A stretch of DNA of 64,000 nt from Draconibacterium mangrovi (GTDB taxonomy: Bacteria; Bacteroidota; Bacteroidia; Bacteroidales; Prolixibacteraceae): positions 186,001-250,000 of the forward strand of contig NZ_JAAAGB010000007.1 of NCBI RefSeq assembly GCF_010586825.1, written 5' to 3'. The position numbers and the translations under genes are program-made. Numbering within the stretch: the stretch's first letter is position 1; each line of letters opens with the position of its first letter. This document shows, in pieces, positions 1 to 64,000 of the stretch. The notes below the pieces were generated by a model. The model saw nothing but the letters and a program-made list of their open reading frames with translations. It did no database searches and was not told the origin of the DNA.

Positions 1-1
1 T

Positions 2-3000
2 GATTATATCACTGTTAACTCATTGGTGCCGGTCGCTGAATTCTCCGCAAATAAAACAACGATTAACCAGGGAGATGCTGTTAGCTTCTCGGACCAGACT
101 ACCAATAATCCTACATCATGGTTATGGGATTTTGGAGATGGAAATACCAGCTCTGTTCAGAGCCCTGCTCATACTTACTCATCTGCTGGTGTTTATACTG
201 TGCAATTGATAGCCACCAATAGTGTTGGAGTTGACACAATTACTAAAACTGATTTTATAACCGTTAACTCATTGGTGCCGGTCGCTGAATTCTCAGCAAA
301 CAAAACAACGATTAACCAGGGAGATGCTGTTAGCTTCTCGGACCAGACTACAAACAATCCAACATCATGGTTATGGGATTTTGGGGATGGAAATACCAGC
401 TCTGTTCAGAGCCCTGCTCATACTTACTCAACAGCTGGAGTTTATACAGTTAAACTTATAGCTACCAGCACCATTGGAGCTGATACAATCACTAAAACTG
501 ATTTTATTACCATTAACTCATTGGTGCCGGTTGCTGAATTCTCAGCAAACAAAACAACGATCAACCAGGGAGATGCTGTTAGCTTCTCGGACCAGACTAC
601 AAACAATCCAACATCCTGGGAATGGGATTTTGGGGATGGAAATACCAGCTCTGTTAAGAGCCCTGCTCATACTTACTCAACAGCTGGAGTTTATGCAGTT
701 AAACTTATAGCTACCAGCACCATTGGAGCTGATACAATCACTAAAACTGATTTTATTACCGTTAACTCATTGGCGCCGGTTGCTGAATTCTCTGCAAATA
801 AAACAACGATCAACCAGGGAGATGCTGTTAGCTTCTCGGACCAGTCGGCAAACAATCCAACATCCTGGGAATGGGATTTTGGAGATGGAAATACCAGCAC
901 TGTTCAAAATCCTACTCATAATTACTTAACAACTGGCACATTTACCGTTAAACTTATCGTAAACAATAGCTTTGGTTCTGACACGACAATAAAAGAAGCA
1001 TTAATTAAAGTCAATTCCGCCGTTCCTTCTGCCGCATTCTCTGCAAATACTGCAATTATTGATCAAGGAAATGAAATCATCTTTTCGGATCAGACGGCCA
1101 ATTTTCCAACATCATGGCTGTGGGACTTTGGGGATGGAAATACCAGTACGGTTCAGAATCCTACTCATATTTACACTTCAGCAGGTTTATATACGGTCAA
1201 ACTTATTGTCGTCAATAGTTTTGGAACGGATACAATTACCAAAACGGATTTTATTACCGTTAACTCATTGGTGCCGGTTGCTGAGTTCTCCGCAAATAAA
1301 ACAACGATAAATCAGGGGGATGCTGTTAGCTTCTCAGATCAGTCTGCAAACAATCCAACCTCATGGAATTGGGATTTTGGGGATGGCAATACCAGTAATG
1401 TTCAGAACCCTACTCATACTTATCCAACAGCAGGAGTATACACAATCAAACTTATTGTTGGCAACAATTTTGGAGCAGATACAATTACTAAAACTGATTT
1501 TATTGCGGTATATTCCTCAAATGTCCCAATAGCGTCGTTCTCTGCAAATAAGACCAACGAAATTCAGGGAAATGAAATCATCTTTTCGGATCAGTCTACC
1601 AATTCGCCAACATCATGGCTTTGGGATTTTGGAGATGGAAATACCAGTACGGTTCAGAATCCAACTAATACATACTTATCCGCTGGCACCTATCCGGTCA
1701 AATTAACGGTCTCTAATAGTTTTGGGTCCGATTCTATTATAAATGAAAACTTTATTATTATATCAAGTCCTACACCTCCAGTGGTAGCGTTTTCTTCAAA
1801 TACGACTACGATAGACCAAGGACATGACATTATTTTTTCGGATCAGTCAACCAATTCACCAACATCATGGTTATGGGATTTTGGAGATGGAAATACAAGT
1901 ACGGTTCAGAACCCTACTCATACTTACTTAACGGCCGGTACGTTTACCGTTACGTTGACGGCAACAAATAGCTTTGGCTCTGACACAGTTACAAAACAAA
2001 ACCTTATCACAGTTAATTCTATTGTCCCTGTCGCTGCATTTGCGGCAAATACGACAGTTATTGACCAGGGAAATCAAATCGTCTTTTCAGATCAGTCTAC
2101 CAATTCACCAACATCATGGTTATGGGATTTTGGAGATGGAAATACAAGCACGGTTCAGAACCCAACTCATACATACTTAACGGCCGGTACGTTTATCGTT
2201 ACGTTGACGGCAACAAATAGCTTTGGCTCTGACACAGTTACAAAACAAAACCTTATCACAGTTAATTCTATTGTCCCTGTCGCTGCATTTGCGGCAAATA
2301 CGACAGTTATTGACCAGGGAAATCAAATCGTCTTTTCAGATCAGTCTACCAATTCACCAACATCATGGTTATGGGATTTTGGAGATGGAAATACCAGCAC
2401 GGTTCAGAATCCAACTCATACATACTTAACGGCCGGTACGTTTATCGTTACGTTGACGGCAACAAATAGCTTTGGCTCTGACACAGTTACAAAACAAAAC
2501 CTTATCACAGTTAATTCTATTGTCCCTGTCGCTGCATTTGCGGCAAATACGACAGTTATTGACCAGGGAAATCAAATCGTCTTTTCAGATCAGTCTACCA
2601 ATTCACCAACATCTTGGTTATGGGATTTTGGAGATGGAAATACCAGCACGGTTCAGAATCCTACTCATACTTACTTAACGGCAGGTACGTTTACCGTTAC
2701 GTTGACGGCAACAAATAGCTTTGGCTCTGACACAGTTACAAAACAAAACCTTATCACAGTTAATTCTATTGTCCCTGTCGCTGCATTTGCGGCAAATACG
2801 ACAGTTATTGACCAGGGAAATCAAATCGTCTTTTCGGATCAGTCAACCAATTCACCAACATCATGGTTATGGGATTTTGGAGATGGAAATACAAGTACGG
2901 TTCAGAACCCTACTCATACTTACTTAACGGCCGGTACGTTTACCGTTACGTTAAAGGTGACCAATAGCTTTGGATTTGATACAATTATAAAACAAAACCT

Positions 3001-5089
3001 TATCACAGTTAATTCTATTGTCCCTGTCGCTGCATTTGCGGCAAATAAGACAGTTATTGACCAGGGAAATCAAATCGTCTTTTCAGATCAGTCTACCAAT
3101 TCACCAACATCATGGGAATGGGATTTTGGAGACGGAAATACCAGCACGGTTCAGAATCCTACTCATACTTACTTAACGGCCGGTACGTTTACCGTTACGT
3201 TAAAGGTGACCAATAGCTTTGGATTTGATACAATTATAAAACAAAACCTTATCACAGTTAATTCTATTGTCCCTGTCGCTGCATTTGCGGCAAATAAGAC
3301 AGTTATTGACCAGGGAAATCAAATCGTCTTTTCAGATCAGTCTACCAATTCACCAACATCATGGGAATGGGATTTTGGGGATGGAAATACAAGTACGGTT
3401 CAGAATCCAACCCATACATACTTAACTGCGGGTACATTTACCGTTACGTTAAAGGTGACCAATAGCTTTGGATTTGATACAATTATAAAACAAAACCTGA
3501 TTACGGTTAATTCCGCTGTCCCTGTTGCTGCCTTCTCGACAAATACAACAATTATTGACCAGGGAGGTGAAATCATTTTCTCAGATCAGTCGACCAATTC
3601 TCCAACTTCATGGTTATGGAATTTTGGAGATGAAACTTCCAGTACTGCACAGAATCCTACTCATACTTACTTAACGGCCGGTACGTTTACCGTTACGTTA
3701 AAGGTGACCAATAGCTTTGGCTCTGACACAATGATAAAACAAAACCTGATAACAGTTAATTCTGCTGTTCCTGTTGCAGCATTCTCAGCAAATAAAACAA
3801 TTATTGACCAGGGAAATCCAATCGTCTTTTCAGATCAGTCGACCAATTCTCCAACATCATGGTTATGGGATTTTGGAGATGGAAATACCAGCACGGTTCA
3901 GAATCCAACTCATACATACTTAACTTCGGGTACATTTACCGTTACGTTAAAGGTGACCAATAGCTTTGGATTTGATACAATTATAAAACAAAACCTGATT
4001 ACAGTTAATTCCGCTGTCCCTGTTGCTGCCTTCTCGACAAATACAACAATTATTGACCAGGGAGGTGAAATCATTTTCTCGGATCAGTCGACCAATTCAC
4101 CAACATCATGGGAATGGGATTTTGGAGATGGAACTTCCAGTACTGCACAGAATCCTACTCATACTTACTTAACGGCCGGTACGTTTACCGTTACACTAAC
4201 GGTCACTAATGTTTTTGGCTCTGACACAATGATTAAACAAAACCTGATTACAGTTAATTCTGCTGTTCCTGTTGCTGCATTCTCTGCAAATAATACAGTT
4301 ATTGACCAGGGAAATCAAGTCATTTTCTTGGATCAGTCTACTAACTCTCCAACATCATGGCTATGGGATTTTGGGGATGGAAATACAAGTACGGTTCAGA
4401 ATCCTACTCATACTTACTTAACGGCCGGGACATTTACCCTTAAGTTGACGGTAACGAATAACTTTGGTTCTGACACAATGATCAAAAATAACTTCATTAC
4501 AGTAAACTCATTAGCTCCTATCGCGCAGTTTTCGGTAGATGAGAGGACAATTATTCAGGGTAATACAGTCACCTTTTTGGATCAGTCCACCAATTCGCCC
4601 ACATCATGGGAATGGGATTTTGGTGATGGTAATACCAGTGCGGTTCAGAATCCTACTCACTCCTATATTGCGGAGGGTTTATATACTGTCAAATTAATCG
4701 CAAGCAATAGTTTTGGACCAGGCACGATTGTTAAGGCTGATTACATTGAGGTTTTACCAATTCCAGACCCGGTACTTTCAGTGTCTCCAATATTCCATGA
4801 TTTTGATACTATATCAACACAAAAATATATAAGTATCAATAATATTGGAGGGAATGTTTTAACATGGTCATTTGCCGAAAATTTAAGTTGGTTAACTGTA
4901 GACCTAGCATCAGGGGAAACTACAACCGAGACCGATAAGGTTGGAATCGTTGTAGATCGCACCAATTTGTCGGCCGGGGATTATTCAGGAATAATTACAA
5001 TAACCAGTAATGGAGGCACCCAGGAAGTTAATATTATTATGAATGTACGAGCTAAGGAAGAACCGAAGCCCCCTGGCTGGACAAATTAA
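2..5089 (+). CDS. Giant PKD-repeat surface protein, 5' end missing
   Basis: The frame is open from the first bases of the window, so the gene starts upstream; the TTG at 23 is internal. The visible part is about 1,695 residues. It has 19 consecutive PKD domains of about 83 residues, each with the signature SWxWDFGDGNTS and a NPTHTY segment. A roughly 110-residue C-terminal domain follows, resembling BACON/abnormal-spindle-like beta domains (LSVSPIFHDFD, then SWLTVDLASGET). PKD domains are Ig-like folds of secreted and cell-surface proteins that act as spacers or bind polysaccharide and protein. The C terminus ends EEPKPPGWTN, and I see no type IX sorting domain, so export may use the Sec or SusD-like route or an N-terminal signal outside the window. 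Repeats 9-14 are nearly identical even in DNA, which suggests recent expansion. The role is probably adhesin or stalk (inference). Confidence 0.9.
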   Translation, partial: DYITVNSLVPVAEFSANKTTINQGDAVSFSDQTTNNPTSWLWDFGDGNTSSVQSPAHTYSSAGVYTVQLIATNSVGVDTITKTDFITVNSLVPVAEFSANKTTINQGDAVSFSDQTTNNPTSWLWDFGDGNTSSVQSPAHTYSTAGVYTVKLIATSTIGADTITKTDFITINSLVPVAEFSANKTTINQGDAVSFSDQTTNNPTSWEWDFGDGNTSSVKSPAHTYSTAGVYAVKLIATSTIGADTITKTDFITVNSLAPVAEFSANKTTINQGDAVSFSDQSANNPTSWEWDFGDGNTSTVQNPTHNYLTTGTFTVKLIVNNSFGSDTTIKEALIKVNSAVPSAAFSANTAIIDQGNEIIFSDQTANFPTSWLWDFGDGNTSTVQNPTHIYTSAGLYTVKLIVVNSFGTDTITKTDFITVNSLVPVAEFSANKTTINQGDAVSFSDQSANNPTSWNWDFGDGNTSNVQNPTHTYPTAGVYTIKLIVGNNFGADTITKTDFIAVYSSNVPIASFSANKTNEIQGNEIIFSDQSTNSPTSWLWDFGDGNTSTVQNPTNTYLSAGTYPVKLTVSNSFGSDSIINENFIIISSPTPPVVAFSSNTTTIDQGHDIIFSDQSTNSPTSWLWDFGDGNTSTVQNPTHTYLTAGTFTVTLTATNSFGSDTVTKQNLITVNSIVPVAAFAANTTVIDQGNQIVFSDQSTNSPTSWLWDFGDGNTSTVQNPTHTYLTAGTFIVTLTATNSFGSDTVTKQNLITVNSIVPVAAFAANTTVIDQGNQIVFSDQSTNSPTSWLWDFGDGNTSTVQNPTHTYLTAGTFIVTLTATNSFGSDTVTKQNLITVNSIVPVAAFAANTTVIDQGNQIVFSDQSTNSPTSWLWDFGDGNTSTVQNPTHTYLTAGTFTVTLTATNSFGSDTVTKQNLITVNSIVPVAAFAANTTVIDQGNQIVFSDQSTNSPTSWLWDFGDGNTSTVQNPTHTYLTAGTFTVTLKVTNSFGFDTIIKQNLITVNSIVPVAAFAANKTVIDQGNQIVFSDQSTNSPTSWEWDFGDGNTSTVQNPTHTYLTAGTFTVTLKVTNSFGFDTIIKQNLITVNSIVPVAAFAANKTVIDQGNQIVFSDQSTNSPTSWEWDFGDGNTSTVQNPTHTYLTAGTFTVTLKVTNSFGFDTIIKQNLITVNSAVPVAAFSTNTTIIDQGGEIIFSDQSTNSPTSWLWNFGDETSSTAQNPTHTYLTAGTFTVTLKVTNSFGSDTMIKQNLITVNSAVPVAAFSANKTIIDQGNPIVFSDQSTNSPTSWLWDFGDGNTSTVQNPTHTYLTSGTFTVTLKVTNSFGFDTIIKQNLITVNSAVPVAAFSTNTTIIDQGGEIIFSDQSTNSPTSWEWDFGDGTSSTAQNPTHTYLTAGTFTVTLTVTNVFGSDTMIKQNLITVNSAVPVAAFSANNTVIDQGNQVIFLDQSTNSPTSWLWDFGDGNTSTVQNPTHTYLTAGTFTLKLTVTNNFGSDTMIKNNFITVNSLAPIAQFSVDERTIIQGNTVTFLDQSTNSPTSWEWDFGDGNTSAVQNPTHSYIAEGLYTVKLIASNSFGPGTIVKADYIEVLPIPDPVLSVSPIFHDFDTISTQKYISINNIGGNVLTWSFAENLSWLTVDLASGETTTETDKVGIVVDRTNLSAGDYSGIITITSNGGTQEVNIIMNVRAKEEPKPPGWTN
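2024..3517 (+). repeat. Six near-identical 249-bp tandem PKD-coding units
   Basis: Units begin at 2024, 2273, 2522, 2771, 3020 and 3269, exactly 249 bp (83 codons) apart, and differ by only a few bases. Repeats 1-8 and 15-19 of the same gene are more diverged. The pattern fits recent unequal recombination or gene conversion within the array. Copy number may vary between strains and could be wrong in a short-read assembly. Confidence 0.9.
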
Positions 5090-5880
5090 CTTTTCTCAAA
5101 TCGGTCATTAACAAATGAATTAGGCATAATATAGAAATACAAAAGAATTTAGATTTGGTTTTTTGAGAGAAGAAAGATACATACTATTTATCTGTCCGTT
5201 TTTAACGTATTTATTTTCCAGTCGTACATTAGCTATTCCCTATGGCTTACATCGAATCACAAATAATTCTATTTGTCCGATTTCAGGTGTATTTATACTA
5301 AATATAAATGCAGGATGTAAAAAACAAAGTAGTTAATAATGATCCTGCTTCTGAAATTCGCTTTTGTAGTTATTCATTCTTCTGGCTCTAATAAAAATCC
5401 CAAATGGTATCAATGAAACCGGAACAGCTATGTGATCAGTTTCGTTACTTTTTTTTGGTTGTTTTATCTACCCCTTGGCATTTTCTTTTTGTATATAAAG
5501 TGCGATGTTTGATCAAAAACACCCAATCATGTATTTTATTAATAAAAAGTATTTTAAACTTGACTTAAATACGATATTTATAATTTAAAACATTGTTGAT
5601 ATCAGCATTTAGACTCAGTAGAATTCTTTGAAATAAGTTCTACCCTCTTACGATCTTCTGATAATTATCTACGGAAATTTTTTCAAGGACTTATAATGAT
5701 TTTTTAGTGGCTGTTATTTTGCTCTTTCATGGCCAGAGAATCTAATTCAAAAAAAACTTAACGCTGGGAGCATATAATTAATTGTTTGATATAAAATAAT
5801 CTGGGCGATGTATAAATCAATTTTGCATCTAATATTGATATACAAGAAAGGGGTTTAAGAAAGCACATTCTAATTTAGAC
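5090..5880. other. AT-rich intergenic region without a gene
   Basis: About 790 bases lie between the PKD gene and the convergent HYR-like gene. All six frames are broken by frequent stops, and no long ORF, tRNA-like fold or repeat family is visible. I could not identify a strong terminator for the PKD gene. Confidence 0.6.
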
Positions 5881-5916
5881 CAAAAGAAAAGAGGCTGCTC
5901 CTCTGAGCTAGCCTCT
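5881..5916 (-). terminator. Rho-independent terminator of the HYR-like gene
   Basis: GAGGCT at 5891-5896 pairs with AGCCTC at 5910-5915. On the minus strand the stem is followed by TTTTCTTTTG. It lies about 80 bases past the stop codon at 5995. Confidence 0.6.
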
Positions 5917-5994
5917 CATCTTACTTTTAGTAGAACCTCCCGAAATCAATTACTGTTTTCAGTAAGTTGTAATTTATTGATTCTGAAAAAGTAT

Positions 5995-8900
5995 TTATTT
6001 GTTTCGGTAAATAATTTTTCCAATCCTGGTATCGCCATCGATATCCAGTCTGTAGAGATAGACTCCTGAAATTTCAGAATTAGGTCTGAACTCTACGCGT
6101 TGCAATTCACCTGCTTCAACCGGTTGATCCAGTATTCTGGCAACTCGTTGTCCAAGCATGTTGTGAATTTCAAGAACAGCATGACCACTAACTGCAGAAA
6201 CAAATTCAAAGTTCACCACTTCATCAAATGGATTCGGGAACACTTTGAGTTCACTATCCTGAAGAATTGGATTTACATCTAATTGTATATCTGCTGATTT
6301 TTTCACTTTTTGGTCTTCAACTGATCCATTTGCTCGTTTAGAACCTTTAAAAGGAGGCAGATCTTCTGGATCCATTTCTTCCCACCATGGATAATCATCT
6401 GGACTTACGATGCTATCACTTCCACTAAGAACAAATACTCCGTCATTATTCACGTCAACTTCACCATAACATACACAGGTAAGTTCACATGCCACACCAT
6501 GGGCAATGATCCAGAATTCGTCAACAACATTTGTTATAATAACATTCGCGTCTGTATAGTGGCCTTCGCCTTCAACAACAACGGTATACTGACCTGGAGC
6601 AACTGTTTGTTTCTGTTTTTTACCATTACCCATTACAGGATATTTTTCGTAACCAACATAAACATGTACTTCTTCCAGATAATTTCCAGGATCCATTATA
6701 TAATCAACATATACACTGTCGTTTTGCCATCTGACTTCAACCTTACCAACAGGTGTTCTATCTGTTGTATCACAATGGGCAGCACCGGCATATAAATCAA
6801 GCACATATGTGGTATCACGCTTTGTGATTGGATTCGTCCAGCCCCATCTATTGAATATACCATCACTACAGAAGTCGACTACTTCATCATCGTTTGGTAT
6901 TACTCCAAATACAGTTTCGCAGTTACCAACTTGTTCGGTCCACTTTTTAACATATACTGTTGTATCTGTTGGATTTCCACAGTCGTCTTCAATATGGAAA
7001 GTATAACTGTATATTGCCGGACACTCGCCTTCTACATATATTGCTGTTGCTGATACACTATCAGAACCGTCACAATTATCTGTCCAGTAAGCCCAAATCA
7101 TATCTGCCGGCTCCATATTACAGATTGAATCCATGAAAGGTATTGAATCTATTTCTGGTGCTGTCAGATCTACTTTCCAGTCTACACGTACTTTCGCTGA
7201 ATCGATGTTGCCACAAAGATCCTCTGCGTAGAACGTACGTACTGCCCACATTGCACAAGGCTCTCCGCCTGTCTCATCTCTCGATGTTATGGTGATGTCT
7301 CCAGGATCATCACAGTTGTCTGTAGCACTCGCACTTCCAAGAGCTGTTTCAATCTCTGCATCAGTTGGATTGCAGCCCAGATCATCATCACTGTTGGCTG
7401 TAATTTCTGGTGCTGTCAGATCTACTTTCCAGTCTACACGTACTTTCGCTGAATCGATGTTGCCACAAAGATCCTCTGCGTAGAACGTACGTACTGCCCA
7501 CATTGCACAAGGCTCTCCGCCTGTCTCATCTCTCGATGTTATGGTGATGTCTCCAGGATCATCACAGTTGTCTGTAGCACTCGCACTTCCAAGAGCTGTT
7601 TCAATCTCTGCATCAGTTGGATTGCAGCCCAGATCATCATCACTGTTGGCTGTAATTTCTGGTGCTGTCAGATCTACTTTCATCGTCAATGTCGTAGTTT
7701 TTGTATCGGTATTACCACAGTCATCTGTGTATGTAAAAGTATATAGCCTACTCTGGACACAACCTTGAGGAGCTTGCAACACTCCTTCATCAGAATCTAC
7801 TGTTGTATTTGTTGATCCATCGTTTCCACAATCCACCAAAACATCTGCAGTTAAAGAAGTTGGCCAGGTTCCATTACAACCAAGGTCATATCCGGCAGGA
7901 GGTGTAATCGTTACCGTACATTCTTCTGCCTGGAAAATGGTATCCCTACATTCACTAGGGTCTTCAAGCCCAACATTTTGTTCCTCATTCCAGGTATAAA
8001 TGGTATATGGTCCGGCTGGCAATCCCCCAACACTGTAATTACCGCTTCCATCAGTTGCTCCTTCGTATACAGGAGTACCTGGATCAGAGTCTTCAAAAAC
8101 ATAAATCCAGTAAGGAGCTGTACCTTCTCCTCCAACAGCAATATCCAGGCTACCGGTAGAGTCTCCAAAACATTCAACATCAGTAGCAATAACCTCACAT
8201 GTTGGTGCTGTATAGGCGATTACAGCAGTTGCAGATAGCTGAACTTCTTTACTACCGCATCCTGACAACATTTCACAATCTGCAATAAACATATGGTATG
8301 GACTACCATTAATGTCTGCAGCTGAGCTACCCGGTCCCCACAAGTCTTCACAGGCAATATGGCCACCCCAGGCTAAAAGCACAATAGTCTCTCCTGGATT
8401 CGGAGTAAAATCTACCCAGTAATAATCTGATGAAGTATTAGCAGAAGGATCTCCTCCAACAAACTGCATTGCGGTTACTGTACCATTGTAAATCTTCATT
8501 AGCCCATAACCATCTCCTACCACATCATTGAAACCATCAATTGGACCGCTTAATCCTATTGAAGTGGGAATTGAATTATTTGGAGGGGGAATTGGAAATG
8601 ATCCAAAATCATTAAATGGATCCAATCCTGACAACTCCAGATCTGTATCAACCAGAACATCGCCGATAACATTTTCAGGAGTATGACCAAAAGTAGCAGA
8701 ATGTAAATCCGGCCGTTCAAACGAAGTCATAAAATCAATAGCGTGTTTGAAATCCTTTGTGATATCAAACCCTATTTTGACACGATAGGTTACACCAGAA
8801 GTCAATCCACTAACCTGTAAACGATAAGGAATAGTCATTCCACAAGCATAGTGTGCCTTAGCTGCATTAACATTACCCGTTACCCAGCCGGTATTTGTGG

Positions 8901-9051
8901 TTGGACTAAAAGTAACGTCTTTTAGAGCACCGTTAGCATACTGTTCTAATTTGTCAATCGATTGTGCCTGTACATTACTAAATGAAAATAGTAATGCACA
9001 ACACCATGCTAATAGGAGTAGTTTCCTAAAAAGTAAGTAATAATTTTTCAT
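5995..9051 (-). CDS. Secreted HYR-like repeat protein with T9SS sorting domain
   Basis: This 1,018-residue exported protein starts with a signal peptide (hydrophobic core LLLLAWCCALLF, cleavage near VQAQS). Residues 30-270 are a unique beta-rich domain. A SprB-like segment (ECFGDSTGSLDIAV) follows near 295, then several HYR-like modules containing DLTAPEI, DNCDD and DLCGN motifs. Two of these, at about 465-548 and 549-632, are identical. Residues 930-1018 form a type A sorting domain (KVFPNPFDEVVNFEF, then ISGVYLYRLDIDG and IGKIIY), which directs type IX secretion and surface attachment in Bacteroidota. An acidic segment near 890 (DVNNDGVFVLSGSDS) looks like a calcium-binding dockerin-type loop. 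Likely a surface or biofilm-matrix protein; its ligand is unknown. Confidence 0.88.
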   Translation of the reverse strand: MKNYYLLFRKLLLLAWCCALLFSFSNVQAQSIDKLEQYANGALKDVTFSPTTNTGWVTGNVNAAKAHYACGMTIPYRLQVSGLTSGVTYRVKIGFDITKDFKHAIDFMTSFERPDLHSATFGHTPENVIGDVLVDTDLELSGLDPFNDFGSFPIPPPNNSIPTSIGLSGPIDGFNDVVGDGYGLMKIYNGTVTAMQFVGGDPSANTSSDYYWVDFTPNPGETIVLLAWGGHIACEDLWGPGSSAADINGSPYHMFIADCEMLSGCGSKEVQLSATAVIAYTAPTCEVIATDVECFGDSTGSLDIAVGGEGTAPYWIYVFEDSDPGTPVYEGATDGSGNYSVGGLPAGPYTIYTWNEEQNVGLEDPSECRDTIFQAEECTVTITPPAGYDLGCNGTWPTSLTADVLVDCGNDGSTNTTVDSDEGVLQAPQGCVQSRLYTFTYTDDCGNTDTKTTTLTMKVDLTAPEITANSDDDLGCNPTDAEIETALGSASATDNCDDPGDITITSRDETGGEPCAMWAVRTFYAEDLCGNIDSAKVRVDWKVDLTAPEITANSDDDLGCNPTDAEIETALGSASATDNCDDPGDITITSRDETGGEPCAMWAVRTFYAEDLCGNIDSAKVRVDWKVDLTAPEIDSIPFMDSICNMEPADMIWAYWTDNCDGSDSVSATAIYVEGECPAIYSYTFHIEDDCGNPTDTTVYVKKWTEQVGNCETVFGVIPNDDEVVDFCSDGIFNRWGWTNPITKRDTTYVLDLYAGAAHCDTTDRTPVGKVEVRWQNDSVYVDYIMDPGNYLEEVHVYVGYEKYPVMGNGKKQKQTVAPGQYTVVVEGEGHYTDANVIITNVVDEFWIIAHGVACELTCVCYGEVDVNNDGVFVLSGSDSIVSPDDYPWWEEMDPEDLPPFKGSKRANGSVEDQKVKKSADIQLDVNPILQDSELKVFPNPFDEVVNFEFVSAVSGHAVLEIHNMLGQRVARILDQPVEAGELQRVEFRPNSEISGVYLYRLDIDGDTRIGKIIYRNK
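7155..7658 (-). repeat. Exact 252-bp tandem duplication
   Basis: Bases 7155-7406 and 7407-7658 look identical when compared base by base. They encode two copies of an 84-residue HYR-like module. Identity continues about 20 bases into the next module at 7659. The lack of even synonymous changes points to very recent duplication or gene conversion. Confidence 0.9.
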
Positions 9052-9191
9052 ACATGTAATTTTGAAGAGTTAAAAAATAATCTTGAAAACCAAGTTTGTT
9101 TTAGTCTTTGTTTTACTCAATTATCTCCATCTTCAAAAAAGAGAAGTTCAAACTTCTACGCGTCCAAACGTACTTGTCATGATTTTTCGAT

Positions 9192-9215
9192 ATTACATCT
9201 GGGGCAAGATGTAAT
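9192..9215. promoter_or_regulatory. 9-bp inverted repeat upstream of the HYR-like gene
   Basis: ATTACATCT (9192-9200) and AGATGTAAT (9207-9215) are perfect arms around GGGGCA. It sits about 140 bases upstream of the start at 9051 and downstream of the LuxR regulator stop. With no T-run on either side it looks more like an operator or RNA hairpin than a terminator. Confidence 0.4.
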
Positions 9216-9345
9216 TTCTACCCTTATTTATCATTTCATTACAACTCTTTGAGAATTGCAAATACAAGTTACTATAAGATTAAATGGGATTCAATCGGGA
9301 ATTTTACTGAAATTTATTACGAGTATTTCGTCAGAAATCGGCGAG

Positions 9346-9984
9346 TTATTGCAGATTATTTTGGTAGGCAAATTCGATCATTTCTGCAGTAGATCGAACA
9401 CTTATTTTTGTTTGAATATTTTTTTTGTGGGTTTCTACGGTACGTGGACTGATATTTAATTTCACACCAATTTCTTTATAGGTATAACCTTTACAAAATA
9501 GTTTTAAAATGGCAAGTTCCCTGTTGGTTAATATCCGTTTATCCTCGTAGGTGGCCGATACCTTTTTGGTCCTTAAATACTTCTTAAGCAGCTGCCATAC
9601 CCGTGGAGGGAAATGATCTTCCCCTTTTGTCATGGCTTTTAAAGCATCTATCAGAGCATCGCTTCCCGCATCGTTAAAAACAAAACCATTTACTCCCAGG
9701 CTAATATATTCCTCGAAATAATCGGAATAATCGGTACTCAGTATCAGTAGTACCGGTGTTCGTAATGTTTTGCGTCTGATCTTCTTTATAATGCTGATTC
9801 CATCATCCTGACAATGAATGATATCTATAATGATCACTTCCGGTTTTTCAACCTTCATTTTGTTCATAAAGTCATTAACGGTCTTGGCTTCAAATACTAT
9901 CTTAAAATCCTCCGATTCTTCGATAACCGACCTTATTCCCGAACAAAAAAGAGAATAATTTTCCAATATGGCAATGTAGCACAT
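9346..9984 (-). CDS. LuxR/NarL-type response regulator
   Basis: A two-domain transcription factor of about 212 residues. The receiver (about 1-120) has the phosphoacceptor Asp54 in VIIIDIIHC, but the usual conserved Lys before the DA motif is Asn104 (FVFNDAG), so phosphorylation signalling may be atypical. The C-terminal LuxR HTH (about 150-210) contains LTNRELAILKLFCKGYTYKE and SPRTVETHKKN. I prefer the ATG at 9984 because the receiver strand MCYIAIL starts there; an in-frame ATG at 10005 would add seven residues. The long upstream region is rich in CGTAA motifs and carries the ATGAAACAGA/TACGTAAT element also found at two curli-locus promoters. No cognate histidine kinase is adjacent. Confidence 0.87.
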   Translation of the reverse strand: MCYIAILENYSLFCSGIRSVIEESEDFKIVFEAKTVNDFMNKMKVEKPEVIIIDIIHCQDDGISIIKKIRRKTLRTPVLLILSTDYSDYFEEYISLGVNGFVFNDAGSDALIDALKAMTKGEDHFPPRVWQLLKKYLRTKKVSATYEDKRILTNRELAILKLFCKGYTYKEIGVKLNISPRTVETHKKNIQTKISVRSTAEMIEFAYQNNLQ

Positions 9985-10086
9985 AATACCCCTATTTTTT
10001 ATCATTATACACCCTAAACTGGTTTACTACCAATTGCATTTTGGAATTCAATCATTGCCTGATTGTGGGGAGGAGTTTGTAACTAC

Positions 10087-10123
10087 ATGAAACAGAACCT
10101 CAATATACTACTTTTTACGTAAT
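10087..10123 (-). promoter_or_regulatory. Two-part motif shared with curli promoters (copy 1)
   Basis: ATGAAACAGA (10087-10096) and TACGTAAT (10116-10123) are written on the plus strand, with first bases 29 apart. It lies about 100 bases upstream of the minus-strand LuxR gene start. The same pair occurs at 48410 and 52273 upstream of two other minus-strand genes. Likely a binding site or promoter module; the factor is unknown. Confidence 0.5.
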
Positions 10124-10171
10124 CAGTCAATCCGTAAATTCCCGTAAAAAATTTACGTAAAAACACGTAAT
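10115..10171. promoter_or_regulatory. Cluster of five CGTAA motifs
   Basis: CGTAA occurs at 10118, 10133, 10143, 10156 and 10166. The fourth lies inside the perfect 10-bp palindrome TTTACGTAAA (10152-10161). The cluster is 130-190 bases upstream of the LuxR regulator start, which suggests an operator with several binding sites, possibly autoregulatory. Confidence 0.4.
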
Positions 10172-10209
10172 AAAATACAAATTAATCTTTTATATATTCC
10201 TGATCAAAA

Positions 10210-10234
10210 AATTACTTTTAAATTAAAAGTAATT
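10210..10234. repeat. 25-bp near-perfect palindrome
   Basis: AATTACTTTTAA (10210-10221) and TTAAAAGTAATT (10223-10234) are perfect 12-base arms around one base. It is very AT-rich and lies in the gap upstream of the LuxR gene. Candidate operator, though such palindromes can arise by chance in AT-rich DNA. Confidence 0.4.
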
Positions 10235-10449
10235 ATTAATTGCAATAATATTTATGAATTGTAATAAGGAAAAGAATCTACACAGGAATGGATTATCCTA
10301 TTTGTTTTGTATAAATATCGAATGACCTAAAGAGTTAAAATATTTTTCATAAATAAAATATTCAAGGGTGGTATGTCATTCGATTTGTTCATGAATTTAT
10401 CTTTCATTCAAGTTCAGCATCTACTTCCGAAATATCAAATGGACAACTG

Positions 10450-10582
10450 CAATTCCAGCTCAATCAGACACCTTTCCAAACAATTTCTGTTTCATTCCTG
10501 CCCTTTTTTACATCTTTCCGGGCCATTTTTGCGTCTTTCCACCTTTTTCGGGAATCTTTCCGGCAAAAAAGTCAATCTTTCC
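10450..10582. repeat. 21-bp-phased TCTTTCC array
   Basis: TCTTTCC or a close variant starts at 10471 (CCTTTCC), 10492 (TCATTCC), 10513, 10534, 10555 and 10576, with a weaker copy at 10450 (CAATTCC). Spacing is exactly 21 bp while the bases between differ. Read on the plus strand this is a heptad pattern beginning LS (LSGPFLR, LSTFFGN, LSGKKVN). It lies just past the 3' end of the minus-strand gene ending at 10646. Function unknown. Confidence 0.6.
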
Positions 10583-10645
10583 AGCATTGGATTGCTTTTT
10601 TTGATTGGCTTTTTAATTTCAGTCGTTTGCGGATATTTATAACAG

Positions 10646-11353
10646 TTACCTGTGCATACGTCTATACTGGCTACCATATCCTTTTAATCGCTTAGAATCT
10701 TTTCGGAAAACATATTTTCCGGCTTCCCTGATTTCATCCACCAATACTTTGAGATACATGTAAGCTTTGTCGCGGATAATCTTCGCTTCGTTCGGATCGG
10801 CTTTGTCACCATTGGCTTCAGCCAGCAGATTTGCCAGTTCATCAGCACGTATGGCAGCCCGGTCAAGCAGAGTTAGTTCAAAACGAATAGCCGTTAAGGG
10901 CTCCGGATTTTCGCGGCCTAACACGGCAATGTCGTTCAGATCCTGAATCATATCGGCATGTCCGGTACCATCGGTAATTGCACGAACACGACTTAACAGT
11001 GCGTCGTTTTTGCGGTATGCAAAACGAAGTGAAGCCAACAAATCATTGCGAAAGTCGTAGGCCTCAGGAGCCTGTATAGTCCACTCTTTCTGAGCCTCCT
11101 GTTGCGAACGGTAATCTTTGTTCCAGATTGATTGAGCTTCTCTGCAAGCTCCTGCCCGTATAGGGATGTCTTCAATTTGGGTGCGTTCAATTCCAACTAC
11201 ACTAAGTTTATCCGCGTCGTCTAAACTACAGTGATACAAGTTCTCGGCTTCCTGTAATGCAATTGCAACAGGTATGCCTGGGTCTGTCACTTCTTCATTA
11301 GCGATAGCCTGGATTTCGGCTAATTTGGCATTGTAGTCATCTAAATTTGCCAT
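10646..11353 (-). CDS. Conserved-looking helical protein of unknown function
   Basis: This 235-residue soluble protein has no signal peptide or membrane segment. It is rich in Ala, Glu, Asp and Arg, with long predicted helices (for example residues 1-30, 90-130 and 160-215), and a basic C terminus (KDSKRLKGYGSQYRRMHR). I do not recognise the family; an all-helical cytoplasmic fold is an inference. Its composition is richer in GC than the flanking regulators and DNA, which could mean strong selection on codon use or separate ancestry. The 5' region contains two hairpins, and the 21-bp array lies just beyond its 3' end. It sits between two LuxR-type regulators oriented the same way. Confidence 0.75.
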   Translation of the reverse strand: MANLDDYNAKLAEIQAIANEEVTDPGIPVAIALQEAENLYHCSLDDADKLSVVGIERTQIEDIPIRAGACREAQSIWNKDYRSQQEAQKEWTIQAPEAYDFRNDLLASLRFAYRKNDALLSRVRAITDGTGHADMIQDLNDIAVLGRENPEPLTAIRFELTLLDRAAIRADELANLLAEANGDKADPNEAKIIRDKAYMYLKVLVDEIREAGKYVFRKDSKRLKGYGSQYRRMHR

Positions 11354-11396
11354 TTTTATTACATTTAAAAAATTAATAATTAAAGGTTATTGATTT

Positions 11397-11437
11397 AAGG
11401 CCGTCTTAAAGCTTCCTAAGGCAAGGGCGGCCTTTTT
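11397..11437 (+). terminator. Terminator-like hairpin without an upstream gene
   Basis: AAGGCCG (11397-11403) pairs with CGGCCTT (11428-11434), followed by TTTTTATA on the plus strand. No plus-strand gene precedes it, and it lies 45-85 bases upstream of the minus-strand gene starting at 11353. It may end an unannotated plus-strand RNA or be a structured leader of that gene. Confidence 0.45.
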
Positions 11438-11442
11438 ATATC

Positions 11443-11464
11443 GCCGGCAGATGACTCTGCCGGT
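11443..11464. promoter_or_regulatory. Perfect hairpin in the leader of the gene at 11353
   Basis: CCGGCAGA (11444-11451) and TCTGCCGG (11456-11463) are perfect arms around TGAC. No T-run follows on either strand, so this is not a simple terminator. It is GC-rich in an AT-rich gap and adjacent to the 11397 hairpin. Confidence 0.4.
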
Positions 11465-11708
11465 GTACATTCCATTTTGTGGAACGTGAGCATAGATCGA
11501 GTGTTAAAAATTACGGTATAACCTGTATTTTGAGGTATCTCGCGATATTGTTTTTTAACAGATGTCAAAATTATGGAAAATATACGATTCTGAAATGGTA
11601 AATATATAAGCGGTAGCTCCTGGTTGATAAACGGTCGTGTTTGGAGAATAAACGGTACGCAGTGTATTTTAAATTACCTCTTTGAATAAATAACAATGTA
11701 GCACTGAG

Positions 11709-12353
11709 TTATACAAAATCATTCTTTATAGCAAAAGCAATCAGCTCGTTAAGCGTTCCAAGACCTAGTTTAGCAAGGATATTATTTTTATGCGATTCAA
11801 CTGTGCGGGGACTAATATGAAGCTCCTCTCCTATTTTTTTATAAGAATATCCATGAGCAAAGAGTTTTAGTACTGTTAACTCTCTTTTACTTAATTCGTC
11901 CAACAATGTTAGAGGCTGACTCACACTGCTCTCCTGCAGTTTAAGTTCGACCTCTGTATTTCCCAGATACTGTTCTCCATTTAACACTTTATTACACACA
12001 AAAATTAACTGTTCTATAGAATCCGTTTTCCATAAAATTCCTTTAACTCCATTCATCAGGTACAGTAATACATTATGGTCAGCCTGCGTAGTATTGAATA
12101 AGATTATCGGAATTCCGGGGTAATTGTCTTTTAAGAATTTAGTTACTGTTTTAATCATTTCAGATGGCAGCTCACAACTCAAAAATATCAAATCAAAAGC
12201 AATCAAACCTTTAAGGGCTTTCAATTCGATATCACTTGATATTTCTGTCAAAACATCGAAGTCTGCGGCCTCCTTTAGAAGAAGCTTTAATGCCTCACGA
12301 CAAATAGCATTATCATCAAACAGTAATATTTTTCTTTTTTCAGACACATTCAT
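11709..12353 (-). CDS. LuxR-type regulator with receiver lacking the phospho-Asp
   Basis: About 214 residues: an N-terminal receiver-like domain (1-125) and a C-terminal LuxR HTH (about 150-214; LSKRELTVLKLFAHGYSYKK, SPRTVESHKNN). The acidic pair Asp13-Asp14 (ILLFDDN) and Lys109 (ILWKTD) are present, but the phosphoacceptor position is Ser59 (DLIFLSCELP). The domain therefore probably works without Asp phosphorylation (inference). The start is placed at the ATG at 12353 (MNVSEKRKIL); an ATG nine codons upstream gives an extension not typical of the fold. It is a distant paralogue of the regulator at 9346, and both flank the unknown gene at 10646. No sensor kinase lies nearby. Confidence 0.86.
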   Translation of the reverse strand: MNVSEKRKILLFDDNAICREALKLLLKEAADFDVLTEISSDIELKALKGLIAFDLIFLSCELPSEMIKTVTKFLKDNYPGIPIILFNTTQADHNVLLYLMNGVKGILWKTDSIEQLIFVCNKVLNGEQYLGNTEVELKLQESSVSQPLTLLDELSKRELTVLKLFAHGYSYKKIGEELHISPRTVESHKNNILAKLGLGTLNELIAFAIKNDFV

Positions 12354-12380
12354 CACACCCTTAAAACGATTATAACACAT

Positions 12381-12919
12381 AAATGTTCTACATATCTGAG
12401 GTATAGATGGTTAATTCGGGAATAAATCGTAGAACTGATCTGATAAATGAACAGGATAAAAGCTTAGTAAAAATGTATAATTTGCTTATAGTCTTAGGCA
12501 AAAACACTTTACATAAGTATCGGAATGTTCACAATGTCAATCAGTTACACTAATCTCATTTACTTTTTTTTAAGTTTTTTTGTCATACTAACAAGATGCT
12601 GAAGATATAGAAAACACTGGGAGTTCGACATGATATTAACATCTAAGAATTTTTCTAAATAACGTTGTGTTAAGAAAATCTATTGCAAGTTAATAATCAG
12701 TGGTTTAGATTTACATCGCAAACCTTTTTAAATAGAACTGATTAAGTAGACGCTTTAATTTCCTATTCATGTAAATTTCATTTTAAGGAAAGAGTCTAAA
12801 TGTGTGATTAAGTTGTGATGAAAATTCTAACCCAATTGAATTTTCAAAACTCTTTGAGAGATTTATCAATGCCAATCATTGATACAGGAGAAGTTATGGA
12901 CCACTAGAGTAAAACAAAA
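12381..12919. other. Intergenic region between divergent regulator and protease genes
   Basis: About 540 AT-rich bases separate the minus-strand LuxR regulator from the plus-strand protease. I see no ORF of useful length, no tRNA-like structure and no clear TAnnTTTG box. ATGAACAGG at 12447 resembles the ATGAAACAGA motif but has no partner half. Confidence 0.5.
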
Positions 12920-15900
12920 ATGAGAAAACCAGAGTTAGTGTTGCTAATGCTATTTATAGCATTAATCGGAAAAAGTACGTTCGCCCAAAACCCAGATTTC
13001 AAGTTAGAAAGTAAAGATCATCAGTTAATCTCAATTGATGAATCGTTCTCAGAATCCGGAGAAATCAAGCCCTTTAAAGAACAAGGTAAAAAGATCTACG
13101 GACTTGCGGCCAGTGCCGATATTGATTTTTCATCGGTCGATGGCTGTGTGCGTTTGGTATTGCTCGACCAGGATTTTAACGAACACCTGTTATTAGAGAG
13201 TTATCCAAACTTAAACGGAACAAATCATGTTTCATTTATTGATTATGCCGAAGAAACAGCCTTATTAAATGGTGTTGTTCCTTATGCTCTTAGCGTAGAG
13301 CTAAATAATGCAACAGTTGTAATTAAAAGCCTCTCTTATTCATCGAAAGGAGACGTAATTTCAGATTACAACAAACAAAAAAAGGAAAAACGTTCGGCTC
13401 AGAATAAAGAAAAAATTGAGAAGCTGAACAAAAACCTAAAAGCCAACGGACAGCACTGGGTAGCAGGAGAAACCAGCGTTTCGGCCATGAGTTACGGCGA
13501 ACGTAAAAAACTGTATGGACAAAGTACCTTCCCTGCCGGATTTGAGTTTTATGCCGGAGGTGTAATTTCAACCAGCAGTTCAGAAGATGGAAGTTCAACA
13601 TTTTTAAAATCAGCGACCATAACAACAAGCCCATATGTTGATGAATGGGATTGGCGTGATCGACATGGAAAAAATTGGATGTCTCCAGTTGTTAATCAAA
13701 GTACTTGTGGAGCATGTTGGGCTTTTGCCCCAACTGCCGCAACTGAGGCGATGGCTAACCTAAATTTTAACCAGTTATTAAATTTCGACCTCTCAGAACA
13801 AGATGTCTTATCTTGTAGTGGTGGAGGATCCTGCAGTGGTGGCTATCCTTCAACTGCGATGAATTACATCCAGAAAACCGGAATTGTTGATGAAATTACC
13901 TTCCCTTATGCAAAAGAAGATTTAGCCTGTAGCCAAAAAGGGAATAATCCAAATGAACTAGTAAAAATATCAGGTTTTGTTGCCTATGGATCATCTACAT
14001 ACCCAAAAACTGAGGATGACCTGAAACGCATGCTTATTGAAAAGGGACCTTTAAGCAGTGCATTATATGATTGGAAACATGCAATGGCATTAGCTGGATA
14101 CCTCGTTGTCAAAGAAGGAGATGTTATATATTACCGAGATCCTGAAACTAAGTTCAGATATTGGATAACTGTTGCAGCAGGAGATCCACTTATTGGCAAA
14201 ACTTTATGGATATTTAAAAATAGCTGGGGAAGCGGTTTTGGCGATGGAGGTTATGTTTATGTTGAGACCACCCTATCAAACATCACGCAGACCTTTGGAA
14301 TAGAAACTCCTGTATTAAGTTTGGTAAACAATTACGAAGTAGTCTGCACCGATAACGACGGAGACGGCTACTACTGGTGGGGATTAGGAGAAAAACCTGC
14401 CAATTGTCCGCCATGTCCTGATTTGGCAGATGGGGATGACTCTGATCCAACAAAAGGGCCAAGGGATGAATACGGATACTGCATGCCAATAAATGGCACA
14501 CCAATTCCGGTAGCCAACTTTACATCTACCAGCACTTCAATAAATAAAGGACAAAGTGTTAGTTTTACCGACCTTTCAACAAATACTCCAACATCGTGGA
14601 GCTGGGCTTTCAACGGAGCTACACCATCAACATCTACTGAGAAAAACCCAACAGTAAGCTATAATACAACGGGGACATTCAGCGTTAGCCTCACGGTTAG
14701 CAACCCTGATGGAACGGATACAAAAACAGAAACTGCTTACATTACTGTTACGGAGCCTGTTATGGCTCCTGTTGCCAGTTTTTCGGCTACCCCTGCTACT
14801 ATCAACGAAGGTTCTCAAGTCTCTTTTACTGATTTAACCACTAACCAACCAACCTCATGGAGCTGGACTTTTGAAGGCGGTACTCCTTCAGCCTCTGAAG
14901 ATCAAAATCCTAAGGTAGTTTACAGTACTCCCGGAACATATGATGTTACGCTAACAGTTACCAATTCAGGAGGTACTAATACTAAAACAATTACAAATTA
15001 CATCCAGGTAATTGATACCGTTGAAGCTCCTGTGGCTGCATTTACAGCAAACAACACTATCATTGCTGAAGGACAATCAGTGACGTTTACCGACCAGTCT
15101 GCCAATACACCAACGTCTTGGAGCTGGACATTTGAAGGAGGCGCACCAGCTTCTTCTGCCAGTCAAAATCCAACGGTTGTTTATGCTACTCCGGGTGTAT
15201 ACAATGTGTCGCTTGTGGCAACTAACGAAGGAGGATCGAATACAACAACAAAAAGTGCTTTTATTACCGTTCAGGATACTCTCGAAGCTCCAATCGCGGA
15301 TTTTACTGCAGATAACACGGCCATCACAGAAGGAGGAGAAATTTCTTTCACTGATAAGTCGAAAAATACACCGGCAACGTGGAAATGGGTATTCGATGGT
15401 GGTAATCCATCAACATCGACTGAAAGAAATCCGAGAGTAACTTATAGCTCGCCTAATAGTTATAAAGTTTCACTTACCGTCACCAATGCCGCAGGGAACC
15501 ATACAAAAACGGTTGAAAATTACATCAAGGTTGAGGCAACACCTGATCCGGTCTATTGTATTCCAACTCCTGTTGCAACAGATGAATGGATAGCAGAAGT
15601 ACACATTGAAGACAACAGCTACTCATCCGGCTCAGAAGGATACGCCGACAACACAGATGTGATCTTTAATTTTATCGCCGGAAGCAATAACAACTTTACG
15701 CTCGTACCAGGTTTTAGCGGAAGGAGCAGTTTTGAAAATTGGGGCATTTGGATTGATTTTAATTCAGATATGAATTTTACGGAAGATGAAAAGGTCTTTA
15801 CATCATCAAAATCCAAGTCATCGGTTAGCGGAACAATTTATATCCCGCAAACAAATATAACTACACGTATGAGGGTTGCAATGGGCAGCAGCAGCCCAAC

Positions 15901-16951
15901 GGCTTGCGATTTTGCAGGACCCGGAGAGGTAGAAGATTACACCATCGTAATTTCAGAACCGGTACCTCTACCTCCTGTTGCTGTATTTAGTGCCAGCTCA
16001 ACAACTATAGTTGCCGGACAAACTGTTCAGTTCTCAAATTTATCTGAGAATGAGCCAACCAATTATCAATGGTATTTTCCGGGTGGTACACCATCAGCAA
16101 GTACAGAGCCAAATCCGACGGTTAACTATACCACCGCAGGAACATACGATGTTACGCTGATAGCCTACAAAACAGGTTTCGCGTCATCAGAACTAACATT
16201 CACAAATTACATTGGAGTTGCGGATAACGATGTTAATCCAACACCTACCCCATCAATTTATTGCGAACCTGCATTAATCAGCAGTTCCACTTACATTCAA
16301 AACGTGAATATAGGAAATGCCATGGCTGTTAACAGTTATGGTGATGGATACTCATTCGATACAAATCCATTTACGTTGAATGCAGGTGGTTCGTACGCCA
16401 TTAATTTGGAGCCAAGTAATTCTTCAAGCCGTAATTTCTGGAGAATATGGATTGACTTTAACAACGACGGAGATTTTGATGATGCCGACGAGACATTGCT
16501 GGCCTTAAACAACAAAAAAGGCTCTGTTGCTGAAACGATTGCAATTCCGACCTACGTTTCGGGAACAGCACGAGTTCGTATTTCGATGAAAGTTGGTAAA
16601 GCCCCTGCAGCCTGCGATGATGATTTTGAAGGTGAGGTTGAGGATTACCTGGTTTCGGTTGATGCACCGATGCTACAATCGTCGATGCCTAAGGAGACAG
16701 CCGAATCAATCTATGAAATGGATTTGAGAGTATACCCGAATCCAACAACAGACCAGCTGAATTTGAGATTATCAGGCACAGCAGAACAGGCATCTTATGC
16801 AATTTATAATACCGTTGGTAAAAAAGTTGCAGAACAATCAATCGTTGCCTCACTAACAACTATCGATATGAGCGATATGTCACCCGGCATTTACCTTGTG
16901 GTTGTAAAAACCGATGCGCAAACATTTAATAAGAAGGTGATTAAAAAATAA
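12920..16951 (+). CDS. Secreted papain-family (C1A) protease with PKD, GEVED and T9SS domains
   Basis: A 1,343-residue exported protease. The signal peptide (1-22, ending STFAQ) is followed by a propeptide-like region. The C1A catalytic domain spans about 240-460 with Gln260, Cys266 (CGACWAF), His387 (WKHAMALAGY) and Asn434 (KNSWGSGFG), a complete catalytic set. A DNDGDGYYWW segment follows, then four PKD domains (about 530-870), a GEVED domain (IWIDFNSDMNF to GPGEVEDY), another PKD (about 1015-1095), a second GEVED domain (IWIDFNNDGDF to FEGEVEDY) and a type A sorting domain (LRVYPNPTTDQLNL to IYLVVVKTD). It should be exported by the type IX system and act at the cell surface or outside on proteins. 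Expression is probably monocistronic, with a strong terminator right after the stop. Confidence 0.95.
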   Translation: MRKPELVLLMLFIALIGKSTFAQNPDFKLESKDHQLISIDESFSESGEIKPFKEQGKKIYGLAASADIDFSSVDGCVRLVLLDQDFNEHLLLESYPNLNGTNHVSFIDYAEETALLNGVVPYALSVELNNATVVIKSLSYSSKGDVISDYNKQKKEKRSAQNKEKIEKLNKNLKANGQHWVAGETSVSAMSYGERKKLYGQSTFPAGFEFYAGGVISTSSSEDGSSTFLKSATITTSPYVDEWDWRDRHGKNWMSPVVNQSTCGACWAFAPTAATEAMANLNFNQLLNFDLSEQDVLSCSGGGSCSGGYPSTAMNYIQKTGIVDEITFPYAKEDLACSQKGNNPNELVKISGFVAYGSSTYPKTEDDLKRMLIEKGPLSSALYDWKHAMALAGYLVVKEGDVIYYRDPETKFRYWITVAAGDPLIGKTLWIFKNSWGSGFGDGGYVYVETTLSNITQTFGIETPVLSLVNNYEVVCTDNDGDGYYWWGLGEKPANCPPCPDLADGDDSDPTKGPRDEYGYCMPINGTPIPVANFTSTSTSINKGQSVSFTDLSTNTPTSWSWAFNGATPSTSTEKNPTVSYNTTGTFSVSLTVSNPDGTDTKTETAYITVTEPVMAPVASFSATPATINEGSQVSFTDLTTNQPTSWSWTFEGGTPSASEDQNPKVVYSTPGTYDVTLTVTNSGGTNTKTITNYIQVIDTVEAPVAAFTANNTIIAEGQSVTFTDQSANTPTSWSWTFEGGAPASSASQNPTVVYATPGVYNVSLVATNEGGSNTTTKSAFITVQDTLEAPIADFTADNTAITEGGEISFTDKSKNTPATWKWVFDGGNPSTSTERNPRVTYSSPNSYKVSLTVTNAAGNHTKTVENYIKVEATPDPVYCIPTPVATDEWIAEVHIEDNSYSSGSEGYADNTDVIFNFIAGSNNNFTLVPGFSGRSSFENWGIWIDFNSDMNFTEDEKVFTSSKSKSSVSGTIYIPQTNITTRMRVAMGSSSPTACDFAGPGEVEDYTIVISEPVPLPPVAVFSASSTTIVAGQTVQFSNLSENEPTNYQWYFPGGTPSASTEPNPTVNYTTAGTYDVTLIAYKTGFASSELTFTNYIGVADNDVNPTPTPSIYCEPALISSSTYIQNVNIGNAMAVNSYGDGYSFDTNPFTLNAGGSYAINLEPSNSSSRNFWRIWIDFNNDGDFDDADETLLALNNKKGSVAETIAIPTYVSGTARVRISMKVGKAPAACDDDFEGEVEDYLVSVDAPMLQSSMPKETAESIYEMDLRVYPNPTTDQLNLRLSGTAEQASYAIYNTVGKKVAEQSIVASLTTIDMSDMSPGIYLVVVKTDAQTFNKKVIKK

Positions 16952-16979
16952 GTACTAGCAACACGTACAACTCTGAGAA

Positions 16980-17018
16980 GGCAGGATACTATGGAGACAG
17001 AAGTTATCCTGCCTTTCT
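16980..17018 (+). terminator. Terminator of the papain-like protease gene
   Basis: GGCAGGATA (16980-16988) pairs with TATCCTGCC (17005-17013), followed by TTTCTTTTT. The right arm overlaps the last codons of the convergent transporter gene, so this 3' end is shared. Confidence 0.8.
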
Positions 17019-18602
17019 TTTTAACCGCCTTGCCAAAGCGTGTATCCGCCTGATTCCCTCCAGTACTTCTGATTCAAAACGATAAATTTCAATTCTATTT
17101 TCAGCAGTTACTGATAGTCTGTCGATTAGGTATAAACGAACATCCTGAAGGCCTTGCTTAAACTGGTCTTTTGCCAGCGTATCATCTGCTAAAATATCAT
17201 CTTCACTGTAAAATTGAACAGCTGCGTCAAAAGCTTCCAGTGCCATATTGTGAACGACGGCTATCCGCTGCACTGTATCAGTACTTACGTAAAATCCCTT
17301 TTCAATTCGGTGTTCAGCGGCTTCAACTAACGATGTTGTTACCACGTCGGCTGCCGACTCCAATACATTTACAGCTTCGATCTGCCGCTCAAGAATATGG
17401 CTTTGCTTTTTACTAATCGACTGGCTTTGTATATTCTGTAAGAATGTCAAAATTTCGGCATGTCCCTTATCGATTAACGTATCTTTATTACGCAACGCAA
17501 CCAATTCATTTTCTTTCCCGGTTAAAGCCATCGGAATTCCTGCTTTTAATATTTCAAGAACCTTTTCGCCCAGCTTGGCGATGGAATTTTGGGATAATTC
17601 CAATGCAAGACTAACATCTTGCAAATAAAAATCATGCAACTCCTGAAATAATCTTTCCTCTTTCTTTTTCTTTTCTGGAACCATCCAAACCACCAGTTTT
17701 GAGATCGGTTTTACCAACCAAATAAATAAGAAAGTATTGGCTAAATTAAAAATGGTATGAGCATTTGCCACTTGTCGGGATTCGCTTCCTGGCGAAATAT
17801 CTTCCACCAGATGGGCCAATTGTGAAATAAAAGCATACCAAATCAATACACCAAAAACCTTAAAAAGTATATGTGAAACTGCTACTCTCATTGCAGCCTT
17901 TGGTTTACCCAATGCCGACAATAGCGCAGTAACACATGTTCCTACATTTGCCCCCATAATAATCGCAATGGCCGGTTCAATAGCTATTAATCCCTGCGAT
18001 GCCATAATAATTACAATTCCGGTAGTTGCCGAAGAACTTTGTACCAATGCAGTAAATAACGCCCCGATTAATATCCCATAGATGTAATTATCAAGCCCCT
18101 TCATTAAATCTAAAAAAGGTTCATAGCTTTTTAACGGTGCTGTTGCTTCGCTCATCACCGTCATTCCAAGAAAAACCAAGCCAAGACCTAAAACAATTGT
18201 ACCTGCATTTTTAACAAGCTTATTTTTAAATATAAACCCGGCCAGAAATCCTACAGCAATCATTATCCACGAGGCTTTGGTTATTTTAAAAGCAATAATT
18301 TGTGCTGTAATGGTGGTACCGACATTGGCGCCAAGAATAATTCCAAGTGTGCTTTGAAAGGAGATTAAACCTGCCGAAACAAATCCTACCGCCAAAACCG
18401 TAGTTACCGACGATGACTGTATAACAGCTGTAATTCCGGTTCCTGCCACTAGCGAAGTCCAACGATTACGCGTCATTCCTTGCAAGAATGCTTTCATCTT
18501 GTTTCCTGCTGCGGCTTTTAAGCCATCAGTCATTACATTCATCCCATGGAGGAACAATGCCAGGCCGCCTAATAAAAGTATTATTTGTGAAGTGAAATTC
18601 AT
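17004..18602 (-). CDS. Na+/phosphate cotransporter (PNaS family) with PhoU-like tail
   Basis: This 532-residue inner-membrane protein has two inverted transport repeats carrying QSSSVTTVLA and QSSSATTGIV, each followed by a GANVGT motif, the hallmarks of NptA/YjbB-type Na/Pi cotransporters. About nine hydrophobic segments occupy residues 1-310. The cytoplasmic C-terminal part (about 340-532) is helical and PhoU-like. It probably moves phosphate with sodium; in bacteria the family is often proposed to export phosphate. Length is normal for the fused NptA-PhoU form. The stop codon lies inside the terminator hairpin of the convergent protease gene. The next gene upstream, a sulfatase, is divergent. 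Confidence 0.93.
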   Translation of the reverse strand: MNFTSQIILLLGGLALFLHGMNVMTDGLKAAAGNKMKAFLQGMTRNRWTSLVAGTGITAVIQSSSVTTVLAVGFVSAGLISFQSTLGIILGANVGTTITAQIIAFKITKASWIMIAVGFLAGFIFKNKLVKNAGTIVLGLGLVFLGMTVMSEATAPLKSYEPFLDLMKGLDNYIYGILIGALFTALVQSSSATTGIVIIMASQGLIAIEPAIAIIMGANVGTCVTALLSALGKPKAAMRVAVSHILFKVFGVLIWYAFISQLAHLVEDISPGSESRQVANAHTIFNLANTFLFIWLVKPISKLVVWMVPEKKKKEERLFQELHDFYLQDVSLALELSQNSIAKLGEKVLEILKAGIPMALTGKENELVALRNKDTLIDKGHAEILTFLQNIQSQSISKKQSHILERQIEAVNVLESAADVVTTSLVEAAEHRIEKGFYVSTDTVQRIAVVHNMALEAFDAAVQFYSEDDILADDTLAKDQFKQGLQDVRLYLIDRLSVTAENRIEIYRFESEVLEGIRRIHALARRLKRKAG

Positions 18603-18707
18603 TTCAAAAAGTTTCTACTAATTTAAAAAACTTAGCTAACTCTTCGAACTATCATTTTACGACTAACAGATAAATGCTATCTTTATGCGATACTAAAATT
18701 TTATACA

Positions 18708-20093
18708 ATGAACTTACACCAACTTCTTTACCTAATCGTTTTGGCATTATTTCTAAACTCGTGTTCCAACAATTCTCAGGAAACCAAACAACCCAACGTC
18801 GTAATTATATTTCTCGACGATTCGGGTTATTCTGACTTCTCCCCTTTTGGACAATCCCGTATTGAAACGCCCAACGTAACAACACTGGCAGAAGAAGGTA
18901 TAATGTTCAGGAATTTTTACGTACCTCAGGCAGTTTGTTCAGCATCGCGCTCAGCACTTATTTCGGGCTGCTATCCGGGGCGAACAAAGGTTTTTGGAGC
19001 ACACGGCCCTGGCGGTCGCGGACTGGAAAAGACATTTCCAACCATAGGAGAAGTATTTAAGAATGCAGGATATAAAACCGCACTTTTTGGCAAATGGCAT
19101 TGTGGTGATCAGCCGGAAACGCGTCCGCAAAGCCGCGGCTTTGATGAAACTTGTGGACTGATGTACTCCAACGATATGTGGAGTCACCATCCTGAAAGTC
19201 CGGAGTACTGGGGACAGTGGCCACTTCAATTTTGGGAAAACGGCGAAGTAACTATTGAAGACGTGGATTCAGCCGACCAAAAAATGCTGACCAAATGGTA
19301 TACCGAACATGCCGTTAATTTTATTTCGAAACACAAAGACGAACCATTTTTACTGTACGTACCACATGCTATGTCGCATGTTCCGTTGTTTTGCAGCCCC
19401 GAGTTTGAAGGAATAACTGGCGAAGGATTGTATGCTGATGTTTTAACCGAGTTGGACTGGTCGGTTGGACAAATAAACCAGGCGTTAAAAGACAATGGTA
19501 TTGAGGATAATACGATTGTAATTTTCTCATCGGACAACGGCCCGTGGATTGCTTATGGCAACCACGCCGGCACCACTCCGTTTCGTGAGGCAAAAGGGAC
19601 AACCTTCGATGGCGGAACCCGCTCGGCAACTATCATTAAGTATCCGGCAAAATTAAAAGGTAATCAGCAATCGAGTAAGGCTTTAATGACTATTGACTTG
19701 CTACCTACACTTTGTGAGTTGGCTAATATTCCACTTCCTGAAACAGAAATAGATGGGAAAAACGTTTGGGATATTATCTCAGGAAAATCGGATGCCACAA
19801 ACCCTCACGATTATTACGCTTTTACCAATGACAAAGAATTTCAGGCAGTGATGTCGGGCGATGGAAAATGGAAGTTACATCTTCCACATAATTACCGCAC
19901 AATGACTGATATTAAAGGAAAAGACGGTATGCCCGGAAAATATGATTATTCGGCTAAAATTGAACTTTCGCTGTTTGATATGGAAAACGATCCGTACGAA
20001 ACTACCAATGTAATTCTAGACTATCCTGAAATTGCTGAAGAACTAATGGGGTATGCTGAGATACATAAGAAAAAGTTCTTTAGCAAAAACTAA
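18708..20093 (+). CDS. Sulfatase family lipoprotein
   Basis: A 461-residue arylsulfatase-type enzyme of the S1 family that hydrolyses sulfate esters, probably on a glycan. A lipoprotein signal ends LFLNSC (Cys19), so it should be membrane-anchored. Metal ligands include Asp37-Asp38 (IIFLDDSGYSD) and Asp/Asn in FSSDNGPW. The nucleophile motif is CSASR (77-81), i.e. CxAxR rather than CxPxR; Cys77 would need oxidation to formylglycine. LFGKWHCG and THLP-like residues (VPHAMSHVPL) match the active-site scaffold. I see no maturase (anSME) gene in the window. It is isolated rather than in a polysaccharide-utilisation locus, so the substrate cannot be inferred. Divergent from the Na/Pi transporter. 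Confidence 0.92.
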   Translation: MNLHQLLYLIVLALFLNSCSNNSQETKQPNVVIIFLDDSGYSDFSPFGQSRIETPNVTTLAEEGIMFRNFYVPQAVCSASRSALISGCYPGRTKVFGAHGPGGRGLEKTFPTIGEVFKNAGYKTALFGKWHCGDQPETRPQSRGFDETCGLMYSNDMWSHHPESPEYWGQWPLQFWENGEVTIEDVDSADQKMLTKWYTEHAVNFISKHKDEPFLLYVPHAMSHVPLFCSPEFEGITGEGLYADVLTELDWSVGQINQALKDNGIEDNTIVIFSSDNGPWIAYGNHAGTTPFREAKGTTFDGGTRSATIIKYPAKLKGNQQSSKALMTIDLLPTLCELANIPLPETEIDGKNVWDIISGKSDATNPHDYYAFTNDKEFQAVMSGDGKWKLHLPHNYRTMTDIKGKDGMPGKYDYSAKIELSLFDMENDPYETTNVILDYPEIAEELMGYAEIHKKKFFSKN

Positions 20094-20133
20094 AGAACTA
20101 TATAAATAGTGGTTGCAATCAACAATGCCCTGA

Positions 20134-20637
20134 TTAGTGTTTAAAGCTTAAGAAACGATCCGGATTCGAGATATCAATTTGATTATTAAGGATTTCGGGG
20201 CTGATTTCGCCTTTAACGTAAATCAGGGCATTGTCGTCGCCACCAACCAGAATAACCATTTCTTTAATTACCGATTCATCCATCCGTCCGAAAATGGTCA
20301 CATTCTGGTCTTCTTCGCGAACAACCATAAGCTCTTCATAATCCTTTTTCTCACTTATTTTCTTATAAAATTCTTCGTGCAGATCAATTCGGGCATTCAA
20401 ATTATCGTCATCAACGGCAATTACTTTAACGCCATCGATACTATTCAGTAAATCCCTTTCACAATCTTCCAAATCACCTATTCCGGCTGCAAGGTGAATT
20501 ACCCACCCCGGCACTGAAACCGTGGTTACACCATCTCTAGAACGATATTTGGAATAGGCTTCTGATACACCCGATTCGTAAACACACGAGGTCATTAAAA
20601 AAAGACCCACCGATAAGATTAAAGCTATACATTTCAT
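20134..20637 (-). CDS. DUF4252-type lipoprotein
   Basis: A 167-residue protein with a lipoprotein signal (LILSVGLFLMTSC), so it is likely anchored in the envelope. The mature part alternates beta strands and acidic loops and ends in VILVGGDDNALIYVKGEIS, as in DUF4252 proteins common in Bacteroidota, whose function is unknown. The start is set at the ATG at 20637; the frame is open further upstream (to 20685) but the extension has no signal character. It converges on the sulfatase gene with a 40-base gap. Nothing in the neighbourhood suggests a partner. Confidence 0.75.
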   Translation of the reverse strand: MKCIALILSVGLFLMTSCVYESGVSEAYSKYRSRDGVTTVSVPGWVIHLAAGIGDLEDCERDLLNSIDGVKVIAVDDDNLNARIDLHEEFYKKISEKKDYEELMVVREEDQNVTIFGRMDESVIKEMVILVGGDDNALIYVKGEISPEILNNQIDISNPDRFLSFKH

Positions 20638-20849
20638 CTGTTCAAAATTTTTTGTTTTCTGAATGATCAAAAAATTTAGATACATTCAGTAACTCGCATA
20701 AATTTTAATCATTCTTTGTTATGAGTTTAGAATGCTGAAAATTCATGTTCGTTTCATGTCTTTGTTTTCGAATAAGACGTTGGGCTTTAAATATCGTTAC
20801 ATCAAAAAAATATTATTTCGTTTTGTTTTGATGAAAACACAGGCTACCG

Positions 20850-21527
20850 CTAATAAAAGTTAAGCAACCGATCAAATTCTTCAGGAATTGGTGATTCAAA
20901 AGAAACCTTTTCTGCTGTTGCTGGATGTTTAAATTCCAGTTTCCCGGCGTACAGAAAAAGCCTTCGGATATCGGTATCGGCAAGAATTAATTTATTCAAT
21001 GCAAAATCTCCGTGATGTGTGTCGCCAATAATATCAAATCTATTTTTGGCAAAATGTTGGCGCAACTGGTGCCAACGTCCTGTTTCCGGGTTAATCTCCA
21101 CCAAACTCAGCTCAATATCAGTTTTGTCTTTCGAAGTCAATTTTGTTTGAATGGTGCGCAGTGTCTTATAATGCGTTACAGCCGGCTTTTTAAACTTCGA
21201 TTTCTTTTTCACCAACACTTTCGAGTCGAAAGTTCCCTCTCCCGGATTTCCCTGTACAATGGCATAGTAGGTTTTCTGCACTTCCTTCTGCTCAAACTGT
21301 TTGGTTAAAACACTGGCCACTTCCGACGAAAATGCCAAAACCATCACTCCTGAAGTTTTCGAGTCTAAACGATGTACGTTATAAATCCACTTCCCCGTTT
21401 CATCGCCAATTAATTTGGTTAAATACGGAGCATCGTTGGGCATAAAATCATTTTTATGAACCGGAAGTTCTATGGGCTTCTCTACCACAATGATTGATTC
21501 GTCTCGATATAATATTGGAATATTCAT
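20850..21527 (-). CDS. RluA-family RNA pseudouridine synthase (TruC-like)
   Basis: This 225-residue cytoplasmic enzyme isomerises uridine to pseudouridine in rRNA or tRNA. The RluA motif HRLDSKTSGVMVLA carries the catalytic Asp, and the EINPETGRWHQLRQHFA segment and GDTHHGD match motif III. There is no S4 domain, and the short length fits the TruC/RluA subgroups better than RluC/RluD. A TACCTTTG box lies 17-24 bases upstream on the minus strand. The next gene upstream, msrB, is divergent, so both may be transcribed from the same 110-base gap. Confidence 0.9.
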   Translation of the reverse strand: MNIPILYRDESIIVVEKPIELPVHKNDFMPNDAPYLTKLIGDETGKWIYNVHRLDSKTSGVMVLAFSSEVASVLTKQFEQKEVQKTYYAIVQGNPGEGTFDSKVLVKKKSKFKKPAVTHYKTLRTIQTKLTSKDKTDIELSLVEINPETGRWHQLRQHFAKNRFDIIGDTHHGDFALNKLILADTDIRRLFLYAGKLEFKHPATAEKVSFESPIPEEFDRLLNFY

Positions 21528-21543
21528 AATCTAATTAAAAGTC

Positions 21544-21551
21544 CAAAGGTA
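21544..21551 (-). promoter_or_regulatory. Candidate -7 box for the pseudouridine synthase gene
   Basis: On the minus strand the sequence reads TACCTTTG, matching the Bacteroidota -7 consensus TAnnTTTG, just upstream of the start at 21527. No clear -33 TTG was found. Confidence 0.4.
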
Positions 21552-21569
21552 ATATTACCAGCGAAGTTT

Positions 21570-21577
21570 TAGATTTG
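21570..21577 (+). promoter_or_regulatory. Candidate -7 box for msrB
   Basis: TAGATTTG matches TAnnTTTG and lies 62 bases upstream of the msrB start at 21639. Confidence 0.4.
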
Positions 21578-21638
21578 TTCTTTACATTTCTTAACGGGTG
21601 GCGGTAAACCACCTCGATTCCCGGTTGTTATAAGTGGT

Positions 21639-22112
21639 ATGAAAACAATTGTATTATTATTTATTCTCAGTTTAAGTTTTGGGAGTTATGCCCAAAATGA
21701 TAAACAAGATAAAGACGCTAAAAAAATGGAATACAACAAATTAAATGAATTTGAGCGATATGTAATTTTAGAAAAAGGAACAGAGCGGCCGTATACCGGA
21801 AAGTACACTGATTATAAAGAAAATGGCACGTATGTGTGTAAACAGTGTGGGACTGCCCTGTATAAATCGACCGATAAATTTGATTCGCAATGTGGTTGGC
21901 CAAGTTTTGATGATGAGATTGACGGTGCTGTAAACCGAACAACAGATGCCGACGGGCGTCGTACCGAAATTACCTGCGCCAACTGTGGTGGCCACCTCGG
22001 ACATGTATTTTTTGGCGAAGGGTTTACCGATAAAAATACCAGGCATTGCGTTAATTCTGTTTCGCTTGATTTTATTCCGGCTAATGAAGACACAAAAAAA
22101 GAAAAACAGTAA
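21639..22112 (+). CDS. msrB: Exported peptide-methionine (R)-S-oxide reductase
   Basis: A 157-residue MsrB that reduces methionine-R-sulfoxide in oxidised proteins. The N-terminal signal peptide (LLFILSLSFGSYAQ) places it in the periplasm. Zinc cysteines are 67/70 (CKQC) and 113/116 (CANC), the GWPSF motif is at 86-90 and the catalytic Cys137 lies in RHCVNSVSLDF. Cys85, just before GWPSF, could be the resolving cysteine. All family-defining residues are present. No msrA is adjacent. A periplasmic MsrB suggests repair of oxidised envelope proteins. Confidence 0.95.
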   Translation: MKTIVLLFILSLSFGSYAQNDKQDKDAKKMEYNKLNEFERYVILEKGTERPYTGKYTDYKENGTYVCKQCGTALYKSTDKFDSQCGWPSFDDEIDGAVNRTTDADGRRTEITCANCGGHLGHVFFGEGFTDKNTRHCVNSVSLDFIPANEDTKKEKQ

Positions 22113-22148
22113 TTGTTTTCCTTTTTTTGTAATGATCGTATAATTTGA

Positions 22149-22649
22149 CTACTCTGTCATTTCTTTTACCTTTAGTCCTTCAATAAAAAACACGCGCTCT
22201 GACGCTGCCTGATTGTCAGCAAGAACTTCATGCGCAGCGGCTGTTTCGGCGTCTTCAACTTCGCCTTCTTCTTCACCGTGTTCTTTTCCGGGGTTGTGGG
22301 CATCTGCTTCGGTTAAAACTTCTTTCAGAATACCTGTAATTTCCAGTTCACTTCCCATTTGCTCCTGAGTAAAAGCTCCTAGCTTTTCGCCGGCTTCTAC
22401 CCGAATTGAGATATCTTCAGTACTTCCCATTAAAAAGCAGCGCTCACCACCTTGCTGGCACACATGAAATACCGTACCTTTTACAACCACTTCGTTATTG
22501 GCTAATTCAGGTGCTTTTTCAAGAAGTTCGTCAACACTTAGAACAACTGCTGATTTCTCGGCTTCAACTTTAGCCTCCTGAGTTTTTGGTTGTTGACCAC
22601 AGGCAAATAGAATTACCGCGAACAAACTAATTAATGCAATTTTCTTCAT
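22149..22649 (-). CDS. Lipoprotein of unknown function, OB-fold-like
   Basis: A 166-residue protein with a lipoprotein signal (ISLFAVILFACG). Residues 40-110 look like a small beta-barrel of the OB type (NNEVVVKGTVFHVC, ISIRVEAGEKLG, LEITGILKEV) with two cysteines (CQQGGERC) that might bind a metal or form a disulfide. A stretch of about 40 residues rich in Glu and Ala (HGEEEGEVEDAETAAAHEV) follows. It lies 30 bases downstream of a PepSY membrane protein on the same strand and is probably cotranscribed with it, which hints at a shared role in the envelope, perhaps metal or redox related (inference). Confidence 0.7.
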   Translation of the reverse strand: MKKIALISLFAVILFACGQQPKTQEAKVEAEKSAVVLSVDELLEKAPELANNEVVVKGTVFHVCQQGGERCFLMGSTEDISIRVEAGEKLGAFTQEQMGSELEITGILKEVLTEADAHNPGKEHGEEEGEVEDAETAAAHEVLADNQAASERVFFIEGLKVKEMTE

Positions 22650-22679
22650 TTTTTTGATGTTTTGGTTTTTTTATGTTGC

Positions 22680-23231
22680 TTAAAGATATAAAATTACAAA
22701 GATTAAAGGAACAATAAAACCGGCAACCGTTAACCACCATCCCCAACGTTGCAATCCTCTTTTTCCTTTAAGAATAAAAAGGCCTGAAACGGCCACAAAC
22801 AACAGAATAACAGCCATTGTATCGCTCACCCACTTCCATACCGTTCCCAGGGTGGCGCGGTGTAGTTTGTTCATGCTAAATACCAGTGGGCGACGCTGCA
22901 AATAACGCATTCTCCCTTCTCCCGCACCGGGGAAGATAATCACCTCTCCGTTGGCAATAAATACCTTTATATCTCCATCATTGTCAACATAATGTTTTTT
23001 ATAAACTACATCGGGCTGAACGGATTCCACAATTTGTTGAATTTCATCATCGGTATACGATTGTTGAGGCTGTAAATCGTGAATAAAATCCGTGATTATT
23101 ATTTTGTAATCAGGATTGAAATCGTGACGATGATTCAGATAGATTCCTGACACTACGTATACGATTGTCATGGCAACAATAAAGTATCCAAAATCGCGAT
23201 GTAAAATGCGTAAAAGTTTCCGGATTTTCAT
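22680..23231 (-). CDS. PepSY-associated transmembrane protein
   Basis: This 183-residue inner-membrane protein has a TM helix at about 15-33, a periplasmic PepSY-like domain (about 55-115; IQQIVESVQPDVVYKKHY) and two C-terminal helices (about 137-154 and 163-181). The N-terminal RKLLRILHRDFGYF and the MNKLHRATLG segment are typical of the PepSY_TM family often found with iron or haem uptake genes. Probably the first gene of a two-gene operon with the lipoprotein at 22149. Its partner or substrate is not evident here. Confidence 0.82.
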   Translation of the reverse strand: MKIRKLLRILHRDFGYFIVAMTIVYVVSGIYLNHRHDFNPDYKIIITDFIHDLQPQQSYTDDEIQQIVESVQPDVVYKKHYVDNDGDIKVFIANGEVIIFPGAGEGRMRYLQRRPLVFSMNKLHRATLGTVWKWVSDTMAVILLFVAVSGLFILKGKRGLQRWGWWLTVAGFIVPLIFVILYL

Positions 23232-23373
23232 GGATAAATTCTTTTGGAGGTAAATATATGATAAATGGCTTGATTAGGAGATTAACAAAAAATATTAAAT
23301 ATTAACATTATTGGAAAATGTTGATAATCAATCAAAACCGCATGAGGTTTACGATTTGGGCGATTAATTCGGG

Positions 23374-23512
23374 TAATTTTGTCTTTATAAGAGAAATCAA
23401 GTATTGACATGAAAAACATATAGTTGTATATTGCATTCATCCTAGTGTACTAGGGCTCTGGTTTTATCACAACTTAATTGGGTACCTCCGGCTATTGAGC
23501 CGGAGGTTTTTT
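23374..23512 (+). ncRNA. Candidate small RNA: promoter box plus strong terminator, no ORF
   Basis: TAATTTTG at 23374-23381 fits the -7 consensus TAnnTTTG. About 100 bases later there is a perfect 9-bp hairpin, CCTCCGGCT (23485-23493) and AGCCGGAGG (23498-23506), followed by TTTTTT: a textbook plus-strand terminator. The genes on both sides are on the minus strand, so the terminator serves no annotated gene. A small internal stem (CCTAG/CTAGG, 23441-23454) lies between. It does not match any RNA family I can recall. Confidence 0.35.
23485..23512 (+). terminator. Orphan rho-independent terminator
   Basis: Nine perfect base pairs, loop ATTG and six T residues on the plus strand, with no plus-strand CDS upstream within 1.3 kb. 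It supports an unannotated transcript. Confidence 0.7.
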
Positions 23513-23548
23513 CATGTTTTTTTATAATATTTTGCCGCTAAAACGCCT

Positions 23549-23965
23549 TTATTTATCCATGTAATAGTCGTTTAACGATACCAGGTCTTCGGAGTTACAC
23601 ACCGGGCATTTTTCATTATTTTCAGAGTAATCGCTAAAACTTGCTTTACAACTGTTGCATCTGAACCAGTTTTTATCAAAATAAACATCACCACCTCTGA
23701 AAATAAGGTCTCTTCCCTCAACAAATGCAGTAGCCACTTTATTTCGGGCTTCTTCGTAAATACGGGTTAATGTCGGGCGCGAAACATCCATAAAAACGGC
23801 TGCTTCCTCCTGTGTAAGATTTTGGTAATCCAGTAAACGGATTGCCTCGTATTCTTCGAGGTGTAAAATAACTTCATTTGTTTTACGTCCGCGAACACCA
23901 TAAACCGACATACCTTTAATTACCGGAGGTACCTGGATCCTTCTGTTTCTTTTTCTTCTTGGCAT
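23549..23965 (-). CDS. DUF134-family HTH protein
   Basis: A 138-residue DUF134 protein, a family of putative DNA-binding regulators. It starts with the basic segment MPRRKRNRRI. A sigma-70 region 4-like HTH follows at about 35-85 (LEEYEAIRLLDYQNLTQEEA, SRPTLTRIYEEARN). A C-terminal zinc ribbon has CNSC and CPVC. The stop of the gene after it and its own start leave one base between it and aroC, so it is translationally close to aroC on the same strand. The regulated target is unknown. Confidence 0.88.
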   Translation of the reverse strand: MPRRKRNRRIQVPPVIKGMSVYGVRGRKTNEVILHLEEYEAIRLLDYQNLTQEEAAVFMDVSRPTLTRIYEEARNKVATAFVEGRDLIFRGGDVYFDKNWFRCNSCKASFSDYSENNEKCPVCNSEDLVSLNDYYMDK

Positions 23966-23966
23966 A

Positions 23967-25040
23967 TTAAATCGTGTTAAGTTTATTTAGTAAAAAGTGG
24001 TCAACTAAAACTAATGCAGCCATTGCCTCAACGATGGGCACAGCACGTGGAAGTACACAAGGATCGTGCCTTCCTTTCGGATTAATTTTTATGCTTTTTT
24101 CATCCTTGTCGAGTGTTTCTTGTTCTTTTAACAAGGTGGCGATGGGTTTAAACGCAACATTAAAATAAATGTCTTCGCCATTGGAGATACCTCCCTGTAT
24201 ACCACCTGAGTTATTCGTTTTTGTCCGAACGCCCTCGTCTGTTTTTATAAAAATATCGTTATGCTCCGAGCCACTTAGTTTTGTTCCTTCAAATCCGGAA
24301 CCATACTCAAATCCCTTTACAGCGTTAATTCCAAGCATTGCAAAACCCATGTCGGCATGCAGTTTGTTAAAAACGGGTTCTCCCCAACCTGCGGGTACAC
24401 CGGTAGCAACTCCGGTAATTACACCGCCAACCGTATCGTGTTCACGTCCGGCTTTTTCAATTCGGGCGATCATTTGCTCAGCTACTTCCTTATCGGGGCA
24501 ACGTACAATATTATTCTCGGTAGCCGAAAGATCTAATTCTTTATAATCTTTCTGAAGTTTTATTTCTCCAACCTGTGATACAAAAGCCTGAATAGAAACA
24601 CCTGCTTTTGCAAGTATCTGTTTGGCAATTGCTCCGGCAACAACACGTGCAATGGTTTCGCGCGCCGATGATCTGCCACCTCCGCGATGATCGCGAGTGC
24701 CGTATTTTTTAGTGTAAGTAAAATCGGCATGCGACGGACGGAATACGTCTTTAAGATCGTTGTAATCGTTCGAGTGTTGGTCTTTGTTCCAAATGGCGAA
24801 TGCGATTGGAGTTCCCTGGGTTTTTCCTTCAAATACGCCTGAAAGAAACTCCACCTGATCCGGCTCTTTTCGTTGTGTTGTAATTTTCGACTGTCCTGGT
24901 TTTCTCCGCGCCAGGTCTTTTTGAATTAAATCTATATCGAGCTCAACCCCAGCCGGACAACCATCGATTATACCACCAATTCCTCGTCCATGAGATTCGC
25001 CAAATGAGGTTAAGCGAAATATCTTTCCAAAAGTATTCAT
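23967..25040 (-). CDS. aroC: Chorismate synthase
   Basis: This 357-residue enzyme carries out the last shikimate-pathway step, converting 5-enolpyruvylshikimate-3-phosphate to chorismate with reduced FMN. Signatures: [14 protein letters not shown] at the N terminus, [41 protein letters not shown] and the C-terminal [20 protein letters not shown] segment. The start is set at the ATG at 25040 (MNTFGKIF), which matches the family N terminus; an in-frame upstream start would add 11 unrelated residues. DUF134 follows after one base. No other aro gene is in the window. Confidence 0.97.
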
Positions 25041-25144
25041 CTGTATAATATTGTTTGCTACTCCTTGTAACAATTAGATCTCGCATGAATGGTAACTACG
25101 AATAAAGTAGTCTATTTTCATACAATCAGCTCTATAAAGTGAGA

Positions 25145-25178
25145 AACCCCGTTTCCATTATCAAATGAAAACAGGGTT
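25145..25178 (-). terminator. Hairpin after slyD
   Basis: AACCCCGTTTCCATT (25145-25159) pairs imperfectly with AATGAAAACAGGGTT (25164-25178), starting 35 bases past the slyD stop. On the minus strand only a T-rich stretch (TCTCACTTT) follows, so termination may be weak. Confidence 0.45.
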
Positions 25179-25212
25179 AAAATAATTAAATTGAACTTAT
25201 TATCAAAATTTA

Positions 25213-25803
25213 TTAGCAGCCGCAACCACAGCCGCCACTGCTTTCAGTTCCACAAGAACCGTCACCACAGCTTTCGGTAGAGCATCCACCGCCGCTGCCA
25301 CAGCCACAACCTCCTCCACCAGAGAGGATCTGTGCAACTTCTTCGTCTGATGCTTCGCGAACATCAACAACTTTACCCGCAAAGAATAAATCTTCGCCCG
25401 CCAGTGGGTGGTTGAAGTCCATCTTTACGATTTCGTCGTTAACCTCTAATACAAGTCCGTTTAAACGTTGGCCGTTACTGCTCATCATTGGTACAGTATT
25501 ACCAACATTAATCAGTTCTGCGTCGAATTCACCATTCACCAAAAACACATTTTTTGGCAGCTCAACAATTGCTTCGTTGTTTACTGCACCATATGCTTCA
25601 GTGCTTTCAATTTTAATTGTGAAAGGATCGTCTTGTTTTAAACCGATCAATTCAGATTCGAACTTTGGTAGCATCATACCTGCTCCGTAAAGGAACTCCA
25701 AAGGTTGTTCAGTTGTTGCCTGCTCAACCAGTTCTCCCTGCTCGTTGTCGATACGAAGGTCGTACGTCAACTTCACCATTTTATATTTTCCAATCTCTAA
25801 CAT
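25213..25803 (-). CDS. slyD: SlyD-like FKBP prolyl isomerase with Cys/Gly metal-binding tail
   Basis: This 196-residue cytoplasmic peptidyl-prolyl cis-trans isomerase and chaperone has the FKBP fold split by an IF domain. Signatures: LTYDLRIDNEQGELVE, LEFLYGAGMMLPKFE, SLIGLK-type helix, AYGAVN, and DFNHPLAGEDLFF. The C-terminal 35 residues are almost only Gly, Ser and Cys (GGGCGCGSGGGCS, CGCGC at the end) with about a dozen cysteines. SlyD tails bind Ni, Zn and other metals, but most use His; a His-free Cys tail suggests a soft-metal preference (inference). Upstream neighbours lgt and secA point the same way. Confidence 0.93.
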   Translation of the reverse strand: MLEIGKYKMVKLTYDLRIDNEQGELVEQATTEQPLEFLYGAGMMLPKFESELIGLKQDDPFTIKIESTEAYGAVNNEAIVELPKNVFLVNGEFDAELINVGNTVPMMSSNGQRLNGLVLEVNDEIVKMDFNHPLAGEDLFFAGKVVDVREASDEEVAQILSGGGGCGCGSGGGCSTESCGDGSCGTESSGGCGCGC

Positions 25804-25890
25804 ATTCTTTATTTCTCTTGATGATCTGCAAAATAAGTTATTTTCAATTCTCCAACAAAATACTTGCAGCTCCTTTATTCAGTTTTAACA

Positions 25891-26721
25891 TTAATTTTTA
25901 CTATTCTTAAAAACCACTTCCGGTTTCTTTATTGCTCTGTAAACCAATAGCGCACCAATTATAACAAAAGGAACACTTAACCACTGCCCCATGTTCAATG
26001 CCATACCAGCTTCGAACGCTTCCTGATCTTCTTTTATAAACTCAATAAAGAAACGAGCTAAAAAGATGAATACGAAAAACGCGCCTAACAATAAGCCCGG
26101 ACGGTTTTTGGCACTCGTTTTCCAATATAAATACATTAGCACACCAAATGAAATTAGGTAAGCCAGGGCCTCGTATACCTGTGTAGGATGTTTTGCTACG
26201 GTTTCGCCATTTCTTTCAAAAATTATGCCCCATGGTAATGCTGTTTGAATTCCATAGATCTCTGAGTTCATCAGGTTTCCTGTGCGAATAAAAGCTGCTA
26301 CCAAAGCTGTTGGAACCACAATCCGGTCCAATGTCCAAAGCATGGTACGTTTGGTTATCCATTTTGAATGCAGGTACATGGCAATTAAAATACCAAGCGC
26401 CCCGCCATGACTGGCCAGTCCACCGTGCCAAACCTTAATAATTTCTCCCGGATTTTGCGAGTAATAGTCCCATCCGTAAAAGAAAACGTGGCCGAGACGT
26501 GCACCAACAACAGTTGCTATTATAATGTAAAAGAACAGACTGTCTATCCATTTCTGGTTTACATTTTCCGACTTTAGCATTTTTTCGCCAATGTAATAGC
26601 CAATTAAAAAACCTGAGGCAAACAATAAACCATACCATCGAATCGACAGTGGCCCAAGGCTAAAAATTTCGGGATCGACATTCCAGTGAATGAAGTTCAG
26701 TAAACTGATCATATTCATCAT
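25891..26721 (-). CDS. lgt: Prolipoprotein diacylglyceryl transferase
   Basis: A 276-residue polytopic inner-membrane enzyme that transfers diacylglycerol from phosphatidylglycerol to the lipobox cysteine, the first step of lipoprotein maturation. Signatures: IRWYGLLFASGFLIGYY, VGARLGHVFFY, GGLASHGGALG, IRTGNLMNSEIYG and HPTQVYEAL, with seven hydrophobic segments. Several Met codons crowd the start (MMNMISLL); I keep the first. It follows secA by nine bases, so secA and lgt look like an operon for protein export and lipoprotein processing. Several lipoproteins in this window would be its substrates. Confidence 0.97.
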   Translation of the reverse strand: MMNMISLLNFIHWNVDPEIFSLGPLSIRWYGLLFASGFLIGYYIGEKMLKSENVNQKWIDSLFFYIIIATVVGARLGHVFFYGWDYYSQNPGEIIKVWHGGLASHGGALGILIAMYLHSKWITKRTMLWTLDRIVVPTALVAAFIRTGNLMNSEIYGIQTALPWGIIFERNGETVAKHPTQVYEALAYLISFGVLMYLYWKTSAKNRPGLLLGAFFVFIFLARFFIEFIKEDQEAFEAGMALNMGQWLSVPFVIIGALLVYRAIKKPEVVFKNSKN

Positions 26722-26730
26722 CTAGTTTGA

Positions 26731-29700
26731 TTATAAGTCACCACCTCTTCCGTGGCATTGTTTGTATTTCTTACCGCTTCCGCAAGGACAAGGATCGTTA
26801 CGTCCAACACGTTTTTCAACTTTAACCGGTTGTGTTTTGGCCTTTTCAGCTGTATTCGTATTCGCACCCTCCATCGCATTTTCGGCCGATGGCAGTTCCG
26901 ATTTTTGTGTTTTATAACGGCTCATATCGGTTCTGCGTCGAACTTCTGCCTCACGCACCTGTTCCGGGCTCTGAATAGGAATCTGGCCTTTCATTAAGGT
27001 TGAAACAACTTCCTTATTCACCTTGGCAACCATTATCTTAAACAGGTTAAACGACTCGAACTTGTAAATTAACAATGGGTCTTTTTGCTCGTAAGTAGCA
27101 TTTTGTACCGATTGTTTTAATTCGTCCATTTCGCGAAGTTGTTCTTTCCACGACTCATCGATCGTGTTCAGCACAATTTGTTTCTGGTACGATTTTACCA
27201 ATTCCTTACCTTTATTATTGTAGGCCTTTTCAAGGTTGCAAATAATCTGGAATACGCGTTTTCCATCGGTAATCGGAACAACAATATTTTTGTAAACCTC
27301 TTTTTTTGTTTCGTATACATTTCTAATAACCGGATAAGCTTGCTGCGCAATGGTTTCAACTTTACGGTTATAGTTGTTAATCATTTTTTCGTAAATGCGC
27401 TGGGTTACTTCTGCGGCATTCAAACTCTTAAACTCTTCCTGGTTAATCGGCGATTCCAAGGAAAGAAAACGCATCAGTTCCATATTGAAATCTTCGAACA
27501 TATCGGAACCATGATATTCATTTACCAGCTCTTCAACCGAATCGTACATCATGTTCAGCACATCTACCTCCAAACGTTCGCCGTATAATGCGTGACGACG
27601 TTTTTTGTAGATCACTTCACGCTGCGAGTTCATTACATCATCGTATTCCAGCAAACGCTTACGAATACCGAAGTTATTCTCCTCAACCTTTTTCTGTGCA
27701 CGTTCAATCGATTTCGAGATCATTGAGTGTTGAATCACCTCTCCGTCTTCCAAACCAAGCCTGTCCATTACTCCGGAAATACGATCGGAGCCAAACAAAC
27801 GCATCAAATCATCTTCCAACGACACATAGAACTGCGAAGACCCCGGGTCTCCCTGACGTCCTGCACGTCCTCGCAACTGTCTGTCAACGCGTCTTGAGTC
27901 GTGACGCTCGGTACCAATAATTGCCAAACCTCCGGCTTTTTTCACCTCTTCAGACAACTTAATATCGGTACCACGACCCGCCATGTTGGTTGCAATTGTT
28001 ACTGCTCCTGACTGACCGGCTTCGGCAACAATATCGGCCTCGCGTGCGTGCAGCTTCGCGTTCAATACGTTGTGCTTAATACCTTTAATTTTCAGCATTC
28101 GGCTGAGTAACTCCGATATTTCAACCGATGTTGTACCTACCAATACCGGGCGACCTTTTTTGTTCAGTTCAACAATCTCGTCGCTAACGGCATTGTATTT
28201 TTCGCGTTTGGTTTTGAAAACCAGGTCTTCCCTGTCGTCGCGAACAATCGGACGGTTGGTAGGAATTACCACAACTTCCAGTTCGTAGATATCCCAGAAT
28301 TCGCCTGCTTCTGTTTCTGCAGTACCAGTCATACCAGCCAGTTTGTGGTACATCCTGAAATAGTTCTGAAGTGTGATAGTTGCAAAAGTTTGCGTTGCCG
28401 CTTCTACTTTTACCTGCTCCTTGGCTTCAATTGCCTGGTGTAAACCATCGGAATAACGACGACCTTCCATAATACGACCGGTCTGCTCGTCAACAATTTT
28501 CACCTTATTGTCCATCACCACATATTCCACATCTTTTTCAAACATGGCATATGCTTTTAACAACTGGTTGATGGTATGAACACGCTCTGATTTTATCGCG
28601 TAGTCCTGTAGTAACTTATCTTTTTCAAGCTGAATGTCTTCCGGCGCTTTCTCGCTGTTTTCCAGTTCGGCCATTTTTCCGCCCATATCCGGCAGTACGA
28701 AGAATTCAGCATCTTCAAAACCAGCCGAAATCAAGTCGATACCTTTATCGGTAAGCTCTACTGAATTTTGCTTCTCTTCGATAATAAAAAACAATGGATC
28801 GGTTACAATGTGCATGTTTTTGCTGTTCTCCTGCATGTACAGGTTTTCTGTTTTTTGCATAACAGCTTTCATGCCTTCCTCACTTAAAAACTTAATGATG
28901 GATTTGTTTTTAGGCATCCCTTTGTGGGCACGCAATAAAAGCAAACCACCTTCTTTTTTCTCGTCGGAAGTAGCATCGGGTTTGGTAAGCAGGCGTTTGG
29001 CATCAATAAATATTTTATTTACCAGCTCGCGCTGCACCCTGTATAATTTTTCTACGTAAACTTTCAGTTCTTCGAACTGCTGATTATCGCCTTTTGGCAC
29101 CGGCCCCGAGATAATAAGTGGTGTACGTGCATCATCAACCAAAACCGAGTCAACCTCGTCGACAATGGCATATTGATGTTTGCGCTGCACCAAATCTTCC
29201 GGATTAATGGCCATGTTATCGCGCAGATAATCGAAACCAAATTCGTTGTTGGTTCCAAAAGTAATATCCGAGTTGTATGCTTTTCTTCGGGCTTCAGAGT
29301 TTGGCTGGTGTTTATCGATACAATCAACCGATAATCCGTGGAACTCGTACATCGGCCCCATCCACTCGGCATCACGTTTCGACAGGTAATCGTTAACGGT
29401 TACAATGTGCACCCCTTTTCCGGTAAGAGCATTCAAAAACACAGGCAATGTTGCGACCAGTGTTTTTCCTTCACCCGTTGCCATCTCGGCAATATTACCC
29501 TGGTGAAGTACCACTCCACCAATCAGCTGTACATCGTAGTGAACCATATTCCAGGTTACCCTGTTTCCTCCGGCCAGCCAACTGTTTTCCCAGATGGCTT
29601 TGTCGCCGCTAATTTTAATACTGTCGCGGGTTGTCGAAAGATCGCGGTCGAAATCGCTGGCTGAAACCTCAATCGTCTCATTTTCGGAGAAACGACGGGC

Positions 29701-30054
29701 GGTATCTTTTATTACTGCAAAAGCGGTTGGAAGAATTTCGTTGAGAACCTCTTCTATTTTCTCATCTATTTTTTCTTCCAGCTTATCAATACGTTCGTAT
29801 ATTTTTTCGCTTTCCTGAATTTCAACTTCTTCAACTTCTACTTTTAACGCAGCAATTTCATCCTCTTCAGGTTTAATCCGGTCGGCAATAATTTGCTTTA
29901 ATTTCGCCGATTCGGCCCTTAAATCATCATGAGATAATTTGGAGATTCTTTCGTATTCCTCTTTAATTTTATTGATGATAGGAGTTATTTCTTTAATATC
30001 CCGCTCCGATTTGTTTCCCAGAAGTTTTCCCAGGATCTTATTTACAAATGCCAT
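26731..30054 (-). CDS. secA: Preprotein translocase ATPase SecA
   Basis: The 1,107-residue motor of the Sec pathway, which drives proteins through SecYEG. The DEAD-motor NBD1 has [13 protein letters not shown] (Walker A) and [15 protein letters not shown]. The preprotein cross-linking and helical scaffold regions follow, NBD2 has GRGTDIKLS and [14 protein letters not shown], and the C-terminal zinc motif is [13 protein letters not shown]. It is longer than E. coli SecA (901 residues), mainly through an acidic coiled insertion near residues 60-110 ([20 protein letters not shown]) and around 330-430, as usual in Bacteroidota. Followed by lgt after nine bases. Confidence 0.98.
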
Positions 30055-30090
30055 CTGTGCAACTTATATTTAAATTATATAAAACCTGTG

Positions 30091-30098
30091 CAAATGTA
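30091..30098 (-). promoter_or_regulatory. Candidate -7 box for secA
   Basis: On the minus strand this reads TACATTTG, matching TAnnTTTG, 37 bases upstream of the secA start. Confidence 0.4.
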
Positions 30099-30283
30099 AT
30101 TAATTGTACAGGCTAAAAAAACATTCGTTTTACTTATTACTAATAATTATGCCAAATAGTTTAGGTGTCAAATATCAGACACATTTACAGTTTCGGAACT
30201 ATTATCTGCCAACACAACTGCCATATGCGCATAACTTTATTCAACTTTAAAAAGGTGCCGCTACAGCAATTGGCCAATTTTAA

Positions 30284-30291
30284 TACTTTTG
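30284..30291 (+). promoter_or_regulatory. Candidate -7 box for the small zinc-ribbon protein
   Basis: TACTTTTG matches TAnnTTTG and ends 15 bases before the ATG at 30307, which would give a very short leader. Confidence 0.35.
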
Positions 30292-30306
30292 ACGCAAATA
30301 TTTAGG

Positions 30307-30489
30307 ATGGGAGATTTAAAAAATACCTGTTTTGTTTGCAAGCAACCGGTCACTTCTGAAAATTCGGAATTGAATACAAACGTTAATCTGCCGGTTTGTA
30401 AGGATTGCAAGGCAACTGATGCCGAGAAGAAAGCAGAAAAAGAAGCGCTCGACAGTTTGTCCGACGGTTTTGTTTGCGGCTGTATATAA
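30307..30489 (+). CDS. Small Cys-rich protein, zinc-ribbon-like
   Basis: A 60-residue protein with two CxxC pairs (CFVC at 8-11 and CKDC at 31-34) spaced like a small zinc ribbon, then an acidic/basic helix (ATDAEKKAEKEALDSL) and a C-terminal CGC. A purine-rich AGGATGG context surrounds the ATG at 30307; the frame extends to a TTG at 30289, which I reject. It is followed at once by a strong terminator, which supports it as a real single-gene unit. I do not recognise the family. Zinc binding is an inference from spacing. Confidence 0.65.
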   Translation: MGDLKNTCFVCKQPVTSENSELNTNVNLPVCKDCKATDAEKKAEKEALDSLSDGFVCGCI

Positions 30490-30517
30490 AAAAAACCGCG
30501 ATTTCTCGCGGTTCCTT
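30488..30517. terminator. Bidirectional terminator
   Basis: AACCGCGA (30494-30501) and TCGCGGTT (30506-30513) are perfect arms with a TTTC loop. A-rich sequence on the left gives a long T-run on the minus strand, and CCTTT follows on the plus strand. It probably serves both the 60-residue gene and the convergent gene ending at 30551. Confidence 0.8.
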
Positions 30518-30550
30518 TAAAATTGCTTTCTATGAAATAAAATTTGCTGT

Positions 30551-31021
30551 TTAATTCAAAAGATGTGTGTAACCATCGTTAATCAGATCGGGCAAATAAC
30601 TTGCAATTAAACCTAAGGCAGTTTCATCGTCAACTTTATTAGGAGTGATTATACGTTGGCGTTCCATTTCTTCCTGACTAATAACGGCTCTTGAGATTCT
30701 TTTTGGCACATCGCTCCAGGCTTTCCGGGTTTCTTTAGCACCAAATCCTTCGCTGGTTGCAGCGTAGCTTACCTGGAAATGTTTTGAATGTACAACGTAC
30801 TCAACACCTTCAAGCGTGTTGCGTTTTACAACTGTAACAGGCTCTTCTTCTGAGCTGTAACTTACCGTCCAAAGTGCTTTCACCGATTTGCCCATGTAAA
30901 GATTATCGACTTCTTCAATTTCGAACGATTTAAACTGAGTTCGTACGCCAGTTGCTGATGCACTAACTGAAACGAACAAGAATGCTAAAACCAATACGGA
31001 TAATAAATTTACTTTTTTCAT
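30551..31021 (-). CDS. Secreted protein of unknown function, paralogue A
   Basis: A 156-residue protein with a signal peptide (LLSVLVLAFLFVSVSASATG). The mature part begins RTQFKSFEIEEVDNLYMGK and includes the block PVTVVKRNTLEGVEYVV, GFGAK, and the C-terminal TPNKVDDETALGLIASYLPD followed by NDGYTHLLN. The protein at 31741 is equally long and shares all these blocks, so they are tandem paralogues (more than half identical by eye). I know no family with this signature. The start is set at the ATG at 31021 because the signal peptide begins there, although the frame is open to 31105. A terminator lies 40 bases after the stop. Envelope or extracellular location is likely; function is unknown. 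Confidence 0.8.
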   Translation of the reverse strand: MKKVNLLSVLVLAFLFVSVSASATGVRTQFKSFEIEEVDNLYMGKSVKALWTVSYSSEEEPVTVVKRNTLEGVEYVVHSKHFQVSYAATSEGFGAKETRKAWSDVPKRISRAVISQEEMERQRIITPNKVDDETALGLIASYLPDLINDGYTHLLN

Positions 31022-31322
31022 GACTCTAAATTTTTGTTTTCTGACTGTAATTGTTTTCGTAATTATTTGTATTGGAGAGACGCACGAATTACATCTTGGT
31101 GACATCCAAAAGCCTTGCTGTAAAACAGATTCGGTTGGCAGAAAAAGATTGCTTTTTACATTTTGACATTTATTACCCCTTTTTGTTTTTAATTTGAAAT
31201 AATAAGGCGCTGCTGTATTTTAATTTAAAACCACTTCCGGGTAAAAGCAATTTCCCCATTCTATTGGCTAAAATATTTCTATCGACCAACGACAGATTTT
31301 ATCGACAAAAATTTTGTGCCTT

Positions 31323-31669
31323 CGCAGGCTCGCGGTGGCTAAAATGCAGCTTCATACGCTTTTCGCTGACATGCGACAGTAAGAACTCAAGCTCCGGCAA
31401 GGATTCGCGGTGCCGCGAAAGCCATAAAAACAGTTGGAAATAGCCGCCATCGTTTAATGAAAGGCGAAAATAACTTCCAGACTTCACGCCATCAGGCGAT
31501 GAAAGGAAGAAATGGATTACGGACAATCCTCCATCGGGCGATGAAATACTGAAACCAGCATAAAACAGACTTTCATCAGGTGATGCCCGGTATAGTAGCC
31601 TCCCCGACATGTTTTCATCTTGTGATGAAAGGCGCAAATAAGTTTGTGGTAAGCTTTCATCAATCGATG
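31323..31669. repeat. 42-bp-phased array of short palindromes
   Basis: CATCnnnnGATG cores lie at 31490, 31532, 31574, 31616 and 31658, and CATCGTTTAATG at 31448, so six centres are exactly 42 bp apart. To the left the phase continues to within a base or two, but the palindrome sequence changes: TTCGCGGTGCCGCGAA at 31405, TCGCTGACATGCGA at 31363 and a weak one at 31323. The bases between cores are mostly unrelated. On the minus strand the array is open for 128 codons with a 14-residue period (LSSPDGV, ISSPDGG, RASPDES). It lies between paralogues A and B. Confidence 0.7.
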
Positions 31670-31674
31670 GCAAC

Positions 31675-31705
31675 AAAAAAGCCATCCGTCATTTGACGGA
31701 TGGCT
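31675..31705 (-). terminator. Terminator of paralogue B
   Basis: GCCATCCGTC (31681-31690) and GACGGATGGC (31695-31704) are perfect 10-bp arms with an ATTT loop. On the minus strand the stem is followed by TTTTTTG. It lies 36 bases past the stop of the gene at 31741. Confidence 0.85.
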
Positions 31706-31740
31706 TCGAATTAAAATTACTTCTATTCTAATTATTGCGA

Positions 31741-32211
31741 TTAATTGAGTAAGTGCGTATATCCATCATTTAATAAATCAGGCAGGTAGCTTGCAATCAA
31801 TCCTAAAGCCATTTTATCATCCACTTTGTTAGGCGAAATAATCTCCTGATTTTTCAATTCGTTTTGATTAATAACAGCATGGTTAATTTTGTTATCTACG
31901 TTACACCATGATTTACGAACTTGTTTTGCTCCAAAACCTGCTGCAGAAGCTACATAACGAACAGAAAAGAACTCCGAGCTCACCACATATTCAGTTCCCT
32001 CGATAGTGTTTCTTTTAACTACTGTAACCGGTTTTTCCGAGTTGTCGTAGCTCAAGGTCCAAATTGCATCAACCTTTTTGCCCATATACAAATCATCAAC
32101 CAGGGTAAATTCAAATTCATTAAATTCGGTACGTATTCCGGTGGCATTGGCTACAGAAGTGGCCATTGCAAAAAATGTAATAATTGCGATTATAAAATTT
32201 ACTTTTCTCAT
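31741..32211 (-). CDS. Secreted protein of unknown function, paralogue B
   Basis: A 156-residue exported protein (signal peptide FIIAIITFFAMATSVANATG) closely related to the one at 30551. The shared blocks are DLYMGK, KPVTVVKRNTIEGTEYVV, GFGAKQVRKSW, SPNKVDDKMALGLIASYLPD and a terminal NDGYTHLLN. The strictly kept C terminus suggests a functional or interaction site. Each copy has its own terminator, so they are separately transcribed despite being tandem. No family recognised. The 530 bases between the two stops and starts hold the 42-bp array. Confidence 0.8.
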   Translation of the reverse strand: MRKVNFIIAIITFFAMATSVANATGIRTEFNEFEFTLVDDLYMGKKVDAIWTLSYDNSEKPVTVVKRNTIEGTEYVVSSEFFSVRYVASAAGFGAKQVRKSWCNVDNKINHAVINQNELKNQEIISPNKVDDKMALGLIASYLPDLLNDGYTHLLN

Positions 32212-32586
32212 GACATTAAAATTTAAGGTTCAACTCTAAACTCTGTTATTGTTTAATTTTCGTGCAAATGACGTATAAATTTTAATGCTGCAACAAGAAA
32301 AATCAATGCTCTAAAACACATTTCAAACACGAGTAAAACATTGAAAATAAAAGACTTTAAGCGCGAAACATTTTTCACTTACACTCTGTTCTTTAAAATT
32401 TGAAAAACGGAAGAAAAATTGACGGGAAACCATATTTTTGCTTACACTTTTAAAACTTGAAAAAGTTTATCTTTACGAATTAAAAGCGCATATTTTATAA
32501 GAAAATCCCGCGAAACAACCGCCAAACGGCAGAAATGATAAAATCCGCCAGCTGGCAAACAGTTAATAACAAACAATTAATGGCCT
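32212..32586. other. Divergent promoter region with an imperfect direct repeat
   Basis: An AT-rich gap between paralogue B (minus) and the nitroreductase (plus). It holds two imperfect copies, at 32364-32406 and 32423-32464, of a segment containing GAAAC, ATTTTT, CTTACACT, TTTAAAA and TTGAAAAA in that order. TATCTTTA near 32468 is one base from the TAnnTTTG box and could serve the nitroreductase. Confidence 0.45.
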
Positions 32587-33105
32587 ATGAATTTGTCAGA
32601 TATTATAAAAAACCGTTATTCGGTTAGAAATTATAAAGATACCCAGGTAGAGAAGGAACTACTTTTAGAAATACTAGAGGCAGGCAGGCTGGCTCCGTCG
32701 GCGGTTAATTTTCAGCCCTGGCATTTTATTGTTGTGCAAAACAAAGAAATCCTGACTCAACTATATAATTGTTACGACCGCAGCTGGTTTCGCTCAGCGC
32801 CTGTAATTATTGTGGCTTGTGCCGACCATTCGCAGTCGTGGAGACGGGCTTCGGATGGAAAAGATTCGGCCGATATCGACCTGGCAATTGCTATCGACCA
32901 TATTACATTAAAAGCTACCGAATTGGGTTTGGGAACCTGCTGGGTGTGTAATTTTGATGCAAAAGCTTGTTCGGGACTTTTACAACTTCCTGCCAACATT
33001 GAGCCTGTAGCCATGATTCCGGTGGGTTATCCGAACAACAAAAGGCCCGACAAAAAGCGCAAACCGATTGAAGAGATCGTTCACTTCGACCGCTTTAATC
33101 TCTAG
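32587..33105 (+). CDS. Nitroreductase-family flavoprotein
   Basis: A 172-residue FMN-dependent oxidoreductase. RYSVRNYKDTQVE (10-22) and the APSAVNFQPWHF segment (36-47) form the FMN-binding signature; ELGLGTCWVCNFD lies in the expected central helix and strand, and PVGYPNNKRPDKKRKPIEEIV is the usual C terminus. It probably reduces a nitro, quinone or similar acceptor with NAD(P)H; the substrate cannot be told from sequence. The short length is typical of the minimal subgroup. The last 11 bases overlap the convergent aminotransferase gene. Confidence 0.92.
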   Translation: MNLSDIIKNRYSVRNYKDTQVEKELLLEILEAGRLAPSAVNFQPWHFIVVQNKEILTQLYNCYDRSWFRSAPVIIVACADHSQSWRRASDGKDSADIDLAIAIDHITLKATELGLGTCWVCNFDAKACSGLLQLPANIEPVAMIPVGYPNNKRPDKKRKPIEEIVHFDRFNL

Positions 33106-34252
33106 GTAAATTGTGATATTTCGTCAAGTATTTCTGCAACCGATTCATGCCTTCTTCGATATTCTCGATGGAGTTAGCATACGAAAAACGCAGAAAGCCC
33201 TCGCCGTTCTCGCCAAAATCGATTCCGGGAGTAACACCAACATGCGCTTTTTCCAATATATTGAAGGCCAGCTTGTAACTGTCGTTTGACAGGTGTTTGG
33301 CATTTACCATTACATAAAAAGCTCCTGTGGGCTTCACTTTAATATCAAAACCCAGGCCTGTTAATCGTTCAATTAAATACCGGCGTCTTTTATCGTAGGT
33401 TAGGCGCATTTCTTCCACCTCGGCACCTGCATTTTTTAAGGCTTCAATTCCGGCACGCTGCGTGGTTGAGCCGGCACAGATAAATAAATTCTGTTGCATC
33501 TTCTGCATGCACCGTACATATTCTTGCGGGGCAATTACATACCCCAAACGCAAACCAGTCATTGCATAACGTTTCGAAAATCCGTTTAAAACAAAGGCTT
33601 TGTCTGTTACTTCCAAAATGGAATGGGCACGATCTTCATAAACCAAACCGTGGTAGATTTCATCGGAAATAATTGGAATATCAAATGTTACCAAATCTTT
33701 CATCAACTCGACCGACAAAAGGTTTCCGGTTGGATTCATTGGGCTGTTTATCATTATAGCACGGGTTCTGTTGGTAATGCGCTTTTTTATTTCCTCGTAC
33801 CGATACTGAAAACCATCCTCCTCGAAAACAGGAACTTTTATTGCTTTTGCACCAATAAACCGGATAAAATTCTCGTAACAGGCGTACCCCGGGTCGGAAA
33901 TGATCACTTCATCGCCGGCATCGCACAAAACACCAAGCGTTAGCAAAATGGCAGGCGAACTTCCCGATGTTACAATAATCTGCCCGGGCGAAACGGTAAC
34001 ATTGTATTCCTCTTTGTACTTTTCGGCAATTTGTTTGCGCAGCTCAGGGTCGCCAAGACTGTGTGTATAGTGCGTCCGGCCTTCGTCAAATGCTTTTTGT
34101 TCGGCCACCGCCACACATTTGGGAACATTAAAATCGGGTTCTCCTACTTCCAGGTGGATTACATTAATCCCCCGCTGCTCCATTTCGGCAGCTTTTTCAA
34201 GCACTTCCATAACAATAAACGGGGTAATTTCCTTGGCCTTTTGTGCGATCAT
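33095..34252 (-). CDS. Class I/II PLP-dependent aminotransferase
   Basis: This 385-residue fold-type I aminotransferase moves an amino group between an amino acid and a 2-oxo acid. The PLP-binding Lys is Lys227 (NGFSKRYAMTGLRLGY). Other signatures are VGEPDFNVP, YTHSLGDPELR, TSGSSPAILL, INSPMNPTG, SDEIYHGL and the C-terminal FLRFSYANS, where the Arg binds the substrate carboxylate. It belongs with the aspartate/aromatic aminotransferase group, but the specificity is not clear. Its 3' end overlaps the convergent nitroreductase by 11 bases; the SIS-domain gene upstream is on the same strand after a 60-base gap. Confidence 0.93.
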   Translation of the reverse strand: MIAQKAKEITPFIVMEVLEKAAEMEQRGINVIHLEVGEPDFNVPKCVAVAEQKAFDEGRTHYTHSLGDPELRKQIAEKYKEEYNVTVSPGQIIVTSGSSPAILLTLGVLCDAGDEVIISDPGYACYENFIRFIGAKAIKVPVFEEDGFQYRYEEIKKRITNRTRAIMINSPMNPTGNLLSVELMKDLVTFDIPIISDEIYHGLVYEDRAHSILEVTDKAFVLNGFSKRYAMTGLRLGYVIAPQEYVRCMQKMQQNLFICAGSTTQRAGIEALKNAGAEVEEMRLTYDKRRRYLIERLTGLGFDIKVKPTGAFYVMVNAKHLSNDSYKLAFNILEKAHVGVTPGIDFGENGEGFLRFSYANSIENIEEGMNRLQKYLTKYHNLPRD

Positions 34253-34312
34253 TAAAATCGGAATTTGGTTTTGGGGCTAATTTAATCAATAAGCAAAGCG
34301 GCAACAATGGCT

Positions 34313-35248
34313 TTACTCATAATTTTTATCAATGATAACTTTGCTTACCACTTTATCGCCCACCCGGAAAAGTGTTTTTACCTTTAGTTTTTGCGACAAA
34401 TATTCTGCCGCAAAATAAAACGGGATGGGCAAAGTTACCGGACTAAAAATACTCTCTACATATTTATTTGACAATTCGTAGGTTTCGGCACCAGCAATAT
34501 TCACTTTTTTTAGCAGCCTTTTTGTGCGGTTATACTCCCGCCCTTCGTGGTTTATAGCAATAACCATCGAGTCTTTCGCTGTTTCAATAAATCCGTGCTC
34601 GTATTCCGAAACCGACATGCTTAAGACGGGCATCCGCGACACCTGACTAAGCACAAGTGCAGCCACATTTGCAGTCGCAATATTTGGCCCGTTACCAAGT
34701 ATGTAAACACAACAGCGTTTTTTCCGTTGTGTTTTCATGTATATTCTCGAGCCAATTTCGGTGCCTAGTGTTTCAAAATCAATCTGATGTTTTTTTAGTG
34801 CTTCAACAGCTTCAACCGGATCAAAACCAAATCCCAGGTACAATACCAATAAGGTATTAATGTATGTTTTTGTGGCAATATGATCCTCCACTCCAGAATA
34901 CAGCAACACTTTTTTCGTGCAGTTCGAATGATTTCCCAAAGGACTGTTTTCGTCGTTGACAATTGCTGTAAACGACTTAAAATAATCGGCACACCAAATT
35001 GTTTCGGAACTTTGCCCTGATTGCGATATAAGCACGCCTTTATCGGGCTCTTTATACTTTAACAGGTAATTAAAATATTCAGCTGCTTTCTCAGGGAAAA
35101 AGTTTATTCCCATAAAACGAAAAGCTTTTGTTGCAATATGCGAAGCCCCCATACCAATATAAGGCACCTCCTCCGGCAATATCAACCCCTTGTTTTTCAT
35201 GTAACACAGCTCTGCCCTGTACGGTATCTCAAAAACTTCATCTTTCAT
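34313..35248 (-). CDS. Double SIS-domain sugar-phosphate isomerase/deglycase-like protein
   Basis: A 311-residue cytoplasmic protein with two SIS domains (about 25-160 and 180-300), related to the isomerase half of GlmS and to AgaS/FrlB-type deglycases. Seen: GVLISQSGQSSETIW (phosphosugar-binding Ser cluster), VEDHIATKTYINTLL, YILGNGPNIATANVAALVLS and SVSEYEHGFIETA. There is no glutaminase domain, so it does not make glucosamine-6-phosphate from glutamine. Directly upstream, 76 bases away and on the same strand, is a fructosamine-kinase-family gene. A deglycase acting on glycated amines or an amino-sugar deaminase/isomerase is therefore plausible (inference). Confidence 0.85.
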   Translation of the reverse strand: MKDEVFEIPYRAELCYMKNKGLILPEEVPYIGMGASHIATKAFRFMGINFFPEKAAEYFNYLLKYKEPDKGVLISQSGQSSETIWCADYFKSFTAIVNDENSPLGNHSNCTKKVLLYSGVEDHIATKTYINTLLVLYLGFGFDPVEAVEALKKHQIDFETLGTEIGSRIYMKTQRKKRCCVYILGNGPNIATANVAALVLSQVSRMPVLSMSVSEYEHGFIETAKDSMVIAINHEGREYNRTKRLLKKVNIAGAETYELSNKYVESIFSPVTLPIPFYFAAEYLSQKLKVKTLFRVGDKVVSKVIIDKNYE

Positions 35249-35324
35249 CGCTGTAGCCTTTTGTATTATAACTATAAGTTACAAAAACAAAACGTACAAA
35301 TACAAGTAATTGCCGGAAAGAAAT

Positions 35325-36215
35325 TTATAAATATCGTTTCGCAATAGCTACTGCCTGTTGCAAATATCCACCTCCAAATAAATAATAATGGTTAAGCACA
35401 TGATACAGCTGATAGATCTGATTTCTTTCGCGCCATTCTGAATCGAGTGGAAATTCTTCGTTGTAAGCATAAAAAAAACGCGAAGAGAAACCGCCGAACA
35501 TGGTAACAATTCCGAATTCCATTTCGCGGTGCGAATAGCTGGCTGCCGGATCGATTAATGCCGGACCATTTGTCGTTAACATGTAATTTCCCGACCATAA
35601 ATCGCCATGAACAAGAGAGGCCTTTTCTTCATTCGGAATCAACAACTCCAGGCGATCGAGTAACTTTTCAAACAAAAGTAGATAGGATTTGTCCAATCCC
35701 CTGCTTTCACGAATCATATTTATTAAAAACGATAATCTCCTTTCTCTGTAAAACGGCACCCAGCTTTTTTCCCAGTTATTATTCTGAGTGGTTGCACCAC
35801 AATAGTTATCAGAATAAAATCCAAAATTATCTTGCTGATATTTATGAATGAGTGCCAAACCTCTTCCCAGGCGTTCTGACTGATCGGAACCTTCCGGTTC
35901 AAGGTATTCCATTAGCAGAAAAGCCGGTGTTTCGTCAATCTCTTTTGCATAAAATACTTTGGGTACACACACGGTGCCGTTTGAAGCTTTGCTGAGCTCA
36001 CTTAAACTTTCTGCTTCGCGGGTAAAAATGTCGCTCTCGCAATCCGAATTCCATTTAAGAAAAAAACTGCCACAATTTGTGTCAATTTTCGAGGCATGAT
36101 TTATACATCCACCAGACAAAGCTCTGGAAGAAGTAACTTTTACTGTTCCTCCAAATACATCCGACAATCTTTCTTCAACTTCTTGTAAAATACGCTTTTG
36201 ATTGTTTATATCCAT
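35325..36215 (-). CDS. Fructosamine/ketosamine kinase family protein
   Basis: A 296-residue kinase of the aminoglycoside-phosphotransferase fold, closest to fructosamine-3-kinases, which phosphorylate sugar adducts on lysines so that they break down. Signatures: SGGCINHASKI (nucleotide loop), FFLKWN (ATP-binding Lys), LLMEYLEPEG (hinge), LVHGDLWSGNYM (catalytic loop, Asp and Asn) and LIDPAASYSHREMEFG (metal-binding DP). The length matches the bacterial family (about 290). It likely repairs glycated proteins or handles glycated amino acids. The downstream same-strand SIS gene may act in the same pathway. Divergent from the sensor kinase gene. Confidence 0.92.
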   Translation of the reverse strand: MDINNQKRILQEVEERLSDVFGGTVKVTSSRALSGGCINHASKIDTNCGSFFLKWNSDCESDIFTREAESLSELSKASNGTVCVPKVFYAKEIDETPAFLLMEYLEPEGSDQSERLGRGLALIHKYQQDNFGFYSDNYCGATTQNNNWEKSWVPFYRERRLSFLINMIRESRGLDKSYLLLFEKLLDRLELLIPNEEKASLVHGDLWSGNYMLTTNGPALIDPAASYSHREMEFGIVTMFGGFSSRFFYAYNEEFPLDSEWRERNQIYQLYHVLNHYYLFGGGYLQQAVAIAKRYL

Positions 36216-36288
36216 TTTGTTTGCCTAATTTTCTTAATCCAAGAATATGTTTAAATTTAGCAGGATTTTAATTTCAAAAAAAACTATT

Positions 36289-36296
36289 TAGATTTG
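36289..36296 (+). promoter_or_regulatory. Candidate -7 box for the hybrid sensor kinase
   Basis: TAGATTTG matches TAnnTTTG and lies 18 bases before the ATG at 36314. Confidence 0.4.
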
Positions 36297-36313
36297 TTTT
36301 AAAAGAACCTCGT

Positions 36314-38374
36314 ATGCGAATTTTTTTAATTTGCGTAATAGTACTAACCAATTGCTATTACCTAAATGCTCAATATAAAATTAAAGCTAGTAATAATTAT
36401 CCCCCGTTTAATTACACTGATCAGAGCGGCAATTTAGTTGGCTTTAATATCGACCTTGTAAAGGCCATAAACAGGCTTTATAACAACCAGATTGAAATTT
36501 TGGGAGCAAACTGGCAAATTGCAAACAGAATGCTGGACGATGGAGAGATTGACGGTATTATCGGAGCGCACTACCCCGGCTATCCAGAGAATCAACATCT
36601 TTATACCCGGTCGGTTATCAATACTTCGCATTGTTTTTTTTACAATAGTAATTATCATAAAAATATAACACCCGAATTGTTACGTACCATAAAAGAACCT
36701 GTTGTTGCTTTATGGAAAAACGATGTGCTGGTACGATACGTTTTAAGTATAAATCCTGCTACAAAATTTGTTTATGCTACTAACTACGATCAATTAATTG
36801 AATTTTTAGAAGACGAACAGGTTACATGTGCCATTGCTCAGCGAATTGGAGGAATGTACCATGTAGCAGAGCTGCAAAGAGAATACATAAAAACCACGAA
36901 CCACCGCATCCTGGAACGAAACATGGGTTTTATGCTTTCGCCAAATTCGGCTGAGCTTGCAGAAATAATAAATAATGCAACCGAGGTTTTACTTTCGAAC
37001 GGCGAATACCAACGCATTTATGACAAATGGCTGGCCGAGTACGATAAAGAATCGAATGGTTTGCGAGACTACTGGCGGTACATTATTTTAATTAGCGCAA
37101 TTGTTGGCATTATAATTCTGTTGCTAATTATTATCAACCGAATACTTCAGGCCAGAGTTCGGACTAAAACACAGGATCTTCAGCATCAACTCGACCTGAA
37201 TTCCGAGATTATGAAAGAACTGTCGCGTCAGAAAAACAAGGCTGAACAAAGTGATAAAATGAAGTCGGCTTTTTTAGCGAACATGAGTCACGAAATACGA
37301 ACCCCGATGAATGGCATTTTGGGTTTTGCCGAACTTTTAAAAACGCAAGCTTATTCTAAAGAGGAAGAACTTCAGTTTATAAACATCATTCAGCAGAGTG
37401 GTGACAGAATGCTGAATACCATTAATAATATTATTGATATTTCGAAAATCGAATCGGAAAACGAAGAGGTGCAGATTAAAAAAGTTGACGTTGTAAAAAT
37501 CGTATCCGAACTGAATGACTTTTTTATAGTTGAAGCAAATGAAAAAGGGATTGATCTGATTATTGAGTCTGAAGTCACAGCGCCATCGCCGAACTTTTAC
37601 AGCGATACCTACAAGCTAACTTCCATTTTAACCAACCTTATTAAAAATGCCATTAAATTCACCAAAAAAGGTTATGTAAAAATTCATTACACGCTTAGTA
37701 CTACTGAATTAAAAATTACGGTATGCGACACCGGAATTGGTATTGCTCCCGAAAAGCAAAAAGCAATATTCGATTACTTTGTCCAGGCCGACCATTCGCA
37801 CTCAAGCGGATACGAAGGATCGGGACTGGGGCTTTCAATTACACGTGGCTATATAAAACTGTTGAATGGAGATATCAGCGTTTCGTCCGCACCGGGAAAA
37901 GGCACTTCATTTAGCTTTGTTTTGCCAAATTTAAAGGTCGCTGGCATAACAGAGGAACCAGTTGTTAAAGAAACACCAACAGAACATGTGGATTACATCA
38001 GGAATGGTCATTTAAATATCATTATTGCTGAAGATGATGAAATTTCTTACAACTTTTTAAGCCATATCCTTTCCGATGTACCGGGCAATCTAAAGCGAGT
38101 TAAAAACGGGGCGGAAGTGATTGACCTTGTTTGGAAATATCCGGATACCGACGTTGTTTTAATGGACATTAAACTGCCCAAGATAAATGGACTTGAAGCA
38201 ACCAAACGAATAAGAGCATTTAACAAAGACGTGTACATTATTGCACAAACGGCATATGCACAGGAAAACTACAAACAGGAAGCAATTGCTGCGGGGTGTA
38301 ATAATTTCATTGTGAAACCGATTGATAAAAACCAGTTAAAAAAGATTCTGTCGAACTTAAAACAACCGGCCTAA
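36314..38374 (+). CDS. Hybrid sensor histidine kinase with periplasmic solute-binding domain
   Basis: This 686-residue inner-membrane protein has an export signal (1-20), then an SBP_bac_3 ligand-binding domain (21-245; IKASNNYPPFNYTDQSGNLV), one TM helix (about 255-278), a HisKA domain with His326 (FLANMSHEIRTPMNGI), an HATPase domain (NLIKNAIKFTKKG, VCDTGIGIAPEKQ, GSGLGLSI) and a C-terminal receiver (IIIAEDDE, Asp618 in VVLMDIKLP, Lys668 in FIVKPID). A periplasmic amino-acid- or small-solute-like ligand probably controls autophosphorylation and transfer to the internal receiver. No separate output regulator is adjacent; the final target could be a distant HPt or response regulator. Confidence 0.95.
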   Translation: MRIFLICVIVLTNCYYLNAQYKIKASNNYPPFNYTDQSGNLVGFNIDLVKAINRLYNNQIEILGANWQIANRMLDDGEIDGIIGAHYPGYPENQHLYTRSVINTSHCFFYNSNYHKNITPELLRTIKEPVVALWKNDVLVRYVLSINPATKFVYATNYDQLIEFLEDEQVTCAIAQRIGGMYHVAELQREYIKTTNHRILERNMGFMLSPNSAELAEIINNATEVLLSNGEYQRIYDKWLAEYDKESNGLRDYWRYIILISAIVGIIILLLIIINRILQARVRTKTQDLQHQLDLNSEIMKELSRQKNKAEQSDKMKSAFLANMSHEIRTPMNGILGFAELLKTQAYSKEEELQFINIIQQSGDRMLNTINNIIDISKIESENEEVQIKKVDVVKIVSELNDFFIVEANEKGIDLIIESEVTAPSPNFYSDTYKLTSILTNLIKNAIKFTKKGYVKIHYTLSTTELKITVCDTGIGIAPEKQKAIFDYFVQADHSHSSGYEGSGLGLSITRGYIKLLNGDISVSSAPGKGTSFSFVLPNLKVAGITEEPVVKETPTEHVDYIRNGHLNIIIAEDDEISYNFLSHILSDVPGNLKRVKNGAEVIDLVWKYPDTDVVLMDIKLPKINGLEATKRIRAFNKDVYIIAQTAYAQENYKQEAIAAGCNNFIVKPIDKNQLKKILSNLKQPA

Positions 38375-38388
38375 CCTGAATTGCAGAA

Positions 38389-38721
38389 TTAATGTGAACA
38401 ATTTACGCAGTTACGCGCTTGCGGCATAATAAGAATCCGCCCCAGAGGAATTGGCTTTTTACACTTTATACAGTGGCCAAAATCATGGTCATCAACTTTC
38501 GATAAGGCAAATTTTAACTTCTCCAGTTTGTCTTTTGATTTACGTAAAGCAGCTTCGGTAACACTTTTGTTGTTAATGGCATCCATTCGGGATACTCGCC
38601 CAATGGCATTTTCCGGCTCAACAGGTTTTGTCAACTCTTTATATTCCTGAATAAGTTTTTCCGTTTTTTCAATTTCGGAAGTTATCTGAACTTTAATTTT
38701 AACCTTATTCAGTTCTGCCAT
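38389..38721 (-). CDS. DksA/TraR-family zinc-finger protein
   Basis: A 110-residue protein with an N-terminal coiled coil (about 1-70) and a C-terminal zinc finger, CIKC-x17-CVNC. DksA-like proteins bind the RNA polymerase secondary channel and modulate transcription, often with ppGpp. The coiled-coil tip (SRMDAINNKSVTEAALRKSK) has the DxxxA-like arrangement near the tip (MDAINN), but I cannot be sure it matches the functional Asp pair. The window also holds a RelA/SpoT homologue, so both arms of the stringent response may be present. The ftsY gene is 16 bases upstream on the same strand; cotranscription is likely. Confidence 0.87.
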   Translation of the reverse strand: MAELNKVKIKVQITSEIEKTEKLIQEYKELTKPVEPENAIGRVSRMDAINNKSVTEAALRKSKDKLEKLKFALSKVDDHDFGHCIKCKKPIPLGRILIMPQARNCVNCSH

Positions 38722-38736
38722 ATCAACAAAATAGTA

Positions 38737-39687
38737 TTACGAAAAGAGCGAATCGACAAACTCGCGACGACGGAAAATTTGCAAATGCTCCATTTTCTCG
38801 CCAATACCAATGTATTTTACGGGAATTTTAAACTGGTCGGAAATACCAATTACAACACCACCTTTAGCAGTTCCGTCGAGTTTGGTTAATGCCAGTGCCG
38901 TTACTTCGGTGGCTTTTGTAAACTGTTTTGCCTGCTCAAATGCGTTTTGCCCTGTAGATCCATCCAGAACAAGTAAAACTTCATCCGGAGCGTCGGGAAC
39001 GATCTTCTGCATAACTTTTTTAATCTTGCTCAGCTCGTTCATTAAACCAATTTTATTGTGCAGTCGACCGGCAGTATCAATAATCACCACATCGGCATTG
39101 CTGGCTTTAGCCGATGCCAAAGTATCGTAGGCAACTGATGCCGGGTCTGAACCCATTTTTTGTTTTATGATAGGAACATCTACCCTTTCGGCCCAAACCT
39201 CCAATTGCTCAATTGCAGCAGCCCTGAATGTATCGGCAGCTCCCAACACAACTGATTTTCCGGCTTGTTTAAAATTGTATGCTAATTTACCAATGGTAGT
39301 GGTTTTACCCACTCCGTTTACACCAACAACCATAATTACATAAGGCCCGTCTTTTTGCGGAAGATCAAAATCTGAAACATCTGTAGTGTTATTCTCCTCC
39401 AATAAATCAGATATCTCATCTTTAAGGATACTATTCAGCTCGCTAACGCCCATGTATTTATCGCGGGAAACACGCTCTTCTATACGTTCAATGATTTTAA
39501 GCGTTGTATCAACTCCTACGTCCGATGTAATAAGTACCTCTTCCAGATTGTCTAAAACTTCGTCGTCAACTTTCGATTTTCCAACTACCGCACGACTCAG
39601 TTTCTTAAAAACACTTTCTTTTGTTTTCGACAATCCCTCGTCAAGACTCTCTTTCTTCTTTCTGTTAAAACTTCCGAATATGGCCAT
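38737..39687 (-). CDS. ftsY: Signal recognition particle receptor FtsY
   Basis: A 316-residue SRP GTPase that receives ribosome-SRP complexes at the membrane. The short N-terminal part is basic (FGSFNRKKKESLDEGL), the N domain spans about 15-95 and the G domain has GVNGVGKTTTIGKLA (G1), DTFRAAAIEQL, DTAGR (G3), TKLDGTAKGG (G4) and the C-terminal PVKYIGIGEKMEHLQIF. The start is placed at the ATG at 39687, giving the usual basic N terminus of Bacteroidota FtsY; the frame is open another 21 codons upstream. The DksA-like gene follows after 16 bases. Confidence 0.97.
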   Translation of the reverse strand: MAIFGSFNRKKKESLDEGLSKTKESVFKKLSRAVVGKSKVDDEVLDNLEEVLITSDVGVDTTLKIIERIEERVSRDKYMGVSELNSILKDEISDLLEENNTTDVSDFDLPQKDGPYVIMVVGVNGVGKTTTIGKLAYNFKQAGKSVVLGAADTFRAAAIEQLEVWAERVDVPIIKQKMGSDPASVAYDTLASAKASNADVVIIDTAGRLHNKIGLMNELSKIKKVMQKIVPDAPDEVLLVLDGSTGQNAFEQAKQFTKATEVTALALTKLDGTAKGGVVIGISDQFKIPVKYIGIGEKMEHLQIFRRREFVDSLFS

Positions 39688-39774
39688 ATAAAAATGATTT
39701 GCAGGTCCTAAAATAGTACAAAATTTGGTTACAGTAAATTTGTGGTACAAAAATTACCAAATCGTTTATATAAA

Positions 39775-39811
39775 CAAAAAAAGCTTTCATCTTACATGAA
39801 AGCTTTTTCTG
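39775..39811. terminator. Terminator between the L28/L33 operon and ftsY
   Basis: AGCTTTCAT (39782-39790) and ATGAAAGCT (39796-39804) are perfect arms with the loop CTTAC and have T-runs on either strand. It lies 25 bases past the DUF4295 stop on the minus strand. Confidence 0.85.
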
Positions 39812-39828
39812 TTATACATTATATTTTC

Positions 39829-39981
39829 TTATTTTTTAAAATAAGTTTTAACGTCATCGTTTGGCACCATTTCTTCTTTAAAAGCGTATGCTCCGGTTTT
39901 CTCCGATTTAGTCATTTTGATTACTTTCGCATAACCTTTACCGGCACCTTTCTGTAGTGATGCTACTGCTTTCTTTGCCAT
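39829..39981 (-). CDS. DUF4295 small ribosome-operon protein
   Basis: A 50-residue basic protein beginning MAKKAVASLQKGAGKGYAKV, with MTKSEKTGAYAFKEEMV in the middle and ending VKTYFKK. This is the DUF4295 family, found in Bacteroidota directly after rpmB and rpmG, as here, with seven bases between it and rpmG. The position suggests a ribosome-associated role, but the function is unknown. A strong terminator closes the operon. Confidence 0.92.
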   Translation of the reverse strand: MAKKAVASLQKGAGKGYAKVIKMTKSEKTGAYAFKEEMVPNDDVKTYFKK

Positions 39982-39988
39982 GTCTTAA

Positions 39989-40171
39989 TTATTTAATTTC
40001 TTTATGTACTGTTACTTTCTTAAGAATAGGATTGTATTTTTTCAATTCCATACGATCCGGAGTATTCTTTCTGTTCTTTGTAGTAATATACCTTGAAGTA
40101 CCTGGCACACCACTATCTTTATGCTCTGTGCATTCTAATATCACCTGCACTCTGTTACCTTTTTTTGCCAT
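39989..40171 (-). CDS. rpmG: 50S ribosomal protein L33
   Basis: A 60-residue L33 protein: [40 protein letters not shown] and [17 protein letters not shown] match the family. Three of the four zinc-type cysteines are absent (only Cys14 remains), so this is the zinc-independent (C-) form. It sits between rpmB and DUF4295 in the same order as in other Bacteroidota. Confidence 0.97.
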
Positions 40172-40184
40172 AGCTTAAGATCTT

Positions 40185-40427
40185 TTAAAATTTATCAATA
40201 AAACCTTTTTCCTGTGCCTCGGCTAAAGCAGACTTAATGCCTTTTTTATTAATGGTACGCATACCGGCAGCAGATACTGTTAGTTGCACCCAACGATCTT
40301 CGTGGGGCATATAAAATTTCTTTTTAAACAGGTTTATATCGAACTTTCTTTTAGTTCTTCTTTTCGAGTGAGAAACATTGTTACCCACCATTGCTTTTTT
40401 ACCTGTTATTTGACAAACTCGTGACAT
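40185..40427 (-). CDS. rpmB: 50S ribosomal protein L28
   Basis: An 80-residue L28 protein: [33 protein letters not shown] and the C-terminal [14 protein letters not shown] are diagnostic. First gene of the rpmB-rpmG-DUF4295 operon. Only one cysteine is present, so this is the zinc-free form. Confidence 0.97.
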
Positions 40428-40760
40428 TTCTTTATAATTTCTTGATGTTCAAAATAAACACATTACTAAAAACGGAGTGCAAAGAAAATACTTTTTTAGA
40501 AAATAATCAAGCAGTTATCCTAATTTTTGCAAAAACAATTAACAATACAGTGTTAATACTCAGGAAAAAACGAGTTTTCTACTCAATCGCCTGCAAATAT
40601 ATGCTAATTTTCGACAGCTTGAAAAGAATATTGAAGCAATATTAATTTTTCTGAAAATAGATGATTAACAGATTATTTTATGATTCATTAGCTTCGTTAG
40701 AGCATCCTCAATTGATATTATGAACAATAATCTTACGACTAAGAACCGCATATAAAAAAC
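40428..40760. other. Intergenic region upstream of rpmB
   Basis: About 330 AT-rich bases. They should include the rpmB promoter; on the minus strand TTTTCTTTGC (near 40480) is one base away from the TAnnTTTG consensus. Nothing else is recognisable. Confidence 0.4.
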
Positions 40761-40790
40761 AAAAGGCCCGGAATAGCTCCCGAACCTTTT
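40761..40790 (-). terminator. Terminator of the TPR gene at 40811
   Basis: AAAAGG (40761-40766) pairs with CCTTTT (40785-40790), with inner G-C pairs (CCGG with CCCG). On the minus strand the stem is followed by TGTTTTTTATA. Confidence 0.7.
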
Positions 40791-40810
40791 ACTTTATAAT
40801 TGCAAATCTC

Positions 40811-41608
40811 TTATAAACTTTGCTCACATGCAGCCAATACTTTTTTAGCATTTGCATTTGTAGGATCAAGCTCCAGGGCTTTTTTCAGCAACGGAATAGC
40901 TTGTTCAAAGCTTTTCTTACCCGCTGCTACTGCATTTTTATATTCGTCGTCTAAAGTTGTGATGCTACCAGAATTAACACTTTCGGTTGCACTTTTAATG
41001 GTGGCAGCTCCTTCCTGATACTTGTCGTATCCTTGAGAGAAATAAACCTTGGCAATGTTTTCAACCAATTCGGCTTTATTTTCCTCGCTAACAGCAACTC
41101 CTTCAACTGACGATTTTCCTTCAGCAACTAAAGCTTCAGCAGCCTTTTTCAACGAAGCACTTTTGTATTTTTCGGCCTTGTCGTTATTAAAATCGTTTTG
41201 TGAAATAGCAAAACAATTGGCGGCTTCAACAAAGTCTTCGCTTTTATAGCTTTTAATTCCTTCATTATAGAAAATTTTACCTGCTTGCTCTTCAATACCT
41301 TCCTCAGGATAATTTGCTATAGCAGCTTTATAAAGCTCAATTGCTTTATCGTACTCTTTGCTATCTACTGCATCCGATGCTTTACTCTTTGCTACAGCCG
41401 GGCGCAATTGACCAAGTACGGCATTAATATTATCCTCATTCTGTCCATGATCAGGGATAGCCAATACAGATTCGAATAATTCAATTGCTTTTTCAAAATC
41501 TTTGCTTTCAACAGCGGCATTTGCCTGAGTCATTACTTCACTGGCGTCCTGGGCAAATGACATTACTGAAATAAACACAATCACCATTAACAATACTACT
41601 CTTTTCAT
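40811..41608 (-). CDS. Periplasmic TPR-repeat protein
   Basis: A 265-residue protein with a signal peptide (VVLLMVIVFISVMSFAQ) and several TPR motifs (AAVESKDFEKAIELFESVL at about 31-49, DAVDSKEYDKAIELYKAAI at 79-97, and a final AIPLLKKALELDPTNANAKK). Between them are imperfect TPR-like helices. TPR proteins act as scaffolds for protein complexes; no partner is visible here. A TATTTTTG box lies 67 bases upstream, and a terminator follows the gene, so it is probably a single-gene unit. Confidence 0.85.
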   Translation of the reverse strand: MKRVVLLMVIVFISVMSFAQDASEVMTQANAAVESKDFEKAIELFESVLAIPDHGQNEDNINAVLGQLRPAVAKSKASDAVDSKEYDKAIELYKAAIANYPEEGIEEQAGKIFYNEGIKSYKSEDFVEAANCFAISQNDFNNDKAEKYKSASLKKAAEALVAEGKSSVEGVAVSEENKAELVENIAKVYFSQGYDKYQEGAATIKSATESVNSGSITTLDDEYKNAVAAGKKSFEQAIPLLKKALELDPTNANAKKVLAACEQSL

Positions 41609-41674
41609 TTTTCAACTACTTTTTGATATTTTATAATTCAATTTAATTTTCCTGTAAATTTCGTCGATGAGCCC

Positions 41675-41682
41675 CAAAAATA
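41675..41682 (-). promoter_or_regulatory. Candidate -7 box for the TPR gene
   Basis: On the minus strand this reads TATTTTTG, fitting TAnnTTTG, 67 bases upstream of the start at 41608. Confidence 0.4.
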
Positions 41683-41794
41683 GTAATTCTGAATTAAAAA
41701 CCTAAAATACAGCAATTAAGATTCGCGACTCTTTTTACATATATTGCAAAAACAAAAACAATACCATTTAAAAATGGCGTTATTTTCTAGCTAC

Positions 41795-42082
41795 TTACGG
41801 GTTAAGTAAATCCGGATTCCAAAAGTTCAATATATTTCTAATGAGGTGAAGATTGTTTGCCGCCTCAGTATTCCCGGAGTCAATATCCAACACATGGTTA
41901 AAAGCATTAATAGCCTCTCCCCAATTTTGGTATTTTTGTGCAATATTTCCTTTCAGTAAAAAATAACGTACAGTATTCTGCTCATCAAGTTTTTCAAAAA
42001 GGTTTCTGGCTTGTTCCGCCTTCTCGGTTCTCAACAAATCTTCAATTACTTTCAGGTTGTTTTCAATTTCCGTACTCTCCAT
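41795..42082 (-). CDS. Small TPR-like protein
   Basis: A 95-residue cytoplasmic protein with two TPR-like helical hairpins (LLRTEKAEQARNLFEKL and YQNWGEAINAFNHVLDID) and a hydrophobic C terminus (NILNFWNPDLLNP). It starts two bases after the stop of the RelA/SpoT homologue on the same strand, so the two are almost certainly cotranscribed and may be coupled in translation. A role as partner or modulator of the alarmone enzyme is a guess from position only. Confidence 0.8.
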   Translation of the reverse strand: MESTEIENNLKVIEDLLRTEKAEQARNLFEKLDEQNTVRYFLLKGNIAQKYQNWGEAINAFNHVLDIDSGNTEAANNLHLIRNILNFWNPDLLNP

Positions 42083-42084
42083 TT

Positions 42085-44274
42085 CTATTTCTCTCCCCTG
42101 CTTACTGAAATAACACCATTTACCTTTTTTAGTTTATGAATTAGAAATTCGAGGTGATCAAGATTATAAACCGAAATCTGTAATATTCCTTCGAAATTGC
42201 CTTTATCGCTCGAAATATTTATCGATCGCATTTGTGTGCCAACATCTTTTGCAATTATGTGTGTAATCTCAGAAATGATACCAACTTCATCCGTCCCGGA
42301 CACGTGCAATGAAGTTAAGAATGAGCTGTTACTGGTATTGTCTTTCCACACGGTTTTTATAATACGGTAAGGAAAACGCTCTTTCATTTGAGGCGCATTC
42401 GGGCAACTGGCACGATGAATTTTTATACCTTCATTTATGGTAACAAACCCAAAAATTTTATCGCCAAAAACCGGATTACAACATTTTGCCAACTTATAAT
42501 TTACGTTTTTCAGGTTATTGTCGATGATCAGAAAGTCTTCGCCACCATCATACGTAAAATTTTTCGCCTCGCTTGTTGGCAAAAGCTCTTCAATGGTCTT
42601 TTTCGTTGTCTCCTCTTCTTCTTTTTCAACAAAAAGCGATTTAACTTCAAGCGTATCGATTTTACCAATTGCTATTTCATAGTATAAATCAACTGCCAGT
42701 TTAAAGCCAAAATGTTTCAGAATTTTACGTATTGCATCGTCGTTCAAATCCAGTTTCCAGTTTTTAAATTTGCGCAACAACATTTCTCGGCCATCATTTG
42801 CCTGGCGGTTACGGTCTTCGTTCAAACTCGTTTTTACCCGGTTTTTAGCTTTCGATGTAACCACAAAATCCAACCAGTCTAATTTTGGTTTCTGGTTATT
42901 CGACGTGTCAATCTCAATTTGATCGCCGTTTTTAAGTTTGTGTTTTAAAGTAACTTTCTTGCCATTTATTTTTCCGCCAACACAGGTATCGCCAATGCGC
43001 GAATGAATTTCGTAAGCAAAATCCAGCACTGTAGCACCCGATGGCATTTTCTTCAAATCGCCCTTTGGCGTAAAAACAAATATCTCGTCGCTGTATATAT
43101 CAGTGTTAAAATGATCGATGAAATCAACCGCATTTAATCCCGGATTTTCAAGAATATCGCGAATTCCGGCCAGCCATGAGTCGAAACTGGATTCCTTACC
43201 ACCTTTATACTTCCAGTGTGCAGCCAAACCTTTTTCAGCAACTTCGTCCATTCGTTTGGTACGGATTTGTATTTCAACCCATTTTTTATGCGGCCCCATT
43301 ACCGTTGTGTGAAGCGACTCGTAGCCGTTTGATTTTGGAATGGTTATCCAATCACGCAAGCGATTCGGATTGGTTTGATACTCCTCGGTAACAAAGGAAT
43401 AAGCAGTCCAGCAGTCGGCTTTTTCATTTTCCGGTTCCGAATCAAGAATCACACGAATGGCAAACAAATCCATTACCTCGTCGAACGATACATTCTTTTT
43501 GCGCATTTTGGTATTAATCGATGAAATAGACTTTGTACGTGCTTTCATCGAAAATTTCAATCCGCGTTGCTGTAGCTTTTTCTCAATGGGTTTAACAAAT
43601 TCGGCTACAAAGCTGGCTCGCTCGCGTTCGGTTTCTTTTAAACGGTTTACTACGTAAAAATATTCATCAGGCTTTTGAATTTTCAGGCAAATATCCTGCA
43701 TCTCGGAATTTATATTGTACAGACCAAGCCGGTGAGCCAAAGGAGCATATAAATATTGTGTTTCGTTGGCGAGTTTCTGACGGTTTGCTTCGTTGTAAAC
43801 TTCAAGATTGCGCATTACCTGTAAACGGTCGGCAATTTTCACCAGAATTACACGTACATCGCCGGCCAACGCAAGCATCAGTTTTCGGTAATTTTCCGAA
43901 TGCAGGTCAATGGTATCGGTTCCCAACGCATTGATTTTAGCCATGCCTTCCAGAATAGAACTGATATGCGTTCCAAATTTTTCACCAATTTCTTCCTGGG
44001 TTACTTTTTCCTTTAACCCGGCGTACATTACGTTGTGTAACAAACCTGTAATTACCGAGTCGGGCTCAAGACCGATCTCCATTGCAATTATGGAGGCCAC
44101 TTCGAGTGAATGACTTAGAATTACTTCGCCGTGGGAAAAGCGGGTTTCACCAAGAACTTTTTGGGCGAATTCAAAAGCATTCTCAAGTTTCAGAAACGAT
44201 GCATCGTCCCACGTTAACTGGCAAAACTCCTTTAAGTGGTCGTATCTGGTATATATTTGTTCTCTGGGTTCCAT
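42085..44274 (-). CDS. RelA/SpoT homologue with degenerate hydrolase site
   Basis: A 729-residue (p)ppGpp enzyme. The N-terminal HD domain (about 45-190) keeps His55 and IADR (147-150), but the central HD motif is His80-Asn81 (LLHNVMYAG) and the ED pair that normally follows is missing, so ppGpp hydrolysis is probably lost. The synthetase domain (about 235-350) looks intact: ARTKSISSINTKM, DLFAIRVI, PKSNGYESLHTTV and VEIQIRTKRM. TGS (about 395-455), a helical region and the ACT domain (about 650-729) follow. It likely makes ppGpp on stalled ribosomes like RelA, while another enzyme degrades it (inference). Cotranscribed with the TPR-like gene downstream. Confidence 0.93.
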   Translation of the reverse strand: MEPREQIYTRYDHLKEFCQLTWDDASFLKLENAFEFAQKVLGETRFSHGEVILSHSLEVASIIAMEIGLEPDSVITGLLHNVMYAGLKEKVTQEEIGEKFGTHISSILEGMAKINALGTDTIDLHSENYRKLMLALAGDVRVILVKIADRLQVMRNLEVYNEANRQKLANETQYLYAPLAHRLGLYNINSEMQDICLKIQKPDEYFYVVNRLKETERERASFVAEFVKPIEKKLQQRGLKFSMKARTKSISSINTKMRKKNVSFDEVMDLFAIRVILDSEPENEKADCWTAYSFVTEEYQTNPNRLRDWITIPKSNGYESLHTTVMGPHKKWVEIQIRTKRMDEVAEKGLAAHWKYKGGKESSFDSWLAGIRDILENPGLNAVDFIDHFNTDIYSDEIFVFTPKGDLKKMPSGATVLDFAYEIHSRIGDTCVGGKINGKKVTLKHKLKNGDQIEIDTSNNQKPKLDWLDFVVTSKAKNRVKTSLNEDRNRQANDGREMLLRKFKNWKLDLNDDAIRKILKHFGFKLAVDLYYEIAIGKIDTLEVKSLFVEKEEEETTKKTIEELLPTSEAKNFTYDGGEDFLIIDNNLKNVNYKLAKCCNPVFGDKIFGFVTINEGIKIHRASCPNAPQMKERFPYRIIKTVWKDNTSNSSFLTSLHVSGTDEVGIISEITHIIAKDVGTQMRSINISSDKGNFEGILQISVYNLDHLEFLIHKLKKVNGVISVSRGEK

Positions 44275-44280
44275 GGTGTA

Positions 44281-44316
44281 AAAATAAAAAAGGCTGCCAA
44301 AAGAGCAGCCTTTTAA
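44281..44316 (-). terminator. Terminator of the ferritin gene
   Basis: AGGCTGC (44291-44297) pairs with GCAGCCT (44305-44311). On the minus strand TTTTTTATTTTT follows. It separates ferritin from the RelA/SpoT gene. Confidence 0.85.
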
Positions 44317-44337
44317 TTCTATATATTGATTTGAATT

Positions 44338-44853
44338 TTATTGTGCTGCAGCAGTAGTATCAACGAAGGTACGATTACGCATTTCACGATCCAGCATAAA
44401 AATACCGTTACCTTGGCCATTAATGAGCTTTAACGTATCAAGTATTTCTGTAACGTTAGCTTCTTCTTCTACTTGCTCATCAACAAACCAGCGCAAAAAA
44501 CTTTGTGTTGCATGATCTCTTTCCTCAACGGCAACATCAACCAAATTATCGATCAAACTGGTAACCAACTGCTCATGTTCAAGTGTTTTCTCATAAACAT
44601 CAATAACACCTTCCCATGTAGTTGGCATTTGGTCAATGGCTTTTAACTCAACTTTACCTCCACGTTCAACTACATAATTAAAAAACTTATTGGCATGAGT
44701 CAGCTCTTCCTGGTACTGAACATACATCCAGTTGGCAAAACCCGGCAGCCCTTTATCGTTAAAATAGGCTGACATTGAGAGGTATAATAATGATGAATAT
44801 TGTTCTGCGTTTATTTGCTCATTTAACGCTTTTAGTACTTTTTCTTTCAACAT
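44338..44853 (-). CDS. ftnA: Ferritin
   Basis: A 171-residue non-haem ferritin that oxidises and stores iron as a 24-mer. The four-helix bundle carries the ferroxidase ligands Glu17 (NEQINAEQY), Glu50 and His53 (QYQEELTHANKF), Glu94 (YEKTLEHEQ region) and later acidic residues (VEERDHATQSFLRWFVDEQVEEE). The length is normal for bacterial FtnA. It is a single-gene unit ended by its own terminator. Confidence 0.96.
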   Translation of the reverse strand: MLKEKVLKALNEQINAEQYSSLLYLSMSAYFNDKGLPGFANWMYVQYQEELTHANKFFNYVVERGGKVELKAIDQMPTTWEGVIDVYEKTLEHEQLVTSLIDNLVDVAVEERDHATQSFLRWFVDEQVEEEANVTEILDTLKLINGQGNGIFMLDREMRNRTFVDTTAAAQ

Positions 44854-44911
44854 GATCTACTTGTTTTATGATTTTGTGCTTAAAAGTAGAAAAAAGGACA
44901 GAAAGATAAAA

Positions 44912-44939
44912 AAGAAAGATCCGTTTTCGGATCTTTCTT
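44912..44939 (-). terminator. Orphan terminator-like hairpin upstream of ferritin
   Basis: AAGAAAGATCCG (44912-44923) and CGGATCTTTCTT (44928-44939) are perfect 12-bp arms with a TTTT loop. The T-run (CTTTTTTATC) is on the minus strand. No minus-strand gene precedes it: the next gene to the right is the plus-strand curlin gene. It may end a small RNA coming from the 45 kb gap, or protect ferritin from readthrough. Confidence 0.6.
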
Positions 44940-45467
44940 AACGAATTAAAAATCGAATGTTGTCAGAGAAAATTTTTACATTAATTGTGATACCGGATTT
45001 AATGGTGTTTTTATTCGATCTTTAATTTCAAGGTTTAATAAAAAATAAGGGTATCTTAATTACTTCGTTACTACTGCATCGTAAAAGTAAGTTGATACCT
45101 CAACCGAAACAATAAGCATTTTAAGCAAACAGAACAGACCTAGGGGTACTACTAGTTAAAAGATCAATAAATTAAGTAGCACCAAAGCAGACGTCGCACA
45201 TTTATTCAAATAAAAGAGACAGCGCAAACACACAGCAATTCTACATACTGACATACAGCATCTTACGCTGTGCGCATTTTCTTGAACGAGAAAATTAAGC
45301 ATTATCTACACCTTTGATAAAACTTCCTATTTCACGTATTTTATTTTGGCTGAAACTGAAATAATTTTGAGATAACAACTGAAAGAAAATAACTGTTATT
45401 CCTGTCAAACATGAAACACAACATACTCTTTTTTAATCCACATTATTAACAACTAAAATTTTAAATT
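44940..45467. other. Long leader region of the curlin gene
   Basis: About 530 bases without an ORF. It contains small inverted repeats (ACAGC/GCTGT at 45255-45271; TTTTC/GAAAA near 45276-45294), a CACGTAT near 45343 and ATGAAACACA at 45411-45420, which resembles one half of the motif upstream of the curli operon but in the opposite orientation relative to its gene. It probably holds the curlin promoter and regulatory sites. Confidence 0.45.
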
Positions 45468-47258
45468 ATGAAAAAATTAGGATTTTTATTTGTCTTTATG
45501 GCCCTTGTTGCATTAACATTTGCACAACAGGCTGTTGTTGATCAAACCAACGAAAGCGGTACTTCAGTACAGGCGGCCGTTACACAAACGGGAACAAACA
45601 TAGCTACGGTTACACAAAGCAGTGTTTTAAACGTTAACAATGTTAACACCATAAGTGCAACGGTTAATCAAACAAATACTCCGGGAGGAGTGGCAAACAG
45701 CGTTACTATTAACCAAACTATTACGGATGACGATGACACCGATGGAAGTATTTTAACGGCTGATGCTACTCAGGAAGGAGAAAACAACAGTATTAGACAA
45801 ACACAGGAAAACAACGGAGATGATCTGCTTAACAGATTTGTATCACGGGTTTTTACAGCTTCGCAATTCGGTAATTCAAATACTATTGAGCAATCATCTA
45901 CTGATGGTGACCAGGGATCGGTTGAGTTTACTGCAACTCAAGTAGGAAATGAGAATGTTGCAACACAGTCAACTTTATTGGCAGGTGGTTCTTCATACGA
46001 CGGAGACCAAACACCATTTGCTACTGGAGTAATTTTTCAGGAAGGAAATTTAAACCAGGCAACACAGCTAATGCAAAGTCTTGATGCCGGTGGCGACATT
46101 TACCAGAATGGTACTTCAAATATTGCCACCCAGTTTTTTGGCAATTTGAGCAAAGAAAACTATGCTGATATTGATCAATCCGGGGAAGCAAATGAAGCAC
46201 ACCAGACTTTTTCATCAGGCAATAGCACTGCAATATCTACTTTAACTGCTTTTCAAAACGGTCAAGGCAACCAGTCAGAACAGACTGTAACAGTTGGAAA
46301 CGACAATACAGGATATGTTGAACAGACAGGTAATTATGGCGATGCTTTTCAAACCTTTACAGGAGATGACAACAACGCTTCAGTAAATCAGTCTGGATAT
46401 ATGAATGTTGCTATCCAAGATCTGACAGGAGATATGAATAATGCCACAATTGAACAAGTAAGTGGTTCGGAGAATTTGGCAACACAAATTATGGAAGGTT
46501 ACAATGACAATGCATCAATCTATCAAACAGGAAGTTATTCAAGTGTAGCCTCTCAAATCTTTACTTCAACAAGTGGAGACAATACCGCCACTATATTACA
46601 AAACGGCTTGGGAGGAAATACACCTCCAAATACCGCCACACAATATGTTGAAGGTACATCAAACAATCTTTCCATCACACAAACAGGAGGAGGTTGGTTT
46701 AGCGATGCAACACAAAATGTTTTGGGTGCAGAAAGTGCGAACAACGCATTAACTATTAATCAAGATTGGGGAGACGACAACAATGCGTTACAAACGGTAA
46801 CCGGAAGCTCAAACACTATTTATGGCGAACAACATGGAGTTTGGTATGGCAATGGAGAAAACCTGACTCAAACCATTACAGGTGATTTAAACGATATTAG
46901 CGTAATTCAATATGCCGATAATGACTTTGCAACCCAAACTGTAACCGGCGACGGCAATACCCTAAAAACAGTACAAAATGGTGAAAACGCCAGTGCTGTA
47001 ATGCTTGTAATTGGCGACAACAACATTGCTTCGCTTGAGCAAAACGGATCTGTAGCTTCGGCCGACATTTACCAGGAAGGTGAATTAAATGTTGTACAAG
47101 GTTTGTCAGGCGCCGAATTTGCTATTGGTAACGGCACTCTGGACATCGATCAGTTTGGAGCAAGCAATATTGCCAATATTGGACAAACTGCATTTGGCGC
47201 AAGCGCTACCGTCAACCAGTCGGGAGTAGGAAACGTTGCAACAGTCAATCAATACTAA
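45468..47258 (+). CDS. Curlin-repeat amyloid subunit (CsgA-like), very large
   Basis: A 596-residue exported protein with a signal peptide (LFVFMALVALTFAQQ). The rest is a long run of roughly 22-24-residue curlin-type strand-loop-strand repeats, with Gln/Asn ladders such as QTGTNIATVTQ, QFGNSNTIEQ, QEGNLNQATQ, QNGTSNIATQ and QSGVGNVATVNQY at the very end. Such repeats stack into amyloid beta-solenoids and form extracellular curli fibres. E. coli CsgA has five repeats and 151 residues; this has some 20 or more. It should be exported by the CsgG channel encoded 3 kb away. A terminator follows. Likely the major fibre subunit, with the 51568 gene as nucleator (inference). Confidence 0.88.
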   Translation: MKKLGFLFVFMALVALTFAQQAVVDQTNESGTSVQAAVTQTGTNIATVTQSSVLNVNNVNTISATVNQTNTPGGVANSVTINQTITDDDDTDGSILTADATQEGENNSIRQTQENNGDDLLNRFVSRVFTASQFGNSNTIEQSSTDGDQGSVEFTATQVGNENVATQSTLLAGGSSYDGDQTPFATGVIFQEGNLNQATQLMQSLDAGGDIYQNGTSNIATQFFGNLSKENYADIDQSGEANEAHQTFSSGNSTAISTLTAFQNGQGNQSEQTVTVGNDNTGYVEQTGNYGDAFQTFTGDDNNASVNQSGYMNVAIQDLTGDMNNATIEQVSGSENLATQIMEGYNDNASIYQTGSYSSVASQIFTSTSGDNTATILQNGLGGNTPPNTATQYVEGTSNNLSITQTGGGWFSDATQNVLGAESANNALTINQDWGDDNNALQTVTGSSNTIYGEQHGVWYGNGENLTQTITGDLNDISVIQYADNDFATQTVTGDGNTLKTVQNGENASAVMLVIGDNNIASLEQNGSVASADIYQEGELNVVQGLSGAEFAIGNGTLDIDQFGASNIANIGQTAFGASATVNQSGVGNVATVNQY

Positions 47259-47293
47259 TACTAACTTGACAGGGAGGACTATTTTTTAAAACA

Positions 47294-47326
47294 AAAAGAG
47301 GCAGCTTATTAGTTGCCTCTTTTTCA
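47294..47326. terminator. Bidirectional terminator between curlin gene and regulator
   Basis: AAAAGAGGCA (47294-47303) pairs with TGCCTCTTTT (47314-47323), with T-runs in both directions. It serves the curlin gene and the convergent REC-PAS-LuxR gene. Confidence 0.85.
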
Positions 47327-47370
47327 TTAGAAAATGTTTTGTAATCCGGAATACCAGAAAATATTTACAA

Positions 47371-48369
47371 TTAAACGTTCAGCATGTGGTTCCTTCCGAA
47401 CATAAATACTGCTTCCATGATATTGCCACAATCTGTTTTCTGAATAATATTAGAACGATGTTTTTCTACTGTTCGTTCAGATATTCCCAATCGTTCAGCA
47501 ATTTGCTTAATGGGCACTCCCGTTGCAGAGAGTTGCAGAACCTGTCGCTCGCGAGCTGTTATAACATTCGGATCAAGGTATTTAACGCTATTCATATTAT
47601 TGAGGTAATTCACCTCTGCTACTTCTTCTTTATCTTTTAATGGAATAACGACACCTATGATTTTTGATGAAGACCCTCGTTTTTTTACAAACGAAAAATA
47701 TAAGTTGAAGTACTCCTTATCCCTTCCATGGATTTTAATTCTGTTTAAGCGGCAATCTTTAGTCAATCCATTCATAAATCGCGATAGTTTCAATTCATCT
47801 TCATAGCCGGTATTAAGGGCAAAAACCTCGCTCAACAAATAACTGCCGTTTCTTTTTGGTGTAAAGTTTGCCAGTTTATCAAACGTTTCGTTGGTTTGAG
47901 TGATAAGTCTGTCATCGGCAACAAAAACACCATAAGGAATCATCCTGCAAATTGAATCGAATTTAATTGCACCATAAGCTTTTCGCTCCATATTCTTAAT
48001 CAATTGTTTTTGAACAATATTCAGAATACGTTCCTGATCGAATGGTGGAAAAATAAAGCTATCTATGCCTAATTCAACCGCAACAAAAAACTCATTTTTG
48101 CGAAATTGGTTAAAGATAATAATAAATGGAATTTCGTTTTTTAATATTTCGTTATCCAGAATATTATAAACCTGGAAACCATTTAACTCATTTATGTCGT
48201 AAAAGCAGATAATTAAATCAGGGAGCTCTTTCATTAGCTTTTGAATAGCTATCTCGATATTACTTACAAAAGTTACGTGATAATTCTCTTTCGCCAATAC
48301 ATCAATAAACATTTTGCTTGATACTTCCGATTCTCCAATCAGAAGCAGGTTACTTTGGGTAGTTTTCAT
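47371..48369 (-). CDS. CsgD-like regulator: pseudo-receiver, PAS-like and LuxR HTH domains
   Basis: This 332-residue cytoplasmic regulator has a receiver-like domain (about 6-125), a PAS-like sensor (about 135-255; MIPYGVFVADDRLI) and a LuxR HTH (about 268-330; ITARERQVLQLSATGVPIKQ, SERTVEKHRSNI). The phosphoacceptor position is Phe56 (LIICFYDIN) and the conserved Lys is Pro108 (FIFPPFD), so the receiver cannot be phosphorylated normally. The PAS-like domain may bind a small ligand. The homologue at 52682 has the same architecture, and both flank the curli genes, so control of curli is likely, as with CsgD (inference). Its promoter carries the ATGAAACAGA/TACGTAAT motif. Confidence 0.87.
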   Translation of the reverse strand: MKTTQSNLLLIGESEVSSKMFIDVLAKENYHVTFVSNIEIAIQKLMKELPDLIICFYDINELNGFQVYNILDNEILKNEIPFIIIFNQFRKNEFFVAVELGIDSFIFPPFDQERILNIVQKQLIKNMERKAYGAIKFDSICRMIPYGVFVADDRLITQTNETFDKLANFTPKRNGSYLLSEVFALNTGYEDELKLSRFMNGLTKDCRLNRIKIHGRDKEYFNLYFSFVKKRGSSSKIIGVVIPLKDKEEVAEVNYLNNMNSVKYLDPNVITARERQVLQLSATGVPIKQIAERLGISERTVEKHRSNIIQKTDCGNIMEAVFMFGRNHMLNV

Positions 48370-48409
48370 TTTTAAATCCTTATTTTTTATCTGACATCAA
48401 ATTACTAAA

Positions 48410-48435
48410 ATGAAACAGATTATCATATACGTAAT
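48410..48435 (-). promoter_or_regulatory. Two-part motif shared with curli promoters (copy 2)
   Basis: ATGAAACAGA (48410-48419) and TACGTAAT (48428-48435), with first bases 18 apart. It lies 41 bases upstream of the regulator start at 48369. The preceding AAATTACTAAA (48399-48409) also matches the copy at 52262 (AAATTACCATA). Confidence 0.55.
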
Positions 48436-48560
48436 TTCTCTACATTTAACTCATTAGCAACAAGTAGAGCAATACACCACTTTAAAATCATCAACATAAA
48501 TAATAAACATAGGGCATTAACAAAGCCTCTACTTTCGTCCAATTCAAAATTCCCTCAAAA

Positions 48561-49205
48561 CTAATTATCCCTCTGTGTTCTAAAACTCCAGGTTGGACTA
48601 TTGGCCACTTTACTGCCTTCGTATTTAGCCACAACATACCAGTAATAGGTTGTATTATTCTCCAGGCCTGAAATAATCACTTCCTGATACGAAAGGTTTT
48701 CACCTGCCGAATTTTGCGTTGTTGAATTCGCCCTAAAATAATATACATCATATTCTAAGCTCTTGCCGTTATCTTCCTGATCGACCTGCCATTGCATTGT
48801 TAAGGAGGTGTTTTGATCAACAGCGCCATTTCCCGGCACTGGGTCGTAAAAGGTTACCCATCCAATATCATCATCATCTTTCAAAAGAAAAAAGGTAAGG
48901 GTTGTTGTTTCATTTTCATATACTGCCACGCTTACTGTATTACTCAAATAATCCTTCTTCCGGGCAGTAACAGCAAGCTCTCCTTCTGTTACTTTATTAA
49001 ATTCAAATACGCCATCGGTATTTGTAATTGTAGATGTACTTGCCGGATTAGTGGCAATCTGAACTCCGTCTAACGGGCCGTATGTTTCTCCATCGAGGAT
49101 CTGTCCCCGGATTGAGCCGAACTTATCGATATCGAGTTTTTCTTCTTCGCATGCTAACAAAAGCATTGCTATAAAAAGAATTAGTAAACAATTTATTTTG
49201 CTCAT
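48561..49205 (-). CDS. Curli-operon lipoprotein with CarboxypepD-reg and FN3-like domains
   Basis: A 214-residue protein with a lipoprotein signal (LLILFIAMLLLAC, Cys19). Residues 30-105 form a carboxypeptidase regulatory-like beta sandwich (IRGQILDGETYGPLDGVQIA, TDGVFEFNKVTEG). Residues 115-210 form a fibronectin type III-like domain (YDPVPGNGAVDQNTSLTMQW, LENNTTYYWYVVAKYEG, SPTWSFRTQ). It is the last gene of the curli operon, 11 bases after csgG. It could anchor or chaperone curlin at the outer membrane, or act like the Ig-fold curli inhibitors CsgC/CsgH; this is speculative. Known CsgC is not an FN3 lipoprotein. Confidence 0.83.
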   Translation of the reverse strand: MSKINCLLILFIAMLLLACEEEKLDIDKFGSIRGQILDGETYGPLDGVQIATNPASTSTITNTDGVFEFNKVTEGELAVTARKKDYLSNTVSVAVYENETTTLTFFLLKDDDDIGWVTFYDPVPGNGAVDQNTSLTMQWQVDQEDNGKSLEYDVYYFRANSTTQNSAGENLSYQEVIISGLENNTTYYWYVVAKYEGSKVANSPTWSFRTQRDN

Positions 49206-49216
49206 TTATTTCGTTT

Positions 49217-50614
49217 TTAATTTTTACCCAAATAATATTTCAATCCCAGTTTAAATCCCCAAATATGGTCGTTAAACTGTCCGTTTTTGTCACCGTCGTA
49301 CTTATCAGAGAATAACTGGTTTACATATACTTTTCCAATTACTGCTAACCGGTTACCTAATAAATACTCAAACCCCGCCCGATAAGAAATATAGGGTATC
49401 AACCTATTGTCCGATAAGCCAACATTTGATTCAAAGTCATAATACGCGCCTCCCCCAAAACCGAACAGAGGCGAGAATTTACCTTTCGGATTTAGCAAAT
49501 ACATAAAACTCATATCGGCATAATATTCTTCTGATGCCATTAGTTCATCGATATGTATGCGCTGATAGCCGACATCGATTTCAAGGGAAAAATTTTTGTG
49601 TAAGGCATATCCCAATTCCAACGTAGCTCCAGGCCGAATGTAACTGATAGAATAATCGCCTGCATAAAATTGACCGGTCCCAAGAATGGATGTAAACATT
49701 TTTCCTCTCAAATGCTGCTCAAATGGTCTGCCCATATGATCAACATCTACCCTGTCCTCTCTTTCCGCCATATAATTTTGTATTTGTTCGTCTTTAATTT
49801 CCTCCTGATTTTCAAGACTCCACAAATTATCCAAAACACCTTCGATTATAAGGCCATGAACAGCTTTTTCAATGGCTTCAGTAACTGCCAGTTCGGTTGG
49901 TTCATTATAGGTGTAACCGGTTTCGGCCTCAAGCAGTCGTTTGTATTTTACGTACCGGAAAACCCCCATCGATACTTCCTGTGAAAGAATGGATTTTGTT
50001 GTGTAGATCGTTTTTAGAATCTTTCCATTACTGGTAGAAACAGCACGTAAATAGATGCTCACCCGATCTTCTCTGTATTGTGCCGAGGCGTCGGTTCCAA
50101 AATAGCGAACTCCTGCACCTCCGGTGTAAATATTTGTTTCGTATGAAACGATTCCGCCTTCGAGCAAAACACCAGCAAATAAAAGCGGAGGTAACATTAC
50201 TTCATTATTTCCTTCGTATTGCTCGCGGCTCGACCGAATTATCTTTCGTTCATTCAGCAAATTACTAATATTCTCTCTTTCAATGGGCACAAACCAACCC
50301 GATTCTTCCAGTGCGCGCACAAGAATGTTGGTAGCTCCCTGGGTAACTGCCGTCGACCAGTTGGCGCCAACATCCGATGCTTTATACTGGCCCGTCTGAT
50401 CTCTGAATTTATATACAGCAACCACGATGGGTTCTTTGGGCTGAGGCAGATCCAGCAAATCCTTTTTCACCGGAGTTTCCGGGCCTAGCTGTGCTTCCCG
50501 CTCTTTGCCCAATGGTTGATAAAAATAGGGACTGCACCCGGCAGTAACAGATACAATAATGCAGAATAACAGTACCCTGCAAATCAGTCTTTGAAGTTTT
50601 AACATTATAATCAT
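49217..50614 (-). CDS. csgG: Curli secretion channel CsgG with C-terminal beta-barrel-like extension
   Basis: The outer-membrane lipoprotein channel that exports curlins. A lipobox (VSVTAGC) follows a hydrophobic signal. The CsgG domain covers about residues 28-270 (VVAVYKFRDQTGQYK, ATNILVRALEESGWFVPIERE, FAGVLLEGGIVSYETN, IYLRAVSTSNGKILKTIYT). The protein then continues for about 190 residues, rich in alternating strands (LRGKMFTSILGTGQFYAGDY, ATLELGYALHKNFSLEIDVG, ending FKLGLKYYLGKN) that look like an eight-stranded barrel; E. coli CsgG has 277 residues and lacks it. I place the start at the ATG at 50614 (or 50605), after the csgF stop; the frame is open to a TTG at 50671 inside csgF. Confidence 0.93.
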   Translation of the reverse strand: MIIMLKLQRLICRVLLFCIIVSVTAGCSPYFYQPLGKEREAQLGPETPVKKDLLDLPQPKEPIVVAVYKFRDQTGQYKASDVGANWSTAVTQGATNILVRALEESGWFVPIERENISNLLNERKIIRSSREQYEGNNEVMLPPLLFAGVLLEGGIVSYETNIYTGGAGVRYFGTDASAQYREDRVSIYLRAVSTSNGKILKTIYTTKSILSQEVSMGVFRYVKYKRLLEAETGYTYNEPTELAVTEAIEKAVHGLIIEGVLDNLWSLENQEEIKDEQIQNYMAEREDRVDVDHMGRPFEQHLRGKMFTSILGTGQFYAGDYSISYIRPGATLELGYALHKNFSLEIDVGYQRIHIDELMASEEYYADMSFMYLLNPKGKFSPLFGFGGGAYYDFESNVGLSDNRLIPYISYRAGFEYLLGNRLAVIGKVYVNQLFSDKYDGDKNGQFNDHIWGFKLGLKYYLGKN

Positions 50615-50621
50615 ATCTGTT

Positions 50622-51053
50622 TTAGAAATAAGGTACTTCAACCGATGTCGTTGCCCCGGTTGAGTTATCAACGATTGATATGTTTAATCCGGTACCGCCG
50701 TTTCCGATTTCAATTTGATAATCACCGAGAACATATGTTCCTTCATCTAATGCATCTTCGCCAAACTGACGACTCACAATCTGTCTCGAAAGTTGACTAA
50801 GAATTTGCCGGTTAAGACTTTCTGTAAAATTATCTACCGGATTAGAATTATAATAGCTACTGTATGAACTGCTTTCATCGTCCGGAGCCTCATAAGTATC
50901 TTGCGCCTGGGCTGAACTTAACAGCCAACTGTAATTGTACGGACTTCCGCCAAAAGCAGGATTTTTAGGAGAATAAACAAAATCCTGGGCAAAAGAATAT
51001 GAAGTGCCCATTGCAAAGACTCCTAACAGAATTAGTATTTTTTTTTTCATCAT
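50622..51053 (-). CDS. csgF: Curli assembly protein CsgF
   Basis: A 143-residue exported protein. After the signal peptide (ILLGVFAMGTSYSFAQ) the mature end begins DFVYSPKNPAFGGSPYN, the CsgF signature that inserts into the CsgG pore and anchors the nucleator at the surface. An Asp/Ser/Tyr linker is followed by helix (FTESLNRQILSQLSRQIVSR) and the C-terminal beta part (YQIEIGNGGTGLNISIVDNS). It lies between csgE and csgG in a tight operon. Confidence 0.95.
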   Translation of the reverse strand: MMKKKILILLGVFAMGTSYSFAQDFVYSPKNPAFGGSPYNYSWLLSSAQAQDTYEAPDDESSSYSSYYNSNPVDNFTESLNRQILSQLSRQIVSRQFGEDALDEGTYVLGDYQIEIGNGGTGLNISIVDNSTGATTSVEVPYF

Positions 51054-51065
51054 GTATGGTTTTGT

Positions 51066-51566
51066 TTAAAAGATGCCCGAACCTGCGCGGTCGTCACCCT
51101 CCAATTGTTTTAATATTGCTTCATAATTTTGCAGATAAACCTGGGTTCGAGCAACGGCCTCCTGAGCGAGGGTTTCAACAATATCCCCCCGGGGTTGCAA
51201 GAAGGATTGAAAAACAAGTGTTTCGTTAATACTAACCTGAATTTGGGTTGTAGATAGACGATAAGGTTTTTCGGCAACAAAAATTGAATAGTTTTTCGCA
51301 TTGGAAGGAGCTTCCCAATCGCGATAAAACAAGTCGTAAAATTCTCGTCCGCTCTTTGTTTTGGTTTCATCAAATATTAACCCATCAATCTCTAAATCGG
51401 CATCCCGACTTACCTTTTGGGCTTTTTCTTCCGTAATCTCCTTTATTAATTGTTTCAAATCATCAGGAGCTTCTTTTATTTGCTTTGAAGCTTTTATTGT
51501 ATCGGTTTGAGCGTTGCAAAAGCCAATACAAATAAACATCAGGAGTATCGAAAAAAATGATTTCAT
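51066..51566 (-). CDS. csgE: Curli assembly protein CsgE
   Basis: This 166-residue periplasmic protein has a signal peptide (FFSILLMFICIGFCNAQ). The CsgE core is about 55-150: LEIDGLIFDETKTKSGREFY, NYSIFVAEKPYRL, IQVSINETLVFQSFLQPRGD. CsgE caps the CsgG channel and guides curlins into it. An extra N-terminal helix (IKEAPDDLKQLIKEITEEK) precedes the core. It starts one base after the curlin-like gene and 12 bases before csgF. Confidence 0.95.
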   Translation of the reverse strand: MKSFFSILLMFICIGFCNAQTDTIKASKQIKEAPDDLKQLIKEITEEKAQKVSRDADLEIDGLIFDETKTKSGREFYDLFYRDWEAPSNAKNYSIFVAEKPYRLSTTQIQVSINETLVFQSFLQPRGDIVETLAQEAVARTQVYLQNYEAILKQLEGDDRAGSGIF

Positions 51567-51567
51567 A

Positions 51568-52218
51568 TTATTGTGCGGGGAAATAAAAATCGCTGTGTTT
51601 GAGTATTAAACTCATTCCGCCCGTTTGGGTAACTTTTATACCAGGTATAATCGCATGATCAAGAATTAACTCAAGGCTATTATCCGTTCCTATTTGAGTT
51701 GCATCAACAGTTTTGGGTAAATCCTCAGTCCAGGTGTTACCATTCCCCAACAAGGCAATTTCCATAGTATTGTCGTCTCCAATTTGGGTAAGTAAATTGG
51801 ATTTTGGAAATATCCCATTGTTATCGATATAGGAATTAATGGTATTCCTGCTGCCTTTCTGATATACTTCTGTGGCTGTAAGCGCTCCGACAGACCATGT
51901 ATTTGCCTGGTTGTTTGCTCCATCCTGAACAAGAACTGTTGAATGTCCGGATCCTTGCTGAATTATTCCAGCCTGATTTTCAGTTTGAAGTTGAAGAGAA
52001 TATATGGTATTGTTTAGCAAACCACTTTGCTCCTGATTTACAACTATTGTATTGACATCACCCACCTGACCAATAATACTATAATTACTCAACAGTAGTT
52101 CATTATCGATAATTCCAACCTGCATAAGTTCCAGTAAATGCTCCATCAGGTTATCCTGTGCCTGCACATTTGCAAAACAACTCGCGAATAGAATTAAATA
52201 GATTATTTTCCTCAGCAT
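51568..52218 (-). CDS. Curlin-like nucleator (CsgB-like)
   Basis: This 216-residue exported protein (signal peptide IIYLILFASCFANVQAQ) has several curlin-type repeats with Gln/Asn ladders (YSIIGQVGDVNTIVVNQEQ, ENQAGIIQQGSGHSTVLVQ, NLLTQIGDDNTMEI, TQIGTDNSLEL). It is the first gene of the csgE-csgF-csgG-lipoprotein operon, one base from csgE, where a minor nucleating curlin would fit. The C terminus (KHSDFYFPAQ) ends without a basic tail such as CsgB repeat 5. Fewer and less regular repeats than the 596-residue protein support the nucleator role, but this is inferred. The ATGAAACAGA motif lies 55 bases upstream. Confidence 0.85.
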   Translation of the reverse strand: MLRKIIYLILFASCFANVQAQDNLMEHLLELMQVGIIDNELLLSNYSIIGQVGDVNTIVVNQEQSGLLNNTIYSLQLQTENQAGIIQQGSGHSTVLVQDGANNQANTWSVGALTATEVYQKGSRNTINSYIDNNGIFPKSNLLTQIGDDNTMEIALLGNGNTWTEDLPKTVDATQIGTDNSLELILDHAIIPGIKVTQTGGMSLILKHSDFYFPAQ

Positions 52219-52272
52219 AACTCTTTTTATTTGTGGGTAAAAGCTTAAAGCACTTCATCTAAAATTACCATA

Positions 52273-52309
52273 ATGAAACAGATCGGTCAATAGTTAGCGT
52301 ATACGTGTT
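52273..52309 (-). promoter_or_regulatory. Two-part motif at the curli operon promoter (copy 3)
   Basis: ATGAAACAGA (52273-52282) and TACGTGTT (52302-52309), with first bases 29 apart as in copy 1. It lies 55 bases upstream of the first curli operon gene. AAATTACCATA precedes it, as in copy 2. Further ACG-rich elements (ATACGTGATTACC near 52636 and ATTACGCAT near 52670) occur in the same 460-base gap. Confidence 0.55.
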
Positions 52310-52681
52310 TTCTGCATCTTCTATTTTTTTATGCTCTGGGGCAATACTCCTCATGGTCCTTACATTAAAATGTAACGAACAAACAAATTAGACAACTTAA
52401 AATGTTGACCAACGAACAGAAGTGTATACCTCTAATTTTGACAGACCATACGACTAATAATATTTTGCCTACTTTCGATTTAACGGAGGACGATTTTCAA
52501 TAATTCTACCTGTGTATAAAATCAACAAATTACCTTTTCGTTATCCGGCACTTGTTAAAAATTAAACTTTTGCCAAGGGATGCTACTCATTTAATCACAG
52601 TTCAAAAATACCCGATGATACAATTTTGCGCAATACGTGATTACCGCCCTTTAATAGTTCGGATACGCAATATTACGCATC

Positions 52682-53686
52682 TTACAGTTTTTGATTCATG
52701 CCATACACCTTAATAATAGCTTCAATAATATTCATTGAATTTGTTTTTCGCATGATGTTTGAGCGGTGTTTTTCTACCGTTCTCTGCGAAATTCCCAATT
52801 CGGCGGCAATAAGTTTAATGGGGGTTCCTTTTCCCGATATTTTTAAAATATCATATTCTCTTGAGGTTAAATCAAAATCAGCTGATTGCTCATTTTGAGT
52901 TTCAGATATTGAATTGTGATCATTTCCAGAAAATGATTTTACAACATGATCTGACAGAATCTCCACCTGAATAAGTAATCGGTTAACTACAAAATTCGAA
53001 ATATTTGAAATGTACAAATTCGCACGATACCCATTTTCTCCTTTCAAATGCACATTCGAAACTGTACAATCGGTTGTATGGCCTTTTAAACACATGCAAA
53101 ATTGTTTTTGCTGTTTCGGAGATTCACTGAAATCAAAGATTTCTTTTAATCCTGGCAGGCTCAAACTTTTGGCAAAACCCATAGTCTGATAAAACGCTGG
53201 ATTGGCACGTTCAATCCTGTCAGTATCGCAAACCAACATCCCAATTGGCGAGCTAACAAAAAGCTTTTCGAAAGTTGAGCGCTCAAATGCTTTTAGCTTA
53301 TCTGTTTTTTCGAACAACAACGTTAGCTTTGTAAGTATACGCTTTTCAATAAGTGGCTTAAAAATAAAATTATCGATTCCCAACTCCAGCCCCATCATTA
53401 TTTCATCCGAATCATAATTTTCAACAATTACAACATAGGGAGTGACACAATTTAATGTACTCCTCCTTAATAAATTGTAGGTCTGATAAGCATCGTAATC
53501 CGTGAAATTATGACTACAGATTATCAGGTCGGGAGAATACTCAATAATTTTTTGAATGGCAGCCGGAATAGTTACAGCTCGTTTTACACAATATTTGTGT
53601 GTTTTTAGGATCCCACATAACTGGCCGAATAGTTCATCGTCGGACACATTAAGCAGTATCAACTTTTCTTGATGCAATTGGTTCAT
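52682..53686 (-). CDS. CsgD-like regulator: pseudo-receiver, PAS-like and LuxR HTH domains (second copy)
   Basis: This 334-residue paralogue of the 47371 regulator has a receiver-like domain (about 8-128), a PAS-like domain (about 135-250; FVSSPIGMLVCDTDRIERAN) and a LuxR HTH (about 272-332; LTSREYDILKISGKGTPIKL, SQRTVEKHRSNI). The phosphoacceptor position is Ser58 (LIICSHNFTD), although the conserved Lys110 (FIFKPL) is kept. It sits immediately upstream of the curli operon on the same strand, and its sister lies at the other end of the operon. It may form homo- or heterodimers with it (inference). No histidine kinase is near. Confidence 0.87.
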   Translation of the reverse strand: MNQLHQEKLILLNVSDDELFGQLCGILKTHKYCVKRAVTIPAAIQKIIEYSPDLIICSHNFTDYDAYQTYNLLRRSTLNCVTPYVVIVENYDSDEIMMGLELGIDNFIFKPLIEKRILTKLTLLFEKTDKLKAFERSTFEKLFVSSPIGMLVCDTDRIERANPAFYQTMGFAKSLSLPGLKEIFDFSESPKQQKQFCMCLKGHTTDCTVSNVHLKGENGYRANLYISNISNFVVNRLLIQVEILSDHVVKSFSGNDHNSISETQNEQSADFDLTSREYDILKISGKGTPIKLIAAELGISQRTVEKHRSNIMRKTNSMNIIEAIIKVYGMNQKL

Positions 53687-54104
53687 CGCTATTATGTATT
53701 GTAAAGGTGATAGCTAATTTAAGATAATTTCCAATAAATGACACGGTTAAAAGCTAATTTTATGTAGAAAGGAATAATACAACACGAAAAACACCCACAA
53801 ACACTTTACAAACTTTAGTTCATAAAATAAATAAATGAAGTCGGGAACCATATCCATTGCACTATAATTTTACTATATGAATTCCATGAAACAATTTAGC
53901 TCACCTGCATTCTGTTGATTAAGAATTGAACAGGCTTTCTTATTTGTCATTAGTCCAAATAAATGTAACGAAACCCGCAATTAACAAATACTTTACATAT
54001 CTATTCGAACTTCACATTATAATATTCGAATCATAGTGGGGGGAATTATATTTCTATCTTTGCGCACCTGAAATTATTAGCCGTATTTTATAATCCGATA
54101 AAAC
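53687..54104. other. Divergent intergenic region
   Basis: An AT-rich gap between the curli-flanking regulator and the CoA-transferase gene. TATCTTTG at 54055-54062 fits the -7 box and is 43 bases upstream of the CoA-transferase ATG. An ATGAAACA at 53886 resembles the curli motif half but has no partner half. No ORF seen. Confidence 0.45.
54055..54062 (+). promoter_or_regulatory. Candidate -7 box for the CoA-transferase gene
   Basis: TATCTTTG matches TAnnTTTG 43 bases before the start at 54105. No convincing -33 TTG. Confidence 0.45.
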
Positions 54105-55412
54105 ATGAAAAATATTAAGTACGTATCGCCGGAAGAAGCTGTAAAGGTTATAAAAACCGGAGACAGAGTCCATTTAAGTAGTGTTGCTGTAACTCCTCAT
54201 ACCTTAATTAAACCGATGGTTGAGAGAGGTCGCAACAAAGAGTTCCACAATGTTACCATTCAACATATCCATGTAGAAGGTCAGGTTGAATATGCCAATC
54301 CTGAATTCGAAGGAATCTTTCATTCTGAACAATTTTTTGTTGGTGGAAACCTGAGAAAACAAACTCAGGCTGGCTACGCCGATTACATTCCAATTTTCTT
54401 AAGCGAAACGCAGCGTTTAATGCGCAGAGGTTATTTAAAAGTAAATGTTGCCATGATTATGGTGTCAGTTCCTGACAAACATGGTTTCGTTTCATTAGGT
54501 ACTTCTGTTGATGCAACCCGCGCCGCTATTGAAAATGCAGATACGGTAATTGCAGCTGTAAACCCGAATGTTCCGAGAGCTTGGGGTGATGCAATGATGC
54601 ATATTGATGAGATTGATATTTTCGTTGAAGACGACATTCCATTGTATGTTCACGATCCTGCACCATTATCAGAAATGGACATTAAAATTGGGAAAAATGT
54701 TGCCGAATTAGTTGAAGATGGTGCTTGTTTGCAAATGGGTATCGGAGGTATTCCGAATGCTGTTTTGGCACAGTTGGGCAACCACAAAGATCTTGGAGTA
54801 CACACCGAAATGTTTGCCGACGGAATTCTTCCTTTGGTAGAAAAAGGTGTTGTAACCGGTAAGAAGAAAAAAACAGATCCGGGAAAGATGGTAGCATCAT
54901 TCCTTATGGGATCGCAAGCTCTTTATGATTTTGTTGACGACAACCCACGTGTTGCCATGATGGACGTTGCTCACACCAACCACGTGGCAAACATCCGCAA
55001 GAATGACAAAGTAACAGCAATCAACTCTGCACTGGCTATCGATCTGACTGGTCAGGTTTGTGCCGACTCAATTGGTATTACTCACTACTCGGGAGTTGGA
55101 GGCCAGATTGACTTTATCCGCGGTGCGGGTCACTCTAAAAAGGGTAAACCAATTATTGCGCTTCCGTCGGTAACGAATAAAGGTATTTCTAAAATTAGCC
55201 CAACCTTACTTTCCGGATCAGGCGTTGTAACTACTCGTGCGAACATGCATTGGGTGGTAACTGAGTATGGTGCTGTTAACTTATATGGCAAAACACTTCA
55301 GGAAAGAGCAAAACTTCTGATTTCTATCGCTCACCCTGACCATCAGGAATCGTTAGACAAAGCATCGTTTGAACGATTCGGTCCACACTACCATTATGTA
55401 AGGGGTGAATAA
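54105..55412 (+). CDS. Acetyl-CoA hydrolase/acyl-CoA transferase family protein
   Basis: This 435-residue cytoplasmic enzyme of the class I CoA-transferase/acetyl-CoA hydrolase family moves CoA between carboxylic acids. Seen: VHLSSVAVTPHTLIK, VPDKHGFVSLGTSVDATR, MQMGIGG-like LQMGIGGIPNAV, HTEMFADGI (catalytic Glu) and GVGGQIDFIRGAGHSKKGK. Close relatives include 4-hydroxybutyrate and propionyl-CoA:succinate CoA-transferases. Just downstream lie the methylmalonyl-CoA epimerase and decarboxylase genes, so propionyl-CoA:succinate or :acetate CoA transfer in propionate metabolism is the best guess. It has its own terminator, so it is a separate transcript. Confidence 0.92.
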   Translation: MKNIKYVSPEEAVKVIKTGDRVHLSSVAVTPHTLIKPMVERGRNKEFHNVTIQHIHVEGQVEYANPEFEGIFHSEQFFVGGNLRKQTQAGYADYIPIFLSETQRLMRRGYLKVNVAMIMVSVPDKHGFVSLGTSVDATRAAIENADTVIAAVNPNVPRAWGDAMMHIDEIDIFVEDDIPLYVHDPAPLSEMDIKIGKNVAELVEDGACLQMGIGGIPNAVLAQLGNHKDLGVHTEMFADGILPLVEKGVVTGKKKKTDPGKMVASFLMGSQALYDFVDDNPRVAMMDVAHTNHVANIRKNDKVTAINSALAIDLTGQVCADSIGITHYSGVGGQIDFIRGAGHSKKGKPIIALPSVTNKGISKISPTLLSGSGVVTTRANMHWVVTEYGAVNLYGKTLQERAKLLISIAHPDHQESLDKASFERFGPHYHYVRGE

Positions 55413-55428
55413 AAGACATATGTTTAAT

Positions 55429-55456
55429 GAAGCAGACTTAATGTCTGCTTTTTTTA
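55429..55456 (+). terminator. Terminator of the CoA-transferase gene
   Basis: AAGCAGAC (55430-55437) pairs with GTCTGCTT (55443-55450), followed by TTTTTATG. Confidence 0.85.
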
Positions 55457-55570
55457 TGACTATTATCATCAACCATTTTATCATTTCGTTCGAATATTAA
55501 CTAATTCTAAAATCATGATACCAAACAATCAGGTTTTCTGGTTTTAGCGAATAGGGAATTATAAGAAGCC

Positions 55571-55578
55571 TAACTTTG
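55571..55578 (+). promoter_or_regulatory. Candidate -7 box for the methylmalonyl-CoA operon
   Basis: TAACTTTG matches TAnnTTTG, 136 bases upstream of the epimerase start. Confidence 0.4.
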
Positions 55579-55713
55579 TTGGAGTTTAAAAAATTGACTA
55601 TTAATATTTTATAACCATTCTAAATAAGCAGAAATAGAAACGATTAATGCCTCAATAAACTGTACTAACTGGTTCAAAATCTGCTTATTTTCAAGAATAC
55701 AATTATTTACAAG

Positions 55714-56118
55714 ATGAACATTTCACATATAGAACACATCGGGATCGCAGTAAATAGTCTAGAAGAAGCTATTCCATACTACGAAGAGATGCTGGGTCTA
55801 AAATGCTATGCCGTTGAAGAAGTGGCAGAACAAAAAGTAAAAACCGCCTTCTTCCAGGTTGGCGACACTAAAATCGAGTTATTGGAATCAACCAGTCCTG
55901 ACGGACCTATTGGCAAATTCCTTGAGAAAAAAGGTCAGGGCGTACACCACCTTGCTTTTGCTGTTGACAATGTTAACGATTCGTTGAACGAGCTTGGAGA
56001 AAAAGGCGTTCAGCTAATCGACAAAACAGCGCGAAAAGGGGCCGAAGGCTTAAACATTGGTTTCCTTCATCCAAAAGCTACTATGGGTGTATTAACCGAA
56101 ATTTGTGGAAAAGAATAA
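55714..56118 (+). CDS. mce: Methylmalonyl-CoA epimerase
   Basis: A 134-residue VOC-fold enzyme that interconverts (R)- and (S)-methylmalonyl-CoA. Metal ligands: His9 (IEHIGIAV), Gln (KTAFFQVGDTKIELLE), His near 86 (GQGVHHLAFAV) and Glu near the end (GVLTEICGKE). The length is standard. It is the first gene of an operon with mmdA (24 bases away), mmdD, mmdC and mmdB, linking succinyl-CoA to propionyl-CoA. The mutase itself is not in the window. Confidence 0.96.
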   Translation: MNISHIEHIGIAVNSLEEAIPYYEEMLGLKCYAVEEVAEQKVKTAFFQVGDTKIELLESTSPDGPIGKFLEKKGQGVHHLAFAVDNVNDSLNELGEKGVQLIDKTARKGAEGLNIGFLHPKATMGVLTEICGKE

Positions 56119-56142
56119 AAGACACTTATAATAACCGATTTT

Positions 56143-57702
56143 ATGAGCAACCAGGATAAAATTAAAAAGTTAATCGACCTAAGAGCAGAAGCTAAACTGG
56201 GTGGCGGATTGAAAAGAATTGAAGCGCAGCACAAAAAAGGCAAATTTACTGCTCGCGAAAGAATCGAACTTCTGTTAGATGAAGGAAGTTTCGAAGAATT
56301 TGACATGTTTGTTACACACCGCTGTACAAACTTCGGATTGGAAAAAACCAAATTTTTGGGCGACGGCGTTGTTACCGGTCACGGAACAATCGACGGACGT
56401 GTAGTTTATGTTTTCTCGCAAGACTTTACCGTTTTCGGAGGATCGTTATCAGAAACCTTTGCACAGAAAATTTGCAAGGTAATGGATATGGCTATGAAAG
56501 CCGGAGCACCGGTAATTGGTATCAACGACTCGGGTGGTGCACGTATTCAGGAAGGTGTGAATTCGCTGGCCGGTTATGCCGAAATTTTCGAGCGTAACAT
56601 TTTGGCATCAGGAGTTATTCCACAAATCTCAGCTATTTTCGGACCATGTGCCGGTGGTGCAGTTTACTCTCCTGCCCTTACCGACTTTATCATGATGACC
56701 GAGCAAAACTCATACATGTTTGTAACCGGACCAAAAGTTGTTAAAACAGTAACCGGCGAAGACATTTCAGTTGAAGACCTTGGTGGTGGTAAAGTACATG
56801 CATCAAAATCAGGTGTTGCACAATTCCTTGTTGAAAACGAACAGGAAGGAATTCTGATTTTACGTAAACTTATAAGCTATCTTCCTCAAAACAATCTGGA
56901 AGATCCGATCATTACTGAAAGCACTGATCCTATCGACCGTTTAGACGATGTATTGAATGAAATCATTCCTGATAATCCAAACCAGCCTTACGATGTAAAA
57001 GACGTTATTCACACCATTGTTGACTATGGCGAATTCCTTGAAATTCACCGTAACTATGCGAAAAATATCGTAGTTGGTTTTGCTAAATTCGACGGACAAC
57101 CTGTTGGTATTGTTGCTAACCAGCCAAACTACTTAGCCGGTGTACTCGACATTAATGCATCAGTAAAAGCCGCTCGTTTTGTACGATTCTGCGACGCATT
57201 CAATATTCCAATTATTACTCTTGTTGATGTTCCGGGATTCTTGCCGGGAAGTCGTCAGGAATATGGTGGTATTATTACTCACGGAGCAAAACTGATGTTT
57301 GCCTACGGCGAAGCTACTGTACCAAAAATCACTATCACGTTACGTAAATCGTACGGAGGTGCACACGACGTTATGTCGAGTAAACAGTTGCGTGGCGACC
57401 TGAACTATGCATGGCCAACTGCCGAAATTGCAGTAATGGGTGCTGCCGGAGCTGTTGAAGTACTTCACGGAAGAAAATTACGCGATATTGAAGATGCTGA
57501 AGAGCGTGCTAAATTTGTTGCCGACCACGAGGAAGAATACAAAGAGAAATTCGCTAATCCATATCAGGCTGCTTCATTCGGATATATCGACGATGTTATT
57601 GAGCCACGTAATACAAGGTTCAGAATTATTCGCGGGTTACAAAGTCTTGCCACCAAGAAACTGGTTAATCCACCTAAGAAGCATTCAAATATTCCACTTT
57701 AA
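56143..57702 (+). CDS. mmdA: Methylmalonyl-CoA decarboxylase alpha subunit (carboxyltransferase)
   Basis: A 519-residue cytoplasmic carboxyltransferase that moves the carboxyl of methylmalonyl-CoA to biotin, releasing propionyl-CoA. Seen: [74 protein letters not shown] and a C terminus ending KKHSNIPL as in propionyl-CoA carboxylase beta chains. The two ClpP-fold halves (about 20-255 and 275-500) are complete. The neighbours (gamma, biotin carrier and sodium-pump beta subunits) mark it as part of a Na+ pump rather than an ATP-driven carboxylase. Confidence 0.95.
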
Positions 57703-57716
57703 AAACAGAACAAATT

Positions 57717-58088
57717 ATGGAACCATTATCAATCCTATTAGCTAGTTCTGTTCAGTTTGGATTCACAGTTGCAATTGTTGGGTTCTTGATCGTTTTTGCA
57801 TCGTTAACAGTTTTGGTTATTGTATTTAACAACGCACCAAAATTGATTAACATGAAATTCAACAAAGAAAAACTGAAAAAAAGAAAGCAAAAAGGCGAGC
57901 CGGAAACAGCCGAAGATGATTATAACATCGAAGGTAACGTTACTGCTGCCATCAGTTTGGCACTACACATGTACTTTAACGAACTTCACGATGAAGAAAG
58001 TAATATTGTTACCATTAAAAAGGTAAGAAAATCGTACTCTCCATGGAGTTCTAAAATTTACAGTGTACAAAACAACTGGCCGCGATAA
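57717..58088 (+). CDS. mmdD: OadG-like gamma/delta subunit of the sodium pump
   Basis: A 123-residue membrane protein with one TM helix near the N terminus (about 14-37; FGFTVAIVGFLIVFASLTVLVI), followed by a charged linker (NKEKLKKRKQKGEPETAEDD) and a C-terminal domain (VTAAISLALHMYFNELHDEESN, ending SVQNNWPR). This is the OadG/MmdD family that assembles the decarboxylase on the membrane. It lies 14 bases after mmdA and 35 bases before the biotin carrier gene. Confidence 0.88.
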   Translation: MEPLSILLASSVQFGFTVAIVGFLIVFASLTVLVIVFNNAPKLINMKFNKEKLKKRKQKGEPETAEDDYNIEGNVTAAISLALHMYFNELHDEESNIVTIKKVRKSYSPWSSKIYSVQNNWPR

Positions 58089-58123
58089 ATAATTCTGAAT
58101 ACAAAGTGTAAAAAAAGAATACA

Positions 58124-58549
58124 ATGAAAAAATATAAATTCACAATCAGTGGTAACGAATACGACGTTCATTTAAAAGACATTGAAGACAATGTTGCAGA
58201 ATTAGATGTAAACGGAACCATTTACGAAGTACAAATTCACGGAGAAGTAAAAACTTCAAAAACGCCGAAACTGATTCGGAAACCGGTTGAAAAAATGCCT
58301 GGAGAAGGTCAGATCAAGAAAACTCAATCAACCGGAAAACACAAAGTAACAGCACCACTACCAGGTACAATTTTGAAAATTAATGTAACTGTTGGCGACG
58401 TTGTAACTGAAGGCCAAAACCTGATGGTTATGGAAGCCATGAAAATGGAAAATCAGGTTCAAACTACAAAAGCCGGAGAAGTTACTGCCATTAAAGTTAA
58501 TGTGGGCGACAGCGTGTTGCAAGATGATCTGTTAATAGAAATTGCTTAA
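58124..58549 (+). CDS. mmdC: Biotin carboxyl carrier subunit
   Basis: A 141-residue biotin carrier. The C-terminal biotinyl domain (about 72-141) has the biotinylated Lys107 in MVMEAMKMENQ. The N-terminal 45 residues form a small beta domain and a Lys/Pro-rich linker follows (KTSKTPKLIRKPVEKMPGEG). It shuttles the carboxyl group from MmdA to the membrane subunit MmdB. The operon position between mmdD and mmdB is standard. Confidence 0.95.
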   Translation: MKKYKFTISGNEYDVHLKDIEDNVAELDVNGTIYEVQIHGEVKTSKTPKLIRKPVEKMPGEGQIKKTQSTGKHKVTAPLPGTILKINVTVGDVVTEGQNLMVMEAMKMENQVQTTKAGEVTAIKVNVGDSVLQDDLLIEIA

Positions 58550-58565
58550 ACAATACATTGCTGAC

Positions 58566-60212
58566 ATGAGAAAAATAGTTCAATTATTATTCGTATTGAT
58601 TTTTCTTGCGCCCTCAGTATATGCTGGTGGTCAGCCGGAAAAACTCAGCGATGTAATTACAAAGGGGAAATGGATAAATCATTCCGACGGATATGTACCA
58701 ATTCCAACTTATAAAGAAGGAGAACCTGATCAAAAGGAGGATCCAACCACAGTAAAACGTTACAAAACGTTTACATTTGAAACCGACGGAGGATTTCTTC
58801 TTGACTCAGCAAAACAGCGATATTCAGGACGTTACGAAGTTATTGGAGACGAAGTTGAGTTGCATTTCAATACCGTTCCAATTACTGAGTTGCGCACGAA
58901 TAGAGATCTGAATCAACAGGGAGGTTATAACGTTACAACCCTTCAGGTAAAATTACCTAACCGCGTTCTTAAAATTGACGCCGACGGTAACCTGTCGGGA
59001 GACGGATATATTTATAAACGCTACAGCGGCGCGGTGGCCGGTTTGTTTAACTTCTACGAATTTTCGGGATTTGCCAACATAGCCTGGGGAAACATCATCA
59101 TGATGATTGTAGGATTTGTTTTCCTTTACCTGGCTATTAAGTACGATTTCGAGCCGATGCTTTTAATCCCTATCGGATTTGGTATTTTAATTGGTAACAT
59201 TCCAATGTTCCAGGTAGCTGATTTTAACCTGAAACTAGGAGTTTACGAGCCTGGTTCGGTACTTAACATCCTTTACCAGGGTGTGGTTCAGGGATGGTAT
59301 CCTCCACTTATTTTCCTTGGTATTGGTGCAATGACAGACTTTTCGTCACTGATCTCGAATCCAAAACTAATGTTACTGGGTGCCGCTGCGCAGATTGGTA
59401 TTTTCCTTACGTTCCTTGGAGCGATTTATTTGGGATTTGCCGCACCTGAAGCCGGCGCAATTGGTATTATTGGTGGTGCCGACGGTCCTACAGCGATCTT
59501 TATTTCATCGAAACTGGCGAACGGATTAAATGTTCTGCCCGACGGAACCACAGTGAAAAACCTGATTGGCCCTATCGCGATTGCAGCTTATTCGTATATG
59601 GCACTTGTTCCGGTTATTCAACCGCCGGTAATCCGACTGATGACTTCTAAAAGAGAACGTCTTATCAGGATGAAACCTCCACGCGCGGTTTCTAAAACGG
59701 AGAAAGTACTGTTCCCAATTATTGGTCTGATTCTTACTGCATACATTGCACCATCAGCATTACCACTTATTGGTATGTTATTCTTTGGTAACTTGCTAAA
59801 AGAATCGGGTGTAACAAAACGTTTGGCAAATACTGCAGCTAACCCACTTATCGATGCCATTACAATTTTGCTTGGTATTACTGTAGGAGCTTCAACACAA
59901 GCCGACGTATTCCTTACTCCGGCTTCAATTAAGATCTTCGGTCTTGGTGCAGCTTCTTTCGTAATTGCGACAGCTGGTGGTGTTGCTGGTGCTAAAATCA
60001 TGAACCTGTTCCTGAAAAAAGAGAACAAGATCAATCCAATGATTGGAGCAGCCGGTGTATCTGCAGTGCCTGACAGTGCAAGGGTTGTTCAAGGTATGGG
60101 ATTAAAAGAAGACCCAACGAACCACTTGTTAATGCACGCTATGGCACCAAACGTTTCGGGTGTTATTGGTTCGGCAGTAGCAGCTGGTATTTTGTTGAGC
60201 TTCCTGATGTAA
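58566..60212 (+). CDS. mmdB: Na+-translocating decarboxylase beta subunit with extra periplasmic domain
   Basis: This 548-residue membrane protein decarboxylates carboxybiotin while pumping Na+ outward. The pump core (about 160-548) has GGADGPTAIFISSKL, PPVIRLMTSKRERLIRM, FGNLLKESGVTKRLANTA, PLIDAITILLGITVGAST and AAGVSAVPDSARVVQGMG, with about ten TM helices. Before it lie a signal peptide (LLFVLIFLAPSVYAGG) and a domain of about 130 residues (WINHSDGYVPIPTYKEG, FLLDSAKQRYSGRYEVIGDE, YNVTTLQVKLPNRVLKID) that is absent from classical OadB/MmdB (about 380-430 residues). The ATG at 58566 is preferred over a TTG at 58542 inside mmdC. A terminator follows. Confidence 0.94.
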   Translation: MRKIVQLLFVLIFLAPSVYAGGQPEKLSDVITKGKWINHSDGYVPIPTYKEGEPDQKEDPTTVKRYKTFTFETDGGFLLDSAKQRYSGRYEVIGDEVELHFNTVPITELRTNRDLNQQGGYNVTTLQVKLPNRVLKIDADGNLSGDGYIYKRYSGAVAGLFNFYEFSGFANIAWGNIIMMIVGFVFLYLAIKYDFEPMLLIPIGFGILIGNIPMFQVADFNLKLGVYEPGSVLNILYQGVVQGWYPPLIFLGIGAMTDFSSLISNPKLMLLGAAAQIGIFLTFLGAIYLGFAAPEAGAIGIIGGADGPTAIFISSKLANGLNVLPDGTTVKNLIGPIAIAAYSYMALVPVIQPPVIRLMTSKRERLIRMKPPRAVSKTEKVLFPIIGLILTAYIAPSALPLIGMLFFGNLLKESGVTKRLANTAANPLIDAITILLGITVGASTQADVFLTPASIKIFGLGAASFVIATAGGVAGAKIMNLFLKKENKINPMIGAAGVSAVPDSARVVQGMGLKEDPTNHLLMHAMAPNVSGVIGSAVAAGILLSFLM

Positions 60213-60233
60213 GAAAAACTGCTTACGCTATAT

Positions 60234-60268
60234 AAAAAAAGGATTTCTGCTTCAGAAATCCTTTTTTT
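60234..60268. terminator. Bidirectional terminator after mmdB
   Basis: GGATTTCTG (60241-60249) and CAGAAATCC (60253-60261) are perfect arms, flanked by a run of A on the left and seven T on the right. It serves the mmd operon and the convergent YbaK-like gene. Confidence 0.9.
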
Positions 60269-60270
60269 GT

Positions 60271-60780
60271 TTATTCAAATGCCCATCGTTCGCTTGGATC
60301 GCCGGGCATAGAAACTGTTTTCCACGAAAATTTAAATATCCGTGGTTCAACCAGACGTTCAAAATCGGCATAGCTCATTTTAATCATCTCGGTGTGGGTA
60401 CCTGCATTAAATGCAATTTCTTCATCTTCAGCAAGCGTTTCGGCCACAAAAACCTCCATGTCGTAAAGATTGCCAAATGGCGGCATCGCTCCTATTTCGC
60501 AGTCGGGGAAAAAACGGTGAAATTCAGCTTCGCTTGCCAAACTAACATGTGGTGTTCCGAAGATTTCTTTCAACAGTTCAAAATCAACCTGATACGAAGC
60601 AGGAAGTACTGTCATTGCCATTTTCCCATCTACATTTACAATCACAGTTTTTGCAAACTCCTTACCCGAAATGTGACTTTTTGCTGCGATTTCCTGAGCA
60701 GTAAAGGCCCTTGAATGTCTGATTACAACGTACTTTACATCGTTTTCATCAAGAAATGCTTTAAGTTTTTTTACTGGCAT
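60271..60780 (-). CDS. YbaK/EbsC-family aminoacyl-tRNA deacylase
   Basis: A 169-residue cytoplasmic protein of the YbaK/ProX editing family, which hydrolyses mischarged tRNAs. Signatures: RHSRAFTAQEIAAKSHISGK, FAKTVIVNVDG, AMTVLPASYQVD, EIGAMPPFGNLYDMEVFV and FNAGTHTEMIKMSYADFERL. The C-terminal extension (PRIFKFSWKTVSMPGDPSERW) is not part of the core. Which amino acid it clears is unknown. Convergent with the mmd operon. Confidence 0.9.
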   Translation of the reverse strand: MPVKKLKAFLDENDVKYVVIRHSRAFTAQEIAAKSHISGKEFAKTVIVNVDGKMAMTVLPASYQVDFELLKEIFGTPHVSLASEAEFHRFFPDCEIGAMPPFGNLYDMEVFVAETLAEDEEIAFNAGTHTEMIKMSYADFERLVEPRIFKFSWKTVSMPGDPSERWAFE

Positions 60781-61424
60781 AACAATTTAGTTTAACTCTT
60801 TTAATCTTAAAATTTCACGAATTTCTTTAAGTACAATAGCTTTCTTTCCGGTATATTTTTACACCAATTACAACCTACAGGTTTCGTTTTTTGCACAGTT
60901 TAAAAGCATATGATTTATTCTTTTTGATTGTAACAAAAATTTATTGATTGATTCAGGATCGACTTTCGAACAAAATGGTCATTAATTCGATTAAATTTTA
61001 TATTAAACTGATTTTAACCTAAAATAATTAAAAATAGTGCCATGAGGCATCACTCCCATGTGCTACAATTCCTTCTAAGACAGGATTTCAAGATAAATCA
61101 AACAATGTATTACTGTTAATTATAATTTCTCCTATACACCATCTTAGAGTCGACTACTAAACCCAAATTATGTAAATTACAATTTAAATTCGAAAAATAA
61201 TAAAGGAGTTATTTGTATTGTATTTTCAAAATACACTAACTTGTTAATACTTATCGAACAATTAGCATATGAAAGACACCAGATTCATTAAAAGAATCCA
61301 TAAGAATTGTTTGATCTCCACAACTTACAAAATGCAAAACAATAAATCCGGGAATTCTATTTCGGAAAGTTCGCTGTGCTTTTTAAAACATCTTAATAAT
61401 TCTAACTAATTAAAAATTAACATT
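60781..61424. other. Long AT-rich intergenic region
   Basis: About 640 bases between divergent genes. The only ORF with a start is a 46-codon frame at 61269-61409 (MKDTRFIKRIHKN...), which ends 15 bases before the next gene; its composition is not convincing, but it could be a leader peptide. No tRNA-like structure or obvious promoter box. Confidence 0.4.
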
Positions 61425-62216
61425 ATGAAAAAGCTTGTCTTTTTAATCGTTTTTATGCTTTTAAGCACAGCTATTCTCTTTGCTCAGCAAGAAAATGATC
61501 GTCTGTATATTCTGATGGAATTTATGTCCGTATCGGATGAAATGGAGGACGACTATCAGCAGGTTGAAGAGTTTTGGTCGAAAATCCACCAACAAAGAAT
61601 TGCAGATAACAACATTATAGGCTGGGATCTTTGGGCCATGATGCCACGCGGAACCGAGCAGGGATCGCAGTACTTTACCGTCACACTTTATAGTACTCTG
61701 GCAGCAATGCTTGAAGGAATACCCGGTGATAAATTTCAGCAATACGTACAAAATGCCTATCCGGATATGAGTCAAAGTGACCGGGATGCCATGATGGAAA
61801 AAACCGTAAAATCGCGCGATATTGCTCACCAGGTTTTCACCACCGAAATAAACAATACAAGTGGTGATTTTGAGATGGAAATTGGCACCTTGATTGTTTT
61901 TGATATTATGAAACAAGAACATGATAGTTACGAAAAAGTGGAGGACGAGCTATTTAAACCATGGCATCAACAAATGGTCGACAATGGGCAAAAAGGCGCA
62001 TGGGGACTATTACGGGTAATTCTTCCGGCAGGTAGCCAGGCAGTTGGCTCACATATAACCTACAGTATGTATAAAGACTTTGAGCAGCTTGCCAACCACT
62101 GGGAAGGTGATGGTGGAGAAATGGATGTAATGACTTCGCTGGCTGTCCAGAAAGCACTAAAAACACGAGATATGCGCGGTGTTGAAATGGCCCGTCTTGT
62201 AATGAAAGTTCGATAA
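61425..62216 (+). CDS. Exported protein with an internal duplication, unknown function
   Basis: A 263-residue protein with a signal peptide (LVFLIVFMLLSTAILFAQQ). Two halves of about 110 residues resemble each other: LYILMEFMSVSDEMEDDYQQ followed by FWSKIHQQRIADNNIIGWDLW in the first, and IGTLIVFDIMKQEHDSYEKV followed by PWHQQMVDNGQKGAWGLLRV in the second. The pattern (strand, helix, GW/GAWG turn, SQ and SMY segments) suggests dimeric alpha/beta-barrel (ferredoxin-like) domains. Function unknown. It is 12 bases upstream of a SnoaL-like gene and shares a terminator with it, so the two form an operon. Confidence 0.8.
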   Translation: MKKLVFLIVFMLLSTAILFAQQENDRLYILMEFMSVSDEMEDDYQQVEEFWSKIHQQRIADNNIIGWDLWAMMPRGTEQGSQYFTVTLYSTLAAMLEGIPGDKFQQYVQNAYPDMSQSDRDAMMEKTVKSRDIAHQVFTTEINNTSGDFEMEIGTLIVFDIMKQEHDSYEKVEDELFKPWHQQMVDNGQKGAWGLLRVILPAGSQAVGSHITYSMYKDFEQLANHWEGDGGEMDVMTSLAVQKALKTRDMRGVEMARLVMKVR

Positions 62217-62228
62217 ATTAGGATAATC

Positions 62229-62618
62229 ATGAGCAATTTAGATCTGTTAAAAGAAGGGTATAAACTATTTGCTGAAGGTAATATTGAAGGTGTTCTTGCA
62301 CTTTGGGATGAGAAAATTGTGTGGCACGAGTGCAAAGGGTTTCCATTCATAGACGGCGATGGAACTTTTGTTGGAGCCGAAGCTATTGTTCAGAGTGTAC
62401 TTTCCAAAATACCAGACAATTACGACGAATTCAATATTGAAATTCACGATTTTATTGATGGTGGTTATAAAATAGTTATGGAAGGTTATTATACCGGTGT
62501 ATGGAAAGCTACTGGCAAACGTTTTAAAGCCAATGCCACGCATACCTGGACATTTAAAAACGGGAAACCATCTGTATTCTTTCAGGCTGTTGATACAGCA
62601 ACGATTATCAATCCGTAG
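62229..62618 (+). CDS. SnoaL-like/NTF2-fold protein
   Basis: A 129-residue cytoplasmic protein of the SnoaL/ketosteroid-isomerase-like NTF2 superfamily: LLKEGYKLFAEGNIEGVLAL, WDEKIVWHECKGFPF, FVGAEAIVQSVLSKIPDNYDE, TGKRFKANATHTWTFKNGKP. Proteins of this family bind or isomerise small hydrophobic molecules, but the catalytic residues vary and no specific substrate can be given. It is cotranscribed with the secreted duplicated-domain protein. Confidence 0.87.
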   Translation: MSNLDLLKEGYKLFAEGNIEGVLALWDEKIVWHECKGFPFIDGDGTFVGAEAIVQSVLSKIPDNYDEFNIEIHDFIDGGYKIVMEGYYTGVWKATGKRFKANATHTWTFKNGKPSVFFQAVDTATIINP

Positions 62619-62716
62619 AATCTTTTAAGATCACACTTTTAACTATGAAAACATCAATTAAATAGAACACCCCTGAATTTAGCACTACATTAATTTTCCT
62701 ATATTCCAATTTAAGA

Positions 62717-62750
62717 AGTCAGGCTTTCGCAAGTCTGGCTTTTCTCTTTT
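62717..62750 (+). terminator. Terminator of the two-gene unit
   Basis: AGTCAGGCTT (62717-62726) pairs with AAGTCTGGCT (62731-62740), including two G-T pairs, followed by TTTCTCTTTT. Confidence 0.85.
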
Positions 62751-62827
62751 ATTGTATTTTAGAAACAGTTAGCGGAATTAAACAACCGCCGGTTTAAGCT
62801 GTTAAACGGTAAATAAATATTGAATTT

Positions 62828-63430
62828 ATGAAGATAGTAGTTATTGGAGGGCAAGGCACAATTGGAAGCGCCGTAGCCAACCATTTTAAGAAAAAGCACG
62901 AGGTAATAACTGCCAGCCGAAATAAAGGCGATGTGCAGGTTGATATGGAAAATTCGGAATCGATAAAGAATATGTTTGATCAGATCGGTAAAGTTGATGC
63001 CATTGTAAATTGTGCCGGAGCTACAAAATGGGGGCCTTTTGCCGAACTCTCGGAAGAGGACTTTTATGTTGGATTAAGAGGCAAACTAATGGGCCAGGTA
63101 AACATTGTTCGGATTGGCAGACACTACCTCAATGAAGGAGGATCGATTACTTTAACAACAGGCGTCTTGGCCGACGATCCGGTGTACGGTGCAACCAACT
63201 CGGCAATGGCAAATAATGCTATCCACGGTTTTGTACTTGCTGTCTCGCAGGAACAGCGAAATGAATTTCGTTTAAATGTGGTTTCGCCCGAACTGGTTGA
63301 AGACTCGGCAGAACGACTTGGAAATGCATTCCCAGGGCACACTCCAGTTTCGATGCAGAAAGTAGCCAAAGGCTATGAGCGAAGTGTGGAAGGCCTGCGA
63401 ACCGGAGAGATCATTCGCGTTTACGATTAG
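62828..63430 (+). CDS. Short SDR-family oxidoreductase
   Basis: A 200-residue NAD(P)-binding protein of the short-chain dehydrogenase superfamily. The cofactor loop is GGQGTIGSAV (8-17), and NCAGATKWGPF matches the NAG motif. SITLTTGVLADDP carries a Thr/Ser, but the usual YxxxK is not seen: the sequence reads VYGATNSAMANNAIHGF, with Tyr but no Lys four residues later. It belongs to a short SDR subgroup (about 200 residues) with atypical active sites. It may be a reductase with altered catalysis or a cofactor-binding sensor (inference). It is a single-gene unit with terminators on both sides. Confidence 0.87.
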   Translation: MKIVVIGGQGTIGSAVANHFKKKHEVITASRNKGDVQVDMENSESIKNMFDQIGKVDAIVNCAGATKWGPFAELSEEDFYVGLRGKLMGQVNIVRIGRHYLNEGGSITLTTGVLADDPVYGATNSAMANNAIHGFVLAVSQEQRNEFRLNVVSPELVEDSAERLGNAFPGHTPVSMQKVAKGYERSVEGLRTGEIIRVYD

Positions 63431-63458
63431 CATTTCAAACGAAAATATAGTATCCTAA

Positions 63459-63490
63459 AAATAGCCGTTCCTAAGGAGCGGCTATTTTCA
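63459..63490 (+). terminator. Terminator of the SDR gene
   Basis: AAATAGCCG (63459-63467) pairs with CGGCTATTT (63479-63487), followed by TCATTTCTG; it lies 28 bases past the stop. Confidence 0.75.
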
Positions 63491-63679
63491 TTTCTGATCC
63501 TAGCCATCAAAATAAAAGCCTCCACTTCATTCTAACTTCACCCTCAAAAACCGTTTTCCGGTTCGTACTTGTATTACTCCCGTTCGTGGGTTAAAGCTAA
63601 CCAACTGTATTCTTTTATTTCTGTCCCTCCTTTTTCTGAAAGATATTTGAAGTATGAAAACAATAAAACAGAAAAAACC

Positions 63680-64000
63680 ATGAAAACTCGTCTAATAATA
63701 CTCTTTCAATTTCTGATTTTGTTTGCTCACGCTCAGGTAGAAATTTCAGGAGTAGTACAATCGGAAACCGGAAGCCCGATTACCGGGGTGAATATTTTTA
63801 TACAGGGAACTTACGACGGGACAACAAGCGATAGCCTAGGTGTATTCTCGTTTAAAACCGAAACAAGCGGAGAACAGACACTTGTTGCCAGTTGTGTTGG
63901 ATTTGAAACTTATGGTGAACAGTTAAACCTTTCGAGTAATATTTCAGACCTAAAAATCGTACTGATTGAAGAAATCAGCGAACTCGACGAAGTTATAATC
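63680..64000 (+). CDS. Start of a probable TonB-dependent receptor with CarboxypepD-reg domain, 3' end missing
   Basis: The frame is open from the ATG at 63680 to the end of the window (107 residues). A signal peptide (LIILFQFLILFAHAQ) is followed by a CarboxypepD_reg-like domain: ISGVVQSETGSPITGVNIF, GTYDGTTSDSLGVFSF and GFETYGEQL. It ends entering ISELDEVII, the stretch that precedes the plug in Bacteroidota SusC/TonB receptors. The whole protein is therefore probably an outer-membrane receptor of 700-1,000 residues, though other CarboxypepD-reg proteins share this start. An ATG at 63654 is out of frame and closes at once. Confidence 0.8.
   Translation, partial: MKTRLIILFQFLILFAHAQVEISGVVQSETGSPITGVNIFIQGTYDGTTSDSLGVFSFKTETSGEQTLVASCVGFETYGEQLNLSSNISDLKIVLIEEISELDEVII

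Follow-up and report, generated by a model that had tools for sequence, protein, structure and literature searches.

A phased array of palindromes in Draconibacterium mangrovi, probably the body of a dispersed, modular intergenic DNA element

Introduction

The intergenic repeats known to us are families whose members have a common sequence. BOX of Streptococcus pneumoniae is a modular repeat in which conserved ends enclose a variable number of hairpin-forming middle units of about 45 bp, and these middle units have one sequence throughout the genome. MITEs are short, dispersed, non-coding sequences characterized by terminal inverted repeats, a target duplication, and a parent transposase. REP sequences and BIMEs are intergenic, palindromic, and regularly clustered with alternating dyads, BIME-2 units being tandem, and both BIME-2 and the atypical BIMEs bind gyrase, as stated in the accessible part of one account (PMC2817692). 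The available portion of another describes most REPs as carrying a GTAG or CGTC tag and falling into sequence families (PMC3733652). STAR-like elements, in the section of the source at hand, are short, regularly spaced repeats with a fixed signature sequence that mimic a repeat-spacer pattern (PMC5294841).

Here, we describe an array of palindromes with a 42-bp period in a stretch of 64,000 nucleotides from Draconibacterium mangrovi (contig NZ_JAAAGB010000007.1), which as a whole is referred to as the window, together with related arrays in this and other genomes. The arrays resemble BOX, compared by its general description, in having conserved ends round a variable number of hairpin-capable units; unlike BOX, their middle units have no one genome-wide sequence. 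They resemble MITEs in being short, non-coding, and dispersed, with conserved ends at unrelated loci (in the relative G023, and at the right end of the GTA class, see below), a likeness that lies in the conserved termini. Like REP/BIME, as far as the portions of the sources cited above go, they are intergenic palindromes in many copies (37 places against 2 in a control in the D. mangrovi genome, and 72 against 2 in G023) with regular spacing and dyads that alternate every 21 bp within the 42-bp unit; unlike REP/BIME as given there, they keep one period, 42 bp, with stem sequences that differ from one array to another. Neither GTAG nor CGTC stands as a tag beside the palindromes, where we found a foot of CTTTC/GAAAG and variable inner triplets, and GTAG occurs in the arrays only within the stem and loop of GTA-class units. 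Short repeats at a regular distance are shared with STAR-like elements and other CRISPR-like tandem repeats (PMC5294841); unlike the arrays here, STAR is not described as dyad-phased in the part of that source consulted. Among the titles and abstract openings that our searches of open-licence full texts returned, none dealt with 42-bp-phased palindrome arrays in Bacteroidota. We found no earlier account of such arrays, which look like a little-described variant among the modular palindromic repeats of intergenic DNA.

Results

Eight palindromic units in 42-bp phase

The window array consists of eight palindromic units of 20 bp in strict 42-bp phase, from 31360 to 31673. A sequence-only reading had placed six cores at exact 42-bp steps from 31448 to 31658, which our analysis bore out. 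It had also seen up to three weaker units to the left; two of these (31360–31379 and 31402–31421) belong to the best palindrome chain. The features of the array, in positions of the window, are as follows:

Starts 31360, 31402, 31444, 31486, 31528, 31570, 31612, and 31654, no strand: the 20-bp units of the best palindrome chain
31448 to 31669, no strand: six CATCnnnnGATG-type cores, starting at 31448, 31490, 31532, 31574, 31616, and 31658
31402 to 31421, no strand: unit GATTCGCGGTGCCGCGAAAG with a different stem, in phase, which includes TTCGCGGTGCCGCGAA and is part of the best chain
31360 to 31379, no strand: the left-most supported unit, TTTTCGCTGACATGCGACAG, also part of the best chain

Five of the six cores are perfect copies of CATCnnnnGATG; the first, at 31448, has the imperfect form CATCGTTTAATG. 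One stem (CATC/GATG) is common to all six while their loops vary, and the two left-most units have another stem, of CGCG type. The earlier statement that the stems differ but keep pairing fails within the six cores, where only the loop changes. It is correct for the two left units, and strongly so when arrays are compared with one another.

Exact CATCnnnnGATG occurs nine times in the window, five of these in the array, against an expectation of 0.72, and none of 100 shuffles reached nine. In a sequence-blind search for eight-unit palindrome chains of period 42, the array was the best of the window (score 41, first centre at 31370). Comparison of periods from 20 to 79 put 42 at the top with this score of 41 and the runner-up at 38. 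For period 42, the scores of 100 Markov simulations had a mean of 32.5 and a maximum of 36. Because its units have decayed, the array was not listed by Tandem Repeats Finder run on the window, and a stricter test (three adjacent units, summed pairs 18/24) missed it as well. Two other repeats of the window are a tandem array at 32–4659 (249-bp unit, 18.6 copies, 84% matches), which perhaps belongs to a repeat-domain surface protein, and a 252-bp unit in 2.1 copies with 100% matches at 7151–7681.

The locus in sister species

The array lies between two paralogues, neither of which gave a family above cut-off in Pfam, NCBIfam, or PADLOC. The features of the locus are as follows:

31741 to 32211, minus strand: 156-aa paralogue upstream of the array, without a family match above cut-off
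30551 to 31021, minus strand: second paralogue, 60% identical to the first, with its start about 340 bp from the array
31679 to 31706, minus strand: terminator-like perfect hairpin with 13-bp arms at the 3' end of the upstream paralogue, adjoining the array
31323 to 31673, no strand: array-bearing piece with approximate ends, not in the orthologous gap of 9 of 12 aligned species

The terminator-like hairpin is found at the same place in sister species. The gap between the paralogues measures 723 bp here and about 400 bp in nine of the 12 aligned species (by subtraction of positions); it is 554 bp in the relative G003 and 596 bp in G029, the latter with a degenerate homologous array. Presence of the array varies, some sister species having it and others being without it. 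Similarity to the collected array loci disclosed no end modules for the window array, and the sole match of this copy among those loci outside the orthologous gap was 28 bp of the genome G027 (E 0.035), which makes it either decayed or a member of another family.

A widespread but patchy family

A search of the D. mangrovi genome (5.9 Mb) for CTTTC-N10-GAAAG-N22-CTTTC-N10-GAAAG with up to three mismatches returned 37 places, against 2 in the reversed control. There are at least 13 separate arrays in this genome, the window copy included, in four stem classes that we distinguish by inner triplet as ATC, GTA, CCG-type, and GGG-type. With at most one mismatch, the pattern was found in 10 of 61 genomes, D. 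mangrovi included, every one of them in the genus. A looser pattern gave 72 places against 2 in the control in G023, a genome of 2.2 Mb placed in the same genus, and 0 to 24 places in each of the other genus members searched. Applied to 120 genomes, the looser pattern left most other genera near control counts; one genome, G508, had 15 against 12 in the control. In a sample of the phylum, 4 of 392 genomes, again including D. mangrovi, had the pattern; one of these matches has a gap of 26 and was taken for chance, and one (G368) has a gap of 21 and thus advances by 41 bp per unit.

Scanning 84,980 species genomes for the exact pattern yielded 89 stretches, 64 of which bear Bacteroidota titles by our count. 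The chance expectation for 20 fixed bases in 257 billion is below one by simple arithmetic; actual genomes depart from randomness, and some of the matches are plainly coding. Outside D. mangrovi, arrays were found in Draconibacterium, Marinifilum, Segatella, Chryseobacterium/Kaistella, and many Bacteroidales MAGs. These MAGs are presumably of termite-gut origin, going by their isolate names. Several of the remaining 25 stretches look coding or look to be of a 21-bp type. CTTTC..GAAAG arrays with a period of 21 bp or nearly so occur in Verrucomicrobiales MAGs (L094, L115, L060, and L046) and Acidobacteria MAGs (L057 and L107), where they are possibly heptad-coding or a half-period relative. The distribution of the arrays is widespread but patchy.

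Geometry of the unit

The 42-bp periodicity of the window array recurs in further genomes: with any gap of 7 to 37 bp allowed, 37 genomes of the genus contained 16 exact places, every one of them with a gap of 22. At 104 loci with duplicates removed, the steps between consecutive TTTC-N10-GAAA sites were 42 bp in 271 cases, 41 bp in 21, 43 bp in 2, and some other distance within 25–65 bp in 3 (280, 21, 2, and 3 elsewhere with duplicate loci kept), counts that are biased towards 42 by the selection of these loci for a 42-bp pair. Two places were represented twice (L055 is L142, and L105 is L143); both duplicates were in the first site-step and wobble counts and were removed in the repeats. A further 27 loci, one of them with a Bacteroidetes title, were chosen as doubtful by reading titles and printouts and dropped in repeat counts; 26 of them are in the set of 90 arrays used for pairing and 25 in the site-step set.

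The unit starts with a 20-bp dyad, in which the outer foot CTTTC...GAAAG is common and the inner stem specific to the array, and continues with a 22-bp spacer. Inner triplets were of 37 types in the 90 loci, all of which were used. The spacer often contains a second, weaker dyad: pairs 5, 7, 8, and 9 from its edge were complementary in 54, 48, 44, and 64 of 90 arrays, against permutation values of 29.9, 26.2, 27.2, and 39.7, and the other spacer pairs were nearer to their permutation values or below them. Since this second dyad lies in mid-spacer, the arrays present one dyad per 21 bp. Two turns of B-DNA correspond to 21 bp. The spacer dyads of L041 and L047 (Tannerella MAGs) and L102 (Chryseobacterium cheonjiense) have TGCAGGGGTGCG or its reverse complement in common across these distant families.

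Pairing between arrays and divergence within them

The inner three pairs of the stem were not fixed by the search. Taking one consensus for each of 90 arrays, 206 of 270 were complementary, while permuting the right arms among the arrays gave 80.8 ± 7.4 pairs and a maximum of 110 in 2000 permutations. Reduction to 68 distinct stem combinations left 147 complementary pairs of 204, against 59.6 ± 6.3 on permutation. G023 by itself had 40 of 48 (16.1 on permutation), a value reached by none of 5000 permutations, and its elements with one common end module carry different stems, namely CGA, CTC, GGC, and TAT.

Substitutions between orthologous arrays were counted in ten array comparisons, nine of them with usable units and with one locus (L142) used twice; units with gaps or more than 14 differences were dropped, which kept 47 of 69 (none in L129/L141 and 2 of 10 in L130/L144). 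Stems had changed at 45 of 752 positions (6.0%), loops at 30 of 188 (16.0%), and spacers at 147 of 1034 (14.2%), with Fisher P values of 1.8e-8 for stem versus spacer and 3e-5 for stem versus loop. The slower change of stems than of spacers, and array-level pairing far above permutation, support the selection on helically phased palindromes that the sequence-only reading had put forward. The outcome for compensatory stem changes, which it had also raised, is divided: symmetry is kept between arrays with different stems, whereas the 45 stem substitutions of orthologous arrays include no compensatory double change. Within two classes, GTA (84 unit orientations) and CCG (68), units paired about as often as expected from column make-up, without covariation; the exceptions were pair 7 of GTA (66 against 57 expected) and, on the low side, pair 1 of CCG (14 against 25) and pair 9 in either class. 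With neither covariation inside a class nor a double change, conservation of the half-site sequence is favoured over pairing as such. On the short scale it is the half-site sequence that is conserved, and on the long scale the symmetry. The dyads may be recognised either as hairpins or as protein half-sites.

A general conservation of arrays above their flanks was considered and rejected, being true for L131/L135 (97.0% against 82–88% in the flanks) and reversed in three other pairs, i.e., L016/L017 (61.7% against 93.1%), L129/L141, and L142/L143.

Element ends, neighbours, and candidate mobilisers

GTA-class arrays at unrelated loci have a right-end module and left-end units in common. In G023, the array-richest relative, arrays sit within dispersed elements with conserved ends, of which two families were distinguished. 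Of 30 array flanks examined there, five make one similarity cluster, and a second, mixed cluster comprises 19, eight of them with one common end sequence by inspection. Higher-order duplications within arrays appear as repeats of 126 and 168 bp. Arrays lie between long open frames, several of them overlapping shorter frames (100–230 codons) taken as spurious. Going by open frames only, the genes on either side of an array may have any of the three arrangements (convergent, tandem, or divergent). Comparison of filled with empty sites for the window array and two GTA arrays revealed no clean boundary or clean target-site duplication.

Two other dispersed sequences were observed beside these elements. 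A CCCCGGCATTAATGCCGGGG palindrome, itself another dispersed repeat, lies near GTA-class arrays at L142:2406 (the same as L012:1742 and L055:905) and L017:1742. The family II elements of G023 (right flanks L206, L207, and L217) end in a TTGCGAG...GAAGCAATCC-like sequence, which we take to resemble a widespread bacterial repeat.

A PF01797 search disclosed four Y1_Tnp genes in the D. mangrovi genome, and the 3.2–3.3 kb round each of them contained no CTTTC-N10-GAAAG and no 42-bp chain. Two of the RAYT-like type (L123 and L124) have the motif YIHQNP, like subclass 2.6 in the portion of PMC6006769 available. Both are flanked by their own palindromes, which are of GCGCGGATTTGTAATCCG type and form a separate REP family; the arrays as RAYT-mobilised REPs of this genome were therefore rejected as a candidate, and our check of the RAYT-like genes of D. 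mangrovi found no mobiliser of the arrays. A viral or plasmid origin was also considered and set aside: viral contigs gave no match in a protein search and one match (L117) to the DNA pattern, a plasmid search with one GTA array gave none, and neither did a phage search with the window array.

Discussion

We consider that the window array probably, with considerable room for doubt, makes up the body of an intergenic DNA element that is non-coding, modular, dispersed, and BIME/BOX-like, with dyads following one another at 21 bp. On this view the window copy has decayed, and no end modules are recognised in it. The arrays look selected and act, if at all, as DNA, RNA and peptide readings being disfavoured. 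Units within an element would be multiplied by tandem duplication, the elements would be copied in trans to new intergenic places, and a candidate DNA-level partner would recognise the dyads as hairpins, cruciforms, or paired half-sites. Such elements are probably near-neutral or selfish, and the arrays are possibly used as the docking site of a chromosome-structuring protein.

The strongest alternative, which we nonetheless regard as rather unlikely, is that the arrays are phased sites for a protein that organises the chromosome, binds as a dimer, and perhaps forms filaments. Each dyad would bind a single dimer, and the dimers would stack at 21-bp steps along the same face of the helix, the different inner triplets being read by paralogous proteins or with loose specificity. 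One dyad in each 21 bp, stems that evolve slower, conserved half-sites with no covariation inside a class, the lack of strand bias, and the occurrence of arrays between convergent, tandem, and divergent gene pairs would all agree with such a protein. It would, however, need many specificities, since G023 alone has at least seven stem classes by our reading; moreover, end modules and presence or absence at a locus resemble a repeat element, and no candidate protein was found.

That the arrays have no function and arise by mutation alone is improbable. Replication slippage would produce further copies of a quasi-palindromic unit, whose two arms would be perfected through template switching at the hairpin, in keeping with fast turnover and with the 126- and 168-bp duplications within arrays. 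Template switching nevertheless predicts double changes, of which none was observed, and mutation alone leaves unexplained the common outer foot and the recurrence of 42 bp in unrelated genera (one of these searches had 42 fixed); nor would it make stems slower than the spacers of the same arrays.

The structured RNA that the sequence-only reading had offered as one branch is disfavoured, and we see little chance that the arrays are back-to-back hairpins of an RNA. Single strands do fold into strong hairpins, and inner pairing is preserved between arrays; a transcribed strand should, however, tolerate G.U more than A.C. On the plus strand of 86 arrays, G.T and A.C mismatches numbered 70 and 75, and after removal of duplicates and doubtful loci (69 arrays) 52 and 56. 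The imbalance per array did not exceed its null in either set (123 against 145 ± 22, and 70 against 108), and arrays were found in every gene orientation, which also counts against an RNA. An Rfam search of positions 30500–32500 of the window and of eight other array loci gave no match to an array above the gathering score, and a weak match to MIR862_2 (E 0.69) overlaps the L130 array. Elsewhere in the D. mangrovi genome, on contig C11, RF01687 (Acido-Lenti-1) matched at L127:4111-4156 (43.2 bits, gathering score 37) and 4249-4294 (30.9 bits), about 1.7 kb from a GTA-class array.

The other alternative raised from the sequence, a repetitive minus-strand peptide whose period is 14 residues, is most improbable. 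The frame concerned is indeed present:

31299 to 31685, minus strand: 128-codon open frame across the array, judged spurious, the orthologous frame in G029 having stops

This frame stayed open in 35 of 5000 spacer shuffles, which is mildly unusual and counts in favour of a peptide, and some frame of at least 120 codons was open in 110 of 5000. Of 79 arrays with loosely set bounds and four or more units, 56 had at least one frame open from end to end and 23 had none, the latter being an upper bound because the array ends were set loosely. Trimming to 50 pure 42-bp runs left 41 with an open frame against 37.3 on column permutation, and 22 of 200 permutations reached 41; there is therefore no excess of open frames. 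Against a peptide also stand the distribution of open frames over all six with none preferred, the existence of 41-bp steps, the stops in the orthologous insert of G029, and the absence of a family match. A CRISPR array without cas genes, which the palindromic repeats at regular spacing and the differing spacers of the window might evoke, can be dismissed almost outright, in agreement with the earlier judgement that this is no normal CRISPR, as the repeat is just 20 bp with a variable loop, repeats vary where near-identical direct repeats and unrelated spacers define a CRISPR, and spacers are similar within and between arrays, those of sister arrays being alike with a dyad of their own.

Returning to the dispersed intergenic element, we tentatively propose, at less than even confidence, that such arrays form a previously undescribed element class of Bacteroidota defined by geometry, with variants possible in other phyla. 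Its members would present a dyad every 21 bp, always towards the same side of the helix, with GAAA as the foot and a stem that changes freely but stays self-complementary; they would be read by shape, whether hairpin, cruciform, or filament of dimers, be copied as modular elements whose ends differ by family, and act in chromosome structure or in their own spread. In practical terms, the arrays yield long open frames, such as the 128 codons here, that can be mistaken for genes. Across several families of the phylum, their sequence changes while the symmetry and the 21/42-bp step persist, and it should therefore be possible to find and test a partner protein or copying enzyme. A partner that structures the chromosome would have its docking sites marked by the arrays; with a copying enzyme as partner, the arrays would be a new kind of short mobile DNA.
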